64,000 nucleotides of DNA from Longimicrobiales bacterium (GTDB lineage Bacteria; Gemmatimonadota; Gemmatimonadetes; Longimicrobiales; Gaopeijiaceae). Positions within the stretch are counted from its first letter, which is position 1. Every line of letters starts with the position of its first letter. Shown here one piece after another: positions 1 through 64,000 of the stretch. The stretch is from the NCBI GenBank assembly GCA_029245345.1, contig JAQWPM010000012.1:682001-746000 (forward strand), read 5' to 3'. Below the pieces are notes generated by a model. The model saw only the letters and a program-made list of their open reading frames with translations. It searched no databases and was not told where the DNA came from. The position numbers and the translations under genes were made by a program.

Positions 1-933
1 TTCGCCGCGACCACCGTGGATATCTGGTCGGAGCTCGTCCCTTGGGACGACCTCCCGCTCTACGTGAATCCTCCGGGTGGGTATGTGTCGCAGACGAACG
101 ACACACCCGACTACACCAACCTCAACGTGCCACTCGATCGAGACACGGTCGCTGCGAACCTGCCTGCACCGCGCCTGCGTCTTCGGAGTCAGTTGTCGTT
201 GGACCTCGTGCACAACGACCGGAAACTCAGCCTAGAAGACGTGGTTGAGCTGAAACACTCTCCGCGCATGCTCATGGCGGAGCGAATCCTGGACGACCTG
301 CTCAAAGCCATTAGGGACTCAGGCCGACGAGAGCTTCAGGACGCAGCCAATGTCCTCGGTGCATGGGACCGAACGGCAGCAGCCGAAAGTCGGGGCGGCG
401 TGCTCTTCAAACGGTGGTCGAACTTCTACTTCGCTAACGAAGACACTACCGAATTGTGGACCCAATTCTGGGACCCCGCCCGGCCAGCCACGACACCATT
501 CGGGCTGGGGAACGCAGCGAATGGAGTCGCCGCACTCGAGCGAGCACTGTCGTCCCTGGCCACCGAGGGCGTCGACATCGACGCGCAATGGGGAGACGTC
601 CACCGGGTCATTCGTGGCGATGTGGACCTGCCGGTGTCGGGGTGTGAACCCACCCTGGGCTGCTTCAGGACACTGTCCTACAACCGGGTGAGCCCCGGGC
701 GTTACGCAGCCAATCGCGGAGACGCCTGGATTTTCACAGTGGAATTCGGTGACATTCCCAGGGCGTACACGGTATTGTCCTACGGCCAAACTGCACGCGA
801 AGACTCCCCGCACTACGATGACCAAGCAGTGCTGTTCGCCCGAGGCGAGATGAAGAGAGTCTCTTGGGCCGATAGTGACATCGAGCGGACAACCCTAGAA
901 CGCTACAGACCTGGAGAAGAAGTCAGGCGATGA
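1..933 (+). CDS. Penicillin acylase family (S45) hydrolase, C-terminal part
   Basis: The reading frame is open from the first base, so this is the 3' part of a gene that begins outside the window. The GTG at 16 is probably internal. The segments NPPGGYVSQTND and LDLVHNDRKLSLEDV resemble the beta-chain region of peptidase S45 enzymes, the Ntn hydrolases that cleave amides such as penicillins or acyl-homoserine lactones in the periplasm. The Ser nucleophile and alpha chain lie upstream and cannot be checked, so substrate is unknown. The stop overlaps the next start as ATGA, implying co-translation with the desaturase. A signalling-lactone or antibiotic acylase role is possible but unproven. Confidence 0.75.
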   Translation, partial: FAATTVDIWSELVPWDDLPLYVNPPGGYVSQTNDTPDYTNLNVPLDRDTVAANLPAPRLRLRSQLSLDLVHNDRKLSLEDVVELKHSPRMLMAERILDDLLKAIRDSGRRELQDAANVLGAWDRTAAAESRGGVLFKRWSNFYFANEDTTELWTQFWDPARPATTPFGLGNAANGVAALERALSSLATEGVDIDAQWGDVHRVIRGDVDLPVSGCEPTLGCFRTLSYNRVSPGRYAANRGDAWIFTVEFGDIPRAYTVLSYGQTAREDSPHYDDQAVLFARGEMKRVSWADSDIERTTLERYRPGEEVRR

Positions 934-1955
934 GCCATCACCCCAAGCCCGATCGTGCGAAGATCGAAAAGTGGAACGGAGTCCTCAGTCCATACTGGGG
1001 AGCCGACACACCCAAAAGCGTAACGCAGATCTTCACGTCCCTAATTCCATACGCCGCCCTCTGGTACGCGATGTTGCGCAGCCTCGAGGTCGGGTACTGG
1101 CTCACGCTATTACTCGCCGTCCCCGCGGCTGGCTTCCTCATGCGGATGTTCATGATCCAGCATGACTGCGGCCATGGGTCTTTCTTCAAGTCACGAAAGG
1201 CTCGCGACTGGGTAGGCAGGTTCATCGGCGTTCTGCTGCTGACGCCCTACGACTACTGGAAGCGGACGCACGCATACCATCACGCGCACTCCGGCGACCT
1301 CGACTTCAGAGGATTCGGGGACGTCGACACGTTCACCGTTAAAGAGTACATGTCCTGGTCGCGCGCGGAACGTCTTCGGTATCGAATTTACCGACACCCA
1401 CTCGTGATGTTCGGGCTCGGTCCCATCTACCTCTTCGGGCTCAAACATCGGTATCCCTATGACATCCCGGACCACTGGAAGAAGGCGTGGAAGAGTGTCT
1501 GGTGGACGAACGTGGCGATTTTCGCAGCGGTAGTCCTCGGTGGCACGCTCGTCGGGTATCAGCGCTTCTTCCTCATCCAAATTCCGATTCAGTTCGCTGC
1601 GTCATCGCTCGGGATCTGGATGTTCTATGTGCAACACCAATTCGAACACACGTACTGGCACTCGCATGAAAACTGGGATTACTACGATGCGTCGCTGTAC
1701 GGCAGCTCATACCTCGTGCTCCCCAAGGTGCTCCAATGGATGACATCGAGTATCGGGGTACACCACGTGCACCACATGAGCGCGCGGATCCCGAACTACA
1801 AATTGCAGCAGGTTCACGACGAGAACCCAGAGTTCCACGGTGTGACAAAGGTGAGTTTCAAGGACACTCTGAAGCTCATCAGCCTCGCCCTTTGGGATGA
1901 GGAGAACCGACAGCTGATCCGGTTCAAGGACCTCAAGCAGTTGAAGGCCGCGTAG
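930..1955 (+). CDS. Membrane fatty acid desaturase (omega-6/delta-12 type)
   Basis: This 341-residue protein is an integral-membrane di-iron fatty acid desaturase. Three histidine boxes are present: HDCGH at 78-82, HAYHH at 114-118 and HHVHH at 278-282, with an extra QHQFEH at 235-240. Hydrophobic segments lie between about 38-72, 155-172 and 192-232. Such enzymes insert a double bond into acyl lipids using oxygen and reduced ferredoxin or cytochrome b5, tuning membrane fluidity. The start overlaps the acylase stop (ATGA). Length and box spacing are normal for the family. The exact regiospecificity cannot be read from sequence. Confidence 0.93.
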
Positions 1956-1977
1956 CGAGCTTTCCAAGGAGAAAGGC

Positions 1978-2100
1978 ATGGCGCTAGGAGCGTTTTCCGT
2001 AAGCCTGACGTTGAAGGACCTGTCCGTCTCGCGCGAGTTCTACGAGAAACTCGGATTCGAGGTCACAACCGACACCAAGCCGGGATCGTCACCGGAGTGA
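1978..2100 (+). pseudogene. Truncated VOC (glyoxalase/bleomycin-resistance) gene, N-terminal stub
   Basis: A good ribosome site (AAGGAGAAAGGC) precedes an ATG that encodes 40 residues beginning [20 protein letters not shown] and ending at TGA. This is the first beta-alpha-beta element of a VOC-family protein (the [15 protein letters not shown] signature), but a full domain needs about 120 residues. The frame stops abruptly inside the second strand, and the next gene begins on the same bases. It looks like the surviving 5' end of a gene whose remainder was deleted. It is too short for the automatic track and is unlikely to be functional. Confidence 0.8.
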
Positions 2101-3719
2101 CCTCCCGCACGTCGGCGCTGTCCGTCGGCGTCCTGGCACTAACGGTCGTCCTCGGACATCTGTCGCTCTTTCCGCAAATTGCGGATCTCGACGCGTTCTA
2201 TCACATGGGTCATGCCTTCGCGTACGCCGAAGGCGGCATTTTCAACACGGGGCTGCCGTGGGCGACGCAGTCCATCATTGCCGACCGTGGCGCGGACATG
2301 TGGTGGGGCTTCCACGCTGCACTCATGCCCTTCACAGTGGTGGGCGACGTTCAGTGGGCGATCCGGCTCGCTGCCTTCACGCTCACGGCGACGCTCGCGG
2401 TCTGTTTCTTCTGGATCCTCAACCGCCACGCCGTCCCAGGTGCCGCCTGGTGGACACTGGTCTTCATGATCGGCGTGCCAAATGTGTTCTTCCGACACCT
2501 AATGCTGCGGCCGCACATGATGTCGCTGGCAGCTTCGCTCGCGCTGCTTTCCCTGCTGGTCCGTGGGCGGGCGCGAACCGCCTTCTTGGTAAGCGCGCTC
2601 ATCACCTGGCTGCATCTGAGTCTGTTCTGGATGGCTCCCGGGATCGTCATCGCCTACGTCATGGTCCGATACCTGGAAGCGGTGATCGGGGCTCCGAAGG
2701 CCCGAGAGAGCATCGCACCGGCCGCTGCGGTGTCCGCGGTCTTCCTCGGCACGGTCGCGGGGTGGCTCCTTAGGCCTCACCCCATCGAGGCAGGCGCGCT
2801 AGCGAACGTACAAATCATCCGACTCTTCGCTCAGAAAGCCACACAAGAACCGCTCCTCTTCGCCGCCGAATTGTTGCCGATCCCATTCATGGAATTGCTT
2901 CAGACGTCGTGGCTCTTCTTCATCGTCTGGCTCATCGCGTGTGTCGGCGTAGTGACTTATCTAGGTAAGAACAAACTGCAGGACGTCCCTCCTGAAGAGC
3001 GGACGCTCCTTCTCACGTCCCTGCTGATTTCCGTCGCATTCGCTCTACTCGCCACGGTGTCCGCGCGCCGGGCGATGGTTCAGTGGGTCGCGTTCGGTGC
3101 CCTGGGGCTCCCCATTTTTTGGACCCACGTCGCCTACGTGTACGACCGGCGCAGCATGAAGCAGTTCGTCGGGGTAGCTGTGGCCCTCCACCTCGCCTGG
3201 GGTGGCTGGAGGCACACACTCAACGTCACGCAGGTCGCCTTCGACCCCGACACGCTCGAATCAGCAGCACAGTTCGTGGAAGACAACAGCGAACCAGGAG
3301 AAGTCGTCTTCCACGCTCGTTGGGACAACTTCGGCCCGCTCTTCGCGCACAATCGAAAAAATCTGTACATCGGGGGAATGGACCCAATCTTCCAATTTGT
3401 TCACGAGCCGCGGTTCTATTGGGAGTACTTCTATATCTCGGCAGACATCAACGTCGAGTGGACATGCGATGCGTTCCCGTGCAATGCAGGACTAGCCACC
3501 GATACGCACGAAGTGCTGCGCGACCATTTCGGTGCGCGCTGGGTGATTGTGGAGCCCTTTCGGAACCCACGCTTCTCGCTCTATCTGTTAAGCGATGAGC
3601 GCTACCGACTTGCCCACGACGGAGGGAACTCTGCTGTCTTTGAAATCATGGATGCTCCCACCGCGCCTGACATCGCACCGCTTGCGACGGACACCCTGCG
3701 TGCCGGGCCCGGGCTCTGA
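2097..3719 (+). CDS. Polytopic membrane protein, GT-C glycosyltransferase-like
   Basis: This 540-residue protein has about 10 to 12 hydrophobic segments in its first 390 residues and a soluble C-terminal part (about 400-540). An acidic motif DLDAFYHMG (about 29-37) follows the first membrane segment, as in GT-C enzymes such as STT3/ArnT-type transferases that use lipid-linked sugars; the late [10 protein letters not shown] region is also seen in such proteins. The family call is inferred from topology and this motif only. The GTG start overlaps the stop of the VOC stub and has only a weak GGAG next to it, so the native upstream region may have been lost. A small gap separates it from lutA. 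Confidence 0.5.
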
Positions 3720-3722
3720 CGC

Positions 3723-4433
3723 ATGAAGGTCTCCCTCTTTGCAACGTGTCTCGCCAACCAGTTCTATGCAGATGCCTGCGCGGACACTGTGCGGCTGCTT
3801 CGACACCTCGGCGTAGAGGTCGATGTTCCGAAGGCTCAGACATGCTGTGGCCAGCCCGCCTACAACGCGGGGCGGCGAGCCGAGGCCTGTGACATGGCTC
3901 GCCACACGGCGACGGTCTTCAGCAACTCTGGCTACATCGTTCTTCCCTCCGGTAGCTGCGTGGGCATGATGCGCTCCCATTATCCCGACCTCCTCTCAGA
4001 GGACGAAACGGTACCGGACTTGGTCGAGCGCACATTCGAGCTCTCCCAGTTCTTGGTGCGGGTCATGGGCGTAACGAAGCTCGGCAAGGGGCTGGAGGGT
4101 CGGCAGATCGCCTACCATCACAGTTGCCATGCCCTGCGAGAGCTCGGCGTTCGAGATGAACCACTCGCCTTGCTGCGTGGCTGCGGGGCCGAGGTCGTGC
4201 CGTGGGAGGCCGACGAAGAGTGTTGTGGCTTCGGTGGACTCTTCAGTGCAAAGCTCCCGGAGACATCAGCAGCCATGGCCGACCGGAAACTGGACACGCT
4301 TCCCGAGGTCGATGTCCTCACCTCAACGGACGGGGGGTGCCTCATGCAGATGTCAGGACGAGCGTCCCGCCGTAGCGTCGGGCCGCCGTTCAAACACCTT
4401 GCCAGTCTCCTCTGGGAAGGAGTGGGCACATGA
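3723..4433 (+). CDS. lutA: LutA: L-lactate utilization Fe-S protein
   Basis: This 236-residue protein has two CCG motifs (CCGQPAYNAG from residue 41, CCGFGG from 167) of the heterodisulfide-reductase-like family. Cys79 and HHSCH (132-136) are further candidate ligands. LutA works with LutB and LutC in a cytoplasmic complex that oxidises L-lactate to pyruvate. It is followed by LutB and LutC in the standard order, and its stop overlaps lutB as ATGA. The start is the ATG three bases after the previous stop. Length is typical. Confidence 0.93.
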   Translation: MKVSLFATCLANQFYADACADTVRLLRHLGVEVDVPKAQTCCGQPAYNAGRRAEACDMARHTATVFSNSGYIVLPSGSCVGMMRSHYPDLLSEDETVPDLVERTFELSQFLVRVMGVTKLGKGLEGRQIAYHHSCHALRELGVRDEPLALLRGCGAEVVPWEADEECCGFGGLFSAKLPETSAAMADRKLDTLPEVDVLTSTDGGCLMQMSGRASRRSVGPPFKHLASLLWEGVGT

Positions 4434-5827
4434 GCTGCGGATCCACTCCGGGTCAGTACCGGAATGAGGCCGCTCGGACGATCCGCGAGGAACCTCAGGT
4501 CCGTGACTCCGTCACTAAGGCGACACTCACGTTCGACGCGCACCGGGTCGAAGCGTTCGCTCAGATTGATTCCGAGCGATGGAGAGATTGGGCCCGCGAC
4601 GTAAAGACGCACCTCCTGACCCATCTCGATACGTATCTCGAAGAAGCCGAAGCGCAGTTGATCGCGAACGGCGCGAAGGTGCACTGGGCCGAGACGGCAG
4701 AAGATGCCCTGGAGATCCTGGCCGGCATCATCAGGGAGCACGGCATCAAGAGCGCCGTGAAGGCGAAGAGCATGCTCAGCGAAGAGCTGCAGGTGAACCC
4801 GCACCTCGAGAAGCTCGGCGTAGACGTCCGGGAAACCGACTTGGGCGAGTACATCCTTCAGCTTCTGGGCGAGCCTCCAAGTCACATCGTCGGGCCAGCG
4901 ATTCATAAGAGCTTGGAGGACTGCCGCGAGCTCTTCCACGAACGTCTCGGAACACCGGTGAACGCTGAGCCAGACGAGCTCGCCGCTGCCGCCCGGGAGG
5001 CACTGCGTAAGGACTTCCTCGCTGCCGACCTCGGCATATCAGGCGGGAATTTCATGGCAGCTGATACCGGCACCATCGCGCTCATTGAGAACGAGGGAAA
5101 TATCCGGCTCTCTACATCGCTGCCTCGAGTTCACGTCGCGTTCGTTGGCATCGAGAAACTCGTACCTACGCTCACGGACGTCGCTGGATTCGTCCAGCTC
5201 ACGTCACGCGCAGCCACCGGCCAGCCGGTTGGGAACTACGTCTCGCTCATCCAGGGACCAAAGAAGGCCAATGAGCCGGACGGGCCCGAAGAAGTGCACG
5301 TCGTCCTCGTCGACAACGGTCGTACGAAGCTGCTCGCCGACGACGAAGCCTGGGAGGCATTGAGGTGTGTCCGGTGCGGTGCATGCCTGAACATCTGCCC
5401 GGTGTACCGCCAAACGGGGGGCCACGCATACGGCTGGACCTACTCTGGCCCGATCGGGGCAATCATCGCACCCGGAATCTTGGGACTCGAAGAGTCGATG
5501 CCGCTGCCTCACGCGTCGAGCCTGTGCGGAGCCTGTGCGGACGTATGTCCCGTGCGCATCCCGATCCCGGACCTGCTCGTCCATTGGCGCGAGAAGGCTG
5601 TGACCGCAGGACTCGCACCGAAGTCCGAGACCTTGGGACTTAAGGCCTACTCCGCCTTGGCCCAACGACCCAATCTCTTCAACACCGCCGGCGCAATCAT
5701 GCGTCGTGCTCCGCTCGAGTTGGGCGGTCGAGCCCTACCCATCCTCAGTGGTTGGGTCCTTGAGCGGGCCGCACCTGAGCCAAGCGCAAAGAGCTTCATG
5801 CAGATGTGGGAGGAAGGCATCGTATGA
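4430..5827 (+). CDS. lutB: LutB: Fe-S L-lactate dehydrogenase subunit
   Basis: This 465-residue protein has an N-terminal LutB/LUD domain (about 40-300) followed by two 4Fe-4S motifs, CVRCGACLNICPV (about 309-321) and CGACADVCPV (about 363-372). It carries electrons during lactate oxidation within the LutABC complex. The first 30 residues are poorly conserved-looking; the ATG at 4430 is favoured because it gives the ATGA coupling with lutA. The gene also overlaps lutC by ATGA, so all three proteins are probably made in fixed ratio. Confidence 0.93.
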   Translation: MSCGSTPGQYRNEAARTIREEPQVRDSVTKATLTFDAHRVEAFAQIDSERWRDWARDVKTHLLTHLDTYLEEAEAQLIANGAKVHWAETAEDALEILAGIIREHGIKSAVKAKSMLSEELQVNPHLEKLGVDVRETDLGEYILQLLGEPPSHIVGPAIHKSLEDCRELFHERLGTPVNAEPDELAAAAREALRKDFLAADLGISGGNFMAADTGTIALIENEGNIRLSTSLPRVHVAFVGIEKLVPTLTDVAGFVQLTSRAATGQPVGNYVSLIQGPKKANEPDGPEEVHVVLVDNGRTKLLADDEAWEALRCVRCGACLNICPVYRQTGGHAYGWTYSGPIGAIIAPGILGLEESMPLPHASSLCGACADVCPVRIPIPDLLVHWREKAVTAGLAPKSETLGLKAYSALAQRPNLFNTAGAIMRRAPLELGGRALPILSGWVLERAAPEPSAKSFMQMWEEGIV

Positions 5828-6444
5828 GCGCTCGTGATCGAATCTTGGGCCGTGTGCGTGAGGCATTGGCCGAACGGAAACAGGAGGCTCATCCAGGTCC
5901 GTTTGGAGGATGGCGGTCTGAAGGTGAAGACAGTCCTGCGGTAGACCGGTTCATACAGCTGTTCGAAGCCGCAGGTGGAGAGGTCGTGCGGTTCGACGAC
6001 GACGCGGTTGCTGCGGCATGGGTAAGGGATTTCGTGTCCAAGTATGACGCGGTCTCGATGGGGAGGCTGGCTCGAGGGCCCACAACGGTCGGCGCTGAGT
6101 CGCCGGAATTGGTGCTCAAGTCAGCGGATCCTGCCGACTCCGATGTCGGCATTTCACTGGCGTACGGAGCCGTGGCTGAAACCGGCTCGCTCATCATGAC
6201 CCCTCAGGACGGACGGCGGGCTCAACTGCTCCCGCCCGTGCACGTCGTCTGGGTCGAAGAGAAGATGATTTTCCCGATGTTGTATCAGGCCCTTTCCACC
6301 TTGGGTAAGGATCTGCCGTCCGCAGTCGGATTGCACTCCGGCCCGTCGAAGTCCGCGGATATCGGGCAGATACTGGTAAAGGGTGTGCATGGACCAGGAC
6401 GATTGATCGCTGTGCTTTTGGCCGACAAAAGGAACAGCACATGA
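5824..6444 (+). CDS. lutC: LutC: L-lactate utilization protein C (LUD domain)
   Basis: This 206-residue LUD-domain protein is the third Lut subunit. The start is the ATG at 5824 (MSARDRILGRVREAL), which overlaps the lutB stop; an in-frame start 18 bases earlier is less likely. Visible family features include the SMGRLARGPTTVG stretch, the GAVAETGSLI segment and the C-terminal GLHSGPSKSADIGQILVKGVHGPG part (broken here as a description of one continuous conserved tail). It overlaps the next gene by ATGA, extending the operon into a non-Lut lipoprotein. Confidence 0.9.
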   Translation: MSARDRILGRVREALAERKQEAHPGPFGGWRSEGEDSPAVDRFIQLFEAAGGEVVRFDDDAVAAAWVRDFVSKYDAVSMGRLARGPTTVGAESPELVLKSADPADSDVGISLAYGAVAETGSLIMTPQDGRRAQLLPPVHVVWVEEKMIFPMLYQALSTLGKDLPSAVGLHSGPSKSADIGQILVKGVHGPGRLIAVLLADKRNST

Positions 6445-7232
6445 AACAAGGCGTGATGGTCGTGATCGCGATGGCGTCAGCCGCCTGCGCAGCCCCTGAG
6501 GCACCGGTAGACACTCTCGCCTCTCTCTTTGCAGACGACATGACCGTGGTCGACCTCACGCACGCCGTGAGCGCTGAGGCACCGTATTGGCCCGGGTCTC
6601 CTACGAGTCCGTTCCTGCACGACACATTGTCCGCTCATGACGACGGCGCTCCGTCCATGGCGGCCTACGCGGTACCCGAACACTTCGGCACACACTTCGA
6701 CGCACCCGTGCACGGCGGCAAGGGACTGGCATCAGTCGATCTCGTACGGACGTCCGAACTCTTCGGCCCAGCGGTGGTCATCGACGTGACGGCTCAAGCA
6801 AAGGCAGATGAGGACTACGCTGTGAGCGTCGCTGATATCGAAGCTTGGGAGTCCGCTCATGGAGCGATCCCGACGGGCGCCATCGTCTTGATGCGATCCG
6901 GCTGGCCCGAACGATGGACGCAGGGTGATGCCTACTACAATCGCGGTGAGGACGGGCACCTCCACTTTCCTGGATTTTCCGTCGAGGCCGCGGAGTTCTT
7001 GATCAGCGAGCGAGACATCGCTGGTATCGGGGTCGACACCGGCAGTGTGGATCCAGGGAACGCGAACAGCTTCCCTACGCACGGCGTGGTGAACGGGTCG
7101 GGCGGATTCCACCTTGAGAACCTGGCCGACATGAGTGCGCTGCCCGAGTCGGGCGCCTACCTGATCGTCGCACCCATCAAGATCGAAGGTGGGTCAGGCG
7201 GACAGGTGCGTGTGTTTGCGGTGGTCCTTTAG
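6441..7232 (+). CDS. Cyclase-family metal hydrolase, predicted lipoprotein
   Basis: This 263-residue protein belongs to the cyclase/kynurenine-formamidase superfamily. The metal-binding motif HFGTHFDAPVHGG lies near residues 77-89, and GIGVDTGSVDPG follows near 194-205. The N-terminus (MVVIAMASAACAA) is a short lipoprotein-type signal with Cys near 15, so it is probably tethered in the periplasm. It is translationally coupled to lutC, which suggests it opens a lactone or amide to feed a hydroxyacid to the Lut system; that link is inference from gene order. Kynurenine itself is not supported, as no other tryptophan pathway genes are near. Confidence 0.8.
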   Translation: MKQGVMVVIAMASAACAAPEAPVDTLASLFADDMTVVDLTHAVSAEAPYWPGSPTSPFLHDTLSAHDDGAPSMAAYAVPEHFGTHFDAPVHGGKGLASVDLVRTSELFGPAVVIDVTAQAKADEDYAVSVADIEAWESAHGAIPTGAIVLMRSGWPERWTQGDAYYNRGEDGHLHFPGFSVEAAEFLISERDIAGIGVDTGSVDPGNANSFPTHGVVNGSGGFHLENLADMSALPESGAYLIVAPIKIEGGSGGQVRVFAVVL

Positions 7233-7242
7233 TGCAGCGGCC

Positions 7243-8013
7243 ATGACAGACCCGATCCTCCGCCAAAACGACACTGAGAGCTGCCGATTCTCATGGTTCG
7301 ACAGGATTAAAGCTCCGCTAGCCCTGGCTGCCGTATTGATCATCGCGGCCTGTAACGGGGATGGTGGGGACGCCATCGATCCACCGAATACCGACCAGAT
7401 TCCGCCCGCATCTGCCCCCGACCACCGCGCCGTCCTCCTCGACCCCACCCACCCCGCCTGGTCCGAACCGGCCCCCGACACCTTCGAAGCCCACCTCGAA
7501 ACCACGCGCGGCCCCTTCGTCATCGAAGTCATCCGTGAATGGGCGCCCGTCGGCGCGGACCGCTTCTACAACCTGATCCGGCACGGGTACTACGATGACG
7601 TCCGGTTCCATCGAGTGGTCCCGGACTTCATCACCCAGTGGGGAGTCTCAGGCGATCCGGAGGTCGACGCGGTGTGGTACGAACGCGGCATGCCCGACGA
7701 CACGGTGGTGGCCAGCAACGTGAGGGGCACGATCGCCTACGCCTTCACGGAACCCCGCACGCGAGCCACTCAGATCTACATCAACATGGTCGACAACTCG
7801 CGCCTCGACGCTGGCAGCTTCGCGCCCTTCGGTCGAGTCACGCGAGGCATGGGGACCGTGGTCGACTCGATCTACTCCGGATACGGTGAAGGGTCCGGCG
7901 GCGGCGTCCGCAACGGCGACCAGAGCCGCCTCGTCTCCGAAGGAAACGCCCACCTGGACGCGAACTTCCCCGAGCTAGACCGGCTGATTCGAGCGACGAT
8001 CGTCACTCGCTGA
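7243..8013 (+). CDS. Cyclophilin-type peptidyl-prolyl isomerase, lipoprotein
   Basis: This 256-residue protein has a lipobox at IIAAC (Cys37) after a basic N-terminal stretch, then a cyclophilin domain from about 75 to 240. FHRVVPDFITQWG matches the catalytic cyclophilin signature (usual FHRVIPGFMIQGG), and the QIYIN and FAPFGRV segments are also present. It should speed proline isomerisation during folding of exported proteins. The start is the ATG at 7243; earlier in-frame codons overlap the cyclase gene and encode non-signal sequence. The long pre-signal segment of about 23 residues is unusual, so a later start cannot be excluded. Confidence 0.88.
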   Translation: MTDPILRQNDTESCRFSWFDRIKAPLALAAVLIIAACNGDGGDAIDPPNTDQIPPASAPDHRAVLLDPTHPAWSEPAPDTFEAHLETTRGPFVIEVIREWAPVGADRFYNLIRHGYYDDVRFHRVVPDFITQWGVSGDPEVDAVWYERGMPDDTVVASNVRGTIAYAFTEPRTRATQIYINMVDNSRLDAGSFAPFGRVTRGMGTVVDSIYSGYGEGSGGGVRNGDQSRLVSEGNAHLDANFPELDRLIRATIVTR

Positions 8014-8086
8014 TCTCGTGGCTGGTTTGACCGGATTCGTTGCGCGTCGAAGGTTGATCGACTCCGGGTGATCCACCGCCACATTT

Positions 8087-9424
8087 GTGAGTGAGGCTAC
8101 AGTGACCGAAGGCTCGTCGACCTACCAGCTCAAGCGCGTGCTACGCGTCCGAGACGGCATGGCAGTGACGGTCGGGATCGTGATCGGTGCCGGTATTCTC
8201 CGCACGCCTGGCCTGATCGCAGGGTATCTCGACAATCCTTGGCACATCTTGGGGATGTGGTTTTTCGGCGGGGTGGTCGTTGCCCTCTCCACGCTGGTAC
8301 TCGCGGAGATGGCTGCGGCACTCCCCGAGGCGGGGGGCAAGTACGTCTACGCTCGGCACGCTTGGGGCCCCACGATGGGTTTTGTCGCTGGGTGGGCTGA
8401 ACTTCTGGTCTCGCGAGGCTTCTCGGGCGCGGCCAAGGCGGTCGCCATCGGGGAGTACATCCGCATCCTTACCGGCGGACGAGGCTCCATCTCTTTGTAC
8501 GCCCTCGCGGTCTGTGTGGCCTTCTTCTTCCTGCATACGCGCGGCCTCAAGGCAAGTACTCAGTTCCAAAACATCACTACGGCCATCAAGGTCCTGATCG
8601 TCTTCGGGATCGCTGCCGCCGGCCTCGCTGCGGGTGAGTTCGCGGGTTTCCAGCCCTCGGTCACGTCTGCGTCGGGCCCCACCGCCGGCCTGCTTGGCTT
8701 CGCCCTCGCCTATCAGTCCATCTCCTTCGCCTACTACGGCTGGGAAGACGCGGCGAAGATGGCTGAAGAGGTGGAAGACCCAGGGACTGCTCTCCCGAAG
8801 ATCCTCGTCGGTGGGTCTCTCGCCGTGATGGTCCTCTACCTGCTCCTGAACACCGCATTCCTGGCCGCGCTCACTCCGGCTGAGATGGCCGGTTCCGAGC
8901 TCGTCGCTCAAGACGCGATCACCGCCGTCTTCGGGAGCGCCGCAGGCACTGTCGTGGTCGTCGCGAGCCTGCTCATCCTCATCAGTAGTCTGAATGTGAA
9001 CTTCCTCGGGCTGCCTCGAGTCGCGTACGGACTGGCCCAGCACGGATTGGCTCCAAAGGCGTTCGCCGAGGTCGATGCCCGGGGCACGCCGCGCAAAGCG
9101 CTCTACTTCATCTCGGCCTGGATCGGTCTGATGGCCCTATCCGGACAGCTCGAGTTGCTCATTCGGTTCATGATGACCGTCGCCATCACCGTGGATACCA
9201 TGGTGCTGATGGGGTATTTCAAGCTGCGCTGGTCTAAGCCGGACCTAGAAAGGCCCTTCAACATGCCAGGACATCCGTGGCTGCCGGCCGTCACGGTCGC
9301 GTTGTATCTCGCGATCCTGGCGATCTTGGTCGGCACCCAGCCTCAACTCGCGCTTGGCGCCGGAGCCATGATCGCGGCCATCTTCATCGCTGGCTTCTTC
9401 ACAGCACGAAGAAATGGGGGCTGA
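8087..9424 (+). CDS. APC-family amino acid permease
   Basis: This 445-residue protein has about 12 membrane segments and the APC signature at its N-terminus (MAVTVGIVIGAGILRTPG), where the GAGI element lines the substrate site. It is most like basic/neutral amino acid transporters of the APA/LAT type. It starts at GTG 8087; GTG 8102 is an alternative. Its stop TGA overlaps a CTG that is in frame with the next gene, so the decarboxylase subunit downstream is probably translationally coupled. The transported substrate may be related to that decarboxylase, but this is inference. Confidence 0.9.
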   Translation: MSEATVTEGSSTYQLKRVLRVRDGMAVTVGIVIGAGILRTPGLIAGYLDNPWHILGMWFFGGVVVALSTLVLAEMAAALPEAGGKYVYARHAWGPTMGFVAGWAELLVSRGFSGAAKAVAIGEYIRILTGGRGSISLYALAVCVAFFFLHTRGLKASTQFQNITTAIKVLIVFGIAAAGLAAGEFAGFQPSVTSASGPTAGLLGFALAYQSISFAYYGWEDAAKMAEEVEDPGTALPKILVGGSLAVMVLYLLLNTAFLAALTPAEMAGSELVAQDAITAVFGSAAGTVVVVASLLILISSLNVNFLGLPRVAYGLAQHGLAPKAFAEVDARGTPRKALYFISAWIGLMALSGQLELLIRFMMTVAITVDTMVLMGYFKLRWSKPDLERPFNMPGHPWLPAVTVALYLAILAILVGTQPQLALGAGAMIAAIFIAGFFTARRNGG

Positions 9425-9966
9425 CCCTGTCCTGTCCGACTGAGACCCTCCGCGCCTTAGCTGCCGCACGCATCACACATGTCGTCGGCATTCCAGACAA
9501 CACTTCGGCACCGCTTTTCGATGCATTGGGGGATCATCCCTCGATCACATTGGTAACGGCGACGAGAGAAGGTGAGGCGATCGCAGTGGCCGCAGGGCTC
9601 TGGCTCGGAGGCGCCGCGCCGCTCATCGTGATTCAAAACACGGGGCTGCTGGAATCCGGCGACAGCCTGCGGGGCACAGCTTCCCGAATGGGGGCCGCGG
9701 TACCGATGCTGATCACGGGCCGGGGCTACGCAAAAATGGCGAAGGCCGGCATCACTCCCGATGAACCACGGACTCGGGCTTTTCTCACGAGGCCCGACGT
9801 CGACACAACCGCTCCACTTACGGAACCGACGCTAGACGCGTGGGGCATCCCGTTCGAGCGCTGTGAAGAGGAAGAGTATGCGGCTGCCACGATTCTTAGA
9901 GCCATAGAGTCCGCTAGGACCGAAGAACGACCAACGGCGGCGATCATCGCCTGCCCGCTTAACTGA
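9421..9966 (+). CDS. TPP-dependent decarboxylase, Pyr-domain subunit (ComD/phosphonopyruvate type)
   Basis: About 181 residues form the N-terminal (pyrimidine-binding) domain of a thiamine-diphosphate enzyme. The segments HVVGIPDNTS, TATREGEAIAVAAGL (with the cofactor-activating Glu) and IQNTGLLESGDSL match the alpha subunit of sulfopyruvate or phosphonopyruvate decarboxylases. The partner domain is the next gene, so the enzyme is split in two chains. No ATG, GTG or TTG lies between the upstream stop and the conserved start; CTG 9421 overlaps that stop as CTGA and has a G-rich stretch just before it. It is therefore taken as the start. Substrate (sulfo-, phosphono- or another 2-oxoacid) is not decidable. 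Confidence 0.78.
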   Translation: MTLSCPTETLRALAAARITHVVGIPDNTSAPLFDALGDHPSITLVTATREGEAIAVAAGLWLGGAAPLIVIQNTGLLESGDSLRGTASRMGAAVPMLITGRGYAKMAKAGITPDEPRTRAFLTRPDVDTTAPLTEPTLDAWGIPFERCEEEEYAAATILRAIESARTEERPTAAIIACPLN

Positions 9967-10571
9967 TGCTCACACGAGCTCAGCTCTTGGGTCCGCTGGC
10001 CGAACACAGGACCAACGAGGTCGTGGTCACGACCATGAGTGTGACCCGCCCATGGGGGCGTGTGTCTGATCATGACCTCGATTTCGCTTCGGCGGATAGC
10101 GCGATGGGTCACGCGGCAGACCTCGCCCTCGGTGTCGCGTTGGCCAGACCCGACCGACAGGTGATCTGCCTGAACGGTGACGGCAGCATGCTCATGACAC
10201 TCGGCACGCTCGCCACGGCTGTAGGAGCTCAAGCGACCAATTTCGTTCTCGTCGTCGTCGACAACGGCACATATGAGATCACGGGAAATCAGCCAGTCGC
10301 AGCCTCTGCGATTATCGATCACGCCGCTATGGCTCGGGCCTCCGGCTGGACAAACGTCCACACGTTCGCCGATGCTCGCGAATATGCTGTGCAACTTCCT
10401 GCGATTCTCGCCGCGGCTGGACCCACGTTTATCCACGCGCTCGTCGCACCTGGCACAGAGGGCCCGATCAGCCGTTCTTCGGCTGAGGAAGCGCGCTATC
10501 TGAAGGTCTCCCTGGCAGACTGGTGCCGCGTCATGAAGGCGTCGCTGATGCGCACGGGACCCGCGGCCTGA
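9966..10571 (+). CDS. TPP-dependent decarboxylase, PP-domain subunit (ComE type)
   Basis: This 201-residue protein is the diphosphate-binding half of the enzyme started by the previous gene. The TPP/Mg motif GDGSMLMTLGTLATAV followed by VVVDNG (about 65-100) is clear, as is the early DFASADSAMGHAADLALG segment. Start and stop overlap as TGATG. Together the two chains would decarboxylate a 2-oxoacid. The C-terminal residues after about 180 look unconserved. Confidence 0.82.
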   Translation: MLTRAQLLGPLAEHRTNEVVVTTMSVTRPWGRVSDHDLDFASADSAMGHAADLALGVALARPDRQVICLNGDGSMLMTLGTLATAVGAQATNFVLVVVDNGTYEITGNQPVAASAIIDHAAMARASGWTNVHTFADAREYAVQLPAILAAAGPTFIHALVAPGTEGPISRSSAEEARYLKVSLADWCRVMKASLMRTGPAA

Positions 10572-10689
10572 AGGCATCCCTGGTCGTGTGGGGAATCTTC
10601 CCTCGACGACGCTTGATCCGCCTCTCTAGGCGTCCTGGCGTTCCCTATGTCACGGATGATGACTACACGTAGCTTGAGGCCCCGCAGAA

Positions 10690-12333
10690 GTGCCCGAACG
10701 AATGAACCCCAAATCTCCACGTCCTTCCGCCATGACCACATTGCCGTCAGAGATCGAGATCGAGCTGGGGCTCGACGAGGCGGACGACGACGAGGCCATA
10801 CGCCGGAAGGCGGCACGACGGCTCGGCTGCGAGCTGGACGACGTTCCCCGACTCGCCCTCCGCAAGCGATCGATCGACGCACGACACGGCAAAGTCGTGT
10901 TCCGACTCTTGCTGGAGCGGGACCCGGCGCCGCGGGAGATGGGCGCCCCCCATCCCGTCGACGTGGACCGCCTGGGCCGGGTGATCGTCGTCGGAGACGG
11001 GCCCGCGGGCTTGTTCTGTGCCTACGAACTCGCGCGTCGCGGCATCGGCTGTACGGTGCTGGACCGAGGCAAAACAGTTCAGCCCCGCCGCCGGGACCTG
11101 AGGGGATTGAACCAGCTCGGGGTCGTGGACCAGGACAGCAACTATTGCTTTGGCGAGGGCGGTGCAGGGACGTACAGCGACGGCAAGCTCTACACGCGGT
11201 CCCACAAACGCGGCGACTGTCGTGACGTGCTCGAAGTACTGGCGCTGCACGGGGCGCCCGAGTCGATCCTGACAGATGCACGCCCCCACATCGGCAGCAA
11301 CAAGCTGCCCAAGGTCGTGACCTCGATCCGAGAGCACCTAGAGCGTCACGGTGTGACCTTTCGCTTCGGCACACGCGTGGTGGGCTTGCTGACGCGGGAG
11401 CAGGGGGCACGTCGCCTGGCGTGCGGAGTGCGGATCGAATCTGGGGAAGAACTGGGCGCCGACGCCGTTGTGCTCGCCACCGGACATTCGGCCCGGGACG
11501 TCCACCGTATGCTTCTCGACGCCGGAGTTTCACTGGAACCGAAGGCGTTCGCGTTGGGTGTGCGCATCGAACACCCTCAACCCTACATCAATCGCATTCA
11601 GTACGGCCGCCACGCGGATCATCCAAAGTTACCCAACGCAGCCTACAAGCTGGCGTTCACGGAATCGGGACGCGGCGTGTTCAGCTTCTGCATGTGCCCC
11701 GGCGGGTTCCTCGTTCCGGCCTCGACGAGCCCTGGCGAGTTGGTGCTCAACGGCATGAGCCTCTCCCGGCGCGACTCGCCCTTTGCGAATTCTGGATTGG
11801 TGGTCGGCATCGAGGTTGCGGATACACTGAGGGCTGGCTTCAAGGGACCGTTGGCGGGCGTCGAACTTCAGCGACGCATTGAAGAGACGGCGTGGGAGGC
11901 GGGCGGCGGCGGCCTGCGCGCGCCGGCCACCCGAGCCACCGACTTCTTGGCAGGACGGGGTTCCACCACCGTCCCGAACACGAGCTACCAACCCGGGCTA
12001 GAGGCCGCCAACGTCGGAGACGTACTGGACTTGGTCGGGCTGGGACTGGCGGACCGTATGCGCCGCGCGCTGAAAGTCTTCGAAAAGCGGATGCGGGGCT
12101 ATGCGAGCGAGGAGGCCGTACTCGTCGGCGTCGAGTCGCGAACGAGCTCACCTGTGCGCGTACCCCGAGATCGCGAGAGCCTCACCAGCCCCGACCTCGA
12201 TGGACTCTACCCCTGCGGAGAGGGGGCCGGATATGCGGGGGGCATCATGAGCGCGGCCATGGACGGCATCGGCGTGGCTCGGGCGGTCTCGGCGTCGGTC
12301 ACGGCGGAGCACCCAGCGGCCGGAACGGGGTGA
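10690..12333 (+). CDS. FAD-dependent dehydrogenase, COG2509 type
   Basis: Up to 547 residues. A Rossmann FAD motif VIVVGDGPAGLFCAYELARR lies at about 97-116, after a roughly 90-residue N-terminal domain. GEGGAGTYSDGKLYTR, CMCPGGFLVPAST and the C-terminal LYPCGEGAGYAGGIMSAAMDG are characteristic of the uncharacterised FAD dehydrogenases of COG2509. Their substrate is unknown. GTG 10690, ATG 10702 and ATG 10732 are all possible starts; none has a strong ribosome site. The gene stands alone, with remnants directly downstream. Confidence 0.82.
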   Translation: MPERMNPKSPRPSAMTTLPSEIEIELGLDEADDDEAIRRKAARRLGCELDDVPRLALRKRSIDARHGKVVFRLLLERDPAPREMGAPHPVDVDRLGRVIVVGDGPAGLFCAYELARRGIGCTVLDRGKTVQPRRRDLRGLNQLGVVDQDSNYCFGEGGAGTYSDGKLYTRSHKRGDCRDVLEVLALHGAPESILTDARPHIGSNKLPKVVTSIREHLERHGVTFRFGTRVVGLLTREQGARRLACGVRIESGEELGADAVVLATGHSARDVHRMLLDAGVSLEPKAFALGVRIEHPQPYINRIQYGRHADHPKLPNAAYKLAFTESGRGVFSFCMCPGGFLVPASTSPGELVLNGMSLSRRDSPFANSGLVVGIEVADTLRAGFKGPLAGVELQRRIEETAWEAGGGGLRAPATRATDFLAGRGSTTVPNTSYQPGLEAANVGDVLDLVGLGLADRMRRALKVFEKRMRGYASEEAVLVGVESRTSSPVRVPRDRESLTSPDLDGLYPCGEGAGYAGGIMSAAMDGIGVARAVSASVTAEHPAAGTG

Positions 12334-12349
12334 ACGTCGCAATCTGACG

Positions 12350-12484
12350 CTAGACTTCGGTTGGGTTTCCTCTCCTGCTCCCGAAGGCACCGTATAACGA
12401 GTCGAGCGCGAGCATCACATCCTTTTCCTCAATGTAGATGTGGAACTCACGAGTCGTCGAGGCCAACTCCGCCAGGTTGATACC
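12350..12484 (-). pseudogene. Aspartokinase C-terminal (ACT domain) remnant
   Basis: Reading the minus strand to the TAG at 12352-12350 gives a 44-residue tail with INLAELASTTREFHIYIEE and ALDSLYGAFG, the last ACT-domain strand and helix of aspartate kinases. No start codon and no kinase domain remain. The homology stops at about 12484, exactly where a second remnant begins on the other strand. It is not in the supplied open reading frames because it lacks a start. Identification rests on my recognition of the ACT tail pattern. Confidence 0.62.
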
Positions 12485-12846
12485 CGGGAGCGCACGGCTC
12501 CACGTTCGGCGGCAACCCGCTCGCTTGCGCCGCCGGGATCGCGACGCTCGAAGCCCTGAGCGACGGGCAGATCATAGCCAGCGCCGCACGCAACGGAGAT
12601 GCACTTGCTGCCCGCCTGCGCGAGACTGCCCCAGCAGGGCTGCGGGAGGTTCGCCAGATCGGTCTGATGATCGGCATTCAGGTGCGAACGACCGCGCGTC
12701 CATGCCTGGCTGCGCTTCAAGAGCGTGGGATCCTGGCGCTCACAGCGGGGAAGAACGTCGTGCGGTTGCTGCCGCCGCTCGTGATCAGTGAAACCGACCT
12801 CAAAACGGTGGGTGACGCTCTTATCGAAGTCTTGGCTGAAGTCTAG
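12481..12846 (+). pseudogene. Acetylornithine/ornithine-type aminotransferase C-terminal remnant
   Basis: The frame begins after a TGA at 12478 and runs 121 codons to TAG 12846. It opens with PGAHGSTFGGNPLACAA, the hallmark region just after the PLP lysine in class III aminotransferases of the ArgD/LysJ type, and ends with VVRLLPPLVISETDLK, the typical C-terminus. The N-terminal 250 or so residues including the PLP lysine are missing, and no start codon fits. It abuts the aspartokinase tail, so both genes appear to have lost their 5' halves in one event. Confidence 0.85.
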
Positions 12847-13070
12847 CACGCCGTCCCGTGGCGCGAGGCAGAGCGCGATCAGCCATACCGTTCCTCGATA
12901 CAGTCGGCGGTTTCCTTTCTCTCGAGGCGTTGTGTCGTGAAGGCATCACCGACACAGGCCGCCGCCGCGTCCTAGCTCGTCCCCAGAGTCGATTTAACGA
13001 ACCCGCCCTTCCCCTCCTCCAATGTTCAGAGCGAGGCCGGAGGTGACCTCGCCAGAGGTGCGCTAACGGG

Positions 13071-13796
13071 ATGAGAACAATGAAAAAGACGGTGGGAGGG
13101 CTTCTGGTTCTGGCAACGGTGATGGCAACCGGAGCAGCTGACCTCACAGCCCAACAGGGACGACGAGGCGCACAAATGGGTGCGGATAGAGGGCAACGCG
13201 GGGGTGTGGAGAGGATCATGCAAATGCGCGAGCGTCTCGAACTCACAGACAATCAACTGGCGCAGCTCGACGCGCTCCGCTCTACGAGCGTGGCGCGCCG
13301 GACCGCCGCCATGGCTCAGATATCCGAACTGCAATCTCAGCTCGCTGCGGGCCAAATAGAAAGAAGCGATTTCATGGCCGCCATGGAGGGGCGCAGAGAC
13401 GAAACCAAGGGAGTCGCAGAGGCCCACCGGACTCAGATCGAATCGCTCCTGACCGACGCACAACGCGAAACCCTTGAGCAGGCTAGCCAGCGCGGTCGCG
13501 CCTTCCGAGCGGGTGTCGCCGCAGGCATGCGCCGCGGCGGGCAAGGCCAAGGCATGTCACGCCAACGCGGCGTTCGTGGCCAGCAGGGCATGAGGGGTCA
13601 GAATCGCCAGCACCCGGCGATGCAGGGGCGGCGCGGTCCCGGGGGCCAGGGTGCCGGAGCGCATCGCGGCCAGGGTGTTCGGGATCAGCGCTCGGGTCGA
13701 GCTCCTGGGGGTGCAGTACGCATGCAGCGCCGTCGAGGCGGCGGAGCGGGCTCCGGCAGCGTGGCCGCAGACACAACCAACATCGGATTCATATAA
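13071..13796 (+). CDS. Spy/CpxP-like periplasmic protein with RG-rich tail
   Basis: This 241-residue protein has a signal peptide (residues 1 to about 27, cut near LTAQQ), a helical central part (about 45-150) with the LELTDNQLAQLDALR element resembling the LTxxQ repeats of Spy/CpxP/zinc-resistance proteins, and a second such element at LLTDAQRETLEQ. Residues 150-230 are extremely rich in Arg, Gly and Gln. The helical part suggests a periplasmic chaperone or metal-stress sensor. The basic tail is not part of the usual family and may bind polyanions. An efficient-looking terminator follows. Confidence 0.65.
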   Translation: MRTMKKTVGGLLVLATVMATGAADLTAQQGRRGAQMGADRGQRGGVERIMQMRERLELTDNQLAQLDALRSTSVARRTAAMAQISELQSQLAAGQIERSDFMAAMEGRRDETKGVAEAHRTQIESLLTDAQRETLEQASQRGRAFRAGVAAGMRRGGQGQGMSRQRGVRGQQGMRGQNRQHPAMQGRRGPGGQGAGAHRGQGVRDQRSGRAPGGAVRMQRRRGGGAGSGSVAADTTNIGFI

Positions 13797-13830
13797 ATGA
13801 CACGCACCTCACCATGTGGGTCCGATGCGG

Positions 13831-13865
13831 CCCCCGTCTGGCTACGGCTGGGCGGGGGTCTTTTT
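13831..13865 (+). terminator. Rho-independent terminator after the Spy-like gene
   Basis: CCCCCG at 13831-13836 pairs with CGGGGG at 13853-13858, with G:T extension toward the loop, and is followed by TCTTTTT. It lies between the plus-strand Spy-like gene and the end of the minus-strand M6 protease gene. Confidence 0.8.
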
Positions 13866-13878
13866 GGTGCGGCTTGAC

Positions 13879-15771
13879 TCAGGAACCGCCTGTGCCGTTC
13901 TCCCGGATCCACTTCCGCAGGTCACCCACGTCGTAGCGACCATTGTCGTTCCCCAGCTGATCGATGTAGTGCTTCTCACCAGGGGAAAGCTGATCGACAT
14001 CAGTGAGCAGGAAGGGCTGCATGATCTGCTCGAACACAGGATTCCACGGCGTTGTGTTCAGCTGTACCGAAATATCCTGCGAGATGAGACCCCCGGCGTC
14101 CTGCACGCGGATGGTCAGGTCATGAGGGCCCGCTTCAGTCACGAAACCTCCAACGAACACCTCGTCACCGTTCGCAGACAGCGTCATCGTCGACGGGGCG
14201 TTCCCCGTGACCGTATAGGGCTGCCTTCCCCCGGCGATACGGATGAACCGGAGGAACGACTTGACCGCCTCCACCTCGAGCGGTGCTTCTGGCGTGACGA
14301 TCAGAGGGGTTTCCCCGGTGGAGAGAACGATCCGTGCACGACCGTTCTCCACTGAGATCTCGTGAATCGTCACCGACGTGGTCCTCCCATCACTCAACAG
14401 TAGCTGAGGCGCAGTAGCAGCATGCAGTTTCCTACTTACTCCGTTCACACCCCACGCATCGCCGGCCTCTCCGCGGTTCCCACCCTCCAGGCTGTTCCGG
14501 GTCAACCCACGATTCCCGTCCTGCTCGAGCATCGTGAGGTTGTAGGGGTCATTCGTCGTAGGATCGGGGCGGAACGACGCCTCTATGTCCTGCTTTATGA
14601 GGAGCACCCCTTCGGCCGGGATCTCAGCATCAAAGCCCTCTTGAACGCGATACTCCGCGATCAAGAATTCTGTATCCCCTGCTCCAAGCGGAATCCTCAG
14701 CGCCTCACGAGAGGTCAGGATCGGGTCGAGAAAGATCTCCTGGTTCCACACCTCTCCGGGATCGACCCAGTCGATCCACCCCAGGACGCTCTTAGACCGC
14801 GCTGTCATGTGCGTGGGCCCGAAAGGCTCGGCACGATCTGCGACCGGGCCACATCCCCATGAGCCAGCGGCCATCAGCGACCAACACCCTAGAACCCATC
14901 GCCGCCCCAATGCCCCATCCCCCGTGGGGTGGTAGTAGTCGGGAAGCCCGAGAACATGGCCGTACTCGTGCGAGATCACGTTGGCGGACTGAACACTCTC
15001 CCCTGTGCAGTCCGCGACACTCTGCGTGATGTATCCATTGATCTCGATCAGGCTGCCGTTCGCACCTGGGTCGTCAGTGACATAGGGGCCACCCTGACCC
15101 GTCGCTCCGTTGATACTCCAACGGTGGGGCCAGATCGACGGACCTCCGCACGAGCCCGCAATCTCGAGGAACTCGAAGGTGACGGCATCAACAATCCCGT
15201 CGTCGTCCCCGCTGTTCGGGATCCCGTCCGGGCCGTCACTGTCGTATTCGCCGAAGTCCACGTTCGGGTCCGTGAGCGTCAGCGCCTCGACCAAGTAACT
15301 CCCCAGGTCCGCATCTCCTCCCAGCCCGTTTCCAGTCCCGACGATGGAGTCCATGGTGTTCGACGTGCGGACCCAGGGGAACACCTCACCCGTCACGGTC
15401 AGCGCCCCGCCTGACATTTCATGGTACGCCTCGGTGATCGTCCCGTACGGAGTTGGACCATCGAACAGCGACGCCTGGATGTCATCCCGAGAGATGTGAG
15501 GCTCCTCTGAGTCCGAGAAGAGAGCCAAGATGATCGCGAGCTTCGCTGTGCCTTCCCCTCGGCTGGCGACCCGTTGCCCTCCGGACTCGGTCCGGAAGAG
15601 TCCATTCGGGAGTTGGTACGCCGTGGGGTCAGCCTGTACGCGTTGGTAGTAGGCATCAGGTAACGACAGCCCCCGCAGGCGCGCCGCCGATTCGATGTCT
15701 TGAGCGCTCACCTGAGTTCCCAGGCTGAGCACCGCTAACAGCGCGCCGAGGAAACCGATCCCCCACTTCAT
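13879..15771 (-). CDS. M6-family secreted metalloprotease
   Basis: This 630-residue protein has a signal peptide (about 1-23, VSAQ), then an immune-inhibitor-A-like M6 domain with the zinc motif HEYGHVLGLPDYY (His268, His272, Asp278). Later residues form beta-rich domains, including an Ig-like segment (about 490-570). The C-terminus contains GNDNGRYDVGDLRKWI, a dockerin-like or EF-hand calcium loop. It probably degrades extracellular protein. Its start overlaps the upstream lipoprotein stop (ATGA), so the pair is one operon read toward lower coordinates. Confidence 0.9.
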   Translation of the reverse strand: MKWGIGFLGALLAVLSLGTQVSAQDIESAARLRGLSLPDAYYQRVQADPTAYQLPNGLFRTESGGQRVASRGEGTAKLAIILALFSDSEEPHISRDDIQASLFDGPTPYGTITEAYHEMSGGALTVTGEVFPWVRTSNTMDSIVGTGNGLGGDADLGSYLVEALTLTDPNVDFGEYDSDGPDGIPNSGDDDGIVDAVTFEFLEIAGSCGGPSIWPHRWSINGATGQGGPYVTDDPGANGSLIEINGYITQSVADCTGESVQSANVISHEYGHVLGLPDYYHPTGDGALGRRWVLGCWSLMAAGSWGCGPVADRAEPFGPTHMTARSKSVLGWIDWVDPGEVWNQEIFLDPILTSREALRIPLGAGDTEFLIAEYRVQEGFDAEIPAEGVLLIKQDIEASFRPDPTTNDPYNLTMLEQDGNRGLTRNSLEGGNRGEAGDAWGVNGVSRKLHAATAPQLLLSDGRTTSVTIHEISVENGRARIVLSTGETPLIVTPEAPLEVEAVKSFLRFIRIAGGRQPYTVTGNAPSTMTLSANGDEVFVGGFVTEAGPHDLTIRVQDAGGLISQDISVQLNTTPWNPVFEQIMQPFLLTDVDQLSPGEKHYIDQLGNDNGRYDVGDLRKWIRENGTGGS

Positions 15772-16145
15772 CGACGAAACTCCAGCTCATAGTCCGTGGT
15801 CCCGCGAAGCTGATTGTCCGGCCCCGCCACCTCATGGATCACCCACCCCGGTGGATTCGTCGTGTCGGAAACGGCCAAGCGGAAGCTGAGGTCACCGCCG
15901 TCCTGATCGATAAGGACAATCTGTGTGATGCTATTTCCTTCCTGGCTCCATACCTCGGTGGCACCGGACGCACTCACAGACCCGACGTCGTCGCCGAGAA
16001 TCGCGACCAACGCGGCCCCCTCGCTGCCATTGGGAGACTTGAGAGTCACGGTCATCGTGCCAGGGCCTGAAACGGGCGCCTGATCGGAACATGCGCCGAC
16101 CAGTAGAAGCATCATCACCGTCAGGAATGAGCGGAGGAGGGTCAT
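15768..16145 (-). CDS. Small lipoprotein partner of the M6 protease
   Basis: The 125-residue product starts at the ATG at 16145 (MTLLRSFLTVMMLLLVGACS), with lipobox VGAC at Cys19; a longer in-frame reading adds 37 residues without sense. The mature part contains a beta-sandwich-like sequence (TMTVTLKSPNGSEGAALVAI) that resembles cohesin-like or surface domains in hydrophobic pattern only. It overlaps the protease gene by ATGA. Since the protease ends in a dockerin-like loop, a membrane-anchored docking partner is a reasonable idea, not a demonstrated one. Confidence 0.72.
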   Translation of the reverse strand: MTLLRSFLTVMMLLLVGACSDQAPVSGPGTMTVTLKSPNGSEGAALVAILGDDVGSVSASGATEVWSQEGNSITQIVLIDQDGGDLSFRLAVSDTTNPPGWVIHEVAGPDNQLRGTTDYELEFRR

Positions 16146-16268
16146 ACGGGAACCTCGGTCAGGGTCGATCGAGTGGACAGGCAATCTACGTCTAGTGTAT
16201 AGGACGCATTTCGTGGCGGTTCCTCGCACGCCGGACTTAGGCCGGAAGGAGTGCACGCCGCCCGCCGG

Positions 16269-18284
16269 TCACGAGATCGGTCGCTGTACAGGCTGCATCT
16301 TTACGGCCCACATCCCGGAGTTGATGTCGCTGAAGAAGATGTTGCCCTTCCACGGCATCACACTCCACGCGCCGGGTGAATTCGGGATGTACCCGACCGG
16401 GTCGTGCGCTTTGAAAACCGCCATCTCACGGCCCTGCGTGTACAGGTTTCCCATGAGGTCTCCAGATATGTCGACCATCCGGACGCCACCCTCATAGTAC
16501 GCCTGATAGAGGATGTCGTCCTCCACCCAGATGTTGTGCGTGCCGTACTCGCTAGCCTCGTAGCGCGCCAGCTGGACCGGATTCATCGGGTCTGTGAAGT
16601 CGAAGATCTGAACGTATCCCGAAGTCGCGCGCGGGTACCCGCCCTTCCCAGTCTCCGGATCGTACTGCACACGGTGGTCGGGTCCGGCACCCTCCCAAGC
16701 CAGACCACTCCGTTGCACACGCTCGTCACCAACCACAAGGAGAAAGCGGTCGCTCGACTCCTGGTAGTAGGGGAAAATCGCGTGCGTCGATCCGGTCGTG
16801 GTCGGGAAGGTCGTTACCAGCTTCGGGCTTTCGAGGGAGCCCCCATACTTCCCATTACCCACATCGACGACGACAACACCCGTGCTCCACTCAGCCGAAT
16901 AGGCCAGTCCGTCGTGCACCCACACGTCGTGGACCCGAGAGCCAGGATGGTTGTACTCACTGACATAGCGGGGATTGTAGACGTCGGTGACGTCGATGAT
17001 CACGAACTTGTCGCCGGCGGCGAGGGCGAACAGATGCGTGTTGGTGGCGAACATGTTGTGCGTTCCACCGGTCATCCCATTGCCTTCGTAGGTAGAGGCG
17101 ATCTTCGGGTGGGCAGGATCCGCCAAATCGAGGAGGATCACCCCGTTTCTCCGGTTCGACGCACCCTCACGCGAGATGGCCCCCCAGCGGCCGTCGGGAG
17201 AGACCTTCACGTCATTCGACGTGCGCGCGTCAGCGGGCACCGAGTCCGTTTTGAAGATGTTGGTGGGGTCAGTGACGTCCCAGACCATCGAAATCCCATT
17301 GCCGGACTTGGAGCCAGTCAGCGCGTAGTCGCGACCGTCCACACCCTCCCAGATCCAGAAGTCGGTGGTGAAGATCCGATCTTCACTACCCTGCCCAATC
17401 ACCTCGAGCTTCCTGACCGCGTTCCTTGGAACGACCCGAAACGAATACTCGGCAGAAGCGCGTCCGCTGGAAGCCACCGCCGTGTACACGCCAGGCACGT
17501 CGGCAACCATGCGCCCGTCCATGATCTGCGCAGGCCCGGCAGGCGCTACGATCGAATCATCTGGCTGGTAGATGTAGGTCCACGAGATGGGGGCGTCTGT
17601 GACTGCCCCACCATCGCCGTCACGGGCAGTAGCTATGAACGTCTGCACGTCTCCCGTGCGCACCTGTTGTGACCCTCCCCGCAACTCCAGTGACGTGACT
17701 GGGGAGGCCGTCACTTCGTGGGACATTTGTCCCTCGACGCCCTCGATGGAAGCACGAATCGCGACGGTGCCTGGGCGCACGGCTCGCACGTTGCCGAACA
17801 CATCGACGGAAGCCGTTCCCTCGTTCTCACTTTGCCACCGGACGTCCGGATATGGACGAACGGAGCCGTCGGCGTGGTACCCGACCGCGCGATGGGCTAC
17901 TCGCGTGCCCGCGTAGAGCCGACCACCATCTGTCTCGATGGCGACACGATCGATCTCAGGCCACTGAACAACGACCGGTATCGTTAGCGTCAACGGCTCC
18001 CGACCTGGCGCGACTATGGTGGAGACGTTGAGCTCGTATTCGCCCGCTCGGACACCCGTCACGACTCCATCCGAGTAATTGATCGCGTTGCGTTCGCCGC
18101 TCCAACGGAAATCAGCCGCTACCATCGCCCCGCTCGCATCCATTGCTGCAACCGACACCTGAGCGGACTCGCCCACACGCAGCTCGATCCGGTCCGGAGT
18201 CGCGACAAGCGCCGTCGCGGTTTGCGCTTCGGCGGACGTAACAGTGAACAGCAGGGCGACGAGCGTCAGGGAAGTACGGTTCAT
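16269..18284 (-). CDS. Secreted Ig-like/LVIVD-repeat protein
   Basis: This 671-residue protein begins at ATG 18284 (MNRTSLTLVALL) with a signal peptide ending near AEAQ. Residues 25-290 contain two or three bacterial Ig-like (Big_2) domains, seen as VATPDRIELRVGESAQVSV and VRPGTVAIRAS. Residues 295-660 contain LVIVD beta-propeller repeats (GVILLDLADPAHP, FVIIDVTDVYNP, YVQIFDFTDPMNP, GVRMVDISGD). Such proteins are exported surface or periplasmic beta-propellers without known chemistry. A perfect 15-base inverted repeat sits just upstream of the start. Confidence 0.85.
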   Translation of the reverse strand: MNRTSLTLVALLFTVTSAEAQTATALVATPDRIELRVGESAQVSVAAMDASGAMVAADFRWSGERNAINYSDGVVTGVRAGEYELNVSTIVAPGREPLTLTIPVVVQWPEIDRVAIETDGGRLYAGTRVAHRAVGYHADGSVRPYPDVRWQSENEGTASVDVFGNVRAVRPGTVAIRASIEGVEGQMSHEVTASPVTSLELRGGSQQVRTGDVQTFIATARDGDGGAVTDAPISWTYIYQPDDSIVAPAGPAQIMDGRMVADVPGVYTAVASSGRASAEYSFRVVPRNAVRKLEVIGQGSEDRIFTTDFWIWEGVDGRDYALTGSKSGNGISMVWDVTDPTNIFKTDSVPADARTSNDVKVSPDGRWGAISREGASNRRNGVILLDLADPAHPKIASTYEGNGMTGGTHNMFATNTHLFALAAGDKFVIIDVTDVYNPRYVSEYNHPGSRVHDVWVHDGLAYSAEWSTGVVVVDVGNGKYGGSLESPKLVTTFPTTTGSTHAIFPYYQESSDRFLLVVGDERVQRSGLAWEGAGPDHRVQYDPETGKGGYPRATSGYVQIFDFTDPMNPVQLARYEASEYGTHNIWVEDDILYQAYYEGGVRMVDISGDLMGNLYTQGREMAVFKAHDPVGYIPNSPGAWSVMPWKGNIFFSDINSGMWAVKMQPVQRPIS

Positions 18285-18289
18285 AACGA

Positions 18290-18328
18290 ACAACTCTCAA
18301 TCTAGAGGCTTCTTAGATTGAGAGTTGT
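18290..18328. repeat. Perfect 15-base inverted repeat at a start codon
   Basis: ACAACTCTCAATCTA at 18290-18304 is the exact reverse complement of TAGATTGAGAGTTGT at 18314-18328, with a 9-base spacer. It ends five bases before the ATG of the minus-strand LVIVD gene. In the mRNA it would fold into a stem covering the ribosome-binding region (AGATTGAGAG). It could be an operator, a translational hairpin or a scar of the neighbouring rearrangement. Confidence 0.85.
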
Positions 18329-18365
18329 ACGTCGAAATCAACGTTTATTGCAAGCGCCTTGCGTG

Positions 18366-18478
18366 CTACTCCTGGCTTAGAGCCTCTGTGGGATCGACGC
18401 ACGCCGCTCGGGCCGCGGGAATGATCGCGCAATGAGGGCCGTCCCGAGGAGCGCGAGCGAAACACCGCTGAGCCATCC
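18366..18478 (-). pseudogene. ADOP/FtsX-type ABC permease C-terminal remnant, frameshifted
   Basis: The minus strand ends with PAARAACVDPTEALSQE then TAG at 18368-18366, the standard end of macrolide-export-type (FtsX/ADOP) permeases (usual PARRAARVDPMEALR). The preceding membrane helix (GVSLALLGTALIA) is read in a different frame, so a frameshift separates them. No start or other domain remains. Confidence 0.65.
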
Positions 18479-18480
18479 GC

Positions 18481-18855
18481 CCGAAGCGCCTGGCCGATGT
18501 CGTCCAACTCGGCTCAGCCGAATACGGGACGAGTGACTTCGAAGCGATCATCTCTCAGACGATAGACGATCCGGCAAATCACTTCGCCAGTGCCCAAGAG
18601 ATGCGCAGTCTCTTCGACGAAGCGGTTGCCGAGGCGCGACTGTCGATGCCCTGGGCCTTTGCGACCATTCCTGAGCAAGAGGTGATTGTACATCCGTATC
18701 CGGACAACGTCGCGGGCACTGGGATGGCGGCAAGCTACCAACGCGCGACGGGAGATCGGCCGGCCATGTTCCGGTACGACCCCCTGACATGGCCTGACGC
18801 AACAAAAGGAGGGGCGTCTCGGACCGCGCTCCACGAAGGATATCGGGGCCACCAC
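18481..18855 (+). pseudogene. DUF885 family protein, internal remnant
   Basis: The frame from 18481 encodes VVQLGSAEYGTSDFEAII and later MRSLFDEAVAEARLSMPW and TALHEGYRGHH. This matches the central part of DUF885 proteins, whose metal-binding motif is HEAYPGHH. Homology begins and ends abruptly. The N-terminal half and everything after GHH are missing. The frame continues out of family into antisense of the next gene. Confidence 0.75.
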
Positions 18856-18879
18856 GATGGAGATCGATCTCGCCCATGT

Positions 18880-19521
18880 TCACCCCTCGTCGGCGGCGTG
18901 ACCGTCCTCGGCGGTGAGATCCAATCCGTAGACGCCTCGGAGTTCCTCGATCTTGGCAATCGTGTCGGCCCCCACGATTTCAGTAGCCGCGTCCACGTAG
19001 CCAAGAGCACCAAGTGGAGGGTGCCCCCCGGACAAATGGATGACGTAGGGTCGCTCCCCGGCTGCAGCAAGCTCCGCGGCCATACGTTCCAGTTCGGCAT
19101 CGGCGCCCGCCTCGTTCTCTCCCTCACGGAAGGTCCGAACTTCAGCGCCGAGTACATGATCGAGGAGAACGTTGCCGGACCGGTGGTATAGCTCCGACAT
19201 ATCCGGCACGCGCTGCTCGAGTTGCACGATACAACGCAGTCCTAGCTTCGCAGCCACTGCTGCCGTGCTACGCACATAATTGGACTGCACAGCGCCGGTA
19301 ATGAGGACAGCGGAAGCCCCCTGCTCCAACGCCTCACCCAAGTAGAACTCGAGCTGCCGCGCCTTGTTGCCACCCATCGCGAGACCTGTGCAATCGTCCC
19401 TTTTCACATACAAATCGACTCCGCCCACCGCAGCGGAAAGATTGGGCATGAACTCGACTGGGGTCGGCCGGTGAGTCAATGCAGTCCGCGGGAACGCTGC
19501 AAGCGTCTCTGTGACCGTCAT
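18880..19521 (-). pseudogene. Truncated D-cysteine desulfhydrase/ACC deaminase-like PLP enzyme
   Basis: The 213 residues match the N-terminal two thirds of D-cysteine desulfhydrase (about 330 residues): VKRDDCTGLAMGGNKARQLE holds the PLP lysine, and ITGAVQSNYVRSTAA and GGHPPLGALGYVDAATEI follow. After about residue 187 the sequence becomes unrelated (IAKIEELRGVYGLDL) and stops, so the C-terminal cofactor and substrate region is lost. Its start overlaps the TauE stop (ATGA). An intact form would release H2S, pyruvate and ammonia, or open ACC. The shortened protein is probably inactive. Confidence 0.75.
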
Positions 19522-20246
19522 GTTAGTGCCTGTGCGAGTGCGAAGATGCCGGTTCCCGCGAGCAAGAGGAGCACCCCGACCCTAAAGACCTTCTCACTGA
19601 CCCTGCTCGACAAGCGGTGACCGATAGCGGAAGCAAGCATCGCGACCGGTACCAACACCGCCGCGTTGAGCCATACGTCTCTGTCCACACCGACCATCAC
19701 CAACTGTAGGATCAATGATGCGGCGTACGCGAACACGAAGAAGGTGAGCGTGGTCGCGCGGGTGGCGTCTTTAGAGAGTCCTACAGCCAACAGGTAGACG
19801 ACTGCAGGAGGACCGGGCATGCCCAAGGAGGTTGTCATCGCGCCGGCTAACACACCTGTCGCCAGCCCACCCGCGACCCCTGGCGTGCTTTCCGAACCGG
19901 AGTCCACTGCGGACCGCATTACCGATGCTCCCACAAAGAGAAGAATCACGACCCCGACCATCAATTCGAGTTGCTCAACGGCAGCGACCTTAAAGAGGAC
20001 CAATCCGCTCGGGAGCCCAATTAGCGCACCCCCCACGAAGCGTTTCAGGACGGTACGGTCTGCGTCCTTCCACAGAGGACCGATGAGGGCCAAAGAGATC
20101 GCCAGGTTAATGACGATCAGGAGTTGAACAGCCTCTCCTGACCCGATGAGAAGCAAGAACGCAGACGCTGCGAATAGGGAGAATCCGAATCCGGCGAGGC
20201 CCTGGATGATTCCTGCCACGAGCGTGACTACGATGAGCGAAGTCAG
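19518..20246 (-). CDS. TauE/SafE-family sulfite/anion exporter
   Basis: About 242 residues with seven to eight membrane segments. The family element AGIIQGLAGFGFSLFA lies in the first helix, and a second half-repeat LATGVLAGAMTTSLGMPGP follows. The only conventional start (GTG 20219) would cut the first helix in half. The CTG at 20246 overlaps the patatin stop as CTGA and gives a complete helix, so it is chosen. Coupling to a desulfhydrase stub suggests an original role in sulfur export, perhaps sulfite or sulfide-derived anions. Confidence 0.75.
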   Translation of the reverse strand: MTSLIVVTLVAGIIQGLAGFGFSLFAASAFLLLIGSGEAVQLLIVINLAISLALIGPLWKDADRTVLKRFVGGALIGLPSGLVLFKVAAVEQLELMVGVVILLFVGASVMRSAVDSGSESTPGVAGGLATGVLAGAMTTSLGMPGPPAVVYLLAVGLSKDATRATTLTFFVFAYAASLILQLVMVGVDRDVWLNAAVLVPVAMLASAIGHRLSSRVSEKVFRVGVLLLLAGTGIFALAQALT

Positions 20247-21097
20247 ATAGTCCCTTCCAACGCAACCTTCATAGCACGATACCCCTCGTCCAAGAAATAC
20301 TCGACATGATCGAAGTCGAAGGTCGCGTATCCCTCCAACTCAGGCCGCACATACATCACGGGTGGACCGTCCCACTGAGCGAGCAGGTCACGCCGGCGAC
20401 GCCATGTCATGATCGCAAAGATCCGTTGATGGACAGCAATCATGCCCTGAGAGAGCACCTTGTCCACATCACCCGTCTCACCCGCACCGGGATCGATGCC
20501 GATGATGCCCGCCGCTCCTTCGTCCTCAGCGCGCTGGAGCGCGAGAGGATGCGCGCTCCCCCCGTCTACATATGCGTGCCCATTCGTCTGAAACGGGGGA
20601 TAGAAGACGGGCAGTGCGGAAGATGCGTAGACGGCCTCGAGCAGTGAGATGTCAGTCCGAGCCCCGGGCCCGAACCACTCAGTAGAGCCGTCCTGGAGGT
20701 CCACCGCGTTGATCAGCACGGGGATGCTGAGCGCGTCCCAACCGTCATTGGGAAGTAACTCTTCAAAGAAATCCATCAGAGCCTCGCCCTTGAAAACGCT
20801 GGGCTGCCTTATGCCGTTGATCCAAGCAGCGCGGCGATTGAGCCGGACGATGTCGTCTCGCGTGACCGCTAGGGCGTGTTCGCGCATCTCCTCCCAGGGC
20901 ATCCCGCTGGAGGCTAAAGCAGCCACCAAAGCCCCAATACTAGTCCCAACGATTCCCTGCGGCCGCACCCCTGCCTCTATCAAGGCGCGCCATGCGCCTA
21001 CGTGGGCGAGCCCCTTGAGACCACCTCCGCCAAGCACCAGCCAGGGCCGTTTCCCCAACTCAGCCAATGTGGCGAAAGATCTTGATTTTGGGGACAT
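20243..21097 (-). CDS. Patatin-like phospholipase
   Basis: This 284-residue protein has the oxyanion motif [12 protein letters not shown] (23-34), nucleophile elbow GTSIGA (Ser53) and catalytic Asp in DGGS (Asp178), the full Ser-Asp dyad of bacterial RssA-type patatins. ATG 21097 has GAGG seven bases upstream; GTG 21118 is an in-frame alternative. It is probably a cytoplasmic lipid acyl hydrolase. It is divergent from the suf operon and is the first gene of a three-gene unit with TauE and the truncated PLP enzyme. Confidence 0.9.
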
Positions 21098-21165
21098 TTC
21101 AACCTCTACAACGTCCACTTGACCCCCCTAATTGACGTATCTAGCTTTCGGGTTCCGAAACAAAG

Positions 21166-21197
21166 AATCATTCTTGATAAGCGGAATTGCAATGATT
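21166..21197. promoter_or_regulatory. Inverted repeat upstream of sufC, possible operator
   Basis: AATCATT (21166-21172) and AATGATT (21191-21197) are exact inverted copies, 18 bases apart, in the A/T-rich stretch directly before the suf operon. Spacing fits a dimeric regulator such as an Rrf2-family protein, but no regulator gene is present here and the repeat is short. The same gap must hold the promoters for both divergent units. Confidence 0.35.
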
Positions 21198-21220
21198 CCA
21201 CTTCCGTGTCTGAGGCAGGT

Positions 21221-22003
21221 ATGAGCGACTCTCCCATTCTGAAGATCCACGGCCTCGAAGCCAAGGTCGCCGACGAAGATATCGGCATCCTGAACGGCGT
21301 CGATCTCGACATACACAAAGGTAAGATCCACGCCATCATGGGGCCGAATGGCTCCGGCAAGAGCACGCTCGCCAAGGTGCTCGCCGGGCACCCCGGATAC
21401 GAAGTCACTTCAGGCTCCGTCGAGTTCCGTGGCGAGGACCTCCTCGATCTCGAAGCCGACGAGCGTTCGCGAGCAGGCGTCTTCCTCGCGTTCCAGTACC
21501 CCGTGGAGATCCCTGGGGTCTCGATCGCGAACTTCCTCCGCACGGCCATGCAGGCACATGCGGCAGAGGGCGAGGAGGTCGACATCTTCGACTTTGCGGA
21601 CGAACTGACCGAGCGGATGGAGATGCTCGAGATGGACGTGACGTTCGCGGAGCGCCATGTGAATGACGGCTTCAGCGGTGGTGAGAAGAAGCGCAACGAG
21701 ATCCTTCAGATGGCCATGCTCAAGCCGAAGCTCGCCGTAATGGACGAGACGGACTCGGGGCTGGACATTGACGCGCTCAAGATCGTCGCCAACGGCGTGA
21801 ATAAGTTGGCAGAAGAGGATCCCGAGATGTCGATCCTCCTCATCACGCACTACCAGCGCCTCCTCGACTACATCAAACCCGACTTTGTGCACGTCATGGT
21901 CGACGGACGGATCGTCCGGTCTGGTGGTCCTGAGATCGCTCTCGAACTCGAAGCTGAAGGTTACGCCGCGTGGAACGACGCGGACGCACCTGCCGGCGCC
22001 TAA
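21221..22003 (+). CDS. sufC: SufC: Fe-S assembly ATPase
   Basis: This 260-residue ABC-type ATPase has Walker [10 protein letters not shown], signature [11 protein letters not shown] and Walker B region [12 protein letters not shown], all typical of SufC. It binds SufB-SufD and drives cluster assembly on the scaffold. The ATG at 21221 ([16 protein letters not shown]) is chosen; the longer open frame upstream is promoter sequence. It is the first gene of the suf operon, with sufB 21 bases downstream. Confidence 0.95.
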
Positions 22004-22024
22004 GCAGGACCAAGGAGACCCTCC

Positions 22025-23440
<1,416 letters not shown>

Positions 23441-23597
23441 CGACTTCCGAAGCCCGCCCGCAGGGGCTCGTCAAATCGAGGCTCTGGGTAGACGGTCGAG
23501 TACGACGACCGCGGAATAGCATCGCTATTTCGCAGGTCGGCGCACGGAAACCAACGACGCCCGAGTCCGATTTCACGAGCCCACACCACGACAGATC

Positions 23598-24938
23598 ATG
23601 ATGAGCACAGAGTTGATGGAAGGCCTAACCGAAGCCCTTAACCCAGCGGCCGTCGAGAAGCTTGCGATCAGCGAGCCCCAGTGGCTGCGAGAGCGTCGCT
23701 CGCATGCATGGGACGTTTACGAACGAACGCCCATGCCGACGACGAAGCTCGAAGAGTGGCGCTACACAGACCTCAAGAAGACACTCGACCTCGACGCGCT
23801 GAAGCTCAGCACAGCGGAGTCCATGACGGACCAGGCCACATGGCCTGCGCGTCTGCGCGCCGCGATGGACGAGGACCGTGATGCTTCCGGGCACATGGTC
23901 ATCATCGATGGTCACGTGGTCCACACGGACATCGACGAGGGCCTCGCCGCGAAGGGTGTGATCCTTGAGTCACTGCACGATGCCGTAGCGAAGCACCCGG
24001 AGCTCATTCAGGAGCACCTAGCCACCGAGGCTGTCCCCGCCGAGGAAGGAAAGTTCGCTGCACTCAACGCGGCACTCTGGAACGACGGGATCTTCCTGTA
24101 CGTCCCGCGTGGTGTCGCGCTCGAGCTGCCCATCCGCGTAACGCGCTGGTTCAGCGAGCCTGCGACGGCGTACTTCAGCCGTGTACTGATCGTGGCCGAG
24201 CACTCGAGCCAGGTCTCGTACGTGGACGAGATGCTCTCAGATGACTTCGAGTCTCAGACGATGACCTCGACCGCCGTCGAGGTCATCGCCAAGCAGAACG
24301 CCCAGGTTCAGTACGTTGCGGTCCAGCGTCTCGGAAAGGGCGCGTTCTACCAGTCGGTGCAGCGCACGCTCGCGCACCGGGACTCGACGCTCGATACGCT
24401 CAACGTGGCGCTCGGCGCCTCAGTGACGCGCGTCGACCTGAACGCCCGTCTCCTCGGGCCAGGCGCGAACTCGGACATGCTGGGTCTCTACTTCGGAGAC
24501 GGCGACCAGCACTTCGATTTCAATACCAGCCAGGACCACACCGTCCCGAACACCTCGAGTGACCTGCTCTACAAGGGCGCTCTCGACGGGGCGAGCCACT
24601 CTGTTTTCCGTGGTATCATTCGGGTGTATCCGGGTGCCCAAGGGACGGACGCATACCAGACGAACAGGAACCTCCTGCTTTCGCCCAACGCACGCGCGGA
24701 CTCGCTCCCGAACCTCGAAATCGAGGCGGACGACGTGAAGTGTTCGCACGGCGCGACCATCGGCGAACTCGACGCGGAGGCCAAGTTCTACCTCATGAGC
24801 CGTGGGCTCCCGCTCGTTCAGGCAGAGCGCCTAGTCGTGCTGGGCTTCTTGGGTGAGGTGCTGTCCAAGCTTCCGCTGGGTGGCGTGGTAGAGAAGGTAT
24901 CCCGCGTGATCGAGCACAAGCTCGCGCATCAAGGCTGA
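23598..24938 (+). CDS. sufD: SufD: Fe-S assembly partner of SufB
   Basis: This 446-residue protein matches SufD: N-terminal PMPTTKLEEWRYTDLKK, a beta-helix core and the C-terminal CSHGATIGELDAEAKFYLMSRG. It pairs with SufB in the SufBC2D complex and helps iron entry. Two adjacent ATG codons (23598, 23601) are possible starts. It is followed three bases later by the Rieske gene. Confidence 0.94.
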   Translation: MMSTELMEGLTEALNPAAVEKLAISEPQWLRERRSHAWDVYERTPMPTTKLEEWRYTDLKKTLDLDALKLSTAESMTDQATWPARLRAAMDEDRDASGHMVIIDGHVVHTDIDEGLAAKGVILESLHDAVAKHPELIQEHLATEAVPAEEGKFAALNAALWNDGIFLYVPRGVALELPIRVTRWFSEPATAYFSRVLIVAEHSSQVSYVDEMLSDDFESQTMTSTAVEVIAKQNAQVQYVAVQRLGKGAFYQSVQRTLAHRDSTLDTLNVALGASVTRVDLNARLLGPGANSDMLGLYFGDGDQHFDFNTSQDHTVPNTSSDLLYKGALDGASHSVFRGIIRVYPGAQGTDAYQTNRNLLLSPNARADSLPNLEIEADDVKCSHGATIGELDAEAKFYLMSRGLPLVQAERLVVLGFLGEVLSKLPLGGVVEKVSRVIEHKLAHQG

Positions 24939-24941
24939 TCC

Positions 24942-25253
24942 ATGGCTGACTGGGTGCGTGTCGCCGCAGACGGTGACGTTGCGATCGGAATGCTCAAGGG
25001 TGTGATGGCAGGCGCGACACCCGTCGTCCTCGCGAACGTGGAAGGCGACATCTACGCCCTCCGTGACGAGTGCTCCCACGAGGCTCTCCCCCTCTCTGAC
25101 GGAGAACTCGAGGGCACCGATGTCGTATGCCCGTATCACGGGGCGCGCTTCGATTGCACGAGCGGCAAGAACAAGACACTGCCGGCGATCCGGCCTGTGA
25201 AGTCCTTCCCGGTAGAAGTCCGGGACGGCGACATCTTCATTGACGTGGAGTAG
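24942..25253 (+). CDS. Rieske 2Fe-2S ferredoxin (suf-associated)
   Basis: This 103-residue single-domain protein has Rieske ligands CSHEALPLSD (Cys46, His48) and CPYHGARFD (Cys65, His68), like the small ferredoxins of dioxygenases and NirD-type proteins. No membrane anchor is seen, so it is cytoplasmic. Its position between sufD and sufS, with almost no spacing, suggests an electron donor for cluster assembly or a co-regulated 2Fe-2S carrier. The same gene order is known in some SUF operons. Confidence 0.9.
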   Translation: MADWVRVAADGDVAIGMLKGVMAGATPVVLANVEGDIYALRDECSHEALPLSDGELEGTDVVCPYHGARFDCTSGKNKTLPAIRPVKSFPVEVRDGDIFIDVE

Positions 25254-25272
25254 CCTCCACAGGACGTCATAT

Positions 25273-26502
25273 ATGGCCGCACTCGACCACACGCGCATTC
25301 GCCGCGAATTCCCCGCGCTCGAGCAGAAGGTCAACGGGAAACCGCTCGTCTACCTAGACAGCGCGGCAACGTCACAGAAGCCGAAGGCAGTGCTCAAGGC
25401 GCTGAGTGACTACTACGAGCACGACAATGCGAACGTGCATCGCGGTATTCATGAGCTCTCCCGTCGGGCGACCGTGGCGTACGAAGAGGCTCGCGGAAAA
25501 GTCGCGAAGTGGATCAACGCGGAGGAGCCGGCCGAGATCGTATGGACACGCGGTACCACAGAGGCCATCAACCTCGTCTCTACAGCTTGGGGGCTCGAAA
25601 ACGTGAGTGAGGGCGACGAGATCCTGATCTCGGTCATGGAACACCACTCCAACATCGTTCCGTGGCAGCTCCTGGCGATGCGCACGAAAGCCAAGATCAA
25701 GTACATCGAAATCGACGACCAAGGCCGCTTGATTCTCGACGATCTCGACACCCTGCTGACAGAGCGAACCAAGGTGGTCGCGCTAGGGCATGTGTCGAAC
25801 GCGCTCGGGACCATCAACCCAATCAAGCAGATCGCGGCGGCAGCGAAGAAGGTCGGCGCCCTGGTCGTGATCGATGGCGCTCAAGGAGCCGTCCACACCA
25901 AGGTCGACGTTCAGGACCTGGGAGTGGACTGCTACGCCTTCAGTGGTCACAAGATGTGCGGACCCACTGGAATCGGTGTGCTTTGGGCGCGAAAGGAGTT
26001 ACTCGAGTCAATGCACCCCTATCAGGGTGGCGGCGAAATGATCCACATCGTGGGTCGCGATGAGAGCAGCTGGGCCGAGGTGCCCCACAAGTTCGAAGCA
26101 GGCACGCCCAACATCGCTGGAGCGATCGGGATGGGTGCGGCTGTGGACTTCCTAGGTACGATCGGGATGGACGCGATCGCAGCGCATGAGCGCGATCTCA
26201 TGGAATACGCTGTCGAGCAGGTCGGCGCAGTCGGGGGCATAAAGATCTACGGCCCCGAGTCCCTCGACGAGCATTCAGCTGTGGTCTCCTTCACATTGGG
26301 AGACGCCCATCCTCATGACATCTCGACCATCCTCGACACCGAGGGTATTGCTGTACGAGCGGGCCACCACTGTGCTCAGCTCGTGATGAAGCACTTCGGG
26401 GTCGCGGCCACCGCGCGCGCTTCGTTCTACCTGTATAACACACGAGACGAAGTGGATCGGCTTGTCGAAGGACTCGGACACGTGCGAGCGATCTTCGGAT
26501 GA
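25273..26502 (+). CDS. sufS: SufS: cysteine desulfurase
   Basis: This 409-residue class V PLP enzyme has the lysine motif AFSGHKMCGPTGIGVLW and the catalytic-loop region RAGHHCAQLVMKHFG with the active-site Cys. It takes sulfur from L-cysteine as persulfide and passes it to SufU. The ATG at 25273 is preferred; an earlier frame overlaps the Rieske gene. It is followed by sufU after about 105 bases. Confidence 0.96.
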   Translation: MAALDHTRIRREFPALEQKVNGKPLVYLDSAATSQKPKAVLKALSDYYEHDNANVHRGIHELSRRATVAYEEARGKVAKWINAEEPAEIVWTRGTTEAINLVSTAWGLENVSEGDEILISVMEHHSNIVPWQLLAMRTKAKIKYIEIDDQGRLILDDLDTLLTERTKVVALGHVSNALGTINPIKQIAAAAKKVGALVVIDGAQGAVHTKVDVQDLGVDCYAFSGHKMCGPTGIGVLWARKELLESMHPYQGGGEMIHIVGRDESSWAEVPHKFEAGTPNIAGAIGMGAAVDFLGTIGMDAIAAHERDLMEYAVEQVGAVGGIKIYGPESLDEHSAVVSFTLGDAHPHDISTILDTEGIAVRAGHHCAQLVMKHFGVAATARASFYLYNTRDEVDRLVEGLGHVRAIFG

Positions 26503-26607
26503 GTCCGGTCGAGTGGAGATGGTCCTCCACATCGACTAGATACGCTGAAGTGGAAAGACGAAGTCCCCGTACATAGATTTGAAAACCTCACCCGCCACGA
26601 GCATGTA

Positions 26608-27054
26608 ATGGAAACTCCGCAGCTCTCTTCTCTGTACCAGCAGCTCATTCTCGAGCACTACCGCAACCCGCGGAACAAGGCCGAGATGGAGGAGAATACT
26701 GTAGAAATCCACATGGCCAATCCGGTCTGCGGAGACGAGATCAAGCTGCAACTCCGCATTGAGGGCGATCACATTGCCGAGGCGAAGTTCGTCGGCCAAG
26801 GATGTTCCATCTCTCAAGCCGCCATCAGTATGATGACGATCAAGTTGCAGGGTGCCTCTCTAGAAGAAGCCGGCGCACTTGTCGGGCGATTCACAGAATT
26901 GATGCACGGGGACCCGGAAGCGGCAAAGGACAAATCGCTGGGTGACCTTCGGGTACTACAAGGAGTCAGCAAGTTCCCGGTGCGCGTAAAGTGCGCGCTC
27001 ATTGGGTTCGATGCGCTTCAAGAAGCGCTGAAGAAGCACGGAGCGTCAGACTGA
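26608..27054 (+). CDS. sufU: SufU: sulfur-transfer/scaffold protein
   Basis: This 148-residue NifU-N-type protein has three conserved cysteines, in NPVCGD, GQGCSIS and VKCALIGFDAL. The GRFTELMHGD insertion is typical of SufU rather than IscU. It accepts sulfur from SufS. The stop TGA overlaps a CTG in frame with the alkyltransferase gene. Confidence 0.95.
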   Translation: METPQLSSLYQQLILEHYRNPRNKAEMEENTVEIHMANPVCGDEIKLQLRIEGDHIAEAKFVGQGCSISQAAISMMTIKLQGASLEEAGALVGRFTELMHGDPEAAKDKSLGDLRVLQGVSKFPVRVKCALIGFDALQEALKKHGASD

Positions 27055-27599
27055 GTCCGCGCGAAGTCCACTCGGCGCACCTGTCCGATACCAGGGCAGG
27101 CCCCCTTACCGTGTGGGTCTCGGCCACCGGCGTGCGTCGCATCGAGTTCGGCCGCCTGCCCAAAGAAGACCACACGGACACGCCAGAGGAATGGCCGGAC
27201 AACCTTCGGGAAGCAGTCCGGCAACTCACAGAGTACTTCGACCGGAAGCGTGAGGTGTTCGACCTCCCCCTCGATTTCGGTGGAATGACGACCCCGTTTC
27301 AGGACCAAGTTTATGAGCGCCTGATGGGCATTAAGTACGGCCAGGTTGTCTCCTATGGTCAAGTAGCCAGGGACATCGAAAAGCCCGACATGGCAAGGGC
27401 CGTCGGTCAGGCTGTCGGAGCGAACCCGATACCCATCATCGTTCCTTGCCACAGGGTTGTCGGGTCTGACGGGCGATTGACGGGTTTCGCTGGGGGACTG
27501 AAGGCGAAGGTCGGCCTACTGAAACTCGAAGGGATCGGCGTCGATGGCTCGGCAGCGAACAGCAAAGTACGCCCAGAGGTCATCCCTCTGGATCTCTAG
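27051..27599 (+). CDS. Methylated-DNA--cysteine alkyltransferase
   Basis: About 182 residues. The active-site PCHRV (Cys133) and the upstream GQVVSYGQVARDI helix-turn-helix region identify an O6-alkylguanine-DNA alkyltransferase that repairs methylated DNA by a single-use cysteine. The N-terminal domain begins near DTRAGPLTVWVS, and no ATG/GTG/TTG exists between it and the sufU stop. The CTG at 27051 overlaps that stop as CTGA and is taken as the start. The only alternative, GTG 26991, lies 60 bases inside sufU. Confidence 0.88.
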   Translation: MSPREVHSAHLSDTRAGPLTVWVSATGVRRIEFGRLPKEDHTDTPEEWPDNLREAVRQLTEYFDRKREVFDLPLDFGGMTTPFQDQVYERLMGIKYGQVVSYGQVARDIEKPDMARAVGQAVGANPIPIIVPCHRVVGSDGRLTGFAGGLKAKVGLLKLEGIGVDGSAANSKVRPEVIPLDL

Positions 27600-27620
27600 A
27601 CCTACTCTCCAGAAATAGAA

Positions 27621-28283
27621 ATGAACCGCACCTCCATCTTTACAGCCCTTGTGCTCGTCATTGCCGCTTGCGGTGGCTCCGATTCCGACGCTCCGGGTGC
27701 TTCCATGGTCCAAGCTCCCGACACGTTCATCAAGCCACTCGAACGTGAAGCGCTCACCGAGACGCAGATGATGGGGCTCGATATCGCGAATCTCTCGCTT
27801 GAGATTCCATGGACGCGCAACGACATCAATCGCCGTCCTACGCCTCAAGCCGCTCGAGCACTCGTCGAGAGTGTCGTGGTCGAGAGCCATGACGGTTTCG
27901 ATCGGATGATCTTCGCGTTCGGGTCCGGAGTCGCTTTTCCTGGGTATAACGTCCGGGTGTACGACCCAAGTAGCTCCATCGTGTGCGGCAATCCCGACGA
28001 GGTCACCGAGGAAGAGTCCGCCCTCGAAACGCAGCCTCTTGTCCCGGAGGTCGAAGGCGATCGCTTCCTGGTTCTGAACCTTCATCCAGCCCACACGAAT
28101 GAGAACGGCCGCTCGACCATGCCCGTAGAGACCGAGACATACGCGCAGCAGCGCGTGCATGAGGCGGGAATCGCATGCGCGGAGAACAATGTTGTCACGT
28201 GGATCACAGGCCTAGTAGAGGGAACGGACGTAAGAGTCCTGGAAATGCGCGGGCCAAACCGCCTTGTGGTAGACGTCCGGTGA
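27621..28283 (+). CDS. AMIN-like domain lipoprotein
   Basis: This 220-residue protein has a lipoprotein signal with lipobox VIAAC (Cys16). The mature part contains the pattern HDGFDRMIFAF, then PGYNVRVYD and a C-terminal NRLVVDVR, which fits the AMIN-like domain used to bind cell-wall polymers. It is probably an inner-leaflet outer-membrane or periplasmic anchor protein. A function in peptidoglycan binding is inference from the domain. Confidence 0.65.
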   Translation: MNRTSIFTALVLVIAACGGSDSDAPGASMVQAPDTFIKPLEREALTETQMMGLDIANLSLEIPWTRNDINRRPTPQAARALVESVVVESHDGFDRMIFAFGSGVAFPGYNVRVYDPSSSIVCGNPDEVTEEESALETQPLVPEVEGDRFLVLNLHPAHTNENGRSTMPVETETYAQQRVHEAGIACAENNVVTWITGLVEGTDVRVLEMRGPNRLVVDVR

Positions 28284-28294
28284 CCCCGACCTCT

Positions 28295-29362
28295 ATGCGC
28301 GCCCTTCTCGTCTTGAGTGCGTCCCTGGCTTTTGCCCCGTTATCGGCAAACGCACAGTACGTGGAGCCACGCCGGCCGGTTGAGCGCACCGAGTTGGGTG
28401 GACGAGTGCACATGCAGATGTCCGCCTCCTCTGTGGGTAGCGTGCCCGCGACCGAATTCATCCTGCGCCGTGCCCGCCTATGGGCGGCTTCGCGTCTCAA
28501 TGATTGGATCGATGCGGCCGTTCAAATCGACATCGCGAAAGGTCAGGTGGTGGGTCGCTACGCCTTCATTCGTTTTGAACTCGATCCTGGCTTCATCGTG
28601 ACGACCGGCCAATTCAAGCGAGCGTTCGATCTCTTCGAACTGACAAGCTCGAGTCAGATCTTGGCCATCGAACGGGACGGCAACATTCCGGGCGTGTCGG
28701 ACTGCACCGGGGTGAGCGGACTGTGTTCGTACTCTCGATTCTCGGAGAGGCTTCAACACTCCTCAATCGACGTGGGCGTGCTCATTGAAGGCGACCTCGC
28801 GGACGGTCGTCTCTCTTATGGCGCCACACTCACCAACGGAGGCGGCGGAAACACACGCGAGACCAACAACGCCAAGTCGGTGTCAGGCCGCGTCGAGTGG
28901 TACCCCGTAGAGAAGCTCCGAATTGGTGGCAACTACAGCTTCCACGACTACACCAACGAAATCACGGGTACAGACGACTACGCGCCGGCCCGTGCATTCG
29001 ACGTCGAGTGGGGAAATTTCGACGAAGGGCTTCACGTCCAGTTGGGTGTGATGGCTGGAGACAACTGGCGCGCACTCACACCCTCAGGCAGCAGCCCGCG
29101 GTTTCTGACCTACCAAGGGATCGCGACGTACAAGTCCGTCCTCTCCAACCCAGGAAAAGTCCTCGCCGTAGAGCCTATTGGCCGGGTGAGCTGGGGTGAT
29201 CCGGATCGTTCGACCGGAAGGGATGGCGGGTGGCTGATGACGCCGGGGGTGATTCTCCACTTCACGGGCCGGAATCGGTTGGCCGTGAATGTGGACGTGT
29301 GGAAGCCCCAAACGGGGGTCACCGCATGGGGCCTCAAAGTGCACACCTCAGTCTACTTCTAG
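28295..29362 (+). CDS. Phosphate-selective-porin-like outer membrane protein
   Basis: This 355-residue protein starts at ATG 28295 with a signal peptide ending SANAQ. It is rich in amphipathic beta-strands ending in aromatic residues, for example GGRVHMQMSAS, and ends in VHTSVYF, a C-terminal Phe typical of outer-membrane barrels. The pattern RARLWAASRLNDWIDAAVQI fits porin O/P. Ion or nutrient specificity is unknown. The gene end overlaps the convergent FAD enzyme by CTAG, which gives both stop codons. Confidence 0.72.
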   Translation: MRALLVLSASLAFAPLSANAQYVEPRRPVERTELGGRVHMQMSASSVGSVPATEFILRRARLWAASRLNDWIDAAVQIDIAKGQVVGRYAFIRFELDPGFIVTTGQFKRAFDLFELTSSSQILAIERDGNIPGVSDCTGVSGLCSYSRFSERLQHSSIDVGVLIEGDLADGRLSYGATLTNGGGGNTRETNNAKSVSGRVEWYPVEKLRIGGNYSFHDYTNEITGTDDYAPARAFDVEWGNFDEGLHVQLGVMAGDNWRALTPSGSSPRFLTYQGIATYKSVLSNPGKVLAVEPIGRVSWGDPDRSTGRDGGWLMTPGVILHFTGRNRLAVNVDVWKPQTGVTAWGLKVHTSVYF

Positions 29363-30624
29363 TCGTCGAACCCCTGAAAACGGCTCGGCGAGAATGCCTG
29401 GAGGCGCACATCCTCCTCGCCGAACACTTGATTAGCGATCATCTCTCCGGTAACCGGCCCAAGTGTCAGTCCGAGCATGCCGTGCCCGGTTGCAACAGCG
29501 AGATCCTCGATGCCATCCAGGGCTCCAACGATCGGCATTCCGTCAACCGCCATCGGGCGCAAACCGCACCATTCGGACGACGGCGCTGCGTGCCCCAAAT
29601 CGGGAAAACAAAGACGACCTGCCATCGTGAGCTGCTCGAGTCGAGCCCGCCGCATCACGTCGTTCTCCCCCGAAAATTCCATGGTCCCCGCAAACCGGAC
29701 GAACCCGTCCATGGGCGTACAAAACACCGAGGTCTCACTCAGTACACAGGCGACCCCAAGCGGCGGTGCCCCACCGGTACGGATCTCGATGTCTCGGTGG
29801 TACCCCTTCCCGGGCTGCACCGGTAAACGAGTACCCACCCGAGCCGCGAGGTCGAGGCTGAAAGGCCCGGTCGCCAGCACTACGCTGTCCGCTTCGAGCA
29901 CATCCCCATTCGACAAGCGGACCCCAGTGGCTCGACCTCCTGCGGTCGTGACTTCGCTCACTGAGGCCCCCTCATTGATACTTACGCCCAGCCGGCGCGA
30001 GCGGTCAGCGAGTTCGATGAGGAACCTCAACGGGTCGAGTGTGCGCGCTTCAGGATAGAACATCCCCCCGATCATGTCTCGACCGAACGCCGGTTCCCGA
30101 TCCCGGAGCTCGTCTCCACTCACCGTCTGCGGGTGGTACCCATGTCGCTCGATGATCGACGACTCGTACTTGACCTGCACGAGGCCCTTCTGGGTGGAAC
30201 AGACTTCGAAATACCCCTCGGTCTTGTAGCCACACTCGATACCTTCGGCTTCGATGAGGTCGTCGAAGAGATGCAGTGCATCCATCCCGAGTGGAGCCAT
30301 CACCTGCATGCAGGACTCGACGTGTTCGTGGGTGCAATATCGACCGAATCCAAGGAGCCACTGCCAGAGCTTCGGATCCCACCGGGGCGGCAGAAACAAT
30401 GGCGACGCCGGATCCAGCATCTGGGTTAACGCCTGGACGATCCGTCCAGGTCGGTTCAACGGAGGATGCCCCGCCGAGACTGTCCCGGCATTCCCTCCAG
30501 AAGCACCGGCGCCAAGAGTGTCGCGCTCCAGCACCTGGACGTCGGCTCCCCTCCGCGCCAATGCATAGGCGCAGCTCACTCCGATCACACCGCCACCCAC
30601 CACGAGAAACTTGGGTCTACTCAC
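29359..30624 (-). CDS. D-amino-acid dehydrogenase-like FAD oxidoreductase (DAO family)
   Basis: This 421-residue protein has the N-terminal FAD motif FLVVGGGVIGVSCAYALARRG, the DadA-type segment GGNAGTVSAGH and the C-terminal GLRPMAVDGMPIVG and ATGHGMLGLTLGPVTGE. It probably removes amino groups from D-amino acids or oxidises an imino/hydroxyproline, passing electrons to quinones. DadA usually has 430 residues, so length is right. It is next to an MDR dehydrogenase on the same strand. Confidence 0.88.
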   Translation of the reverse strand: MSRPKFLVVGGGVIGVSCAYALARRGADVQVLERDTLGAGASGGNAGTVSAGHPPLNRPGRIVQALTQMLDPASPLFLPPRWDPKLWQWLLGFGRYCTHEHVESCMQVMAPLGMDALHLFDDLIEAEGIECGYKTEGYFEVCSTQKGLVQVKYESSIIERHGYHPQTVSGDELRDREPAFGRDMIGGMFYPEARTLDPLRFLIELADRSRRLGVSINEGASVSEVTTAGGRATGVRLSNGDVLEADSVVLATGPFSLDLAARVGTRLPVQPGKGYHRDIEIRTGGAPPLGVACVLSETSVFCTPMDGFVRFAGTMEFSGENDVMRRARLEQLTMAGRLCFPDLGHAAPSSEWCGLRPMAVDGMPIVGALDGIEDLAVATGHGMLGLTLGPVTGEMIANQVFGEEDVRLQAFSPSRFQGFDD

Positions 30625-30671
30625 GTCCTAAAAGGCCCACGGCTCAGCGATATCGGGTCGACGTCGGGACA

Positions 30672-31928
30672 TCACCCGGCCAATGGATCCAGGAGCACCT
30701 TGATCGAACCGGTCTTTCTGCGGTTCGCAGCCGTCGACAACGCGTTCTGGTACTGATCGAGCGGAAATACATGGGTGACCATCTGGTCCACCGGAGCTCC
30801 CATTTCGAGCAGCATGTCGTGGGTGATCTGGAACGTATGTTGACGCTCACCTTTCCAGTCTTCGATTCCGTACCCGACGAAACCCTTCACGTCCAGTTCA
30901 CGCGCCCACAAGAACGTGAGGTTCAGGTTCTTGATCTCAGCGGCGCACCCCAGCATGACGATTCGCGCCCGCGGGGCCGCGAACCGGAGGGATTGGGAAA
31001 TCGTCTGGCCGCTTCCCACACAATCGAAGATGACTGGGAAGCCACCGCCGGCATAAACCTCTTCCCCAACGATCGGCATATAGGCCTGACTGCCCGTGTC
31101 CACGAGGGCCTGCCGCGCTTCATCTCCCGGAGACACGACCTTGGAAGCACCCAAGCTCCGTGCGATGTCCGCTTCGGGACCTCGTTTGATTTGAGCGACG
31201 ATCGGACCTTCATAGCCAGCCGCTCTCAAGGACCAGATCGTCCCGAGCGCGATGGGGCCACTCCCAATGACGAGCACCGGGCCCGGGTCAAAGGGCCGTG
31301 ACCCTAAAACCGCATGCATGCCCACCGCGATCGGCTCGATCAGGGCAGCTGTGTTGTCCGACATCTCGTCGGCTACCGGAAAGAGTTGACTCTCGTGTGC
31401 AATCATCCTCTCGGCCCAAGCTCCGGGGAGCGATGCGTGATAGCCAATCATGGCACCGCGCTTCAGCGGCTCACCGTCGACCTGGACCACTCCCTCCTCA
31501 CCCATTCGTTCACAGGTGCAGTGACTTCCTCCAGAGCACGATGGGCATTGTCCGTCCCCTGGGAAGCCCCTCATCGTGCAGGAAATCATTGGGTCTACGA
31601 CAACCCGTTGTCCGGGCGTAACGCTTGAGACATTTGAGCCGACTTCCAGGACTCGCGCGAGGATCTCATGTCCGAGTACAGCTGGAAATGAACCGAACGG
31701 CTCCATGGCGGGACTCGCCTTGAACGTCAGCGTTCCGATGTCAGTACCACAAATGCCCGCCTTCAGAATCTCGAGCCGGACCCAATCACCATCGGGTAAG
31801 GACGGCTCCGCAACGTCACCGAAGGTCACACCGCTGAAGCCGCCAAAAATGGCTGACTCGGTGATCTTCCCGAACCCTTTTCCAATCAAGAAACTCGGAA
31901 TCGTGACGTTGAATGAAACGGCTCGCAT
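30672..31928 (-). CDS. Zinc-type alcohol dehydrogenase (MDR family)
   Basis: This 418-residue protein has the catalytic zinc segment GICGTDIGTL and GHEI, a structural-zinc cluster CPSCSGGSHCTCE, and a Rossmann motif VIGSGPIALG. It is an NAD(P)-dependent dehydrogenase of the sorbitol/threonine/alcohol type. The first 20 residues precede the usual domain start; the ATG at 31928 is kept as no better start is seen. Substrate cannot be stated. Confidence 0.88.
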   Translation of the reverse strand: MRAVSFNVTIPSFLIGKGFGKITESAIFGGFSGVTFGDVAEPSLPDGDWVRLEILKAGICGTDIGTLTFKASPAMEPFGSFPAVLGHEILARVLEVGSNVSSVTPGQRVVVDPMISCTMRGFPGDGQCPSCSGGSHCTCERMGEEGVVQVDGEPLKRGAMIGYHASLPGAWAERMIAHESQLFPVADEMSDNTAALIEPIAVGMHAVLGSRPFDPGPVLVIGSGPIALGTIWSLRAAGYEGPIVAQIKRGPEADIARSLGASKVVSPGDEARQALVDTGSQAYMPIVGEEVYAGGGFPVIFDCVGSGQTISQSLRFAAPRARIVMLGCAAEIKNLNLTFLWARELDVKGFVGYGIEDWKGERQHTFQITHDMLLEMGAPVDQMVTHVFPLDQYQNALSTAANRRKTGSIKVLLDPLAG

Positions 31929-32021
31929 GAACGTTATACCTCTTCTTCGCCGGTCGTCGGCCGGAGCGAATCCCCGGCCTCGTCCTCCTGCTGTCCTTCT
32001 CTGATTCCCATCACCAGAAGC

Positions 32022-32630
32022 CTAGGGCACCGCGCCGGACAGGGCGCGTAACAATGATCTAAGCGGCCCCCACGAACGGCCGACCAAGCCGCTGACGAGC
32101 ATCGCCACACCGAGCAATCCCATGCCCAAGGTCCACAACATTCCGAACTGTCCCTCCGGAGCGATACCGCCAACACCCGCCCCGAGGGCCCCGAAACCGA
32201 CTCCTAGTAGTAGGGCGACGGCCCGTTCCGATCCACACAATTCAGTCGAGTCGGACGGGCGTCCCGGAAGGCGATCATTCTGAGTCGAAGCCAGCACATT
32301 CTTTCGAGCAGCCGGCATGAAGAGTCCCTTAGGGGGATCTTCCTCTTCCGCTTCGTGTTCGCCCTGTTCGTCTGTGACCGCCGCGTTCGGAGTGACCTCA
32401 AGCAGTTCGCGCGCCGCTTCGGCATCGGCGCGTCGGACCCAAATACGGGCAGGCCGAGAGAACGTCACGCCGGCATCAGCCCCGCCGGCGTCGTCGGCCT
32501 GCAGACGGTGTGGAATACCCGCGTGGGCCAAGAACCCAGCCGCGAATTCGGCTTCGTGGCGATAGAGATACTCGGCAATGACCACATCGGGATCGTGACG
32601 GTCAGGTGTCTGAACGGCTCGACGGGACAT
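32022..32630 (-). CDS. DUF2007-like protein with C-terminal membrane segments
   Basis: This 202-residue protein begins with a soluble DUF2007-like domain (PDVVIAEYLYRHEAEFAA to ARELLEV) and ends with two hydrophobic segments (about 140-200). DUF2007 domains are found in putative signal-transducing proteins. The ATG at 32630 is five bases after the upstream stop; GTG 32648 would overlap it. Topology suggests the soluble domain faces the cytoplasm. Function unknown. Confidence 0.6.
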   Translation of the reverse strand: MSRRAVQTPDRHDPDVVIAEYLYRHEAEFAAGFLAHAGIPHRLQADDAGGADAGVTFSRPARIWVRRADAEAARELLEVTPNAAVTDEQGEHEAEEEDPPKGLFMPAARKNVLASTQNDRLPGRPSDSTELCGSERAVALLLGVGFGALGAGVGGIAPEGQFGMLWTLGMGLLGVAMLVSGLVGRSWGPLRSLLRALSGAVP

Positions 32631-32634
32631 CACG

Positions 32635-32949
32635 TCAGCCCTCTGCACCGACAGCAGGCTGAGCCTCTATCCAGATCAGATCGATCTGAAGGCCCGGACA
32701 AAACGAGGCGGCATGCGGACGGCTCGTTCCTTCGAACTGCACGCGTAGGTCCTCGATACGGAGGTCCATTGGTAAGTGGGCTGGAAGGTAGGTCTCGGAA
32801 TTGCTTTCGATAACCCAGCATCCCCCCTCGATCTCGAGCTTCTTAACCATGCCGGTATCAGCAAGCTCGGGCTCAAGAAGGTTGCACCCGCTCAGGCCCA
32901 GCGCGAGCAGAAATGCGAGGGCAGCAAGTGTTCCTTTCACTCGTCTCAT
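32635..32949 (-). CDS. Small hypothetical lipoprotein
   Basis: This 104-residue protein starts at ATG 32949 (MRRVKGTLAALAFLLALGLSGC), with a clear lipobox LSGC at Cys22. The start overlaps the GNAT stop (ATGA). The mature part has a beta-rich look (GGCWVIESNSETYLPAHLP) with two further cysteines. Not recognised as a known family. Confidence 0.7.
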   Translation of the reverse strand: MRRVKGTLAALAFLLALGLSGCNLLEPELADTGMVKKLEIEGGCWVIESNSETYLPAHLPMDLRIEDLRVQFEGTSRPHAASFCPGLQIDLIWIEAQPAVGAEG

Positions 32950-33545
32950 ATCGATCGCATCCAGGTCAGTTCGTATTCGTCCGCACTCAAAGTCCACACC
33001 ATCGTACTACGCTCGGGATCATCGGACGAAGTCTCCACGTCCTTCCTTATCTCAGTTAGCGAGTATCCCAGCTTTCTGGGGATGGCTGCACTCGGCTCGT
33101 TCCGTGGATCACAATGGATCTCAATCCGAGAGATCCCTGGAATCGAAAAGCCTGCATTCGTCAGGGCGGCCGTCCCCGCCGTCGCCAGTCCCATTCCCGC
33201 AAGATCCGACCTGACCCAGTACCCGATCTCGAGTGCTCCGGGTCCGACCCTCCTGTATAAGCCCACGCCACCCAGCACTTCACGCTCGTCCACATCCATC
33301 ATGGCGTAGAGCGCATTTTTGCCCGCATTGAAGTCGTTGTGGTACTGCCGCAGTCGCTCTTCGATGAGCGACAACGGAGAGGGTTCGTCCCGCGCCCAGG
33401 GAATCCACTTCTGGAGCGCTTCGAGACTCATGTCCAAGGCGGACTTGAACAGACGCGCGTCCTTTGCAGACCAACAGCGAAGAACGAATCGCTCTGTCTC
33501 GATCCGCGCAGGCGGAAGGTCGGCCCGGGAATCTGCGTTCTTCAC
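32946..33545 (-). CDS. GNAT-family N-acetyltransferase (RimJ/RimL type)
   Basis: This 199-residue protein carries the acetyl-CoA-binding segment YWVRSDLAGMGLATAGTAAL and RIEIHCDPRNEPSAAIPRKLGY, typical of RimJ/RimL-type acetyltransferases that acetylate protein N-termini or small molecules. The first part, RFVLRCWSAKDARLFKSALD, matches too. It heads the small operon with the lipoprotein and DUF2007 genes. Confidence 0.88.
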   Translation of the reverse strand: MKNADSRADLPPARIETERFVLRCWSAKDARLFKSALDMSLEALQKWIPWARDEPSPLSLIEERLRQYHNDFNAGKNALYAMMDVDEREVLGGVGLYRRVGPGALEIGYWVRSDLAGMGLATAGTAALTNAGFSIPGISRIEIHCDPRNEPSAAIPRKLGYSLTEIRKDVETSSDDPERSTMVWTLSADEYELTWMRSI

Positions 33546-33550
33546 CTGAG

Positions 33551-35629
33551 CTAAAAGACGATGCCACCCTTCTCGACGACCAGGTGCTGGATGAAGAACT
33601 CCATCATCCGGTCCGGATTCACACCTGAATGGCCCCGATCCGGCCCGACCTGCACTTCAAAGCTCTTCCCGGCAGCCTGCAGCGCTGCAATCAGCTGCAT
33701 CGTGTTGTTGGGATGCACGTTGTTGTCGGCCGTCCCGTAATAGAGGAGCAGATCCCCTTCGAGGTTCGCAGCATAGGTCATCGCCGAACCGGCGTCGTAC
33801 CCTGCTGTGTTGTCCTGCGGCGTGTACATGTACCGCTCGGTATAGATCGTGTCGTAGTGACGCCAATCCGTCACGGACGACGACGCGGACGCCGCTTGGA
33901 AGACGTCCGGATACCGCAGGAGCGCCATGGCGGACGCATATCCACCGTAGGACGTGCCGTAGATCCCGACGGCCTCACGATTCACGTAGGGTCGATCCCA
34001 CAACGAACGGATTCCCGCCGCGAGGTCGTCGATCTCCACCACACCCATGCCCTCGTAGAGCGCGTCGAGCGCTCTCTTGCCTTTCCCACCGACACTGCGG
34101 GCGTCCAAGGTCACGTATAGGAATCCTGCCTCCGTGTAGCGGTTTGGGACGGTGAAGCTCTCCCTCGCTCCGGCCCACCCGGGACCGGAATACGTCGACA
34201 CGAGAACGGGGTACTTCTTGCTCGGATCAAAGTTGGACGGCTTGTGGATCATGCCGTGTAGTTCGGTGAAGCCGTCGGCAGACGTGAACGTGAACATCTC
34301 CACACGTTCCAGGCCCAGCCGATCGAAGGCCGAATCGTCGACCTGAGCGAGTACCCTGACCTCACTTCCCTCAGCTGTTCGTAGCACGGTCACGGGCGGA
34401 GAATCGTGGGTCTGCGACACGTCGACGAAGTGTTCGCCGTTCGACGCGAAGGAGACGTTGTGATTGAAAGCGGGATCCGTCAGCCGTTCGTCGTTCAGGC
34501 CGTCCAGCCGGACGCGATGAAGCTGTTGCTTCATGTGGTTGTCGCCACTGCGGGCCATGTAGTAGAGCAGCCCGTTCTCTTCGTCGACGCGTGTCACACC
34601 TGCGGCTTCGAAGGAATCATGGGAGGTCAGAGGATTCAGCAGTTCCCCACTGAGGTCGTATAGGAAGTAGTTCCTCCAGCCGTTCCTCTCCGACTCCCAG
34701 ATGAAGCGTTCGCCGTCTTCCAAGAAGAACTGATACGGCCGATTCGACGTCCAACTCGCTGGCCACTCTTCTCGGATGACTACACGGCACGATCCCATGT
34801 CCGGGCTGCACGCCGTAAACTCCATCACGTTCTGTCTTCGATTGGTGCGGTTGAACAGGACCTCTTCCCCGTCCGGAGACCACCGAACCCGATAGACGTA
34901 GTGCCCCACCACATCGTCCGTGAACGCCTGCCCGTCACGCACGTCGATCTCGGTCACCTCTCCACTGGCCACGTCGAAAACGAACATGTCCACAAGTGGA
35001 TTGTCGGTCCCGGCCTTCGGGTACGCCTCGATGTCGAGCGAGCTCTGGATGTCCGTCTGCGTCATCTGGAGATAGAAGTCCTGCACGGGGCTCTCGTCGA
35101 AGCGGTAGAACGCGAGCTTGCTTCCGTCCGGTGACCACCACATAGCCGTGTTCTGGCCAAGCTCCTCACCGTAGACCCAACTCGCAGTCCCGTACTTGAT
35201 GCGATCCGCTTCACTACCGTCCGTGGTCACCTGGACCTCGCCGGTGCCGTCCATGTTACTGATGTAGATATTTCGGTCCCGGTAGAACGCTTTGCGTATC
35301 CCGTCCGGAGAGTCGGCCTCGACAAACTGACGACCACGCTCCGGTCCGCCGCGACGCCCTCGGCCGCCACCCTGGCCCCCTTCGGCCGGCGTGATCTGAC
35401 CCGTCGCGAGATCGAAGCTCATGCGCTCGCCCGCGAGCATGAACGTCACGCTCTCGGAATCCTCAGCCCACGAAGCGGTACTCGAGGCGTTGCGCTGGAC
35501 CTGCGCTAACTCAGGAGTCATCGCGGTAAGGCGCTCGTATCCGGGCATGGTCGGCAACCGACTCTGTGCCGAAGCGAACGCCGGGAGAGCGAGGGCTACG
35601 AGTGCAACGGCAAGCGTGCGGATCTTCAT
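33551..35629 (-). CDS. S9-family (dipeptidyl peptidase IV-like) peptidase
   Basis: This 692-residue exported peptidase starts at ATG 35629 (MKIRTLAVALVALALPAFASAQ), not at the much longer open frame upstream. A beta-propeller (about 70-430) is followed by an alpha/beta hydrolase domain with nucleophile GTSYGGY, catalytic Asp in YYGTADNNVHP and His in DRGHSG. It removes N-terminal dipeptides from peptides, often after proline. It ends within a few bases of the GNAT gene and follows the sodium symporter, perhaps linking peptide breakdown to uptake. Confidence 0.92.
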   Translation of the reverse strand: MKIRTLAVALVALALPAFASAQSRLPTMPGYERLTAMTPELAQVQRNASSTASWAEDSESVTFMLAGERMSFDLATGQITPAEGGQGGGRGRRGGPERGRQFVEADSPDGIRKAFYRDRNIYISNMDGTGEVQVTTDGSEADRIKYGTASWVYGEELGQNTAMWWSPDGSKLAFYRFDESPVQDFYLQMTQTDIQSSLDIEAYPKAGTDNPLVDMFVFDVASGEVTEIDVRDGQAFTDDVVGHYVYRVRWSPDGEEVLFNRTNRRQNVMEFTACSPDMGSCRVVIREEWPASWTSNRPYQFFLEDGERFIWESERNGWRNYFLYDLSGELLNPLTSHDSFEAAGVTRVDEENGLLYYMARSGDNHMKQQLHRVRLDGLNDERLTDPAFNHNVSFASNGEHFVDVSQTHDSPPVTVLRTAEGSEVRVLAQVDDSAFDRLGLERVEMFTFTSADGFTELHGMIHKPSNFDPSKKYPVLVSTYSGPGWAGARESFTVPNRYTEAGFLYVTLDARSVGGKGKRALDALYEGMGVVEIDDLAAGIRSLWDRPYVNREAVGIYGTSYGGYASAMALLRYPDVFQAASASSSVTDWRHYDTIYTERYMYTPQDNTAGYDAGSAMTYAANLEGDLLLYYGTADNNVHPNNTMQLIAALQAAGKSFEVQVGPDRGHSGVNPDRMMEFFIQHLVVEKGGIVF

Positions 35630-35673
35630 GAACGGTGTCCTAATTGTGCGGGTATTGCGGATCAGTTTTGAAC

Positions 35674-37200
35674 CTAGAAGAACACGGCGTAGAGCACGAC
35701 CACACCCGCCACAACGGATGCAGCCATGAACTTGGCACCCCGAGCAGGCTTGAGGTCCACCACGGGTTCGACTTCGTCGAGTCTTGGGGCCTCGAATGTG
35801 GATCTCACCGTGGCCAGTCCCATGAACGCCGACAACACGACAAATGTGAGCATCATGTGGTGCAGGAAGGCAACGTCGGGCAGGAAGAAGAGCAGGCTCC
35901 CGTACACGGGGACGCCCATGAGCATGGCGCCCTTTGCCGCCCAGGGCGGAGTTCTCCGGTTCATAAAACCGAAGACGAACACCGCCACGATGCCAGGGGA
36001 GATGAAGCCCCAAAACATCTGGATGTACTCGAAGACACTCTCCGCGCTCGCGACCACAGGGGCCCACAAGCAGCTGACCACAACAAGTACGCCCGTCGCG
36101 GTTCGGCCCACCTTCAGCAGGCGTGCCCCAGTTGCATCAGGCTCCTTATAACGCTTGAAGAGATCGATCGTGAAGATCGTGGCAGCAGAATTTAGCATGG
36201 AATCGAGCGAACTCATGACCGCTCCGAAGAGCGCGGCGAACATGATTCCCGTCAGTCCAGCCGGAAGCAGCTCACGAATCATGATGGGGTATGCCTGATC
36301 CGCCAACTCGATTTGGTCGGCATAAAGAGACGCCGCCATGATGCCCGGAAAGACGATAATGAACGGGATGATCAGCTTGATCCAAGCTGCCAGGAAGATG
36401 CCCTTTTGAGCATCCGCCAATGAGCCCGCGGCGAGTGTGCGCTGCGTGATGAACTGATTGAGTCCCCAGTAGAACATGTTAGGGATCCACAGCCCTCCAA
36501 TGAAGACGGCCACCCATGGCATCTCTGGATGATTGAACGGAAGAACTGTGTGCAGCTTGTCTCCGGCGAGTTCCACGAAGGGCGCCCAACCGCCGATCTC
36601 GCGGAACCCCAGAACCGTCACCAGCACACCGCCCGCGAGGAGCGTCACACCCTGAATCAGGTCGGACCAGACGACGGCCCGCAGCCCACCAATGACGGTA
36701 TAAAGCCCGGCCAAGATCCCAATCAACCAGATCCCCGGCAGTGTGGGGATCCCGAAGACGGCCTCGAGCGCCAACGCACCGCTGTACAGCACCGTGGCCA
36801 GAGCCACAAAGACGTAGGCGAGCATGAGGTAGGCGGCCATGATCGTTCGGGCGCCCACGTCGTACCTGTACTCCAAGTACTCTGGAATCGTGTAGATCCC
36901 AAGACGGAGAAACTTGGGGAGGAACCAGAGCCCTACCAGGACGAGAGTGACCGCCGCCATCCATTCGTAGCTCGCGATCGCCAAGCCCAGGTCGTACCCG
37001 CGCCCCGCCATGCCGACGAAGTGTTCGGTAGAGATATTCGACGCAATGAGTGAAAAGCCGATCAGCCACCAGGGCAGATTCCGGCCCGCCAGGAAGTAGT
37101 CCTCACTCGTGCTCTGCCCCCGTGAAGCCCACAGAGAGACCCCGATCACGAACCCGATGAAGAGGACGAACGCGACGATGTCGAGAGAACTAAACGCCAT
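35674..37200 (-). CDS. Sodium:solute symporter (SSS family)
   Basis: This 508-residue protein has about 13 to 14 membrane segments and the SSS pattern early on (SEDYFLAGRNLPWWLIGFSL), then GLYTVIGGLRAVVWSDL, the typical SSS signature. It resembles SGLT/PutP-like transporters for sugars, proline or acids. The gene is the first of the minus-strand unit running into the S9 peptidase and is divergent from the cytochrome genes. Confidence 0.92.
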   Translation of the reverse strand: MAFSSLDIVAFVLFIGFVIGVSLWASRGQSTSEDYFLAGRNLPWWLIGFSLIASNISTEHFVGMAGRGYDLGLAIASYEWMAAVTLVLVGLWFLPKFLRLGIYTIPEYLEYRYDVGARTIMAAYLMLAYVFVALATVLYSGALALEAVFGIPTLPGIWLIGILAGLYTVIGGLRAVVWSDLIQGVTLLAGGVLVTVLGFREIGGWAPFVELAGDKLHTVLPFNHPEMPWVAVFIGGLWIPNMFYWGLNQFITQRTLAAGSLADAQKGIFLAAWIKLIIPFIIVFPGIMAASLYADQIELADQAYPIMIRELLPAGLTGIMFAALFGAVMSSLDSMLNSAATIFTIDLFKRYKEPDATGARLLKVGRTATGVLVVVSCLWAPVVASAESVFEYIQMFWGFISPGIVAVFVFGFMNRRTPPWAAKGAMLMGVPVYGSLLFFLPDVAFLHHMMLTFVVLSAFMGLATVRSTFEAPRLDEVEPVVDLKPARGAKFMAASVVAGVVVLYAVFF

Positions 37201-37294
37201 TCAGGCTCCGGGATCTAGCGAAGTAGGGCCGTCGGGCGTCTACTAGGGTGACGCACCTTAAGTCCTCGACCCGTAAGGCTCAAAACCCTCTGAA

Positions 37295-38422
37295 ATGACA
37301 ACAGCCTTTTTTGTGCGATTCGCGAGCATATCTGCGCTCGTTTCCCTCGCATTGTCACTCGTCGCGGCGCCCCTCACAGGCCAGCGGCCGGAGGACCTCG
37401 AAGCGGCATCGGGTGAAGCGCTCTACCAGGCCTCATGCGCCAATTGCCACGGCGTCGACGGCCGCGGGGTGGAGCCGTCCTTGCTCGCATTCGCCGAAGA
37501 GATGCCTGACTTCACCGACTGCGACTTCGCGGCGCGCGAACCTGACGGCGATTGGGTGGCAGTCGCGCATGAGGGCGGCCCTATTCGCGGCTTCAGCGAG
37601 ATGATGCCCGCGTTCCGGGGAGCACTCACTGTGGCACAACTCGACCGCGTGATGGGCTACATCCGCACGTTGTGTACCGACCCCAACTGGCCGGCCGGGG
37701 AACTCAACCTGCCCAGGGCGTTGCTCGCCGAGAAGGCGTATCCAGAGGACGAATGGGTCATAGAGGCTGGCGTCGCGCTGGAAGGTGAAGGCTCCATAGA
37801 AGGTGCCTACGTCTACGAACAACGCTTCGGGTCCCGCTCGCAGTGGGAGGTCGTGATTCCTTACGGCTGGAAGGAAGGGGCCGGTAGCGACTGGGTGAGC
37901 GCCCCCGGCGACCTCGTTCTAGGCGTGAAACACGCAGCATACCACGACAAATCTGTCGGGAGGATCCTCTCGCTCGGCGGTGAAGTCATCCTGCCCACCG
38001 GTGACGAAACAAAGGGTCTTGGAGCCGACGGTGTAACGGCCGAAGTCTTCTCCTCCTTCGGCCAGACCCTCACAGGAGACGCATTCATCCAAGCTCAGGT
38101 GGGCTTCGAGGTTCCGCTCTACAGCGGTGGTGACAACGAGACCTTCGGCCGCTTCGTCTTCGGTCGCACCTTCACATCGGGTCCATGGGGACGAAGCTTC
38201 ACCCCAATGCTCGAGCTCGCGGCAAAGCGTGACCTAGAGTCCGGAGCGGTCACGAAGCTCGATGTGGTCCCACAGTTCCAGTTCTCCCTCAACCAACGAC
38301 AACATGTGTTGGGAAGCCTGGGTTTATTGATACCCGCCACGAATACCGACGGACGTGGTGTTCGACTCCTCGCCTATGTGCTGCTCGACTGGTTTGACGG
38401 CGGCTTCTTCGAGGGATGGTGA
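37295..38422 (+). CDS. Cytochrome c domain fused to outer-membrane beta-barrel
   Basis: This 375-residue protein has a signal peptide (about 1-29), then a monoheme cytochrome c domain with CANCH (48-52) and a likely distal Met in SEMMPAFRG (103 or 104). Residues 135-375 contain alternating amphipathic beta-strands (QWEVVIPYG, LSLGGEVILPTGDE, AFIQAQVGFEVPLYS, GRFVFGRTFTSG, VVPQFQFSLN) and end in a Trp, as in outer-membrane barrels. The fusion places a heme next to a pore. It resembles the Cyc2 cytochrome-porin layout, but the cytochrome domain is longer and no Cyc2 homology is claimed. It is followed four bases later by a pentaheme cytochrome. Confidence 0.78.
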   Translation: MTTAFFVRFASISALVSLALSLVAAPLTGQRPEDLEAASGEALYQASCANCHGVDGRGVEPSLLAFAEEMPDFTDCDFAAREPDGDWVAVAHEGGPIRGFSEMMPAFRGALTVAQLDRVMGYIRTLCTDPNWPAGELNLPRALLAEKAYPEDEWVIEAGVALEGEGSIEGAYVYEQRFGSRSQWEVVIPYGWKEGAGSDWVSAPGDLVLGVKHAAYHDKSVGRILSLGGEVILPTGDETKGLGADGVTAEVFSSFGQTLTGDAFIQAQVGFEVPLYSGGDNETFGRFVFGRTFTSGPWGRSFTPMLELAAKRDLESGAVTKLDVVPQFQFSLNQRQHVLGSLGLLIPATNTDGRGVRLLAYVLLDWFDGGFFEGW

Positions 38423-38426
38423 GACG

Positions 38427-40094
38427 ATGAACCAATGGACCTTCGTCACCGTGATCGTTCTCGGATCAGCTCTAATCGTGAGTGGCACTCCGGAAGGGCC
38501 GCCCGCCGCACCATCACCGATCATACCCGTACAGACCGTCACGGCCCCAGCGGCTACGGACGATCTCTTCAAGACAGCCGATCGCTGTATCGCATGCCAT
38601 AAAGGAATCACTGCTTCAGACGGCACAGACGTCTCAATCGGATACGACTGGCGTGCGTCTATGATGGCCAACAGTGCACGCGACCCCTACTGGCACGCCG
38701 CGGTCCGCCGCGAGATCACTGACTTCCCCGAATCATCCGTGTCCATCGAGACGAACTGCAGTCGTTGTCACATGCCCATGGCGAATGTCGTGGCAGCTTC
38801 CCAGGGGCGCGAAACCTCGGTTTTCGGAAACCTCCCTATCCAAGCCGGAGCAGAGGGAGAAGCCGCGCTCGCTGCAGACGGCGTGTCCTGTGCGGCGTGT
38901 CATCAAATCGCTCCAGACGGACTCGGGTCGGAAGCGAGCTTCACCGGACAGTTCACAGTGAACACTGACGCCGCACCCGACGGCCGCACCGTCTACGGTC
39001 CCTTCGAGCCCGATGAGGGCGGAGCTGGCATCATGCATTCCGCGACTGGCTTCCGTCCCACAGAAGGCGCGCACATGCAGTCGGCAGAGTTGTGCTCGTC
39101 GTGCCATACCCTCATGACGCACTCCATCCGGAACGATGGTTCAGACGGAGTCGAGTTCCCAGAACAGGCCCCGTACCTTGAGTGGCAGGCCTCTTCGTTC
39201 GGCCGGAAGAACGTGACGTGCCAAGACTGCCACATGCCCGAAGTCGGTGAAGATGTGCCTGTCACCGCCGTTCTCGGTCGCGAGCGTCCAAACGTCTCAA
39301 GGCACGTCTTCCGCGGCGGCAACTTCTTCATGCTGCGGATGCTCAACCGATACCGTGACGAATTGGGCGTGACCGCCCTACCCCAAGAGATGGCGCTGGC
39401 AGCCGCCCGCACCGAGGATCACCTCCGCGAAGCCACCGCCACTGTGGAGGTCATGGACGTCAGCCTTACGGACGGCGTGTTGTCCGCCACTGTTGAAATC
39501 CGGAACATGGCCGGCCACAAATTCCCCACCGCGTACCCGTCACGACGAGCCTGGCTGCACGTGACCGTCACGGACCGCGGCGGCGACACCGTCTTCGAAT
39601 CCGGAGCCTTCTCCCCGGACGGTCGGGTCATCGGTGACGACCACGACGCGAACGGCACGACGTATGAGCCCCACTACGCCGAGATCACCAGCCCTGATCA
39701 GGTTCAGATCTATCAGTCCGTCATGGTAGACCAAGCAGGAGAGGTGACTACTGGGCTCATGTCCGCCGAGCGATGGGCCAAGGACAACCGACTTCTCCCC
39801 GACGGCTTCGACGCATCCGCCGCGGACCCGCGCGTGCGCCCTGTGGGTGAGGCAGCCACGGACTTAGATTTCGTCGCCGGACTGGACCGAGTGCAGTACT
39901 CGGTTCCAACGGGCGACGCGGCCGGGCCACTCACCGTGACCGCGGAGCTCTGGTTCCAGCCAATAGGATACCGGTGGGCTCAAAACCTCGGCGAATACGA
40001 CACCTTCGAAACACAGCGCTTTTTCCGGTACTACCGGGACATGGCAGAACGTTCGGCCATCGTGATCGCTGAAGCTTCCGAGGAGATCCGTTGA
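38427..40094 (+). CDS. Pentaheme cytochrome c
   Basis: This 555-residue exported protein has five CXXCH motifs: CIACH (54), CSRCH (111), CAACH (155), CSSCH (223) and CQDCH (265). The N-terminal hydrophobic stretch serves as signal or anchor. Residues 330-550 form a beta-rich domain (NMAGHKFPTAYPSRRAWLHV) of the sort that follows heme domains in c554-like cytochromes. It is likely a periplasmic electron carrier. It is co-operonic with the cytochrome-barrel gene and overlaps the next gene as TTGA. Confidence 0.9.
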   Translation: MNQWTFVTVIVLGSALIVSGTPEGPPAAPSPIIPVQTVTAPAATDDLFKTADRCIACHKGITASDGTDVSIGYDWRASMMANSARDPYWHAAVRREITDFPESSVSIETNCSRCHMPMANVVAASQGRETSVFGNLPIQAGAEGEAALAADGVSCAACHQIAPDGLGSEASFTGQFTVNTDAAPDGRTVYGPFEPDEGGAGIMHSATGFRPTEGAHMQSAELCSSCHTLMTHSIRNDGSDGVEFPEQAPYLEWQASSFGRKNVTCQDCHMPEVGEDVPVTAVLGRERPNVSRHVFRGGNFFMLRMLNRYRDELGVTALPQEMALAAARTEDHLREATATVEVMDVSLTDGVLSATVEIRNMAGHKFPTAYPSRRAWLHVTVTDRGGDTVFESGAFSPDGRVIGDDHDANGTTYEPHYAEITSPDQVQIYQSVMVDQAGEVTTGLMSAERWAKDNRLLPDGFDASAADPRVRPVGEAATDLDFVAGLDRVQYSVPTGDAAGPLTVTAELWFQPIGYRWAQNLGEYDTFETQRFFRYYRDMAERSAIVIAEASEEIR

Positions 40095-40531
40095 TCGAGA
40101 CTTGGCGCAAACTCGGCCTCGCTCTGCTGATCTTCGGCATGGCCGGCGTCCTGCTCGAGCTCTACCTCCTCGGGCATTTCGAACTCACGCCTCAATGGAC
40201 ACCCTTGGCACTCCTGGGTGTAGGTGTGGTGCTCGGCTTCTGGGTTGCTGCCCGGCCGGGGAAAGGAGCCGTACGTGCCCTGCAAGGGCTCATGGCCATG
40301 TATGTCGGGTCGGGAGCGCTGGGTATGTACTTCCACCTGAAGGCAAATGTAGAGTTCGAATTGGAGCTACACCCGACCGTACGTGGGATGGAGCTCGTCA
40401 TAGAGAGTCTGACCGGCGCGATGCCAGCGCTGGCTCCGGGCACCATGACCCAACTCGGGCTTCTCGGATTGTTGATCACATTCCGGCACCCCGCATTGGG
40501 TGGGGCCGCTGCTGAAACAGAAAATTCCTAA
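40091..40531 (+). CDS. Small four-helix membrane protein, hypothetical
   Basis: This 146-residue protein has four hydrophobic segments (about 10-28, 37-53, 64-80 and 118-135) and a polar loop (about 85-115). The start TTG 40091 overlaps the pentaheme stop. I do not recognise a family. As it is embedded in the cytochrome operon it could be a quinone-side anchor or assembly factor, but this is inference. Confidence 0.6.
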   Translation: MIETWRKLGLALLIFGMAGVLLELYLLGHFELTPQWTPLALLGVGVVLGFWVAARPGKGAVRALQGLMAMYVGSGALGMYFHLKANVEFELELHPTVRGMELVIESLTGAMPALAPGTMTQLGLLGLLITFRHPALGGAAAETENS

Positions 40532-40547
40532 GAGCAGGATATCCATA

Positions 40548-41186
40548 ATGAAGAACTTCACCCCTGTATTCATGGGGGTAGTGGCCCTCGCACTCTTGGC
40601 TACAGCTCCGGTCACAGCTCAGGTCGGTGAGAACCTCGGCCTCGTGAACCCGAACCTCGCCACTGCAGAAGAGATCGGGGCGGTCGACGGGCTCAACAGC
40701 GGTGCCGTCCAAGCCATCATGCAGGGTCGTCCTTTCCTCAAGATGTCCGAGCTGCATCAGGCGCTTTCCGCTCATGTCACCGATGCCGCCTTCGCTCAAG
40801 TCTACGCAGGGCTGTGGCTCCCCATAGACCTGAACGACGTAACGGATGAGGAGATCCTCCTCATTCCCGGCGTCGGCGCCCGCATGCTCCATGAGTTCCG
40901 TGAATACGCACCATTCGAGGCGCTTTCGGTCTTCCACCGTGAAATCGATAAGTACGTCGATGACGATGAGCTCGCCCGCTTGGAGCAGTACGTGTACGTG
41001 CGTATCGACCTGAACACGGCATCCGACGAAGCAATCCTGAGCCTTCCGGGCATCGGTGCTCGTATGCTTCGAGAGTTCAAGGAGTACCGCCCGTTCGAAG
41101 CCATGGCTCAGTTCCGGCGCGAGATGGGCAAATACGTCGATGAAGACGAGGTGGCCCGCATGGAACGCTACGTCGAGATCCGCTGA
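40548..41186 (+). CDS. Exported protein of three 60-residue helix-hairpin-helix repeats
   Basis: This 212-residue protein has a signal peptide (1-25) and three tandem units of exactly 60 residues starting near residues 33, 93 and 153. Units two and three are almost identical in pattern: IDLNDVTDEEILLIPGVGAR versus IDLNTASDEAILSLPGIGAR, each ending in FREYAPFEAL or FKEYRPFEAM and a coil. The GIGAR element is the ComEA-like HhH DNA-binding hairpin. The first unit is degenerate. It could bind DNA outside the cytoplasm or serve as a protein module beside the cytochromes. The start at ATG 40548 gives a clean signal sequence. Confidence 0.75.
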   Translation: MKNFTPVFMGVVALALLATAPVTAQVGENLGLVNPNLATAEEIGAVDGLNSGAVQAIMQGRPFLKMSELHQALSAHVTDAAFAQVYAGLWLPIDLNDVTDEEILLIPGVGARMLHEFREYAPFEALSVFHREIDKYVDDDELARLEQYVYVRIDLNTASDEAILSLPGIGARMLREFKEYRPFEAMAQFRREMGKYVDEDEVARMERYVEIR

Positions 41187-41247
41187 TCCCTGGCGGCAGC
41201 AGAAAGAACGCCCTATGGGTTCCCGTAGGCAGTAGCTCATTCAATTA

Positions 41248-42426
41248 ATGAGGTTGCAGAAGATGGCTTTGAAGACTCGGCTGACGGTGGCCCTAGCGGT
41301 GCTGATGCTCGCGGGTGCGATGCCTGCGGACGCCCAAGTGCAACGCTCGGCGAGGCACGATTTCCAAGTCGTGACCGTCGCAGAAGGATTCGTCAATCCG
41401 TGGGCCATAGCATGGCTCCCGAACGGGGACATGCTCGTCACGGAACGCGCCGGGCGTCTCCGCATCGTGCGCGGAGGTGAGTTGCTTGCCGCTCCGGTAT
41501 CGGGCGTGCCCGAGGTTGTCGCACAGGGCCAAGGCGGCCTGCTGGATGTCATCGTGCACCCTGACTTCGAGAGCAACAGCTTCATCTACCTGAGCTACTC
41601 GAGAGAGAAGGACTCCGGAGAGGGTGCCAGCACCGGAGTCGTGCGTGGTCGTCTCCAGGACAGTGCGCTCATGGACGTCGAGCAGATCTGGGTCGCGGAA
41701 TCCACCGGTCGGAACGGTCACTTCGGCTCTCGAATGGCCTGGGATGCGGACGGATACCTGTATATCACCGCCGGAGATCGCCAGATCTCACCCTCTGGGG
41801 ACCTTGAAGCACACCCTGCACAGGACTACTCGAACCATCACGGCGTGATCGTGCGCTTGCACGACGATGGTCGAATCCCGGCGGACAACCCGTTCATCGG
41901 AACCGACGGGGCGCTCAGCGACATCTACAGCTACGGACACCGGAACCCACAGGGCCTCATCATTGATCAGTCGACTGGCAACATCTGGGCGACTGAACAC
42001 GGACCTCAGGGTGGTGACGAGCTGAACCTGATCAAGCCCGGCGCCAACTATGGCTGGCCGGTCGTCGGGTTCGGCGTGAACTACGGCAGCGGCTCCGCAA
42101 TTCACTCTGCGACACAGGGAGAAGGCATGGAGAATCCGTCGCACATCTGGGTTCCGTCTATCGCCCTGTCAGGCCTCATGATGTACCGAGGCGACAAATT
42201 CCCAGCCTGGAACGGCAACATCTTCGCCGGGGGCATGGCTGGTCAGCAGCTCGCTCGCCTCACGGTGGATGGCGAGATGGTGATGAAGGAAGAGACGCTG
42301 TTGCAGCGACTCGGCCGCATCCGCGATGTGCGCGAGGGACCCGACGGGTACATCTACGTGGCAATCGAAGATCGTCGCGGAGCCCCAACGCCAATCGTGC
42401 GCCTGGAGCCAGCGGGGGGGCGCTAG
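41248..42426 (+). CDS. PQQ-dependent soluble aldose dehydrogenase-like protein
   Basis: This 392-residue protein has a signal peptide (starting either at 41248 or at ATG 41263) and the six-bladed soluble-glucose-dehydrogenase fold signatures PWAIAWLPNGDMLVTERAGR, GLLDVIVHPDF, EHGPQGGDELNLIKPGANYG and a final GPDGYIYVA. It would oxidise sugars with PQQ in the periplasm, passing electrons to cytochromes. No PQQ synthesis genes are in the window. Placement after the cytochrome block makes it a plausible electron source. Confidence 0.88.
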   Translation: MRLQKMALKTRLTVALAVLMLAGAMPADAQVQRSARHDFQVVTVAEGFVNPWAIAWLPNGDMLVTERAGRLRIVRGGELLAAPVSGVPEVVAQGQGGLLDVIVHPDFESNSFIYLSYSREKDSGEGASTGVVRGRLQDSALMDVEQIWVAESTGRNGHFGSRMAWDADGYLYITAGDRQISPSGDLEAHPAQDYSNHHGVIVRLHDDGRIPADNPFIGTDGALSDIYSYGHRNPQGLIIDQSTGNIWATEHGPQGGDELNLIKPGANYGWPVVGFGVNYGSGSAIHSATQGEGMENPSHIWVPSIALSGLMMYRGDKFPAWNGNIFAGGMAGQQLARLTVDGEMVMKEETLLQRLGRIRDVREGPDGYIYVAIEDRRGAPTPIVRLEPAGGR

Positions 42427-42454
42427 GCCGCCACTCCGGAAGACAACAAGAAGA

Positions 42455-42479
42455 GCCGGGCAACTTGATGTTGTTCGGC
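42455..42479 (+). terminator. Hairpin after the sugar dehydrogenase
   Basis: GCCGGGCAAC (42455-42464) pairs with GTTGTTCGGC (42470-42479) over a five-base loop with two G:T pairs. A C/T-rich stretch follows but there is no long T run, so efficiency is uncertain. About 100 further bases up to the transporter hold no gene I can see. Confidence 0.55.
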
Positions 42480-42587
42480 CCTTCGTTGTTAGACCCGGTC
42501 AGTTACCCAGCCATCCCTGCACCGAACTGGACTCAACCCACACCACATCCCAGGTTGCTCTACCCCTCCACCTAACACCCGCGCGAC

Positions 42588-44138
42588 ATGGCGATAGCAC
42601 GAAAGACCGGCGAAAAAGGAAAACAACTCGGGCTCTGGATCGGCCTGAGCGGTTTCCTGTTCCTACTCGCCGTCCCAATCGACCCAACCAATGGGCCGGC
42701 GAGCCGTCTCGCCGCGGTTGCGCTCTTAATGGCCGTCTGGTGGGTGACCGATGCGATCCCGCTCTTCGCTACGGCAATGCTCCCGCTGGTTCTGTTCCCT
42801 CTTCTCGGAATCATGACCGGGCGAGCCACGGCGCCCGTCTACTTCAACAGCACCATCGTGCTCTTTCTCGGGGGCTTCATAATCGCCCTCACCATGGAGA
42901 AGTGGAATCTGCACAGGCGTATCGCGCTCAACATCATCAACGCAGTGGGAGGCGGGCCTTCCCGCATCGTGCTCGGTTTCATGATCGCCGCGGCCTTCTT
43001 GTCCATGTGGATTTCAAACACCGCGACCGCGGTCATGATGGTCCCCATCGGGCTAGCGATGGTCCTCCAATTGGAAGACGAATTCGGTAAGGAAAAGACG
43101 CATTCGTTCACTGTCGGCCTGATGCTCGGAATCGCCTACGGGTGTTCCGTAGGGGGCCTGACAACGCTGGTGGGCACACCGCCCAATCTCTCGTTCGTGC
43201 GGATCTTCGAGATTCTGTTCCCCGAGGCACCATCGATCGCCTTCGGTCAGTGGCTGGTCATGGCTTTCCCAATCGGACTGATCATGCTCGTCACCGCCTG
43301 GTTCTTCATCACCAAGGTCTTCTACAAGACGTCCAAGGAGATCACTGTCGACCAAGGCGTCGTCGCCCGAGAGAAGGACCAACTCGGATTGATTTCCTAT
43401 GAGGAGCGGTGGGTGTTGGCCGTTTTCGCAGCCACTGCCCTGCTCTGGGTCTTCCGTGTAGACCTCAACGTCGGACTCTTCGTGATCCCGGGCTGGTCAC
43501 GCTTCTTGCCGTTCCAAGGAATGATCGATGACGGCACTATCGCTATCGGGATGGCGGGACTCCTCTTCTTCGTGCCTACGAAGAACCGGGAAAGCGGTGC
43601 AATGCGCATCACCGAGCGCGACATCATTCCGCGGCTGCCATGGAACATCGTTCTGCTCTTCGGTGGCGGCTTCGCTCTCGCGGCTGGCTTCCAGCAGACT
43701 GGGTTGGCTCAGCTCATTGGAGATCAGTTCGAAGTACTGTCCGTGCTGCCCACCTTCGTCATGATCCTGCTGGTCTGCCTCGCACTCACGTTCCTAACCG
43801 AGCTGACCAGCAACCTCGCAACGACCGAGATGATCCTCCCGATCCTCGCAGCGGTCGCGGTGGTTACCGAGATGAACCCCTTGATTCTTATGATCCCGGC
43901 GACGATTTCGGCATCGTGCGCGTTCATGATGCCGGTCGCGACACCACCCAACGCCATCGTCTTCGGCAGCGATCGCATCAGTGTAGGTGAAATGGCTCGA
44001 ATCGGGCTCGTGCTCAATCTGATCGGCGCGGTGGTCGTGGCTATTCTAGTCTACACAGTGGGTACCGTGGTTTTCGACATCGATCCGAACATTGTGCCCG
44101 ACTGGGCCACATCGATCGCGAGCGGCCTCGAGGGGTAG
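42588..44138 (+). CDS. DASS/SLC13-family anion:sodium symporter
   Basis: This 516-residue protein has about 12 membrane segments and both DASS fingerprints: SNTATAVMMVPIGLAM (with the SNT sodium/substrate motif) and ATPPNAIVFGSDRI, plus GTPPNLSFVRIF. It imports dicarboxylates, sulfate or similar anions with sodium. It precedes the thiolase by seven bases, perhaps in one operon. Confidence 0.92.
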   Translation: MAIARKTGEKGKQLGLWIGLSGFLFLLAVPIDPTNGPASRLAAVALLMAVWWVTDAIPLFATAMLPLVLFPLLGIMTGRATAPVYFNSTIVLFLGGFIIALTMEKWNLHRRIALNIINAVGGGPSRIVLGFMIAAAFLSMWISNTATAVMMVPIGLAMVLQLEDEFGKEKTHSFTVGLMLGIAYGCSVGGLTTLVGTPPNLSFVRIFEILFPEAPSIAFGQWLVMAFPIGLIMLVTAWFFITKVFYKTSKEITVDQGVVAREKDQLGLISYEERWVLAVFAATALLWVFRVDLNVGLFVIPGWSRFLPFQGMIDDGTIAIGMAGLLFFVPTKNRESGAMRITERDIIPRLPWNIVLLFGGGFALAAGFQQTGLAQLIGDQFEVLSVLPTFVMILLVCLALTFLTELTSNLATTEMILPILAAVAVVTEMNPLILMIPATISASCAFMMPVATPPNAIVFGSDRISVGEMARIGLVLNLIGAVVVAILVYTVGTVVFDIDPNIVPDWATSIASGLEG

Positions 44139-44145
44139 CAAGCGT

Positions 44146-45420
44146 ATGAAGATCGCAATCATCGCCGGATGTCGAACGCCCTTCACACGATCGGGCACCG
44201 TTCTCGCAGGCCTCGACGCCATCGAACTCGGCAAACTCGCTGTCCGGGATGCGTTGGCCCGGAGCGGCCTCAGGGGCGACCGGGTCGATCACTTCGTGTA
44301 CGGGACCGTGGTGCACGACAATCAGGCGCCGAACATCGCGAGGGAAGTCGGCCTCGCGGTGCTTCCGAAAACCGTACCGGCCGTCACAGTCTCCAGAGCC
44401 TGCGCCTCGGCGAATCAAGCCATCACGGACGCCGCCCAACTCATCGAGGTCGGGCAGGCCGACATCGTCATGGCCGGTGGCTCGGAGTCGTTGTCGCACA
44501 TCCCCATGAAGGTCAGCGACAAGCTGAGTAAGGCCTTAGTGGCCGCCTCCAAGGGGAAGACGCTGGGGCGACGCCTCTCTCCTCTGTCGCGAGTCCGTCC
44601 CAAAGACCTCGTGCCAGTGACTCCCGCCATCGCTGAGCCTACAACAGGCGAGACTATGGGTGGCTCTGCGGAACGGATGGCCAAGGAGAACGGGATCTCT
44701 CGAGAGGACCAAGACGCTTGGGCGCTTCGGTCCCATGAGCTGGCCGCAGCCGGAACGCAGGACGGGCGCCTCACTTCAGAGCTGACTCCAGTGTACGTCC
44801 CGCCTGATTTTGAGAAAGTCATCGCGCGTGACAACGGCATACGGACCGACAGCTCCCTCGAGAGGCTCGCCAAGCTGCGACCCGCCTTCGACAGAAGACA
44901 CGGATCAGTCACAGCTGGAAACGCGTCTCCGCTCACCGACGGTGCCTCAGCGGTCGTGTTGATGAACAGCGAGAAGGCCCAGGCGGAAGGCCTCAAGCCC
45001 ATGGGTTACATAAGAAGTTGGGCGTGGACCGCGTTGGATCCTGCCGGTCAGCTACTCCAAGGGCCCGCATATGCAGCGCCCATCGCGCTCGACCGTGCGG
45101 GGCTCACCATGAAGGACATCGGCCTCATGGAGATGCACGAGGCTTTTTCCGCCCAGGTGCTGTCGAACCTCCAGGCGCTCTCGTCGAAGGAATTCGCTCA
45201 GAAGGAACTAGGGCGAAGCAAGGCCGTGGGTCATCCCGACGTCGAAGTGATCAACGTCATGGGCGGTTCACTTTCAATCGGACACCCATTCGGCGCCACT
45301 GGTGGTCGACTCACAGTGACGATTCTGAACGAGATGGCACGACGCGACGTGGAATTCGGATTGATCACGGTGTGCGCCGCGGGTGGGATGGGTTTTGCGA
45401 TGGTGGTCGAACGGAGGTAG
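44146..45420 (+). CDS. Acetyl-CoA acyltransferase (thiolase, FadI/FadA type)
   Basis: This 424-residue protein has the thiolase nucleophile region VSRACASANQAI, the INVMGGSLSIGHPFGATGGR region and the C-terminal CAAGGMGFAMVVE with the second catalytic Cys. Start at ATG 44146. It cleaves 3-ketoacyl-CoA to acetyl-CoA in beta-oxidation. The insert around the KDLVPVTPAIAEPTTGE segment resembles FadI more than FadA. A nearby thioesterase and a CoA-type Mo enzyme operon fit an acyl-CoA or aromatic acid pathway, as inference. Confidence 0.93.
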   Translation: MKIAIIAGCRTPFTRSGTVLAGLDAIELGKLAVRDALARSGLRGDRVDHFVYGTVVHDNQAPNIAREVGLAVLPKTVPAVTVSRACASANQAITDAAQLIEVGQADIVMAGGSESLSHIPMKVSDKLSKALVAASKGKTLGRRLSPLSRVRPKDLVPVTPAIAEPTTGETMGGSAERMAKENGISREDQDAWALRSHELAAAGTQDGRLTSELTPVYVPPDFEKVIARDNGIRTDSSLERLAKLRPAFDRRHGSVTAGNASPLTDGASAVVLMNSEKAQAEGLKPMGYIRSWAWTALDPAGQLLQGPAYAAPIALDRAGLTMKDIGLMEMHEAFSAQVLSNLQALSSKEFAQKELGRSKAVGHPDVEVINVMGGSLSIGHPFGATGGRLTVTILNEMARRDVEFGLITVCAAGGMGFAMVVERR

Positions 45421-45432
45421 CTGGACGCGGCG

Positions 45433-45801
45433 TCAGTTCCCGCCAGCGACCACGCCCACTCTAGCCGGCCCACCGGCCGCACCGGCGAAACGCACTGCGT
45501 TCTTCCACAGCTGACCGGTGTCTCCACTCACACCCCCGACCCCACTGTGGGCAGGGAAGAGACTCACGCCCACCATCCGCTGACCGGCTGATAGAGTCTT
45601 GTACCCAACTAGGGGCGCCCCGTCACTCCACGATGCCACCACCGTGGTGCCACCCTTCGCCACCGCACCGCCTCTGAATCCACTGGAAGAGAGTGACCCC
45701 ACACCGTGCGTGAGGGCGTGATCGGTCACACTGCCGAGCGAACCGCTCGTGTAGACTGCGCCGCCGGCGCTTGAGAACGCATCTATGCATTCAAGCTGCA
45801 C
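45433..45801 (-). pseudogene. C-terminal fragment of an unidentified secreted protein
   Basis: The frame is open up to a TGA at about 45831, and 122 codons follow an uncertain GTG. The pattern VTDHALTHGVGSLSSSGFRG, then VGYKTLSAGQRMVGVSLFPA and a C-terminal GQLWKNAVRFAGA resembles the end of large secreted or glycoside-type proteins whose gatekeeper domain ends in a line-up like LWxNAxxYA. No signal peptide or N-terminal domain is present. It is probably a remnant. A 9-base inverted repeat GCTGCACCC/GGGTGCAGC (45795-45803 and 45843-45851) brackets its upstream end. Confidence 0.5.
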
Positions 45802-45856
45802 CCAAGGTGCAACGAGGTTGTTTCTAGCTCAGCACACCCTAAGGGTGCAGCGGTAC

Positions 45857-46360
45857 TCAAGTGACGTCGTACTCTTCCAGTTCCTTATCCAAAGCGACCC
45901 GCACTTCACGACGCCGCTTCCCGTCTCGAAAGCGCCTTTCATCATCGGGATCGGATAGATCAAGCGGCGGGACTGGGCACGGACGATGCTCGTCGTCGAT
46001 GGCCACGAATGTCAGGAGGCACACATTCGTGTGCCGCTTGGTTCCGGAAATCAGGTTTTCCGCATCCACCCAGACCCCGACCTCCATCGATGTCCGACCT
46101 ACGAAGTTCACTCGCGCCGAACAGGTCACGAGCTCCCCTGTGTAGATAGGCAGCTTGAAGTCGACCCGGTCGATGGACACGGTCACGCAGGGCCTTCCGG
46201 CGTGACGCATCGCGGCTACCGCTGCTGCTCGGTCGACCATGGAAAGGAGTTCGCCACCGAACACATGCCCGAGGTTGTTCACTTGGTTGGGCATCATGAG
46301 TTCCGTGAAGACCGTCAGTGAATCGGACGGCTTCTTAGGTACAATATCGGAATCAGTCAT
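45857..46360 (-). CDS. Acyl-CoA thioesterase (hotdog fold, YciA/BACH type)
   Basis: This 167-residue protein begins at ATG 46360 (MTDSDIVPKKPSDSLTVF). The hotdog pattern MMPNQVNNLGHVFGGELLSMVD, with the catalytic Asn/Asp region, and VDFKLPIYTGELVTCSARV are typical of acyl-CoA thioesterases. It would hydrolyse acyl-CoA to free acid. It is expected in the cytoplasm. The strand is opposite to the thiolase. Confidence 0.88.
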   Translation of the reverse strand: MTDSDIVPKKPSDSLTVFTELMMPNQVNNLGHVFGGELLSMVDRAAAVAAMRHAGRPCVTVSIDRVDFKLPIYTGELVTCSARVNFVGRTSMEVGVWVDAENLISGTKRHTNVCLLTFVAIDDEHRPCPVPPLDLSDPDDERRFRDGKRRREVRVALDKELEEYDVT

Positions 46361-46438
46361 AGTGGAAGTAGTACACCGATCATCCCGAGCGGTTCTACCG
46401 AGAACAACGGAGATGCCGGGGCCATCAGCGTCCGCTGA

Positions 46439-46672
46439 GGTATCTGCTGCCAAGTCACTGCCCGCCGCCGCTCGAATCCGCTCCTCGATACGCCGTGGGT
46501 GATCACGCCCGACGTAGATCTGTCGATCATCTGCGAGGATGACAACTACCGAGTGATCCCCGTGGAAGATGACTCAGCTCTCAGACACGCGGCGGCACAA
46601 GGGCTATCCGGATCCACACCGGGGCGTTTAGACAACAAGGGTCCGGCCGCCGAAAGTGAAGCGTCGACGTAG
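46439..46672 (+). other. Unidentified open stretch, possible gene remnant
   Basis: Between the thioesterase promoter and the end of the alpha/beta hydrolase gene, one frame stays open from a TGA at 46436 to TAG 46672. It contains PWVITPDVDLSIICEDDNYR and VIPVEDDSALRHAAAQGLSG, with protein-like acidic composition. I cannot assign it. No start codon with a ribosome site is apparent. It may be the C-terminal end of a deleted gene or chance. Confidence 0.25.
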
Positions 46673-47503
46673 CTAGATCTGGGTCAGCAGCGTTCTCACG
46701 ACCTCACGCGTCTCTTCCCGCCCCAAGACATCGTTGTGTCCGGCGCCTTGGACCAGGGTGACATCTTGGCCCGAAGCAGACGAGAGTGCCTCAGCGTGTC
46801 CGCCGGACACCCGATTGTCGTTCTCGGGTTGAACGATCCTAACTGGGATCCGGACTTCGTGAATACGCTTGCTCGGTGTGAGCGGCCCGAAGCGGCTCCC
46901 CGCACGTCTCCACCAGAAAGGAATGAACAGCTTGGCCAGAATCCCTCCCGGCATGCCTTGAGCCGAAAGAAACTCCGCGGTGACGCGCACCACATCTGAC
47001 GGAGATGCGATGGTGATCACGCCGTCGACGCGGGCCCCTTCAGCAGCAGCCAACACACAAGCGGATCCTCCCAGCGAATGTCCAACCAGTAGGATCGGGC
47101 GCTGAGGGAAACGACCGTTGGCGTACTCAGCCACGGCAAGCACGTCGTCACGAAAGTGTCTGATCGTGACAAAAGGCACCGGTTCATTACGGCCATGTCC
47201 CTGAACGTCGAAGAGCAGGACCTCGTACCCCTCGGACACGAGAGGCTCCGCAAGCTGCAATAGCAGCGAGTAGTTCGCGCCCCACCCGTGAGCCAGAAGA
47301 ACGAGCGGACGGTGCGGTTCACCAGTCGGCTTGAGTAACCACGCACCGAGATCGTGATCCCCCGACCGAATGATCAGGTCCTCGTGATCGACTCCGGTCT
47401 CGGGCACGGTCCGATCAGGGGCGCGCGGAACCGGTGTCAGGATGCTGAGTGACACGCGATCGATCACGACGAGGAAAAGCGCTGCGAGTATGTAGGGGGC
47501 CAC
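46673..47503 (-). CDS. Alpha/beta hydrolase with N-terminal membrane helix
   Basis: The 276-residue product starts at GTG 47503, overlapping the FAD-subunit stop by one base (TAGTG). A hydrophobic helix (about 2-22) is followed by an alpha/beta hydrolase domain with LAHGWGANYSLLLQLA (oxyanion), nucleophile VGHSLGGSA, and a final His in VQGAGHNDVLG. It is membrane-anchored, active side probably periplasmic. Being the last gene of the Mo hydroxylase operon it may hydrolyse an ester or thioester made or used there. Confidence 0.8.
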   Translation of the reverse strand: MAPYILAALFLVVIDRVSLSILTPVPRAPDRTVPETGVDHEDLIIRSGDHDLGAWLLKPTGEPHRPLVLLAHGWGANYSLLLQLAEPLVSEGYEVLLFDVQGHGRNEPVPFVTIRHFRDDVLAVAEYANGRFPQRPILLVGHSLGGSACVLAAAEGARVDGVITIASPSDVVRVTAEFLSAQGMPGGILAKLFIPFWWRRAGSRFGPLTPSKRIHEVRIPVRIVQPENDNRVSGGHAEALSSASGQDVTLVQGAGHNDVLGREETREVVRTLLTQI

Positions 47504-48483
47504 TAGGCGCCCAACTGCTCCAGAGCACGGCGAACGTACACCGGCACCATTGCCCGTCTCCACTCAGGATCGACAATGATGTTCTCGAGCGGGTGGCACT
47601 GCTTGTGGGCACGCACCGCGAGCTCGTCGATCACCTCGGCATCGAGCCTTCGGCCCTCCGCCTCCGACCAACCCGTCAGCACCCTCGGGCGCGACCCCAA
47701 TGCCGTGACGACACCTTCGATGCTCTTCACAGTCCCATCGCCATCAAGGTCAGCAGCGATTGCTACGGTCAGCAGCGGGAAGTCGATCGACTTTCGTTGC
47801 CTAAGCTTGACATAGGCCTGTCTGCGCTGCGCAGATGCGATCGGGACACGAACCTCCGTGAGGATCTCTTCCGGAGCACGTCGGGTGTTGATGATCCCGT
47901 CGGCTAGGAAGAAATCGCGCACCGGCATGTCTCTAGGTCCCTCCGGACCCACAAGCGTCGCAACCGCATCCAGCATCGTCAGAACTGGCGGTGTGTCAGC
48001 CGAGTGGGCCGCCACACACTTCGTTCCAGTTTTCGTGACGTGACAAACCGTCCCGTTCTTCTTGAGGCAGTACCCGAGCGCGTCACGCCAGAATTCAGTC
48101 TGATTGTAGTACGTGCAGCGGGTGTCCAAGCACAGGTTTCCGCCGATCGTGCCTGAATTCCGAAGCTGAGGCCCCGCCACATGTCCGGCTGCATCAGCGA
48201 GCGCTGGAAAGAGCTCCCTTACATCCGGGTTCATGGCCACTGAGGTCAGGGTCTCACCTGCACCGATCCGGAGATCATCACCATCGCGCCGGATTCCACC
48301 GAGTTCTTCGATGCGCTTGAGGGCCACTAAGTGTCCCGGCTCGAAGAGACGGTGTTTCATATTCGGAATCAGATCTGTCCCGCCGGCGATGTACATCGCG
48401 TGACCTGTGTGCTCACCCATCAATTCGACGGCGTGTGCGACCGACCCAGGGCGGTGGTATTGGAACGGAGGCAGTCTCAGCAT
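47503..48483 (-). CDS. Mo hydroxylase FAD subunit with HcrB-type 4Fe-4S loop
   Basis: This 326-residue protein starts at ATG 48483 (MLRLPPFQYHRPGSV). AGGTDLIPNMK (33-43) and GTIGGNLCLDTR (111-122) are FAD contacts of CoxM-type subunits. A loop after GNLCLDTR carries Cys123, Cys139, Cys147 and Cys156. Their spacing (16, 8, 9) matches, as I recall it, the extra 4Fe-4S ligands of the beta subunit of 4-hydroxybenzoyl-CoA reductase, absent from ordinary xanthine dehydrogenases. The enzyme may therefore reduce, rather than oxidise, an aromatic acyl-CoA. Confidence 0.88.
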   Translation of the reverse strand: MLRLPPFQYHRPGSVAHAVELMGEHTGHAMYIAGGTDLIPNMKHRLFEPGHLVALKRIEELGGIRRDGDDLRIGAGETLTSVAMNPDVRELFPALADAAGHVAGPQLRNSGTIGGNLCLDTRCTYYNQTEFWRDALGYCLKKNGTVCHVTKTGTKCVAAHSADTPPVLTMLDAVATLVGPEGPRDMPVRDFFLADGIINTRRAPEEILTEVRVPIASAQRRQAYVKLRQRKSIDFPLLTVAIAADLDGDGTVKSIEGVVTALGSRPRVLTGWSEAEGRRLDAEVIDELAVRAHKQCHPLENIIVDPEWRRAMVPVYVRRALEQLGA

Positions 48484-48484
48484 C

Positions 48485-49474
48485 TCAGGCCCCTCCCCCC
48501 GAACCGGACTGTGGGCGGGCCACGATGATACCGTCTTGCCCACCAATCCTCTGAATCCGGGCCGCAAGCGATACCTCGGAGATCTGCACACTCTCTCCGA
48601 CCAACGGGGCGTGCAGCAGATGGAGCGCTCCGTCCACCCAAAGCGCGAGGCCCGTGTGCGCCACGTCTAGGCCCTCGACGGTGCTCGTGGCAGCAATAAT
48701 GTCACCGTCTCGAATTTGCGAAGCAGCCGCTTCGATATCCCCTTCTGGGATGAAGATCCGGCCAGCCGTGCTGAGCCGTTCTTCAGCTGCCCTCACCTCG
48801 TCCACGTAAGCAGCATCAGCGAGCTGTCTATACGCGTCCGTGTGCGTGGTCATGAAGTCGATCGGCTCTCGGTCCAGTACTCCGCCGAGATCTCCGGTGA
48901 CATCCGCCACCAATCCCCGTCGATCGTTGTCCCCGATCCAATCAGTGAAGTAGTGGAGTCGGCTGGGGTACTCTCCGACTTCACCGTTTCGGTATCGCAA
49001 GCTCGCCAACACTTCTTCGTACGCGTCCTCTACCGCTCCCCGGTTTCCGAGTACCGAATCAGCATCCGCATCAAATGCGCGCCCGGCTTCCGACACGAAG
49101 CGCGACAGTGCGAACACGTTCTCTACGAAGGTGACGCAGTCGAGACCTCGGAAGTTGATCACGAGATGTTCCGGCCCGTCCGTTTCGAGTGTGCCCGGTA
49201 CGTAAGCAGTCCCGATGAAAGAACGCCCCAGAGCGGCCATCGCCTGCCCAAGCGGCAGAGTGTCCGCACGCACGTCGAGGGCCCAACGAACCTTCTCTTC
49301 GAAAACCGCCCAGTCCGCATCAGGCCACGAAGGGGCGGCCCTGGGGTTCTCCCAGGGTACCGGCAGCGCATCGGACACCGGTTCAGCGTGAGGTTCAAAC
49401 GGAGACCATTTGACAGCGATGAAGAAAAGCGCAATCACACCGACCGGACCGAGAAGCGCACGGTATTCGCGCAT
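48485..49474 (-). CDS. DUF1460 amidase-like exported protein inside Mo enzyme operon
   Basis: This 329-residue protein has an N-terminal hydrophobic segment (about 8-23, with no clear cleavage site) and a DUF1460 domain. The NlpC/P60-like nucleophile region RGLDCVTFVENVFAL (Cys113) is clear. It is predicted to be periplasmic and to cleave N-acetylmuramyl peptides. It overlaps the large-subunit stop by one base (TGATG), and the FAD-subunit start is one base after its stop. Such placement inside a molybdenum hydroxylase operon is unexpected. Confidence 0.85.
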   Translation of the reverse strand: MREYRALLGPVGVIALFFIAVKWSPFEPHAEPVSDALPVPWENPRAAPSWPDADWAVFEEKVRWALDVRADTLPLGQAMAALGRSFIGTAYVPGTLETDGPEHLVINFRGLDCVTFVENVFALSRFVSEAGRAFDADADSVLGNRGAVEDAYEEVLASLRYRNGEVGEYPSRLHYFTDWIGDNDRRGLVADVTGDLGGVLDREPIDFMTTHTDAYRQLADAAYVDEVRAAEERLSTAGRIFIPEGDIEAAASQIRDGDIIAATSTVEGLDVAHTGLALWVDGALHLLHAPLVGESVQISEVSLAARIQRIGGQDGIIVARPQSGSGGGA

Positions 49475-51930
49475 CAGTCCGCCGCCGTATGCACGGAGGG
49501 ACTATCTGGCACGCCGGCAGGCGCTCGGGTCGGAACGGCGGGTTTCTTCAATGTCCCTTCGGCGCGTGCCGCCTCTACGTTCCGCCATACGTTCGGGGCT
49601 GAAAACGGCAGGCGTGTCATCCGGACACCAACAGCGTCATAGATCGCGTTTGCAATGGCCGGAATGGAGGGATGAAGCGGGCCCTCTCCTGCTTCCTTCG
49701 CGCCGTACGGGCCTTCCGGGTCGATCGACTCGACGATTAACGCTTCCAACTCAGGTGTGTCGAGGCTCGTTGGAATACGGTAATCCAGAAGTGACGGAGC
49801 ATTGTGGAGCCCGGCGCGACCGTGGTCGGCATCCTTGTAGATCTGCTCCTCCATGAGCGCTTCACCGAAGCCCATGTACGCAGAACCTTCCATCTGACCC
49901 TCGACGAGAACTGGGTTGAGCGCGCGCCCGCAGTCGTGAGCCACCCAGATCTTCTTCACCTCAACGATTCCCGTGTCGGTATCCACATCCACTTCAGCCA
50001 CGTGAGCGGTGAACGAATACGCGGGCGAGGCCCCGATCGTCCCTCCCCTGTACTCGCCATGCACGTCCTTCGGAGTGTTGTACGAACCGGTCGAACCCAG
50101 CGCACCATGCATCGCTTCGGCGAGGTTGAACGCTTCCTTGATCGGCATTCGGCGGGCAGTGTCAGGCGCGAACATCGCGTAGCCACCCGCGAGGAGCACC
50201 TGCCCCGGCTTTACGTTCCATTCGGCAGCAACCGCTCCTTGGACAAGGATGCGCAGCTTGCGCGCAGCATCGATCGCCGCATTGCCGAGCATGAAGGTCA
50301 CGCGACTGGAGTAGGCGCCGAGGTCCACCGGTGTGAAGTCGGTATCTCCACGCATGACTCGGATGTAGTCCAATGGGACACCCAGCTCTTCTGCCGCGAT
50401 ATACGCGACCACGGAGTCACAGCCTTGTCCGATTTCACTCGCCCCGCTGAACACTGCAACACGCCCCGAACGATCGATCTGCATTTGCACCGCGGACTGC
50501 GGCATGTCATTCGGGTAGATGGGATAGTTGGTCCCGGAGATATACATCGATCCGGCAACGCCGAGGCCGCGGCCGAACGGAAGCTTCCGGAATTTCTCCG
50601 ACCAACCGCTCGCGCTTTCAACAGCTTCGAGGCACTCGAGGAAGCCGTTCGAGGTAATCCGGAGCTCGTTTATGGTCCGGGTATCTGCACCGATGAAGTT
50701 GCGACGGCGAAAGTCGATCGGATCGAGGTCGAGCTTCTCTGCAAGGCGGTCCATCTGGACTTCGAACGCGAACCGGGGCTGGACTGACCCGTGGCCCCGC
50801 TTGGGTCCGCACGCGGGTTTGTTCGTGTACACGCGCGTGGAGTCGAACCGGTACGCCGGCATGGCATACGGCGCACACAGCAGCTGCCCCGAGTAGTAGG
50901 TCGTCACGAGCCCGAAGGAGGCGTAGGCGCCGCCGTCGAGCAAAATCTTTCCGTCTACGGAAGTGAGCTTTCCGTCTTGATTGGCCCCAGTGCGGTAGTG
51001 CATATGGAAAGGATGGCGCCCGCGGTGTGCGTAGAAGACCTCTTCTCGCGTGTAGAGGATCTTCACCGGCCTGCCGGTCACCATCGCGAGCTTACCGACG
51101 CAGAACTCTAGGTCGAAGGGCTCGCTCTTTCCGCCGAAGGCACCCCCAACCAAGGGCTGGAGCACACGCACATGAGCCTGATCCAGCTCCAAGACCCGCG
51201 CGAGTTCACGATGCAGGTAGTGCGGCACCTGGGTCGACGACCAAACCGTGAGCTTGCCCGACTCCTCGCCATCTGAGCCGCGGACACCGCCACCGCGTTG
51301 CCACGAGCCGATCGCGCAGTGTGGCTCGATAGGCGTGTGGGTCGTGCCCTCGAAGAAATAATCGTCTTCCACAACGACATCGGACGCGTCCATGAGCTCG
51401 TCGACCTCACCGAACTCCAGGTGGACCTTCTTCGTAATGTTGCCGTTCCATCCCTCTTTCTTGGCGTCGTGCACATACGGAGACGCACCATCGGCCGCTA
51501 AGGCGTCGTGCGGGTCGAAAAAGGCCGGCAGCACCTCGTAGACCACTTGGATCAGATCCAACGCACGAAGCGCCGTGTCCTCATCGACTGCAGCCACGGC
51601 TGCGACACCATCACCGATGTACCGGACACGATCCACACACAGCGGATGTTCGTCCGGGGTCCATGGGATGATGCCGTAGGTCGTCGGCATATCCTGTCCG
51701 GTGATCACGCCGTGCACGCCCAGCAACGCCTGGGCAGCGGCAGTATCGATCGAGACGATGCGCGCATGCGCATGTGGACTTCTCAGGATCTTGCCGTGAA
51801 GCATCCCTGGCAGAGTGATGTCATCCGTGTAGACAGCACGCCCAGTGGACTTATCCAACCCTTCGATCTTCCGCATGGAAGATCCTATTAACGTGAAGTC
51901 CGACTGGGACTTATGTGTGTCAGCACTCAC
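49474..51930 (-). CDS. Mo hydroxylase large subunit (CoxL/HcrA-like)
   Basis: This 818-residue protein is the molybdopterin subunit of a xanthine-dehydrogenase-family enzyme. It opens with KIEGLDKSTGRAVYTDDI and ends with the active-site region GPYGAKEAGEGP, whose Glu acts as base. The YGIIPWTPDEHPLC segment resembles HcrA of 4-hydroxybenzoyl-CoA reductases. It forms the core of a heterotrimer with the adjoining FeS and FAD subunits. Its start overlaps the small subunit stop (ATGA). Confidence 0.92.
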   Translation of the reverse strand: MSADTHKSQSDFTLIGSSMRKIEGLDKSTGRAVYTDDITLPGMLHGKILRSPHAHARIVSIDTAAAQALLGVHGVITGQDMPTTYGIIPWTPDEHPLCVDRVRYIGDGVAAVAAVDEDTALRALDLIQVVYEVLPAFFDPHDALAADGASPYVHDAKKEGWNGNITKKVHLEFGEVDELMDASDVVVEDDYFFEGTTHTPIEPHCAIGSWQRGGGVRGSDGEESGKLTVWSSTQVPHYLHRELARVLELDQAHVRVLQPLVGGAFGGKSEPFDLEFCVGKLAMVTGRPVKILYTREEVFYAHRGRHPFHMHYRTGANQDGKLTSVDGKILLDGGAYASFGLVTTYYSGQLLCAPYAMPAYRFDSTRVYTNKPACGPKRGHGSVQPRFAFEVQMDRLAEKLDLDPIDFRRRNFIGADTRTINELRITSNGFLECLEAVESASGWSEKFRKLPFGRGLGVAGSMYISGTNYPIYPNDMPQSAVQMQIDRSGRVAVFSGASEIGQGCDSVVAYIAAEELGVPLDYIRVMRGDTDFTPVDLGAYSSRVTFMLGNAAIDAARKLRILVQGAVAAEWNVKPGQVLLAGGYAMFAPDTARRMPIKEAFNLAEAMHGALGSTGSYNTPKDVHGEYRGGTIGASPAYSFTAHVAEVDVDTDTGIVEVKKIWVAHDCGRALNPVLVEGQMEGSAYMGFGEALMEEQIYKDADHGRAGLHNAPSLLDYRIPTSLDTPELEALIVESIDPEGPYGAKEAGEGPLHPSIPAIANAIYDAVGVRMTRLPFSAPNVWRNVEAARAEGTLKKPAVPTRAPAGVPDSPSVHTAAD

Positions 51931-52433
51931 TCAGCCCCCTCCCTATTCGAGGTGTCTGCGCGGCATTGCACCGCGGCTGCTTCTATCGCGGCATAAATCT
52001 TCGCGTAGCCAGTACAACGACAGAGATTACCGGCCAAGGCATCCTGGATCTCGGCCCTCGTCGGCGTCGCGTTCTGCTCGAGAAGGACCGCTGCGGAACA
52101 TAGAATCCCCGGAGTACAGAAGCCGCACTGGGCCGCACCGTTCACATCGAACGCATCCTGGAGCGGGTGCGGACCCTCCGGACCCGCGAGGCCCTCGACG
52201 GTGGTCACCACCTTGCCTTCTGCTTCCCAGACGGGCGTCAGGCAAGCCAACGTGGGCTGGCCGTCCACAACGACGGTGCACGCACCGCAGTCGCCTTTGT
52301 CGCACCCCTGCTTCGACCCCGTGAGCCCAATCGCATAGCGAAGAGCTTCGAGCAGGGTGAAATGAGTCGGCACGCCGACTTCATGGATGTCTCCATTCAC
52401 CGTGAGACGTACGATCTGCGAAGTTGAGGACAT
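51927..52433 (-). CDS. Mo hydroxylase 2Fe-2S small subunit (CoxS/HcrC-like)
   Basis: This 168-residue protein starts at ATG 52433 (MSSTSQIVRLTVNGDIHEV). The plant-type cluster motif GCDKGDCGACTVVVDG and the all-helical cluster motif QCGFCTPGILCSA with NLCRCTGYAKI are complete, binding two 2Fe-2S clusters. It is the first gene of the operon and feeds electrons between Mo site and FAD. Confidence 0.95.
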   Translation of the reverse strand: MSSTSQIVRLTVNGDIHEVGVPTHFTLLEALRYAIGLTGSKQGCDKGDCGACTVVVDGQPTLACLTPVWEAEGKVVTTVEGLAGPEGPHPLQDAFDVNGAAQCGFCTPGILCSAAVLLEQNATPTRAEIQDALAGNLCRCTGYAKIYAAIEAAAVQCRADTSNREGAE

Positions 52434-52587
52434 GGCGAAAAAGGTCGCCGCAGTTTCGGGCGGCGGCAACTTGGACGCTCATTGAACACGAAGTTGGAAC
52501 ACTCGTGGGACTTGGGGTAATTTTCGTCCGGCCGGCGATCTGTCGTCGGGTGCCGTCCTTCCCAGTCGGTTGGTTTAGGAGAACAGA

Positions 52588-53004
52588 ATGCCATATCCAG
52601 AAATGATGGTCGCCCCGATGCGCGAAGATCTCGTTCGGGTCGGCTTTACGGAGATGCGGACCGCGGGCGATGTCGATGCGATTCTCGGTAGCGAGAAGAA
52701 GACGACGCTCGTGGTCGTCAATTCAGTGTGTGGATGCGCAGCTGCAATGATGCGTCCTGCTGTATACCTCTCGCTCCAGGGCGAGAAGAAGCCCGAGATC
52801 CTGACCACTGTGTTCGCGGGTCAGGACATGGACGCTACGGACCGGAGTCGTGACTACATCACGGGCTTCCCACCGTCGTCCCCGTCCATTGCTCTCTTCA
52901 AGGACGGCGAGCTCGCGTACTTCATGGAGCGCCACCAGATCGAAGGGCGTCACCCAGAAGACATCGCAGCTGACCTCCAGGCGGCCTACGAACAGCACTG
53001 CTAG
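52588..53004 (+). CDS. Bacilliredoxin (BrxA/BrxB, YphP/YqiW family)
   Basis: This 138-residue protein has the CGC motif in VNSVCGCAAAM (Cys48, Cys50) and the family C-terminal Cys138. Bacilliredoxins remove bacillithiol from protein thiols; outside Firmicutes they act in general thiol redox or disulfide reduction. It stands alone, with its own upstream gap and terminator. A strong AGGAG lies ahead of the ATG. Confidence 0.94.
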   Translation: MPYPEMMVAPMREDLVRVGFTEMRTAGDVDAILGSEKKTTLVVVNSVCGCAAAMMRPAVYLSLQGEKKPEILTTVFAGQDMDATDRSRDYITGFPPSSPSIALFKDGELAYFMERHQIEGRHPEDIAADLQAAYEQHC

Positions 53005-53047
53005 AGCGATACGTCTTCGGAGACATCTCCGAGCGCAGACAGAGTGA

Positions 53048-53077
53048 GGGTCCCGATGAAAGGTCGGGGCCCTTTTC
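53048..53077 (+). terminator. Terminator after bacilliredoxin gene
   Basis: GGGTCCCGA (53048-53056) pairs with TCGGGGCCC (53064-53072) with one G:T pair, seven-base loop, then TTTTC. Confidence 0.8.
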
Positions 53078-53212
53078 TCGTAGAGGGTACACGCAGGCAA
53101 CAACACAGCATCGCTTGCAGGGCGAGCCAAGGGGCTCGCGGTACTCAAGGCGCGAATGGGACTTCGATTCAGAGCCTGAGTGCGTAACTACTCTGGGAGG
53201 AGGATGAAGGGG

Positions 53213-53611
53213 ATGTATCGAGTAGCTCTCATGCTTGGCCTGGCTGTCTTCAACGCGACTTTGGTCAGTGCTGCGATCGTGACTGGACCCGATGACGCCA
53301 CCACACACGAAATCCGTGTCGTGAACAACGATCAGCTGCCTGTGATGGTCTACGCGCAGGACGTTGACGGAAAACTGCACAACTTGGGCCGAGTGGCACG
53401 GGGCCAGTTCAAAGTCCTTGAGCTTTCCAACGCGGTCGCTGAAATGGGCGAGTTGCGACTCAAGGCCTATCCCAACACGCCTTCTTGCTCGCTCGTTGGC
53501 AACGAGGACGGCATCCGTAAGGAGGACATGGGACTCGACGAAGGTGCAGCGGTAAGCCTGTATCTCGAGACCGATCTCACGCAGTCGACGATCCAAGTAG
53601 AAAAGGGCTGA
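53213..53611 (+). CDS. Small secreted hypothetical protein
   Basis: The 132-residue product starts at ATG 53213 (GGAGG nine bases before); ATG 53204 is too near that site. A signal peptide (MYRVALMLGLAVFNATLVSA) precedes a mature part of beta character containing IRVVNNDQLPVMVYAQDVDG and PNTPSCSLVGNEDGI. I do not recognise the family. A terminator follows. Confidence 0.65.
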   Translation: MYRVALMLGLAVFNATLVSAAIVTGPDDATTHEIRVVNNDQLPVMVYAQDVDGKLHNLGRVARGQFKVLELSNAVAEMGELRLKAYPNTPSCSLVGNEDGIRKEDMGLDEGAAVSLYLETDLTQSTIQVEKG

Positions 53612-53633
53612 TTCAAGCCTTCGCGGGACCGAT

Positions 53634-53675
53634 ACGGCTGCAAGGACAGGAAGCCTCCGCAGCCGTTTCTTTATT
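53634..53675 (+). terminator. Terminator after small secreted protein
   Basis: CGGCTGC (53635-53641) pairs with GCAGCCG (53659-53665), then TTTCTTTATT. The loop is 17 bases, of which AGGACAGGAAGCCTCC can pair inwards. Confidence 0.7.
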
Positions 53676-53730
53676 CAGGCATGTTGCGAGGCGATGTTCA
53701 ACGGGCGACGTAGAGCAAGGAGAGCACGAC

Positions 53731-54171
53731 GTGAGCAGACAGTCCAAGAGCATCGAAATCAGTCGACCGATCGGAGTCGTCTTCGCGTACCTGGACGATG
53801 TCGACCGGGAACACGAATGGCAGCCTCGTCTCGAGTCGGCCACGAAAGACCCTCCGGGGCCAAGCCAGGTGGGCACTCGGAAAAGCTATGTGAGCGAGTT
53901 CCTTGGGCGCCGGACCCAGAACACCTATGTGGTCCGAGAGATGGGGCCCGGGTGGCGCATCGTCTATGCGACGACTTCGGACTCCACCGTAGACGCGACA
54001 TCTGAAGTCGAGTGCGAAGCGACCTCGGACGGCACGATGATCACAATGTCCGTCGAAGCCAGTCCTCGTGGCGCGCTGAAGCTGATTCCATCCGCCGCGC
54101 TCGAGAAGGCGGCTCGCGACCAGCTCGACGCGATGCTCACTCTGTTGAAGGAGCGCCTAGAGGCGGTCTAA
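53731..54171 (+). CDS. SRPBCC (START-like) family protein
   Basis: This 146-residue protein starts at GTG 53731 with KSIEISRPIGVVFAYLDDVD, the usual first strand and helix of SRPBCC proteins, and continues with the hydrophobic-cavity strands, ending in an amphipathic helix (about 115-143). They bind lipids or other hydrophobic ligands. It converges on the DUF1028 gene with a four-base overlap of stop codons. Confidence 0.82.
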   Translation: MSRQSKSIEISRPIGVVFAYLDDVDREHEWQPRLESATKDPPGPSQVGTRKSYVSEFLGRRTQNTYVVREMGPGWRIVYATTSDSTVDATSEVECEATSDGTMITMSVEASPRGALKLIPSAALEKAARDQLDAMLTLLKERLEAV

Positions 54172-54943
54172 CGCCCTCGGACCCGCTCCCGTCGGCGAGC
54201 AGCGATCTCTACCAACCGACGAAGTTCGGCAATGGGCTCTTCGGAATCGTCCACCTGGAGCCGCAATACCACATCGTTGTTCAACCACACGCCGCCGGCT
54301 TCTTTGACGATGAGCATCGCGGCACTCTGCATACCTCGGCGATCCCCTCCCGCGGCCTGACCTGCTTCGAGCGCCGCCATGAGCCTCAGCGAAAGGTGCC
54401 CCTCCGTCGTCTCAAACGCCTCGACCATGGAGTTCACGACATCTTCGCCCGCGAGGATGTTGCCTTGAGCGGAGACGTACCGACCAGTCCTATGCCCCGC
54501 CCACTCTGAGGCACTCGGCCCTGTGTGCGTGGCCACATCGCCGGTGGCATCCCATTAACTGAGAATTGACGCCCCAGTTTGCTCCAATTGTCCGGTCGCG
54601 GATCAGGGTCGTTCGCGAGGACCGTCTCGACCACTTCGGCTGGGGACAAACCCTGGCGGAGTAGCTCGATGCTCTGGGGAGCGTAACTGACGTCGACGAT
54701 CGCCTGGGTCACCACGACGCCCACGTTCGCTTCCGCCCACAAAACCCCGTTGCCGACGGCGAACACGCGGGACTGAACCGCCCCACCGACCTCACCCGTC
54801 TCCGGGTCGTAACCCAGGATGGAAAACGTGGCGATTGGTGGCCCGCGCTCAACCTCTTCGGAGGTGACCCCCGTTGCAGTGGCAGCCTGTCCGGCGACGC
54901 TAGCCGACAGCGTCGCGAGAGCCAGCACGGCGCCGAGAGCCAC
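54168..54943 (-). pseudogene. DUF1028 (Ntn-hydrolase-like) gene with frameshift
   Basis: Two frames together make one DUF1028 protein. The first, from GTG 54943 (GGAGG just ahead), has a signal peptide and FSILGYDPETGEVGGAVQSR and ends in the conserved region at RQFSVNGM. The second continues with ATGDVATHTGPSASEWAG to the normal C-terminus at 54168. Adding one G to the GGG run at 54551-54553 would join them (NGDATGDVATHTG). The gene is therefore either a true one-base-deletion pseudogene or a sequencing error. Confidence 0.85.
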
Positions 54944-54984
54944 AACACCTCCTCGAACAATGGCGGCGCAGCTAAATCGCCATA

Positions 54985-55308
54985 CTACCGATATTCCTCG
55001 CGCACCGGAGAGAACACGTCGAGAATCTTGCACGCGGTGTGCGACCGGCCGCCGTGCGGCACCCCTCCAGGAATCACGAGCACGTCACCTGCGTTGAGTA
55101 CATACGACTCACCGCCGATCACGAGTTCGTACGTACCCTCAATCATGTTCACGATCTGTTCGTGCGGATGTGCGTGCTCCGGCAGAGGCCGATCCGCCTC
55201 GATCTCCCAATACATGTGGGTGGTGTGTTCGGACGTGATCGCCCGACCGAAGTATCCCGGCTTGATTTCAACGGGCTCCATGGCCCACACATCGTAGCGT
55301 TCCGGCAT
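54985..55308 (-). CDS. Cupin-domain protein
   Basis: This 107-residue single cupin has motif 1 (PEHAHPHEQIVNMIEGTYEL) and motif 2 (LNAGDVLVIPGGVPHGG), with His/Glu/His metal ligands. Cytoplasmic, probably a small dioxygenase or sugar-isomerase-like enzyme or sensor. It is followed by the DUF1028 gene and preceded by the M20 peptidase, almost without spacing. Confidence 0.88.
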   Translation of the reverse strand: MPERYDVWAMEPVEIKPGYFGRAITSEHTTHMYWEIEADRPLPEHAHPHEQIVNMIEGTYELVIGGESYVLNAGDVLVIPGGVPHGGRSHTACKILDVFSPVREEYR

Positions 55309-55309
55309 C

Positions 55310-56731
55310 TCAGTACTCCTCCATGATCGGTCGTGTCGCGGCGAACCGCTCCAAAATCTGTAGGGTCATCGCCACACCGCGGCGGACGTTCTCTTCGGTA
55401 ACGCGCTCATCATTTCCGTGGACACCGCTTCCATCTGCCTCAGGAGTCGCGGTCGCCTCGTAGCCATAGCTGACAATTCCCAGGTCGCGGAAGAAGTGGC
55501 TGTCCGTGAAACCACCCGAAACCTGGGGGACGAAATTGGCTCCCGGAAACGTCTCCAGCGTGACGTCTTGGACGGTTCGATAGAGCTCTGTGTCGGTGCT
55601 CGACACCGCGGGGCTGAAGCCCATCAGTACTTCGATCTCAACGTCGGGCCCGAGCACCCCTCCCATCTCCGCCAGCCAGGCGTCGGGGTCCTGGTCTGGA
55701 AGGAGTCGGCAATCGATCTCCGCCCAAACCTCCGGCGACACAACATTGATCTTGGAGCTGCCTTCGAAGCGCGTGATCGAGCACGTATTCCTCGTCAGCG
55801 TATGCATCCAGGGTTGATACGCCTGAAGCTCCCTCAGGACGCCTGGCTGCTCAATCGCAGTAGCAATGTCAGCGAAACGCGTGCGCCACGGCTCGGGATG
55901 GTCGCCAGCGGAGCCCTTAAAGTGCACGTCGACCGCCGGGATGATGCGCGCCTTGAATTCATGGACCCGGAGACGCTCGAGCGCCGCCACCATTTCTACC
56001 GCGGCGTAGGTCACTTGAGGACTCGATCCGTGCCCGGGGTTCGCGACCGTCGTCAGACGCAGCCAGTAGGGGACCTTCTGAGTCACCTCGACCCCGAACT
56101 GGATCTTCCCATCGACGACCCCACCACCGCCGCCTTCATTCAGGAGAAAGCCGACGCCTTCGAAGATCTCCGGGCGGTTCTCGACGAGCCACCCCGCTCC
56201 GAAGAAACCACCTGCTTCCTCATCCGCAGTAGCCACGAACATCACGTCGCGCTTCAACGGGATGCCGGACCGGTGCAACGCGAGAAATGTGGCGAGATGC
56301 AGAATACCTCCGGTCTTAGTATCCAACGCCCCTCGGCCATAGATGTATCCGTCTCGCAGTTCGCCGGAGAGCGGATCCGTCGTCCAAAAGCGCTCATCCG
56401 CCGGAACGACATCCATGTGGTGGATAAGCACCAGGGCTTCCTCGTCGCCTCCCTCGAGCCGAGCCCAGATATTTCCCCGTCCTGGGGCGGACTCCGCCAT
56501 CTCGTATTCGATCCCCTCGGCCTTGAAGATCTCCGCGAAGAACTCGGCGCCACGCGTCTCGTTCCCGGGCGGGTTGATCGTGTTGATGCCGATGTACTCC
56601 TGCAGCCAGGCTACGGCCTCGTCCTGGAGCGCTTCTAGATCGACTTGGGCCGACGCGTCGACCGGTGCAGCGAGGGCGAGAGCGGCAACGGCACACCATC
56701 CGCTGCAGGTCGTGAAGAGTCTGTTCGTCAT
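55310..56731 (-). CDS. M20 family metallopeptidase, exported
   Basis: This 473-residue protein begins at ATG 56731 with a signal peptide ending DASAQ. The zinc ligands and acids are in HHMDVVP, GRGALDTKTGGI, DEEAGGFFGAGW and the final VSGGFTDSHFF with EATATPEADGSGVHG. It hydrolyses short peptides or acylated amino acids outside the cytoplasm. It is followed immediately by the cupin gene. Confidence 0.92.
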   Translation of the reverse strand: MTNRLFTTCSGWCAVAALALAAPVDASAQVDLEALQDEAVAWLQEYIGINTINPPGNETRGAEFFAEIFKAEGIEYEMAESAPGRGNIWARLEGGDEEALVLIHHMDVVPADERFWTTDPLSGELRDGYIYGRGALDTKTGGILHLATFLALHRSGIPLKRDVMFVATADEEAGGFFGAGWLVENRPEIFEGVGFLLNEGGGGGVVDGKIQFGVEVTQKVPYWLRLTTVANPGHGSSPQVTYAAVEMVAALERLRVHEFKARIIPAVDVHFKGSAGDHPEPWRTRFADIATAIEQPGVLRELQAYQPWMHTLTRNTCSITRFEGSSKINVVSPEVWAEIDCRLLPDQDPDAWLAEMGGVLGPDVEIEVLMGFSPAVSSTDTELYRTVQDVTLETFPGANFVPQVSGGFTDSHFFRDLGIVSYGYEATATPEADGSGVHGNDERVTEENVRRGVAMTLQILERFAATRPIMEEY

Positions 56732-56851
56732 AAGCTTGGAACGTCTCGTTGGGTCGGGGGGAGTCGCCAAGATGCGACATAGACGGATCGGCTGGCAATC
56801 GAAGGCCTCCCCACCCATTCTTCCATACCCAATTCAAAACACGAGCGAACC

Positions 56852-58216
56852 ATGACCGATCCGCGCCCACCACAGTCACGTCGCAAGTTCTTGGGCAGTC
56901 TCGCCGCGGGTGCAGTCGCAGCTGGCGCGACCCCCCACGTCTTGAGTGCACGCGACCTGAGAGACGTCCACATCATACCAGGCCGCCGCCGATTCTCCGC
57001 CAACGATCAGGTCAATCTGGCTGTGATCGGAGCCGGCGGGATGGGGAACGCCGACGTCAACACGGCCCTGCAGATTCCTGGCGTAAAGCTCGTGGCAGCA
57101 GCGGACTGCTTCGATGGCCGGCTGCAGGACATCAAGGACCGGCACGGGGCGGACGTCTTCACTTCGCGGGACTACCGCGAGATCCTCGCTCGGGACGACA
57201 TCGACGCGGTGATCATTGGAACACCCGATCACTGGCACCAGCGCATTTCCATCGATGCGATGCGGGCCGGGAAGGGCGTGTACTGCGAGAAGCCAATGGT
57301 GCATAAGATCTCGGAGGGCGCAGAGTTGGTGCGCGTGCAGCAAGAGACCGGAATGACGTTCCAGGTCGGAAGCCAAGGCATGAGTTCGCTCGGCAACGAG
57401 AAGGCGAAACAACTTCTCGAAGAGGGCGCCATTGGTGAACTCAACTACGCCGAAGGCTTCTGGGCACGGAACGATCCGATCGGGGCCTGGCAGTATCCCA
57501 TCCCGGAGACCGCCTCCGAAGAGACAGTCGACTGGGACATGTTCCTGGGTGGCGCACCCCAACGAGACTACGACCCGCTTCGGATCTTCCGATGGAGGAA
57601 CTACCGGGACTACGGCACCGGAGTCTCAGGTGATCTCTTCGTGCATCTCTTCTCGAGCCTGCACTTCGTGACGTCTTCACATGGGCCACGGAAAGTCATG
57701 GCCCAAGGTGGACTCAGGTATTGGAAGGACGGGCGCGAGGTGCCAGACGTCTTGCTCGGCATGTTCGACTACCCCGAATCTGCAATGCACCCGGCCTTCA
57801 ACCTGTCGCTGCGCGTGAACTTCGTGGACGGCACTTCGGGTAGCACCTTCCTGCGACTCGTAGGGAACGAAGGTGCCATGGACGTCACGTGGACAGATGT
57901 GGTCCTGCGTCGGAACAAGTCTGTGGGTGCGACGGATGTCTTCAGTCAGATGAAGTCCGACGAAGCCGGCCAGGTCGTCGCCGCTCGCAAATCAATGCTT
58001 CCGCCCGCCGAGAGCGTCTACACTGCGGAAGCGGGCTACAAGGGCGCTCACTACGACCACTTCACCACCTTCTTCAACGGTGTCCGTGACGGCACGCCGG
58101 TCGTGGAAGATGCCACCTTCGGACTGCGCGCCGCTGCGCCTGCCCTTGCCTGCAACGACTCCTACTTCGACGAAAAGGTGATCTCTTGGGATCCCGAAGT
58201 GATGGAAGTGTTATGA
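56852..58216 (+). CDS. Tat-exported Gfo/Idh/MocA oxidoreductase
   Basis: This 454-residue protein has a twin-arginine signal (QSRRKFLGSLAAG, residues 8-20), an NAD-binding Rossmann segment VNLAVIGAGGMGNADV, and the EKPMVH lysine/proline motif near 150. It is a periplasmic, probably tight-binding nucleotide, sugar oxidoreductase. Its stop overlaps a DUF1080 gene (ATGA), as in 3-keto-sugar pathways where this enzyme oxidises the C3 hydroxyl before cleavage. Confidence 0.92.
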   Translation: MTDPRPPQSRRKFLGSLAAGAVAAGATPHVLSARDLRDVHIIPGRRRFSANDQVNLAVIGAGGMGNADVNTALQIPGVKLVAAADCFDGRLQDIKDRHGADVFTSRDYREILARDDIDAVIIGTPDHWHQRISIDAMRAGKGVYCEKPMVHKISEGAELVRVQQETGMTFQVGSQGMSSLGNEKAKQLLEEGAIGELNYAEGFWARNDPIGAWQYPIPETASEETVDWDMFLGGAPQRDYDPLRIFRWRNYRDYGTGVSGDLFVHLFSSLHFVTSSHGPRKVMAQGGLRYWKDGREVPDVLLGMFDYPESAMHPAFNLSLRVNFVDGTSGSTFLRLVGNEGAMDVTWTDVVLRRNKSVGATDVFSQMKSDEAGQVVAARKSMLPPAESVYTAEAGYKGAHYDHFTTFFNGVRDGTPVVEDATFGLRAAAPALACNDSYFDEKVISWDPEVMEVL

Positions 58217-58998
58217 CCACGAATACGACTAGCACGCTCGCCTTTATAGCGGCCGTCACCTTACTTGGTTCGGGAGCCTGCGCCGGTAGCGGAGAAGAAA
58301 CCGCTGACGCGTCCGCAGAGGACACAGCTGCGGCAGAGGTAGCCCACAATTCGCTGTCCGCCGAAGAAGCGGCAGGAGGGTGGACGCTGCTCTTCGACGG
58401 TGAAGCCATGGACCAGTGGCGCGGCTACGGGCGTGATGGCTTGCCCGAGACCTGGATCGTCGAGAACGGCGAAATGGTGCTTCAGGCATCCAGCGGGAAC
58501 ATGGACGGCGGTGACATCATCACAGTCGCCGAGTACACGGACTTTGAGTTGACCTTCGATTTCAAAGTGGGCCCCAGCGGAAACAGTGGCGTCTTCTACC
58601 GCGCTGTGGAGACTGACGGGAAGGGTCTTTGGCAGGTCTCCGCCGAGTACCAAGTGCTGGACGACCCGGCTTATCCTGAGTCCGACGACTGGGATCCACG
58701 TACGCACCGGACCGGGGAGAACTACGACCTCGAGGCCGCTGACAACCGAATTGTCCATCCGATTGGCGAATGGAATTCCGGGAAGATCGTCGCACGGGGG
58801 AATACGGTGCAGCACTGGCTCAACGGCACAATGACCGTCGAATACGAGCTGTACTCTGAAAAGTGGAACGGCCAAGTCGAGGCGAGCAAGTTCAGCGTTG
58901 AGGAGCACTATGCGCGGGCCCCGTCCGGCTCCATTGGCCTGCAGGACCACGGCACGCCGGTGTGGTATCGGAATATGAAAATCAGGGCGATGGAGTGA
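58213..58998 (+). CDS. DUF1080 (3-keto-disaccharide hydrolase) lipoprotein, copy 1
   Basis: This 261-residue protein has a lipoprotein signal (LGSGAC, Cys at about 24). The DUF1080 domain (about 60-258) has GWTLLFDGEAMDQWRGY, DFELTFDFKVGPSGNSGVFY and WNSGKIVARGNTVQHWLNG. It cleaves glycosidic bonds in 3-keto-glycosides and sits in the outer or inner membrane leaflet. Starts at ATG 58213; its stop and the next start overlap as TGATG. Confidence 0.9.
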   Translation: MTTNTTSTLAFIAAVTLLGSGACAGSGEETADASAEDTAAAEVAHNSLSAEEAAGGWTLLFDGEAMDQWRGYGRDGLPETWIVENGEMVLQASSGNMDGGDIITVAEYTDFELTFDFKVGPSGNSGVFYRAVETDGKGLWQVSAEYQVLDDPAYPESDDWDPRTHRTGENYDLEAADNRIVHPIGEWNSGKIVARGNTVQHWLNGTMTVEYELYSEKWNGQVEASKFSVEEHYARAPSGSIGLQDHGTPVWYRNMKIRAME

Positions 58999-59684
58999 TG
59001 GGCGGATATGCAGAGGAGCGTCCTGAGCCGGGCGCCGAAGCTGCCTGCTTGACCTTGTTTGCCGGCGTGCTCCCTGCGGACTTCGTTCGTGCGCTTGTGA
59101 TGGCGGCAGCCTTACTCGGCATCCTCATGACGCCCCTTGGGGCCCAGGAGGCCGTGTCCATCTTCAACGGCGAGAGCTTGGACGGGTGGACCATCCACGG
59201 CACCGAGCTCTGGTATGTCGACGGAGGTGACCTGATCTGTGAGAGCGGCCCGGACGCTCAATACGGGTACCTCCGTACCGACGAGACCTACCAAGACTTC
59301 GAACTCACACTCGAGTTCAAACAGGAGGCCGACGGCAACTCAGGAGTGTTCTTCCGCTCCACTATCGATGGCGTCCGTATCAGCGGCTGGCAGGCCGAAG
59401 TCGCACCGCCGGGGCTGTACACGGGGGGTATCTACGAATCATACGGACGCGGTTGGCTGATCCAGCCAGAAGCGGACCGTGACGCGGCACTCAAGATGGG
59501 CGATTGGAACGAGATGAGAATCAGGGTCGTAGGGGATCATGTAACGACCTGGATCAACGGCACCGAGATGATCGACCTCGTGGACGAAGGAATCGGAAAG
59601 GGCGCGGGTCACATCGCCCTCCAGATCCACGACGGGGGCGGCATCAAGGTCCGCTGGCGCAACTTGAAGGTGGCTGAGCTTTGA
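58998..59684 (+). CDS. DUF1080 hydrolase, copy 2
   Basis: This 228-residue protein (ATG 58998; ATG 59100 would leave a neat signal MAAALLGILMTPLGAQ) has SIFNGESLDGWTIHG, FELTLEFKQEADGNSGVFFR and WNEMRIRVVGDHVTTWING. It is a divergent second copy, not a recent duplication of the first. The two probably handle different glycosides. Overlaps the next gene by TTGA. Confidence 0.88.
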   Translation: MGGYAEERPEPGAEAACLTLFAGVLPADFVRALVMAAALLGILMTPLGAQEAVSIFNGESLDGWTIHGTELWYVDGGDLICESGPDAQYGYLRTDETYQDFELTLEFKQEADGNSGVFFRSTIDGVRISGWQAEVAPPGLYTGGIYESYGRGWLIQPEADRDAALKMGDWNEMRIRVVGDHVTTWINGTEMIDLVDEGIGKGAGHIALQIHDGGGIKVRWRNLKVAEL

Positions 59685-59908
59685 CCGACAACTTGCCGGA
59701 ACGGATCTACACCGAAGCGGATCTCACAAAGGGACGCCGCAACGCCAAGATGATGGGGTGGGTGCAGGGCGGAGCCGTAGTCTTCTTGGGCGGGCTGGTG
59801 CTGCAGTTCGTGAGTTGGGTACCCATCGTGCTGGGCATTGGAGTAGTCGGGTACGTCGGCTACAAGCTGCTGACACGCAGCTCAAAGCACGAGCCCACAG
59901 AGGCGTAA
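59681..59908 (+). CDS. Small membrane protein, hypothetical
   Basis: This 75-residue protein (TTG start 59681, overlapping the DUF1080 stop) has two hydrophobic segments, GGAVVFLGGLVLQFVS and WVPIVLGIGVVGYVGY. No family recognised. It is translationally coupled to the DUF1080 genes. Confidence 0.6.
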   Translation: MTDNLPERIYTEADLTKGRRNAKMMGWVQGGAVVFLGGLVLQFVSWVPIVLGIGVVGYVGYKLLTRSSKHEPTEA

Positions 59909-59928
59909 GCGACCTTCTTCGCGTCGAG

Positions 59929-61161
59929 TCACCCCGCGGGCCTCCGGTAGATCTCTCCGCCCTTCATCACAAAGACCGTACTCCGAAGCGCATTGATGTC
60001 CTGGAGCGGATCACCGAGGACCGCGATCACATCTGCGTACTTCCCCGCAGCCAGGTCGCCCACATCCGGTATTTGGAGAGCCTCAGCAGCACGGGACGTG
60101 GCACTGACGATCGCGTCCTTGGTCGACTGGCCCGCCTCGACCCGACGCACGAATTCGATGGCCGTATCTCCCGACCACACCCATCCACGATTGGCGTCAG
60201 TGCTGAAGATGATCGGGACGCCCCGCTCAACAGCGGTGGTGAATATCGCCGTCCGTGGCGGGAGCAGCCGCGCGGTCCACTCCAGCGCCTCCTCCGAAAA
60301 GCCCATGCGGTCGCCGTTCGCAAGGTAGTACTCCGACAAGTACAGGTTCGGTGAATAGAACGCCCCCCGTTCGATCATCAGATCGAGAACGGTTTCGTCG
60401 ACCAGCGATCCGTGTTCAATAGTCCGGGCCCCGGCCTCAATGGCCCGTCGCGCTGCCTCGGCGGCGTGTGCGTGCGCCGATGTCGGAAGTCCCGCCTGCG
60501 AAGCCTCGTCGATGGCCCACTCCAGCTGTTCTTGGGAGTAGTTGGGGGTGCCCCCGGACCGACTGCTACGGCTCGCGAAGATCTTGAGCCAGTCGATTCC
60601 GGATTCGATACCCCTGCGAACAAAAGCTCGGACTTCTTCCTCCGTCGCGACTCCTTCGTCAACGCGGTCGCCCTCCGCGGCGACCACGACCCCGTCCGTC
60701 ATGCCCTGGCCGGAAACGAGCAATCGCGGACCGGGGACGATTCCGGCATTGATGCCGTCTCTGAGGAGCACATCGGAGAAGTCGGGACTGCCGAGTGTTC
60801 TGACCGTGGTAAACCCGCTTAAGAGAAGGGCTTCGGCCGAAGACGCCCCCACGATACCGGTCTCCGTATCCCGTGGCTCGCCCGCAAAGGCGTACGTGAT
60901 GTGTACGTGACTGTCGATCAACCCAGGCAACAACGTCACGTCGCCCAGATCAATAACCTCAACATCGCCCGCGGCGTTAACCGCGGAGCCTACTGCCACA
61001 ATTCGGTCACCACGAATCAGGACCTGAGCTGGCGAAATCGGTTCTCCGAGACCGTCGATCCCCCGATCTGCAGTAAGCAGAACGTCTTTCGGCCCATCCG
61101 CTGGAGCGGCACAAGCCGCAACAGACATCAGCGTCGCCGCGACAACGGCCCGCATACGCAT
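59929..61161 (-). CDS. Amidohydrolase-superfamily protein, exported
   Basis: The 410-residue product starts at ATG 61161 (MRMRAVVAATLMSVAACAA), with a lipobox-like AAC. Metal ligands are in LIDSHVHIT, a later HAHAAEAARR and EHGSLVDE, and an Asp in FSTDANRGW. It is a metal-dependent hydrolase of the imidazolonepropionase/cytosine-deaminase-like group. Substrate unknown. It follows the M1 aminopeptidase with one-base overlap region. Confidence 0.9.
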   Translation of the reverse strand: MRMRAVVAATLMSVAACAAPADGPKDVLLTADRGIDGLGEPISPAQVLIRGDRIVAVGSAVNAAGDVEVIDLGDVTLLPGLIDSHVHITYAFAGEPRDTETGIVGASSAEALLLSGFTTVRTLGSPDFSDVLLRDGINAGIVPGPRLLVSGQGMTDGVVVAAEGDRVDEGVATEEEVRAFVRRGIESGIDWLKIFASRSSRSGGTPNYSQEQLEWAIDEASQAGLPTSAHAHAAEAARRAIEAGARTIEHGSLVDETVLDLMIERGAFYSPNLYLSEYYLANGDRMGFSEEALEWTARLLPPRTAIFTTAVERGVPIIFSTDANRGWVWSGDTAIEFVRRVEAGQSTKDAIVSATSRAAEALQIPDVGDLAAGKYADVIAVLGDPLQDINALRSTVFVMKGGEIYRRPAG

Positions 61162-61163
61162 CA

Positions 61164-62810
61164 CTACCGCCCCCTCGGACCGAAGTCCGACTGAAAGAGC
61201 GCCCAGGTATCTGGATCCAGGCGGACATTCACCGGCTCACCGGGCACGGAGATCACAAAACGTTGTAAATCGCCAGTGATTTCAACGGTTTCCATTACAT
61301 CTGCGATCTGATCACCGTCCATGTCGACCCCGATCTCGAGCGGCATCACGAACGAACCGACGTCTTGGACCTGATTCAGCTCGACCCGGACCGCCTGGGC
61401 AGTCTCATCGTAGACCCACCAGCCTTGGAGCGACGGATTGCCTCCCTGCCGAAGCCACTGATCGAAGAACACCTGATGATCCTGACCTGAGGCCTCTTCC
61501 ATGACCTCCATGAACTGATCCGTGGAAGTCGTTCCGTTCATATAACGAGCGTAGTAGGTCCGGATTCCCTCCCAAAACGCCTCGTCCCCCATGCGTTTCC
61601 GAAGCATATGGAGGACCCAGGCACCCTTTTGGTAGGTAATTCCGCTGGTAACGAGCGCCATGTCAGCCAAATCGTCATGTACGATGCGGTATTCCGGGGC
61701 ATCCACGTACATCGGCCAGATCCGGTCGGCAGCCTGCTGAAGTCCGGAAACGAAATCGTCCCGACCATACGCGTGCTCTCGGTAGAGCAGCGTGAAGTAG
61801 GTGGCGAAGCCTTCACTCAGCCATACGTCGTCCCAGTCGGCCTCTGTTACCGCGTTTCCGAACCACTGATGTGCGATCTCGTGGATGACGACGTTCCGCC
61901 ACCTGTCCGTGCGCTCGCCGGTGACAGAGTTATCGCTGTACATGATGGCGGACGCCGCCTCCATGCCTCCGCCTGTGGCCGGCGATGTGATGTTCGCCAG
62001 CTTCTCGTAGGCGAACGGCCCCACATACTCGTCGTAAAACTCGAGGACCTGTTTCGTGGGGACGGCGAAGTCGTAGAAGCCTGCGTCCCGGTCCTGAGCA
62101 TAGACCCAGGTTTGGATCTGCTTGCCCTGGAAGTCGTCCACTTGTTGGACGGCGAATCGGGCGACGCCGAGCACGAAGAGCCACGGCGAGATGGGGACCG
62201 ACTGCTTCCAGTGCGTCAGGCGGTTCCCGTTGCCGAGGTCCGTCTCTTCGAGAACGAGTCCGTTCGACACGACCTGATAATGGGCCGGAGCAGTGACCAA
62301 GAATTCACTCGTGGCCTTCTCACCGACGTGGTCCACGGTCGGCAACCAATTGTGAACTCGGTTAGGCCAATTGTCGCTGAAGAAGGTCCGGTCACCGTAC
62401 TTGTTCGGACCGATCTGGAGGCCGGCTACCGGAACCCCACGGTAGTCGATCGTGACGCTCACGCGTCCCCCAGCCCGACCCGTCTCGGCGAGGCGGATGT
62501 TGAGGACGTCAGACCGGTGTGTGAAGTCCAAAGAGGCTCCGTCGGACATCACCGAAAGGACCTCCATTCCCCGGCCACCTGAGGCGATCGACGTCAGGTC
62601 CAGCGGCAAGTCGACAACGCCACTTCCGGTGAACAGAACGGTCACGGTCGCACGCCCGGCGATCTCGTCCGAGTCGTCAGCAAGCGCGAGCTCAAACCGG
62701 TAGTGCTCTATGTCGATTCCGATCCGGCGGGGGTAGTCGTCAGGCGTACTCGACGACGCAGCCGCCACCAATACGAGACCAATGACCAATGCAGAACGCC
62801 AAGCGCGCAT
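61164..62810 (-). CDS. M1-family aminopeptidase, exported
   Basis: The 548-residue product starts at ATG 62810 with a signal peptide. The exopeptidase motif GGMEAAS (281-287) and zinc motif HEIAHQWFGN (His310, Glu311, His314) with the third ligand Glu333 in WLSEGFATYF are complete. It removes N-terminal amino acids from peptides in the periplasm. It is in an operon with the amidohydrolase. Confidence 0.93.
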   Translation of the reverse strand: MRAWRSALVIGLVLVAAASSSTPDDYPRRIGIDIEHYRFELALADDSDEIAGRATVTVLFTGSGVVDLPLDLTSIASGGRGMEVLSVMSDGASLDFTHRSDVLNIRLAETGRAGGRVSVTIDYRGVPVAGLQIGPNKYGDRTFFSDNWPNRVHNWLPTVDHVGEKATSEFLVTAPAHYQVVSNGLVLEETDLGNGNRLTHWKQSVPISPWLFVLGVARFAVQQVDDFQGKQIQTWVYAQDRDAGFYDFAVPTKQVLEFYDEYVGPFAYEKLANITSPATGGGMEAASAIMYSDNSVTGERTDRWRNVVIHEIAHQWFGNAVTEADWDDVWLSEGFATYFTLLYREHAYGRDDFVSGLQQAADRIWPMYVDAPEYRIVHDDLADMALVTSGITYQKGAWVLHMLRKRMGDEAFWEGIRTYYARYMNGTTSTDQFMEVMEEASGQDHQVFFDQWLRQGGNPSLQGWWVYDETAQAVRVELNQVQDVGSFVMPLEIGVDMDGDQIADVMETVEITGDLQRFVISVPGEPVNVRLDPDTWALFQSDFGPRGR

Positions 62811-62922
62811 GGAGCCTCCAAATGGATGTGGGGCGAGGAACATGCCCCTCCAGCGGGCTGCCAGCAACGGCTTCGTTTGCCGGCAACCCCTAACGGGGTA
62901 GTCATGTTGAATCGATCCTCGA

Positions 62923-62952
62923 TTGTGTAACTTATTGTGTGACTTTTCACAC
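62923..62952. promoter_or_regulatory. Likely vapBC operator/promoter region
   Basis: GTGTGA (62937-62942) and TCACAC (62947-62952) form a perfect inverted repeat with a four-base centre, just before the vapB ATG. Overlapping it are direct repeats TTGTGTAAC (62923-62931) and TTGTGTGAC (62935-62943). This fits binding of a ribbon-helix-helix antitoxin dimer pair. A TTGAAT at 62907 is a possible -35 element. Confidence 0.65.
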
Positions 62953-62956
62953 ATCT

Positions 62957-63166
62957 ATGGAAACGACGATGGCCACGAACCTCGCGTTGGACCCCGATTT
63001 ACTCGAAGAAGCCTTTGTTGTCAGCGGTGAACGCACGAAGAAGGCGGCGGTCACGAAGGCTCTGAAAGAGTTCGTAGCGCGCCGTCGGCAAATGGATATC
63101 CTCGACTTATTCGACGCCTTGGACTGGGACCCCTACGACTTCAAGACCAAGCGTACACGGTCGTGA
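62957..63166 (+). CDS. vapB: VapB antitoxin
   Basis: This 69-residue protein matches VapB (pfam VapB_antitoxin): a DNA-binding beta-strand NLALDPDLLEEAF, the helix ERTKKAAVTKALKEFVAR and a C-terminal toxin-binding tail (LFDALDWDPYD). ATG 62957 or 62969 can be used. It overlaps vapC by GTGA and most likely represses its own promoter through the repeats just upstream. Confidence 0.9.
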   Translation: METTMATNLALDPDLLEEAFVVSGERTKKAAVTKALKEFVARRRQMDILDLFDALDWDPYDFKTKRTRS

Positions 63167-63576
63167 GACTCCTCGTAGACACCTCCGTGTGGTCTCTCGC
63201 ATTTCGCAACAACGCCCCGTCCACGCTCCCCAAGATTCGCAGACTCGCTCAGGCGCTCCGGGAAGGTGAGCAGGTGTTCACGACGGGGCTCGTCCTTCAA
63301 GAACTGCTCCAAGGCTTCCCTGACGACGAGGCTCGCGACCTGATTCTGGAGCGCTTTAGTGTACTCCCGCACGTCGTCCCGGACGGACGAGACTACGTGG
63401 ACGCGGCTGAGCTCCGCCGCCGGCTAGCGTCGGAAGGACTCCGTATCGGAACGATCGATGCCCTTCTGGCTCAGCTCTGCCTGAGGCACGATCTGACGCT
63501 CCTCACGACAGACCTCGCGTTCAATCGTGTCGCGGAGATGACGTCGCTGTCGGTCGTGCGGGGAGGGGCAGCGTAA
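63163..63576 (+). CDS. vapC: VapC toxin (PIN-domain ribonuclease)
   Basis: This 137-residue PIN-domain protein starts with RLLVDTSVWSLAF (Asp6). Glu47 (LQELLQG), Asp99 (GTIDALLAQ) and Asp117 (LLTTDLAF) complete the acidic Mg site. VapC cuts RNA, often a tRNA or rRNA loop, when VapB is degraded. GTG start overlaps vapB stop. The module is complete and apparently intact. Confidence 0.93.
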   Translation: MRLLVDTSVWSLAFRNNAPSTLPKIRRLAQALREGEQVFTTGLVLQELLQGFPDDEARDLILERFSVLPHVVPDGRDYVDAAELRRRLASEGLRIGTIDALLAQLCLRHDLTLLTTDLAFNRVAEMTSLSVVRGGAA

Positions 63577-63609
63577 AGGGGGGAACCGGTCACCCTGTCC
63601 GCCCCCTTT
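63575..63609. terminator. Bidirectional terminator between vapC and cysK
   Basis: AAAGGGGG (63575-63582) is exactly complementary to CCCCCTTT (63602-63609), with a loop of 19 bases. It reads symmetrically and lies between two converging genes, with the vapC stop inside its left arm. Confidence 0.6.
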
Positions 63610-63641
63610 CGCCACGCACATCGCTGCCCGTTGCGGACCGT

Positions 63642-64000
63642 CTAATCGTCCGAGAAGAGGTCCGTCGAGACGTAGCGCTCAGCGAAGGACGGCAGCACTA
63701 CGACGATCGTCTTGTCGTCCATCCCAGCGCGCTTGGCAATCTGAATCGCAGCCCAGATCGCAGCCCCTGCGGAAATCCCGCAAGGAAGCCCCTCGACCTT
63801 CGCGACGTCCCTCGCCATCGCGAAAGCATCCTCGTTCACGATCGTCATCACTTCGTCCACGAGGTCCATGTTGAGAACGTCGGGTGCGAAGCCAGCACCA
63901 ATGCCCTGGATCATGTTCCCAGGGCCCGGTTCACCTCCGGAGAGGACCGGGCTTGTCACCGGCTCGAGGGCAACAGAGTGGAGGTTCGGGTTCTTCTCTT
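63642..64000 (-). CDS. cysK: Cysteine synthase (CysK), C-terminal part
   Basis: The frame is open to the window end; 119 residues are visible, ending TDLFSDD. Recognisable are [40 protein letters not shown] and [15 protein letters not shown], typical of O-acetylserine sulfhydrylase A C-termini. It makes cysteine from O-acetylserine and sulfide. The PLP lysine lies beyond the window. Confidence 0.94.

Follow-up and report, generated by a model that had tools for sequence, protein, structure and literature searches.

A cytochrome c-barrel fusion and its pentaheme cytochrome partner in a Longimicrobiales genome look like an undescribed cell-surface redox module

Does a run of five co-oriented genes in a Longimicrobiales bacterium encode one electron-transfer system, and what could be the role of the cytochrome-barrel fusion with which the run begins? 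The genes lie in the window, i.e. the whole stretch of 64,000 nucleotides that was analysed, in which no RNA genes or tRNAs were found. The original prediction had suggested that they form a path that starts with the oxidation of sugars and runs via periplasmic hemes to the outer membrane. All five open reading frames that it described are present, here named A to E:

37295..38422, strand +: gene A, signal peptide, class I cytochrome c domain and predicted 12-stranded outer-membrane barrel (375 aa)
37391..37684, strand +: cytochrome c domain of A, residues 33-130 (Pfam PF00034, 39.7 bits)
37436..37450, strand +: heme c attachment motif CXXCH of A, C48-A-N-C-H52 (from the sequence; invariant in the alignment)
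37685..37750, strand +: linker of A, residues 131-152, NWPAGELNLPRALLAEKAYPED (extended, pLDDT about 97)
37751..38392, strand +: 12-stranded barrel of A, residues 153-366 (AlphaFold2 model, polar-face conservation, PF13557 in homologs)
38387..38419, strand +: C-terminal signature of A, DWFDGGFFEGW, residues 365-375 (near-invariant across phyla)
38427..40094, strand +: gene B, exported pentaheme cytochrome c with C-terminal Ig-like domain, PHC family (555 aa)
38586..39233, strand +: five-heme domain of B, CXXCH at residues 54-58, 111-115, 155-159, 223-227 and 265-269 (alignment)
39438..40091, strand +: Ig-like domain of B, GHK-x-P-x-x-YPSRR motif at residues 363-374 (alignment, structure model, profile search)
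40091..40531, strand +: gene C, small membrane protein, accessory and outside the conserved unit (TTG start overlapping the stop of B, TTGA at 40091)
40548..41186, strand +: gene D, exported helix-hairpin-helix repeat protein (Pfam HHH_3, 45.3 bits)
41248..42426, strand +: gene E, soluble aldose-sugar-dehydrogenase-type PQQ enzyme, neighbour only (Pfam PF07995, 430 bits)

The predicted coupling of the pentaheme gene to A is seen both in the window, where the ATG of B at 38427 lies 4 nt past the stop of A, and elsewhere: of 77 informative loci, 70 have B immediately downstream of A and in the same orientation, and A-B loci span Gemmatimonadota, Acidobacteriota, Aminicenantes, Balneolota/Rhodothermota and others. 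Every one of the 45 clear B genes in 395 Gemmatimonadota genomes adjoins an A gene, and a mirror-tree comparison of the A and B distances gave r=0.92 (permutation maximum 0.32). In a genome of the same genus A-B is missing as a block and C-D-E is retained. In one clade, that of Palauibacter, a cupredoxin-like gene takes the place of B. Inheritance and co-evolution of A and B as a pair is strongly supported. As the features of A and B are fixed in the homologs, the observed layout is not due to chance.

Within the five genes only A-B forms a conserved unit. The TTGA-coupled small membrane protein, the exported helix-hairpin-helix protein and the PQQ-type dehydrogenase are all there as predicted, but the expectation that the five-gene neighbourhood would be conserved in related genomes did not hold beyond A-B. 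D accompanies C whether or not A-B is present, and C-D is a separate two-gene module, found without A-B in other genomes. E belongs to the GSDH-family (PQQ) dehydrogenases, is without heme motifs, and was near A in none of the other genomes examined. The proposed sugar oxidation route, from the PQQ dehydrogenase via periplasmic hemes to the outer membrane, draws on the common orientation and the small gaps of the five genes in the window. However, E is missing from every related A locus, C-D-E survives without A-B in the same genus, and no PqqD was found in the genome, which is weak evidence that PQQ may not be made; we therefore give this route next to no chance of being correct. The neighbourhood comparison revealed no conserved third gene beside A-B that names a substrate, as judged on tblastn alone, ORF picking retaining antisense ORFs in GC-rich DNA. 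A neighbourhood of A with a GMC dehydrogenase (loci L082 and L015) occurs in a single lineage, on short contigs, and was left out of the partner evidence.

The combination of signal peptide, CXXCH cytochrome c domain, barrel and terminal Trp in the 375 residues of A was seen in both sequence and model, as anticipated. Each of the 77 A proteins whose start could be assigned has exactly one CXXCH, and the candidate axial ligand Met104 is invariant (67/67 homologs). Based on the PF00034 match, the CXXCH and the downstream candidate Met ligand, the domain is assigned from its sequence as a class I cytochrome c of the His/Met type; its nearest solved relatives are CcoP and class I domains of the c552/c6 type. 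C76 and C127, both of which are missing together in 3 of 67 homologs, probably form a disulfide. The C-terminal part was modelled by AlphaFold2 with 12 strands (mean pLDDT 91.6, pTM 0.84), bearing out the barrel fold that had been predicted, and every protein in the 49-row alignment has the terminal Trp.

The top Foldseek matches to the barrel include FapF, the COG4313 channel 4RL8, KdgM and NanC, all of them 12-stranded. PF13557 was found in 31 of 49 A homologs (E<=0.01, best 4e-8), the window's own protein remaining under the cut-off (14.5 vs 22 bits), and by Pfam the barrel is assigned to the COG4313/Phenol_MetA_deg family. A charged polar face is kept in the barrel (E153, E175, R177, E185, K212, E230, E282, R286, E307, D323, Q327 and Q329). 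Conservation was 0.82 for the linker, 0.70 for the polar strand face, 0.68 for the cytochrome domain and 0.54 for the lipid face, the linker being the most conserved stretch after the C-terminal tail. It may enter the barrel lumen, by analogy with the N-terminus of COG4313 channels (PMC4493636). The signal peptide and the fold point to a location of A in the outer membrane. A His/Asp-rich extracellular loop 2 was considered as a general metal-binding feature and rejected, as it occurs only in some Gemmatimonadota homologs.

All five CXXCH motifs of B are invariant in the B alignment, as are H364, K365, Y370 and H416 of the Ig-like domain, and five CXXCH were counted in 68 of the 69 B proteins with an assigned start. 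The B model matched the Thermochromatium tepidum cytochrome c552 (PDB 5ZE8) with a Foldseek E of 2.5e-16 and a TM of 0.72 by target length, and a profile search matched 5ZE8 and the MccSep selenoprotein (profile match 1.1e-5). The ExtKL model matches 27 of 32 B homologs (E<=0.01), the B of the window falling far short of the curated cut-off of the ExtKL equivalog NF040886 (39.5 vs 250 bits). With five CXXCH followed by an Ig-like domain, and with the c552 fold, membership of B in the ExtKL-related PHC family (T. tepidum c552, ExtKL) is strongly supported. The signal peptide and fold suggest that B is located in the periplasm. A lipoprotein signal was also considered for B and discarded, a lipobox-like string being found in just 3 of 69 B proteins.

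A had been likened to Cyc2 and to porin-cytochrome conduits, yet regarded as distinct from both, and the comparison agrees with this view. Cyc2 is a cytochrome-porin fusion with a 16-stranded porin (PMC8406198), and A similarly has a signal peptide, an N-terminal single-CXXCH heme domain and a C-terminal, predicted outer-membrane barrel in one chain. However, the A barrel has 12 strands and is well conserved, whereas the Cyc2 porin is poorly conserved; A carries a full class I cytochrome domain in contrast to the short domain of Cyc2, and it adjoins a pentaheme partner (or the cupredoxin-like gene). The Cyc2 motif, AXPXFAR[QK][TY] five residues before CXXCH and PXL four after it, is absent both from A itself, which reads GEALYQASCANCHGVDGRG, and from the alignment consensus. 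With the COG4313/Phenol_MetA_deg channels (Pput2725, PDB 4RL8) A shares the 12-stranded barrel and the PF13557 matches, and its segment before strand 1 appears well placed for occluding the lumen. It differs from them in the fusion to cytochrome c, in the strongly polar and conserved lumen and in forming an operon with a redox partner. B resembles the PHC proteins (T. tepidum c552, Geobacter ExtKL and Gsu2801, MccSep) in its five hemes, Ig-like domain and His-Pro motif, but has the invariant Tyr370 where MccSep has selenocysteine, and it is paired with a cytochrome-barrel fusion instead of the ExtI porin. As in the porin-cytochrome complexes (MtrCAB, Pcc, Ext), a barrel of the outer membrane and a multiheme cytochrome are encoded together. 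The 12 strands of A, compared to 26 in Mtr, form however a barrel that is much too small to enclose a multiheme cytochrome, the heme domain of A is covalently on the barrel, and there is no extracellular cytochrome gene at A-B.

We favour, with about even confidence, the explanation that the two genes A and B encode a redox module held at the outer membrane, i.e. an anchored couple and no heme wire. The A barrel would reside in the outer membrane, its N-terminal cytochrome facing the periplasm below the opening of a lumen that the conserved linker would occlude. At this site soluble B, or the cupredoxin-like protein in one clade, would exchange electrons with the heme of A. The barrel would probably serve as an anchor and a selective portal for a small substrate, not as the sheath of a heme wire; the substrate could be turned over at the heme or at the heme-protein interface. 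Judging by its invariant candidate Met ligand, A may have a fairly high working potential and link B to the aerobic cytochrome c chain of the organism. We counted against the anchored couple that a conserved polar lumen is no proof of a substrate channel, hydrophobic molecules, the presumed cargo of COG4313 channels, fitting a charged lumen poorly, that the PHC relatives ExtKL and the archaeal nanowire AvECN suggest extracellular electron transfer, and that a conserved third gene naming the substrate is missing.

The pair could instead be a trans-outer-membrane conduit, similar to Cyc2 or the porin-cytochrome complexes, with electrons passing between periplasmic B, the A heme, the barrel and an extracellular donor or acceptor. 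The conservation of the A-B pair agrees with this, as does the fusion of cytochrome and barrel as in Cyc2 (PMC8406198); ExtKL, a member of the same family as B, has been proposed to act in extracellular electron transfer, and c552, to which B is related in fold, has been linked to the archaeal nanowire AvECN (PMC11976967). However, A has 12 strands compared to 16 in Cyc2 and 26 in MtrB (PMC8406198), and the lumen of a COG4313 barrel minus its plug, only about 10-12 angstrom (PMC4493636), cannot hold a class I cytochrome domain. Furthermore, the neighbourhood comparison found no extracellular cytochrome gene conserved beside A-B, and the genome has no MtrA/DmsE-type decaheme above the curated cut-off. 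Because a 12-stranded barrel is too narrow for a heme chain, electron passage through A to the outside is not the likeliest reading, and we consider the conduit rather unlikely.

It is improbable, in our view, that the barrel is an anchor only, A tethering a periplasmic cytochrome c and B acting as a soluble enzyme or electron reservoir, with no passage through the barrel. The very conserved linker, probably a lumen plug, the small barrel with its mostly short loops and the resemblance of the partners to soluble redox proteins would suit such a role, but conservation of the polar lumen face exceeds that of the lipid face and matches that of the cytochrome domain, which would be unexpected for a mere anchor. 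The top fold match, FapF, is an amyloid secretion pore, and A might by this likeness export B or another protein. Yet other 12-stranded barrels match too, PF13557 ties A to the COG4313 channels, A has an N-terminal cytochrome unlike FapF, and a folded five-heme protein is unable to cross a FapF-type pore; secretion is thus very improbable.

A-B appears to be a redox module of the cell surface that has so far gone undescribed, and a literature search of open-access papers found no published description of a fusion of cytochrome c with Phenol_MetA_deg. Tentatively, A-B might represent a previously unrecognised type of electron-transfer system of the outer membrane that is common among uncultured Gemmatimonadota and Acidobacteriota. 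A small extracellular donor or acceptor would enter the charged lumen of the 12-stranded barrel, and the single-heme cytochrome on this barrel would couple it to a periplasmic redox partner that can be exchanged, either a pentaheme PHC protein or a cupredoxin-like one; we see this as possible, with the chances against it. Cyc2 is the chief known cytochrome-barrel fusion and a marker of microbial iron oxidation. A second fusion design, built on a different family of barrels, with a complete class I cytochrome and a pentaheme protein as its fixed partner, extends the search for cell-surface redox chemistry into abundant, little-cultured lineages, and a lone cytochrome-barrel gene should not be taken as Cyc2 or as a sign of iron oxidation. 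The A-B pair is also present in a named strain, Rhodohalobacter sulfatireducens WB101.

The original prediction had placed five consecutive genes in this part of the window, and all five open reading frames were confirmed at the same positions:

37295-38422, + strand, gene A, cytochrome c-barrel fusion (375 aa)
38427-40094, + strand, gene B, pentaheme cytochrome with an Ig-like domain (555 aa)
40091-40531, + strand, gene C, small membrane protein
40548-41186, + strand, gene D, exported HhH-repeat protein
41248-42426, + strand, gene E, PQQ-type dehydrogenase of the aldose-sugar-dehydrogenase type

A and B are 4 nt apart; C begins at a TTG that overlaps the B stop codon. The source genome (3.79 Mb in 30 contigs) is Gemmatimonadota-type.

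Conservation of the neighbourhood in relatives, which the prediction named as a check, held for A-B and not for all five genes, as C-D is separable and E was not found near A in related loci. In 70 of 77 informative loci A is followed immediately by B on the same strand (gaps -71 to 179 nt); the loci were drawn from two collections, with some genomes counted twice. Among the hosts are Gemmatimonadota, Acidobacteriota, Aminicenantes, Balneolota/Rhodothermota, Planctomycetota and one record labelled Deltaproteobacteria; most are metagenome bins, so labels may be wrong. A was detected in 67 of 395 Gemmatimonadota genomes and B (counted at E below 1e-150) in 45, each time with A adjacent (45/45). 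Pairwise distances of A and B were correlated over 49 non-redundant loci (r=0.92; permutation maximum 0.32). The conserved unit is A-B. In a genome of the same genus (G001), C-D-E is kept and A-B is missing: 174 bp stand where the window has about 2,940 bp, and a transporter gene alongside is degraded. Block loss of A-B is the simpler reading there, because close relatives have the order A-B-C-D as in the window. The adjoining SSF transporter is a remnant of about 235 bp (L134:6182-6431).

C-D is a two-gene module of its own: it adjoins A-B in several genomes and is present without A-B in others. The pairing (window 40091-41186) is kept in different Gemmatimonadota families, whether A-B is there or not. 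No related locus with flanking sequence had E near A, and the proposed route from sugar oxidation to the outer membrane is therefore not supported. PqqD was not detected in the source genome, which argues weakly against PQQ synthesis.

A contains a class I cytochrome c domain (residues 37-126, 39.7 bits in Pfam), and matches of the A-homolog profile to solved structures include class I domains of the CcoP, c552 and c6 types. Met104, invariant in 67/67 homologs, is likely the sixth heme ligand, and a C76-C127 disulfide would fit the joint loss of both cysteines in the three homologs without them. The anticipated C-terminal barrel was borne out: the AlphaFold2 model (49 homologs as input; mean pLDDT 91.6, pTM 0.84) has helices as far as residue 126, followed by 12 main strands over residues 153-364. 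Its top Foldseek matches are 12-stranded outer-membrane barrels, e.g. FapF, the COG4313 channel 4RL8, NanC and KdgM. The window's A alone matched Phenol_MetA_deg below threshold; since 31/49 homologs matched PF13557 at E<=0.01 (best 4e-8), the barrel belongs in the COG4313 family or close to it. Conservation is higher on the polar face of the strands than on the lipid face (0.70 and 0.54), and higher again in the linker before strand 1 (0.82) and in the DWFDGGFFEGW tail (0.94). Pput2725, a COG4313 channel, has its lumen occluded by the segment preceding strand 1 (PMC4493636), and the A linker appears well placed for the same role. Some Gemmatimonadota homologs (L035, L038, L042, L047, L048, L052) carry long His/Asp-rich insertions in extracellular loop 2, possibly for metal binding.

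In B the Ig-like domain follows five CXXCH motifs, each invariant in the alignment of B homologs. The B model matched the Thermochromatium tepidum pentaheme cytochrome c552 (5ZE8; Foldseek E 2.5e-16, TM 0.72 normalised by target), as did the B-homolog profile (1.1e-5), and the NCBI ExtKL model matched B far under its cut-off. B is classified as a PHC-family member and not as an ExtKL equivalog. In a study of cable bacteria this family comprised ExtKL, Gsu2801 and similar proteins, with c552 homology noted, and its cable-bacteria members were listed as potentially catalytic owing to a possible open heme site (PMC11976967). The B profile also matched the multiheme selenoprotein MccSep, weakly, via an Ig-like domain motif; the unknown-residue position of MccSep (residue 325; the database entry's mutant is named U325A) aligns with invariant Tyr370 of B. 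Three genomes without an A gene (G052, G046, G056) encode a B-like pentaheme core within proteins of 870-930 aa (L127, L128, L129; family f3), whose extra N-terminal part, tested on L127, gave a weak cytochrome P460 match (22.1 bits, cut-off 27).

Loci with A and no B form two groups. The first is a clade in which the gene after A, overlapping it or close behind, codes for an exported protein; this protein has a carboxypeptidase-regulatory-like domain and a cupredoxin-like CDIHGWM copper motif (Pfam cupredoxin match weak, E 0.067). Because this clade, together with the neighbouring locus L082, is nested among B-type loci (SH-aLRT 97; root not inferred), B was probably replaced there by the cupredoxin-like gene. 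Such a swap, of a multiheme partner for a copper protein that likely carries single electrons, supports the view that the A heme serves in electron exchange. In L082, A is followed by a GMC-type-dehydrogenase-like gene (L082:4214-5270), cut off by the contig end. The other group, in family f4, is a shorter and distant A family, beside which no recognisable partner gene was found. The cupredoxin-like family is present in 109/395 Gemmatimonadota genomes; it also follows a cytochrome c protein with an ethylbenzene-dehydrogenase (EB_dh) domain (L028:265-1914, - strand), and similar pairs, judged by position, occur in G020, G024, G037 and others.

Both termini of outer-membrane barrels are periplasmic, which should place the N-terminal cytochrome of A on that side. 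The same side is stated for the N-terminal cytochrome of Cyc2 (PMC8406198), the closest named design. As predicted, the layout differs from known conduits: A has neither the strand number nor the AXPXFAR motif of Cyc2, and its barrel is too small for a porin-cytochrome complex. No published description of a cytochrome c-barrel fusion like A was found in the open-access literature searched. The main rival reading is that A-B is a true trans-membrane conduit. Unplugged, the Pput2725 lumen measures about 10-12 angstrom across (PMC4493636), and a class I cytochrome domain is judged too large for a 12-stranded lumen. For this reason we prefer to see A-B as a redox couple anchored at the outer membrane, in which a charged, plugged lumen would let a small substrate in and B or the cupredoxin-like protein would be the periplasmic partner of A. 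Three COX1-family genes in the source genome fit aerobic respiration at the far end of an A-B electron path. Elsewhere the genome has two further genes, each likely to encode a multiheme cytochrome of about 810 aa (G000:C12:454389-454979 and G000:C22:18862-19620), one of which adjoins a second cytochrome c match (C12:453391).
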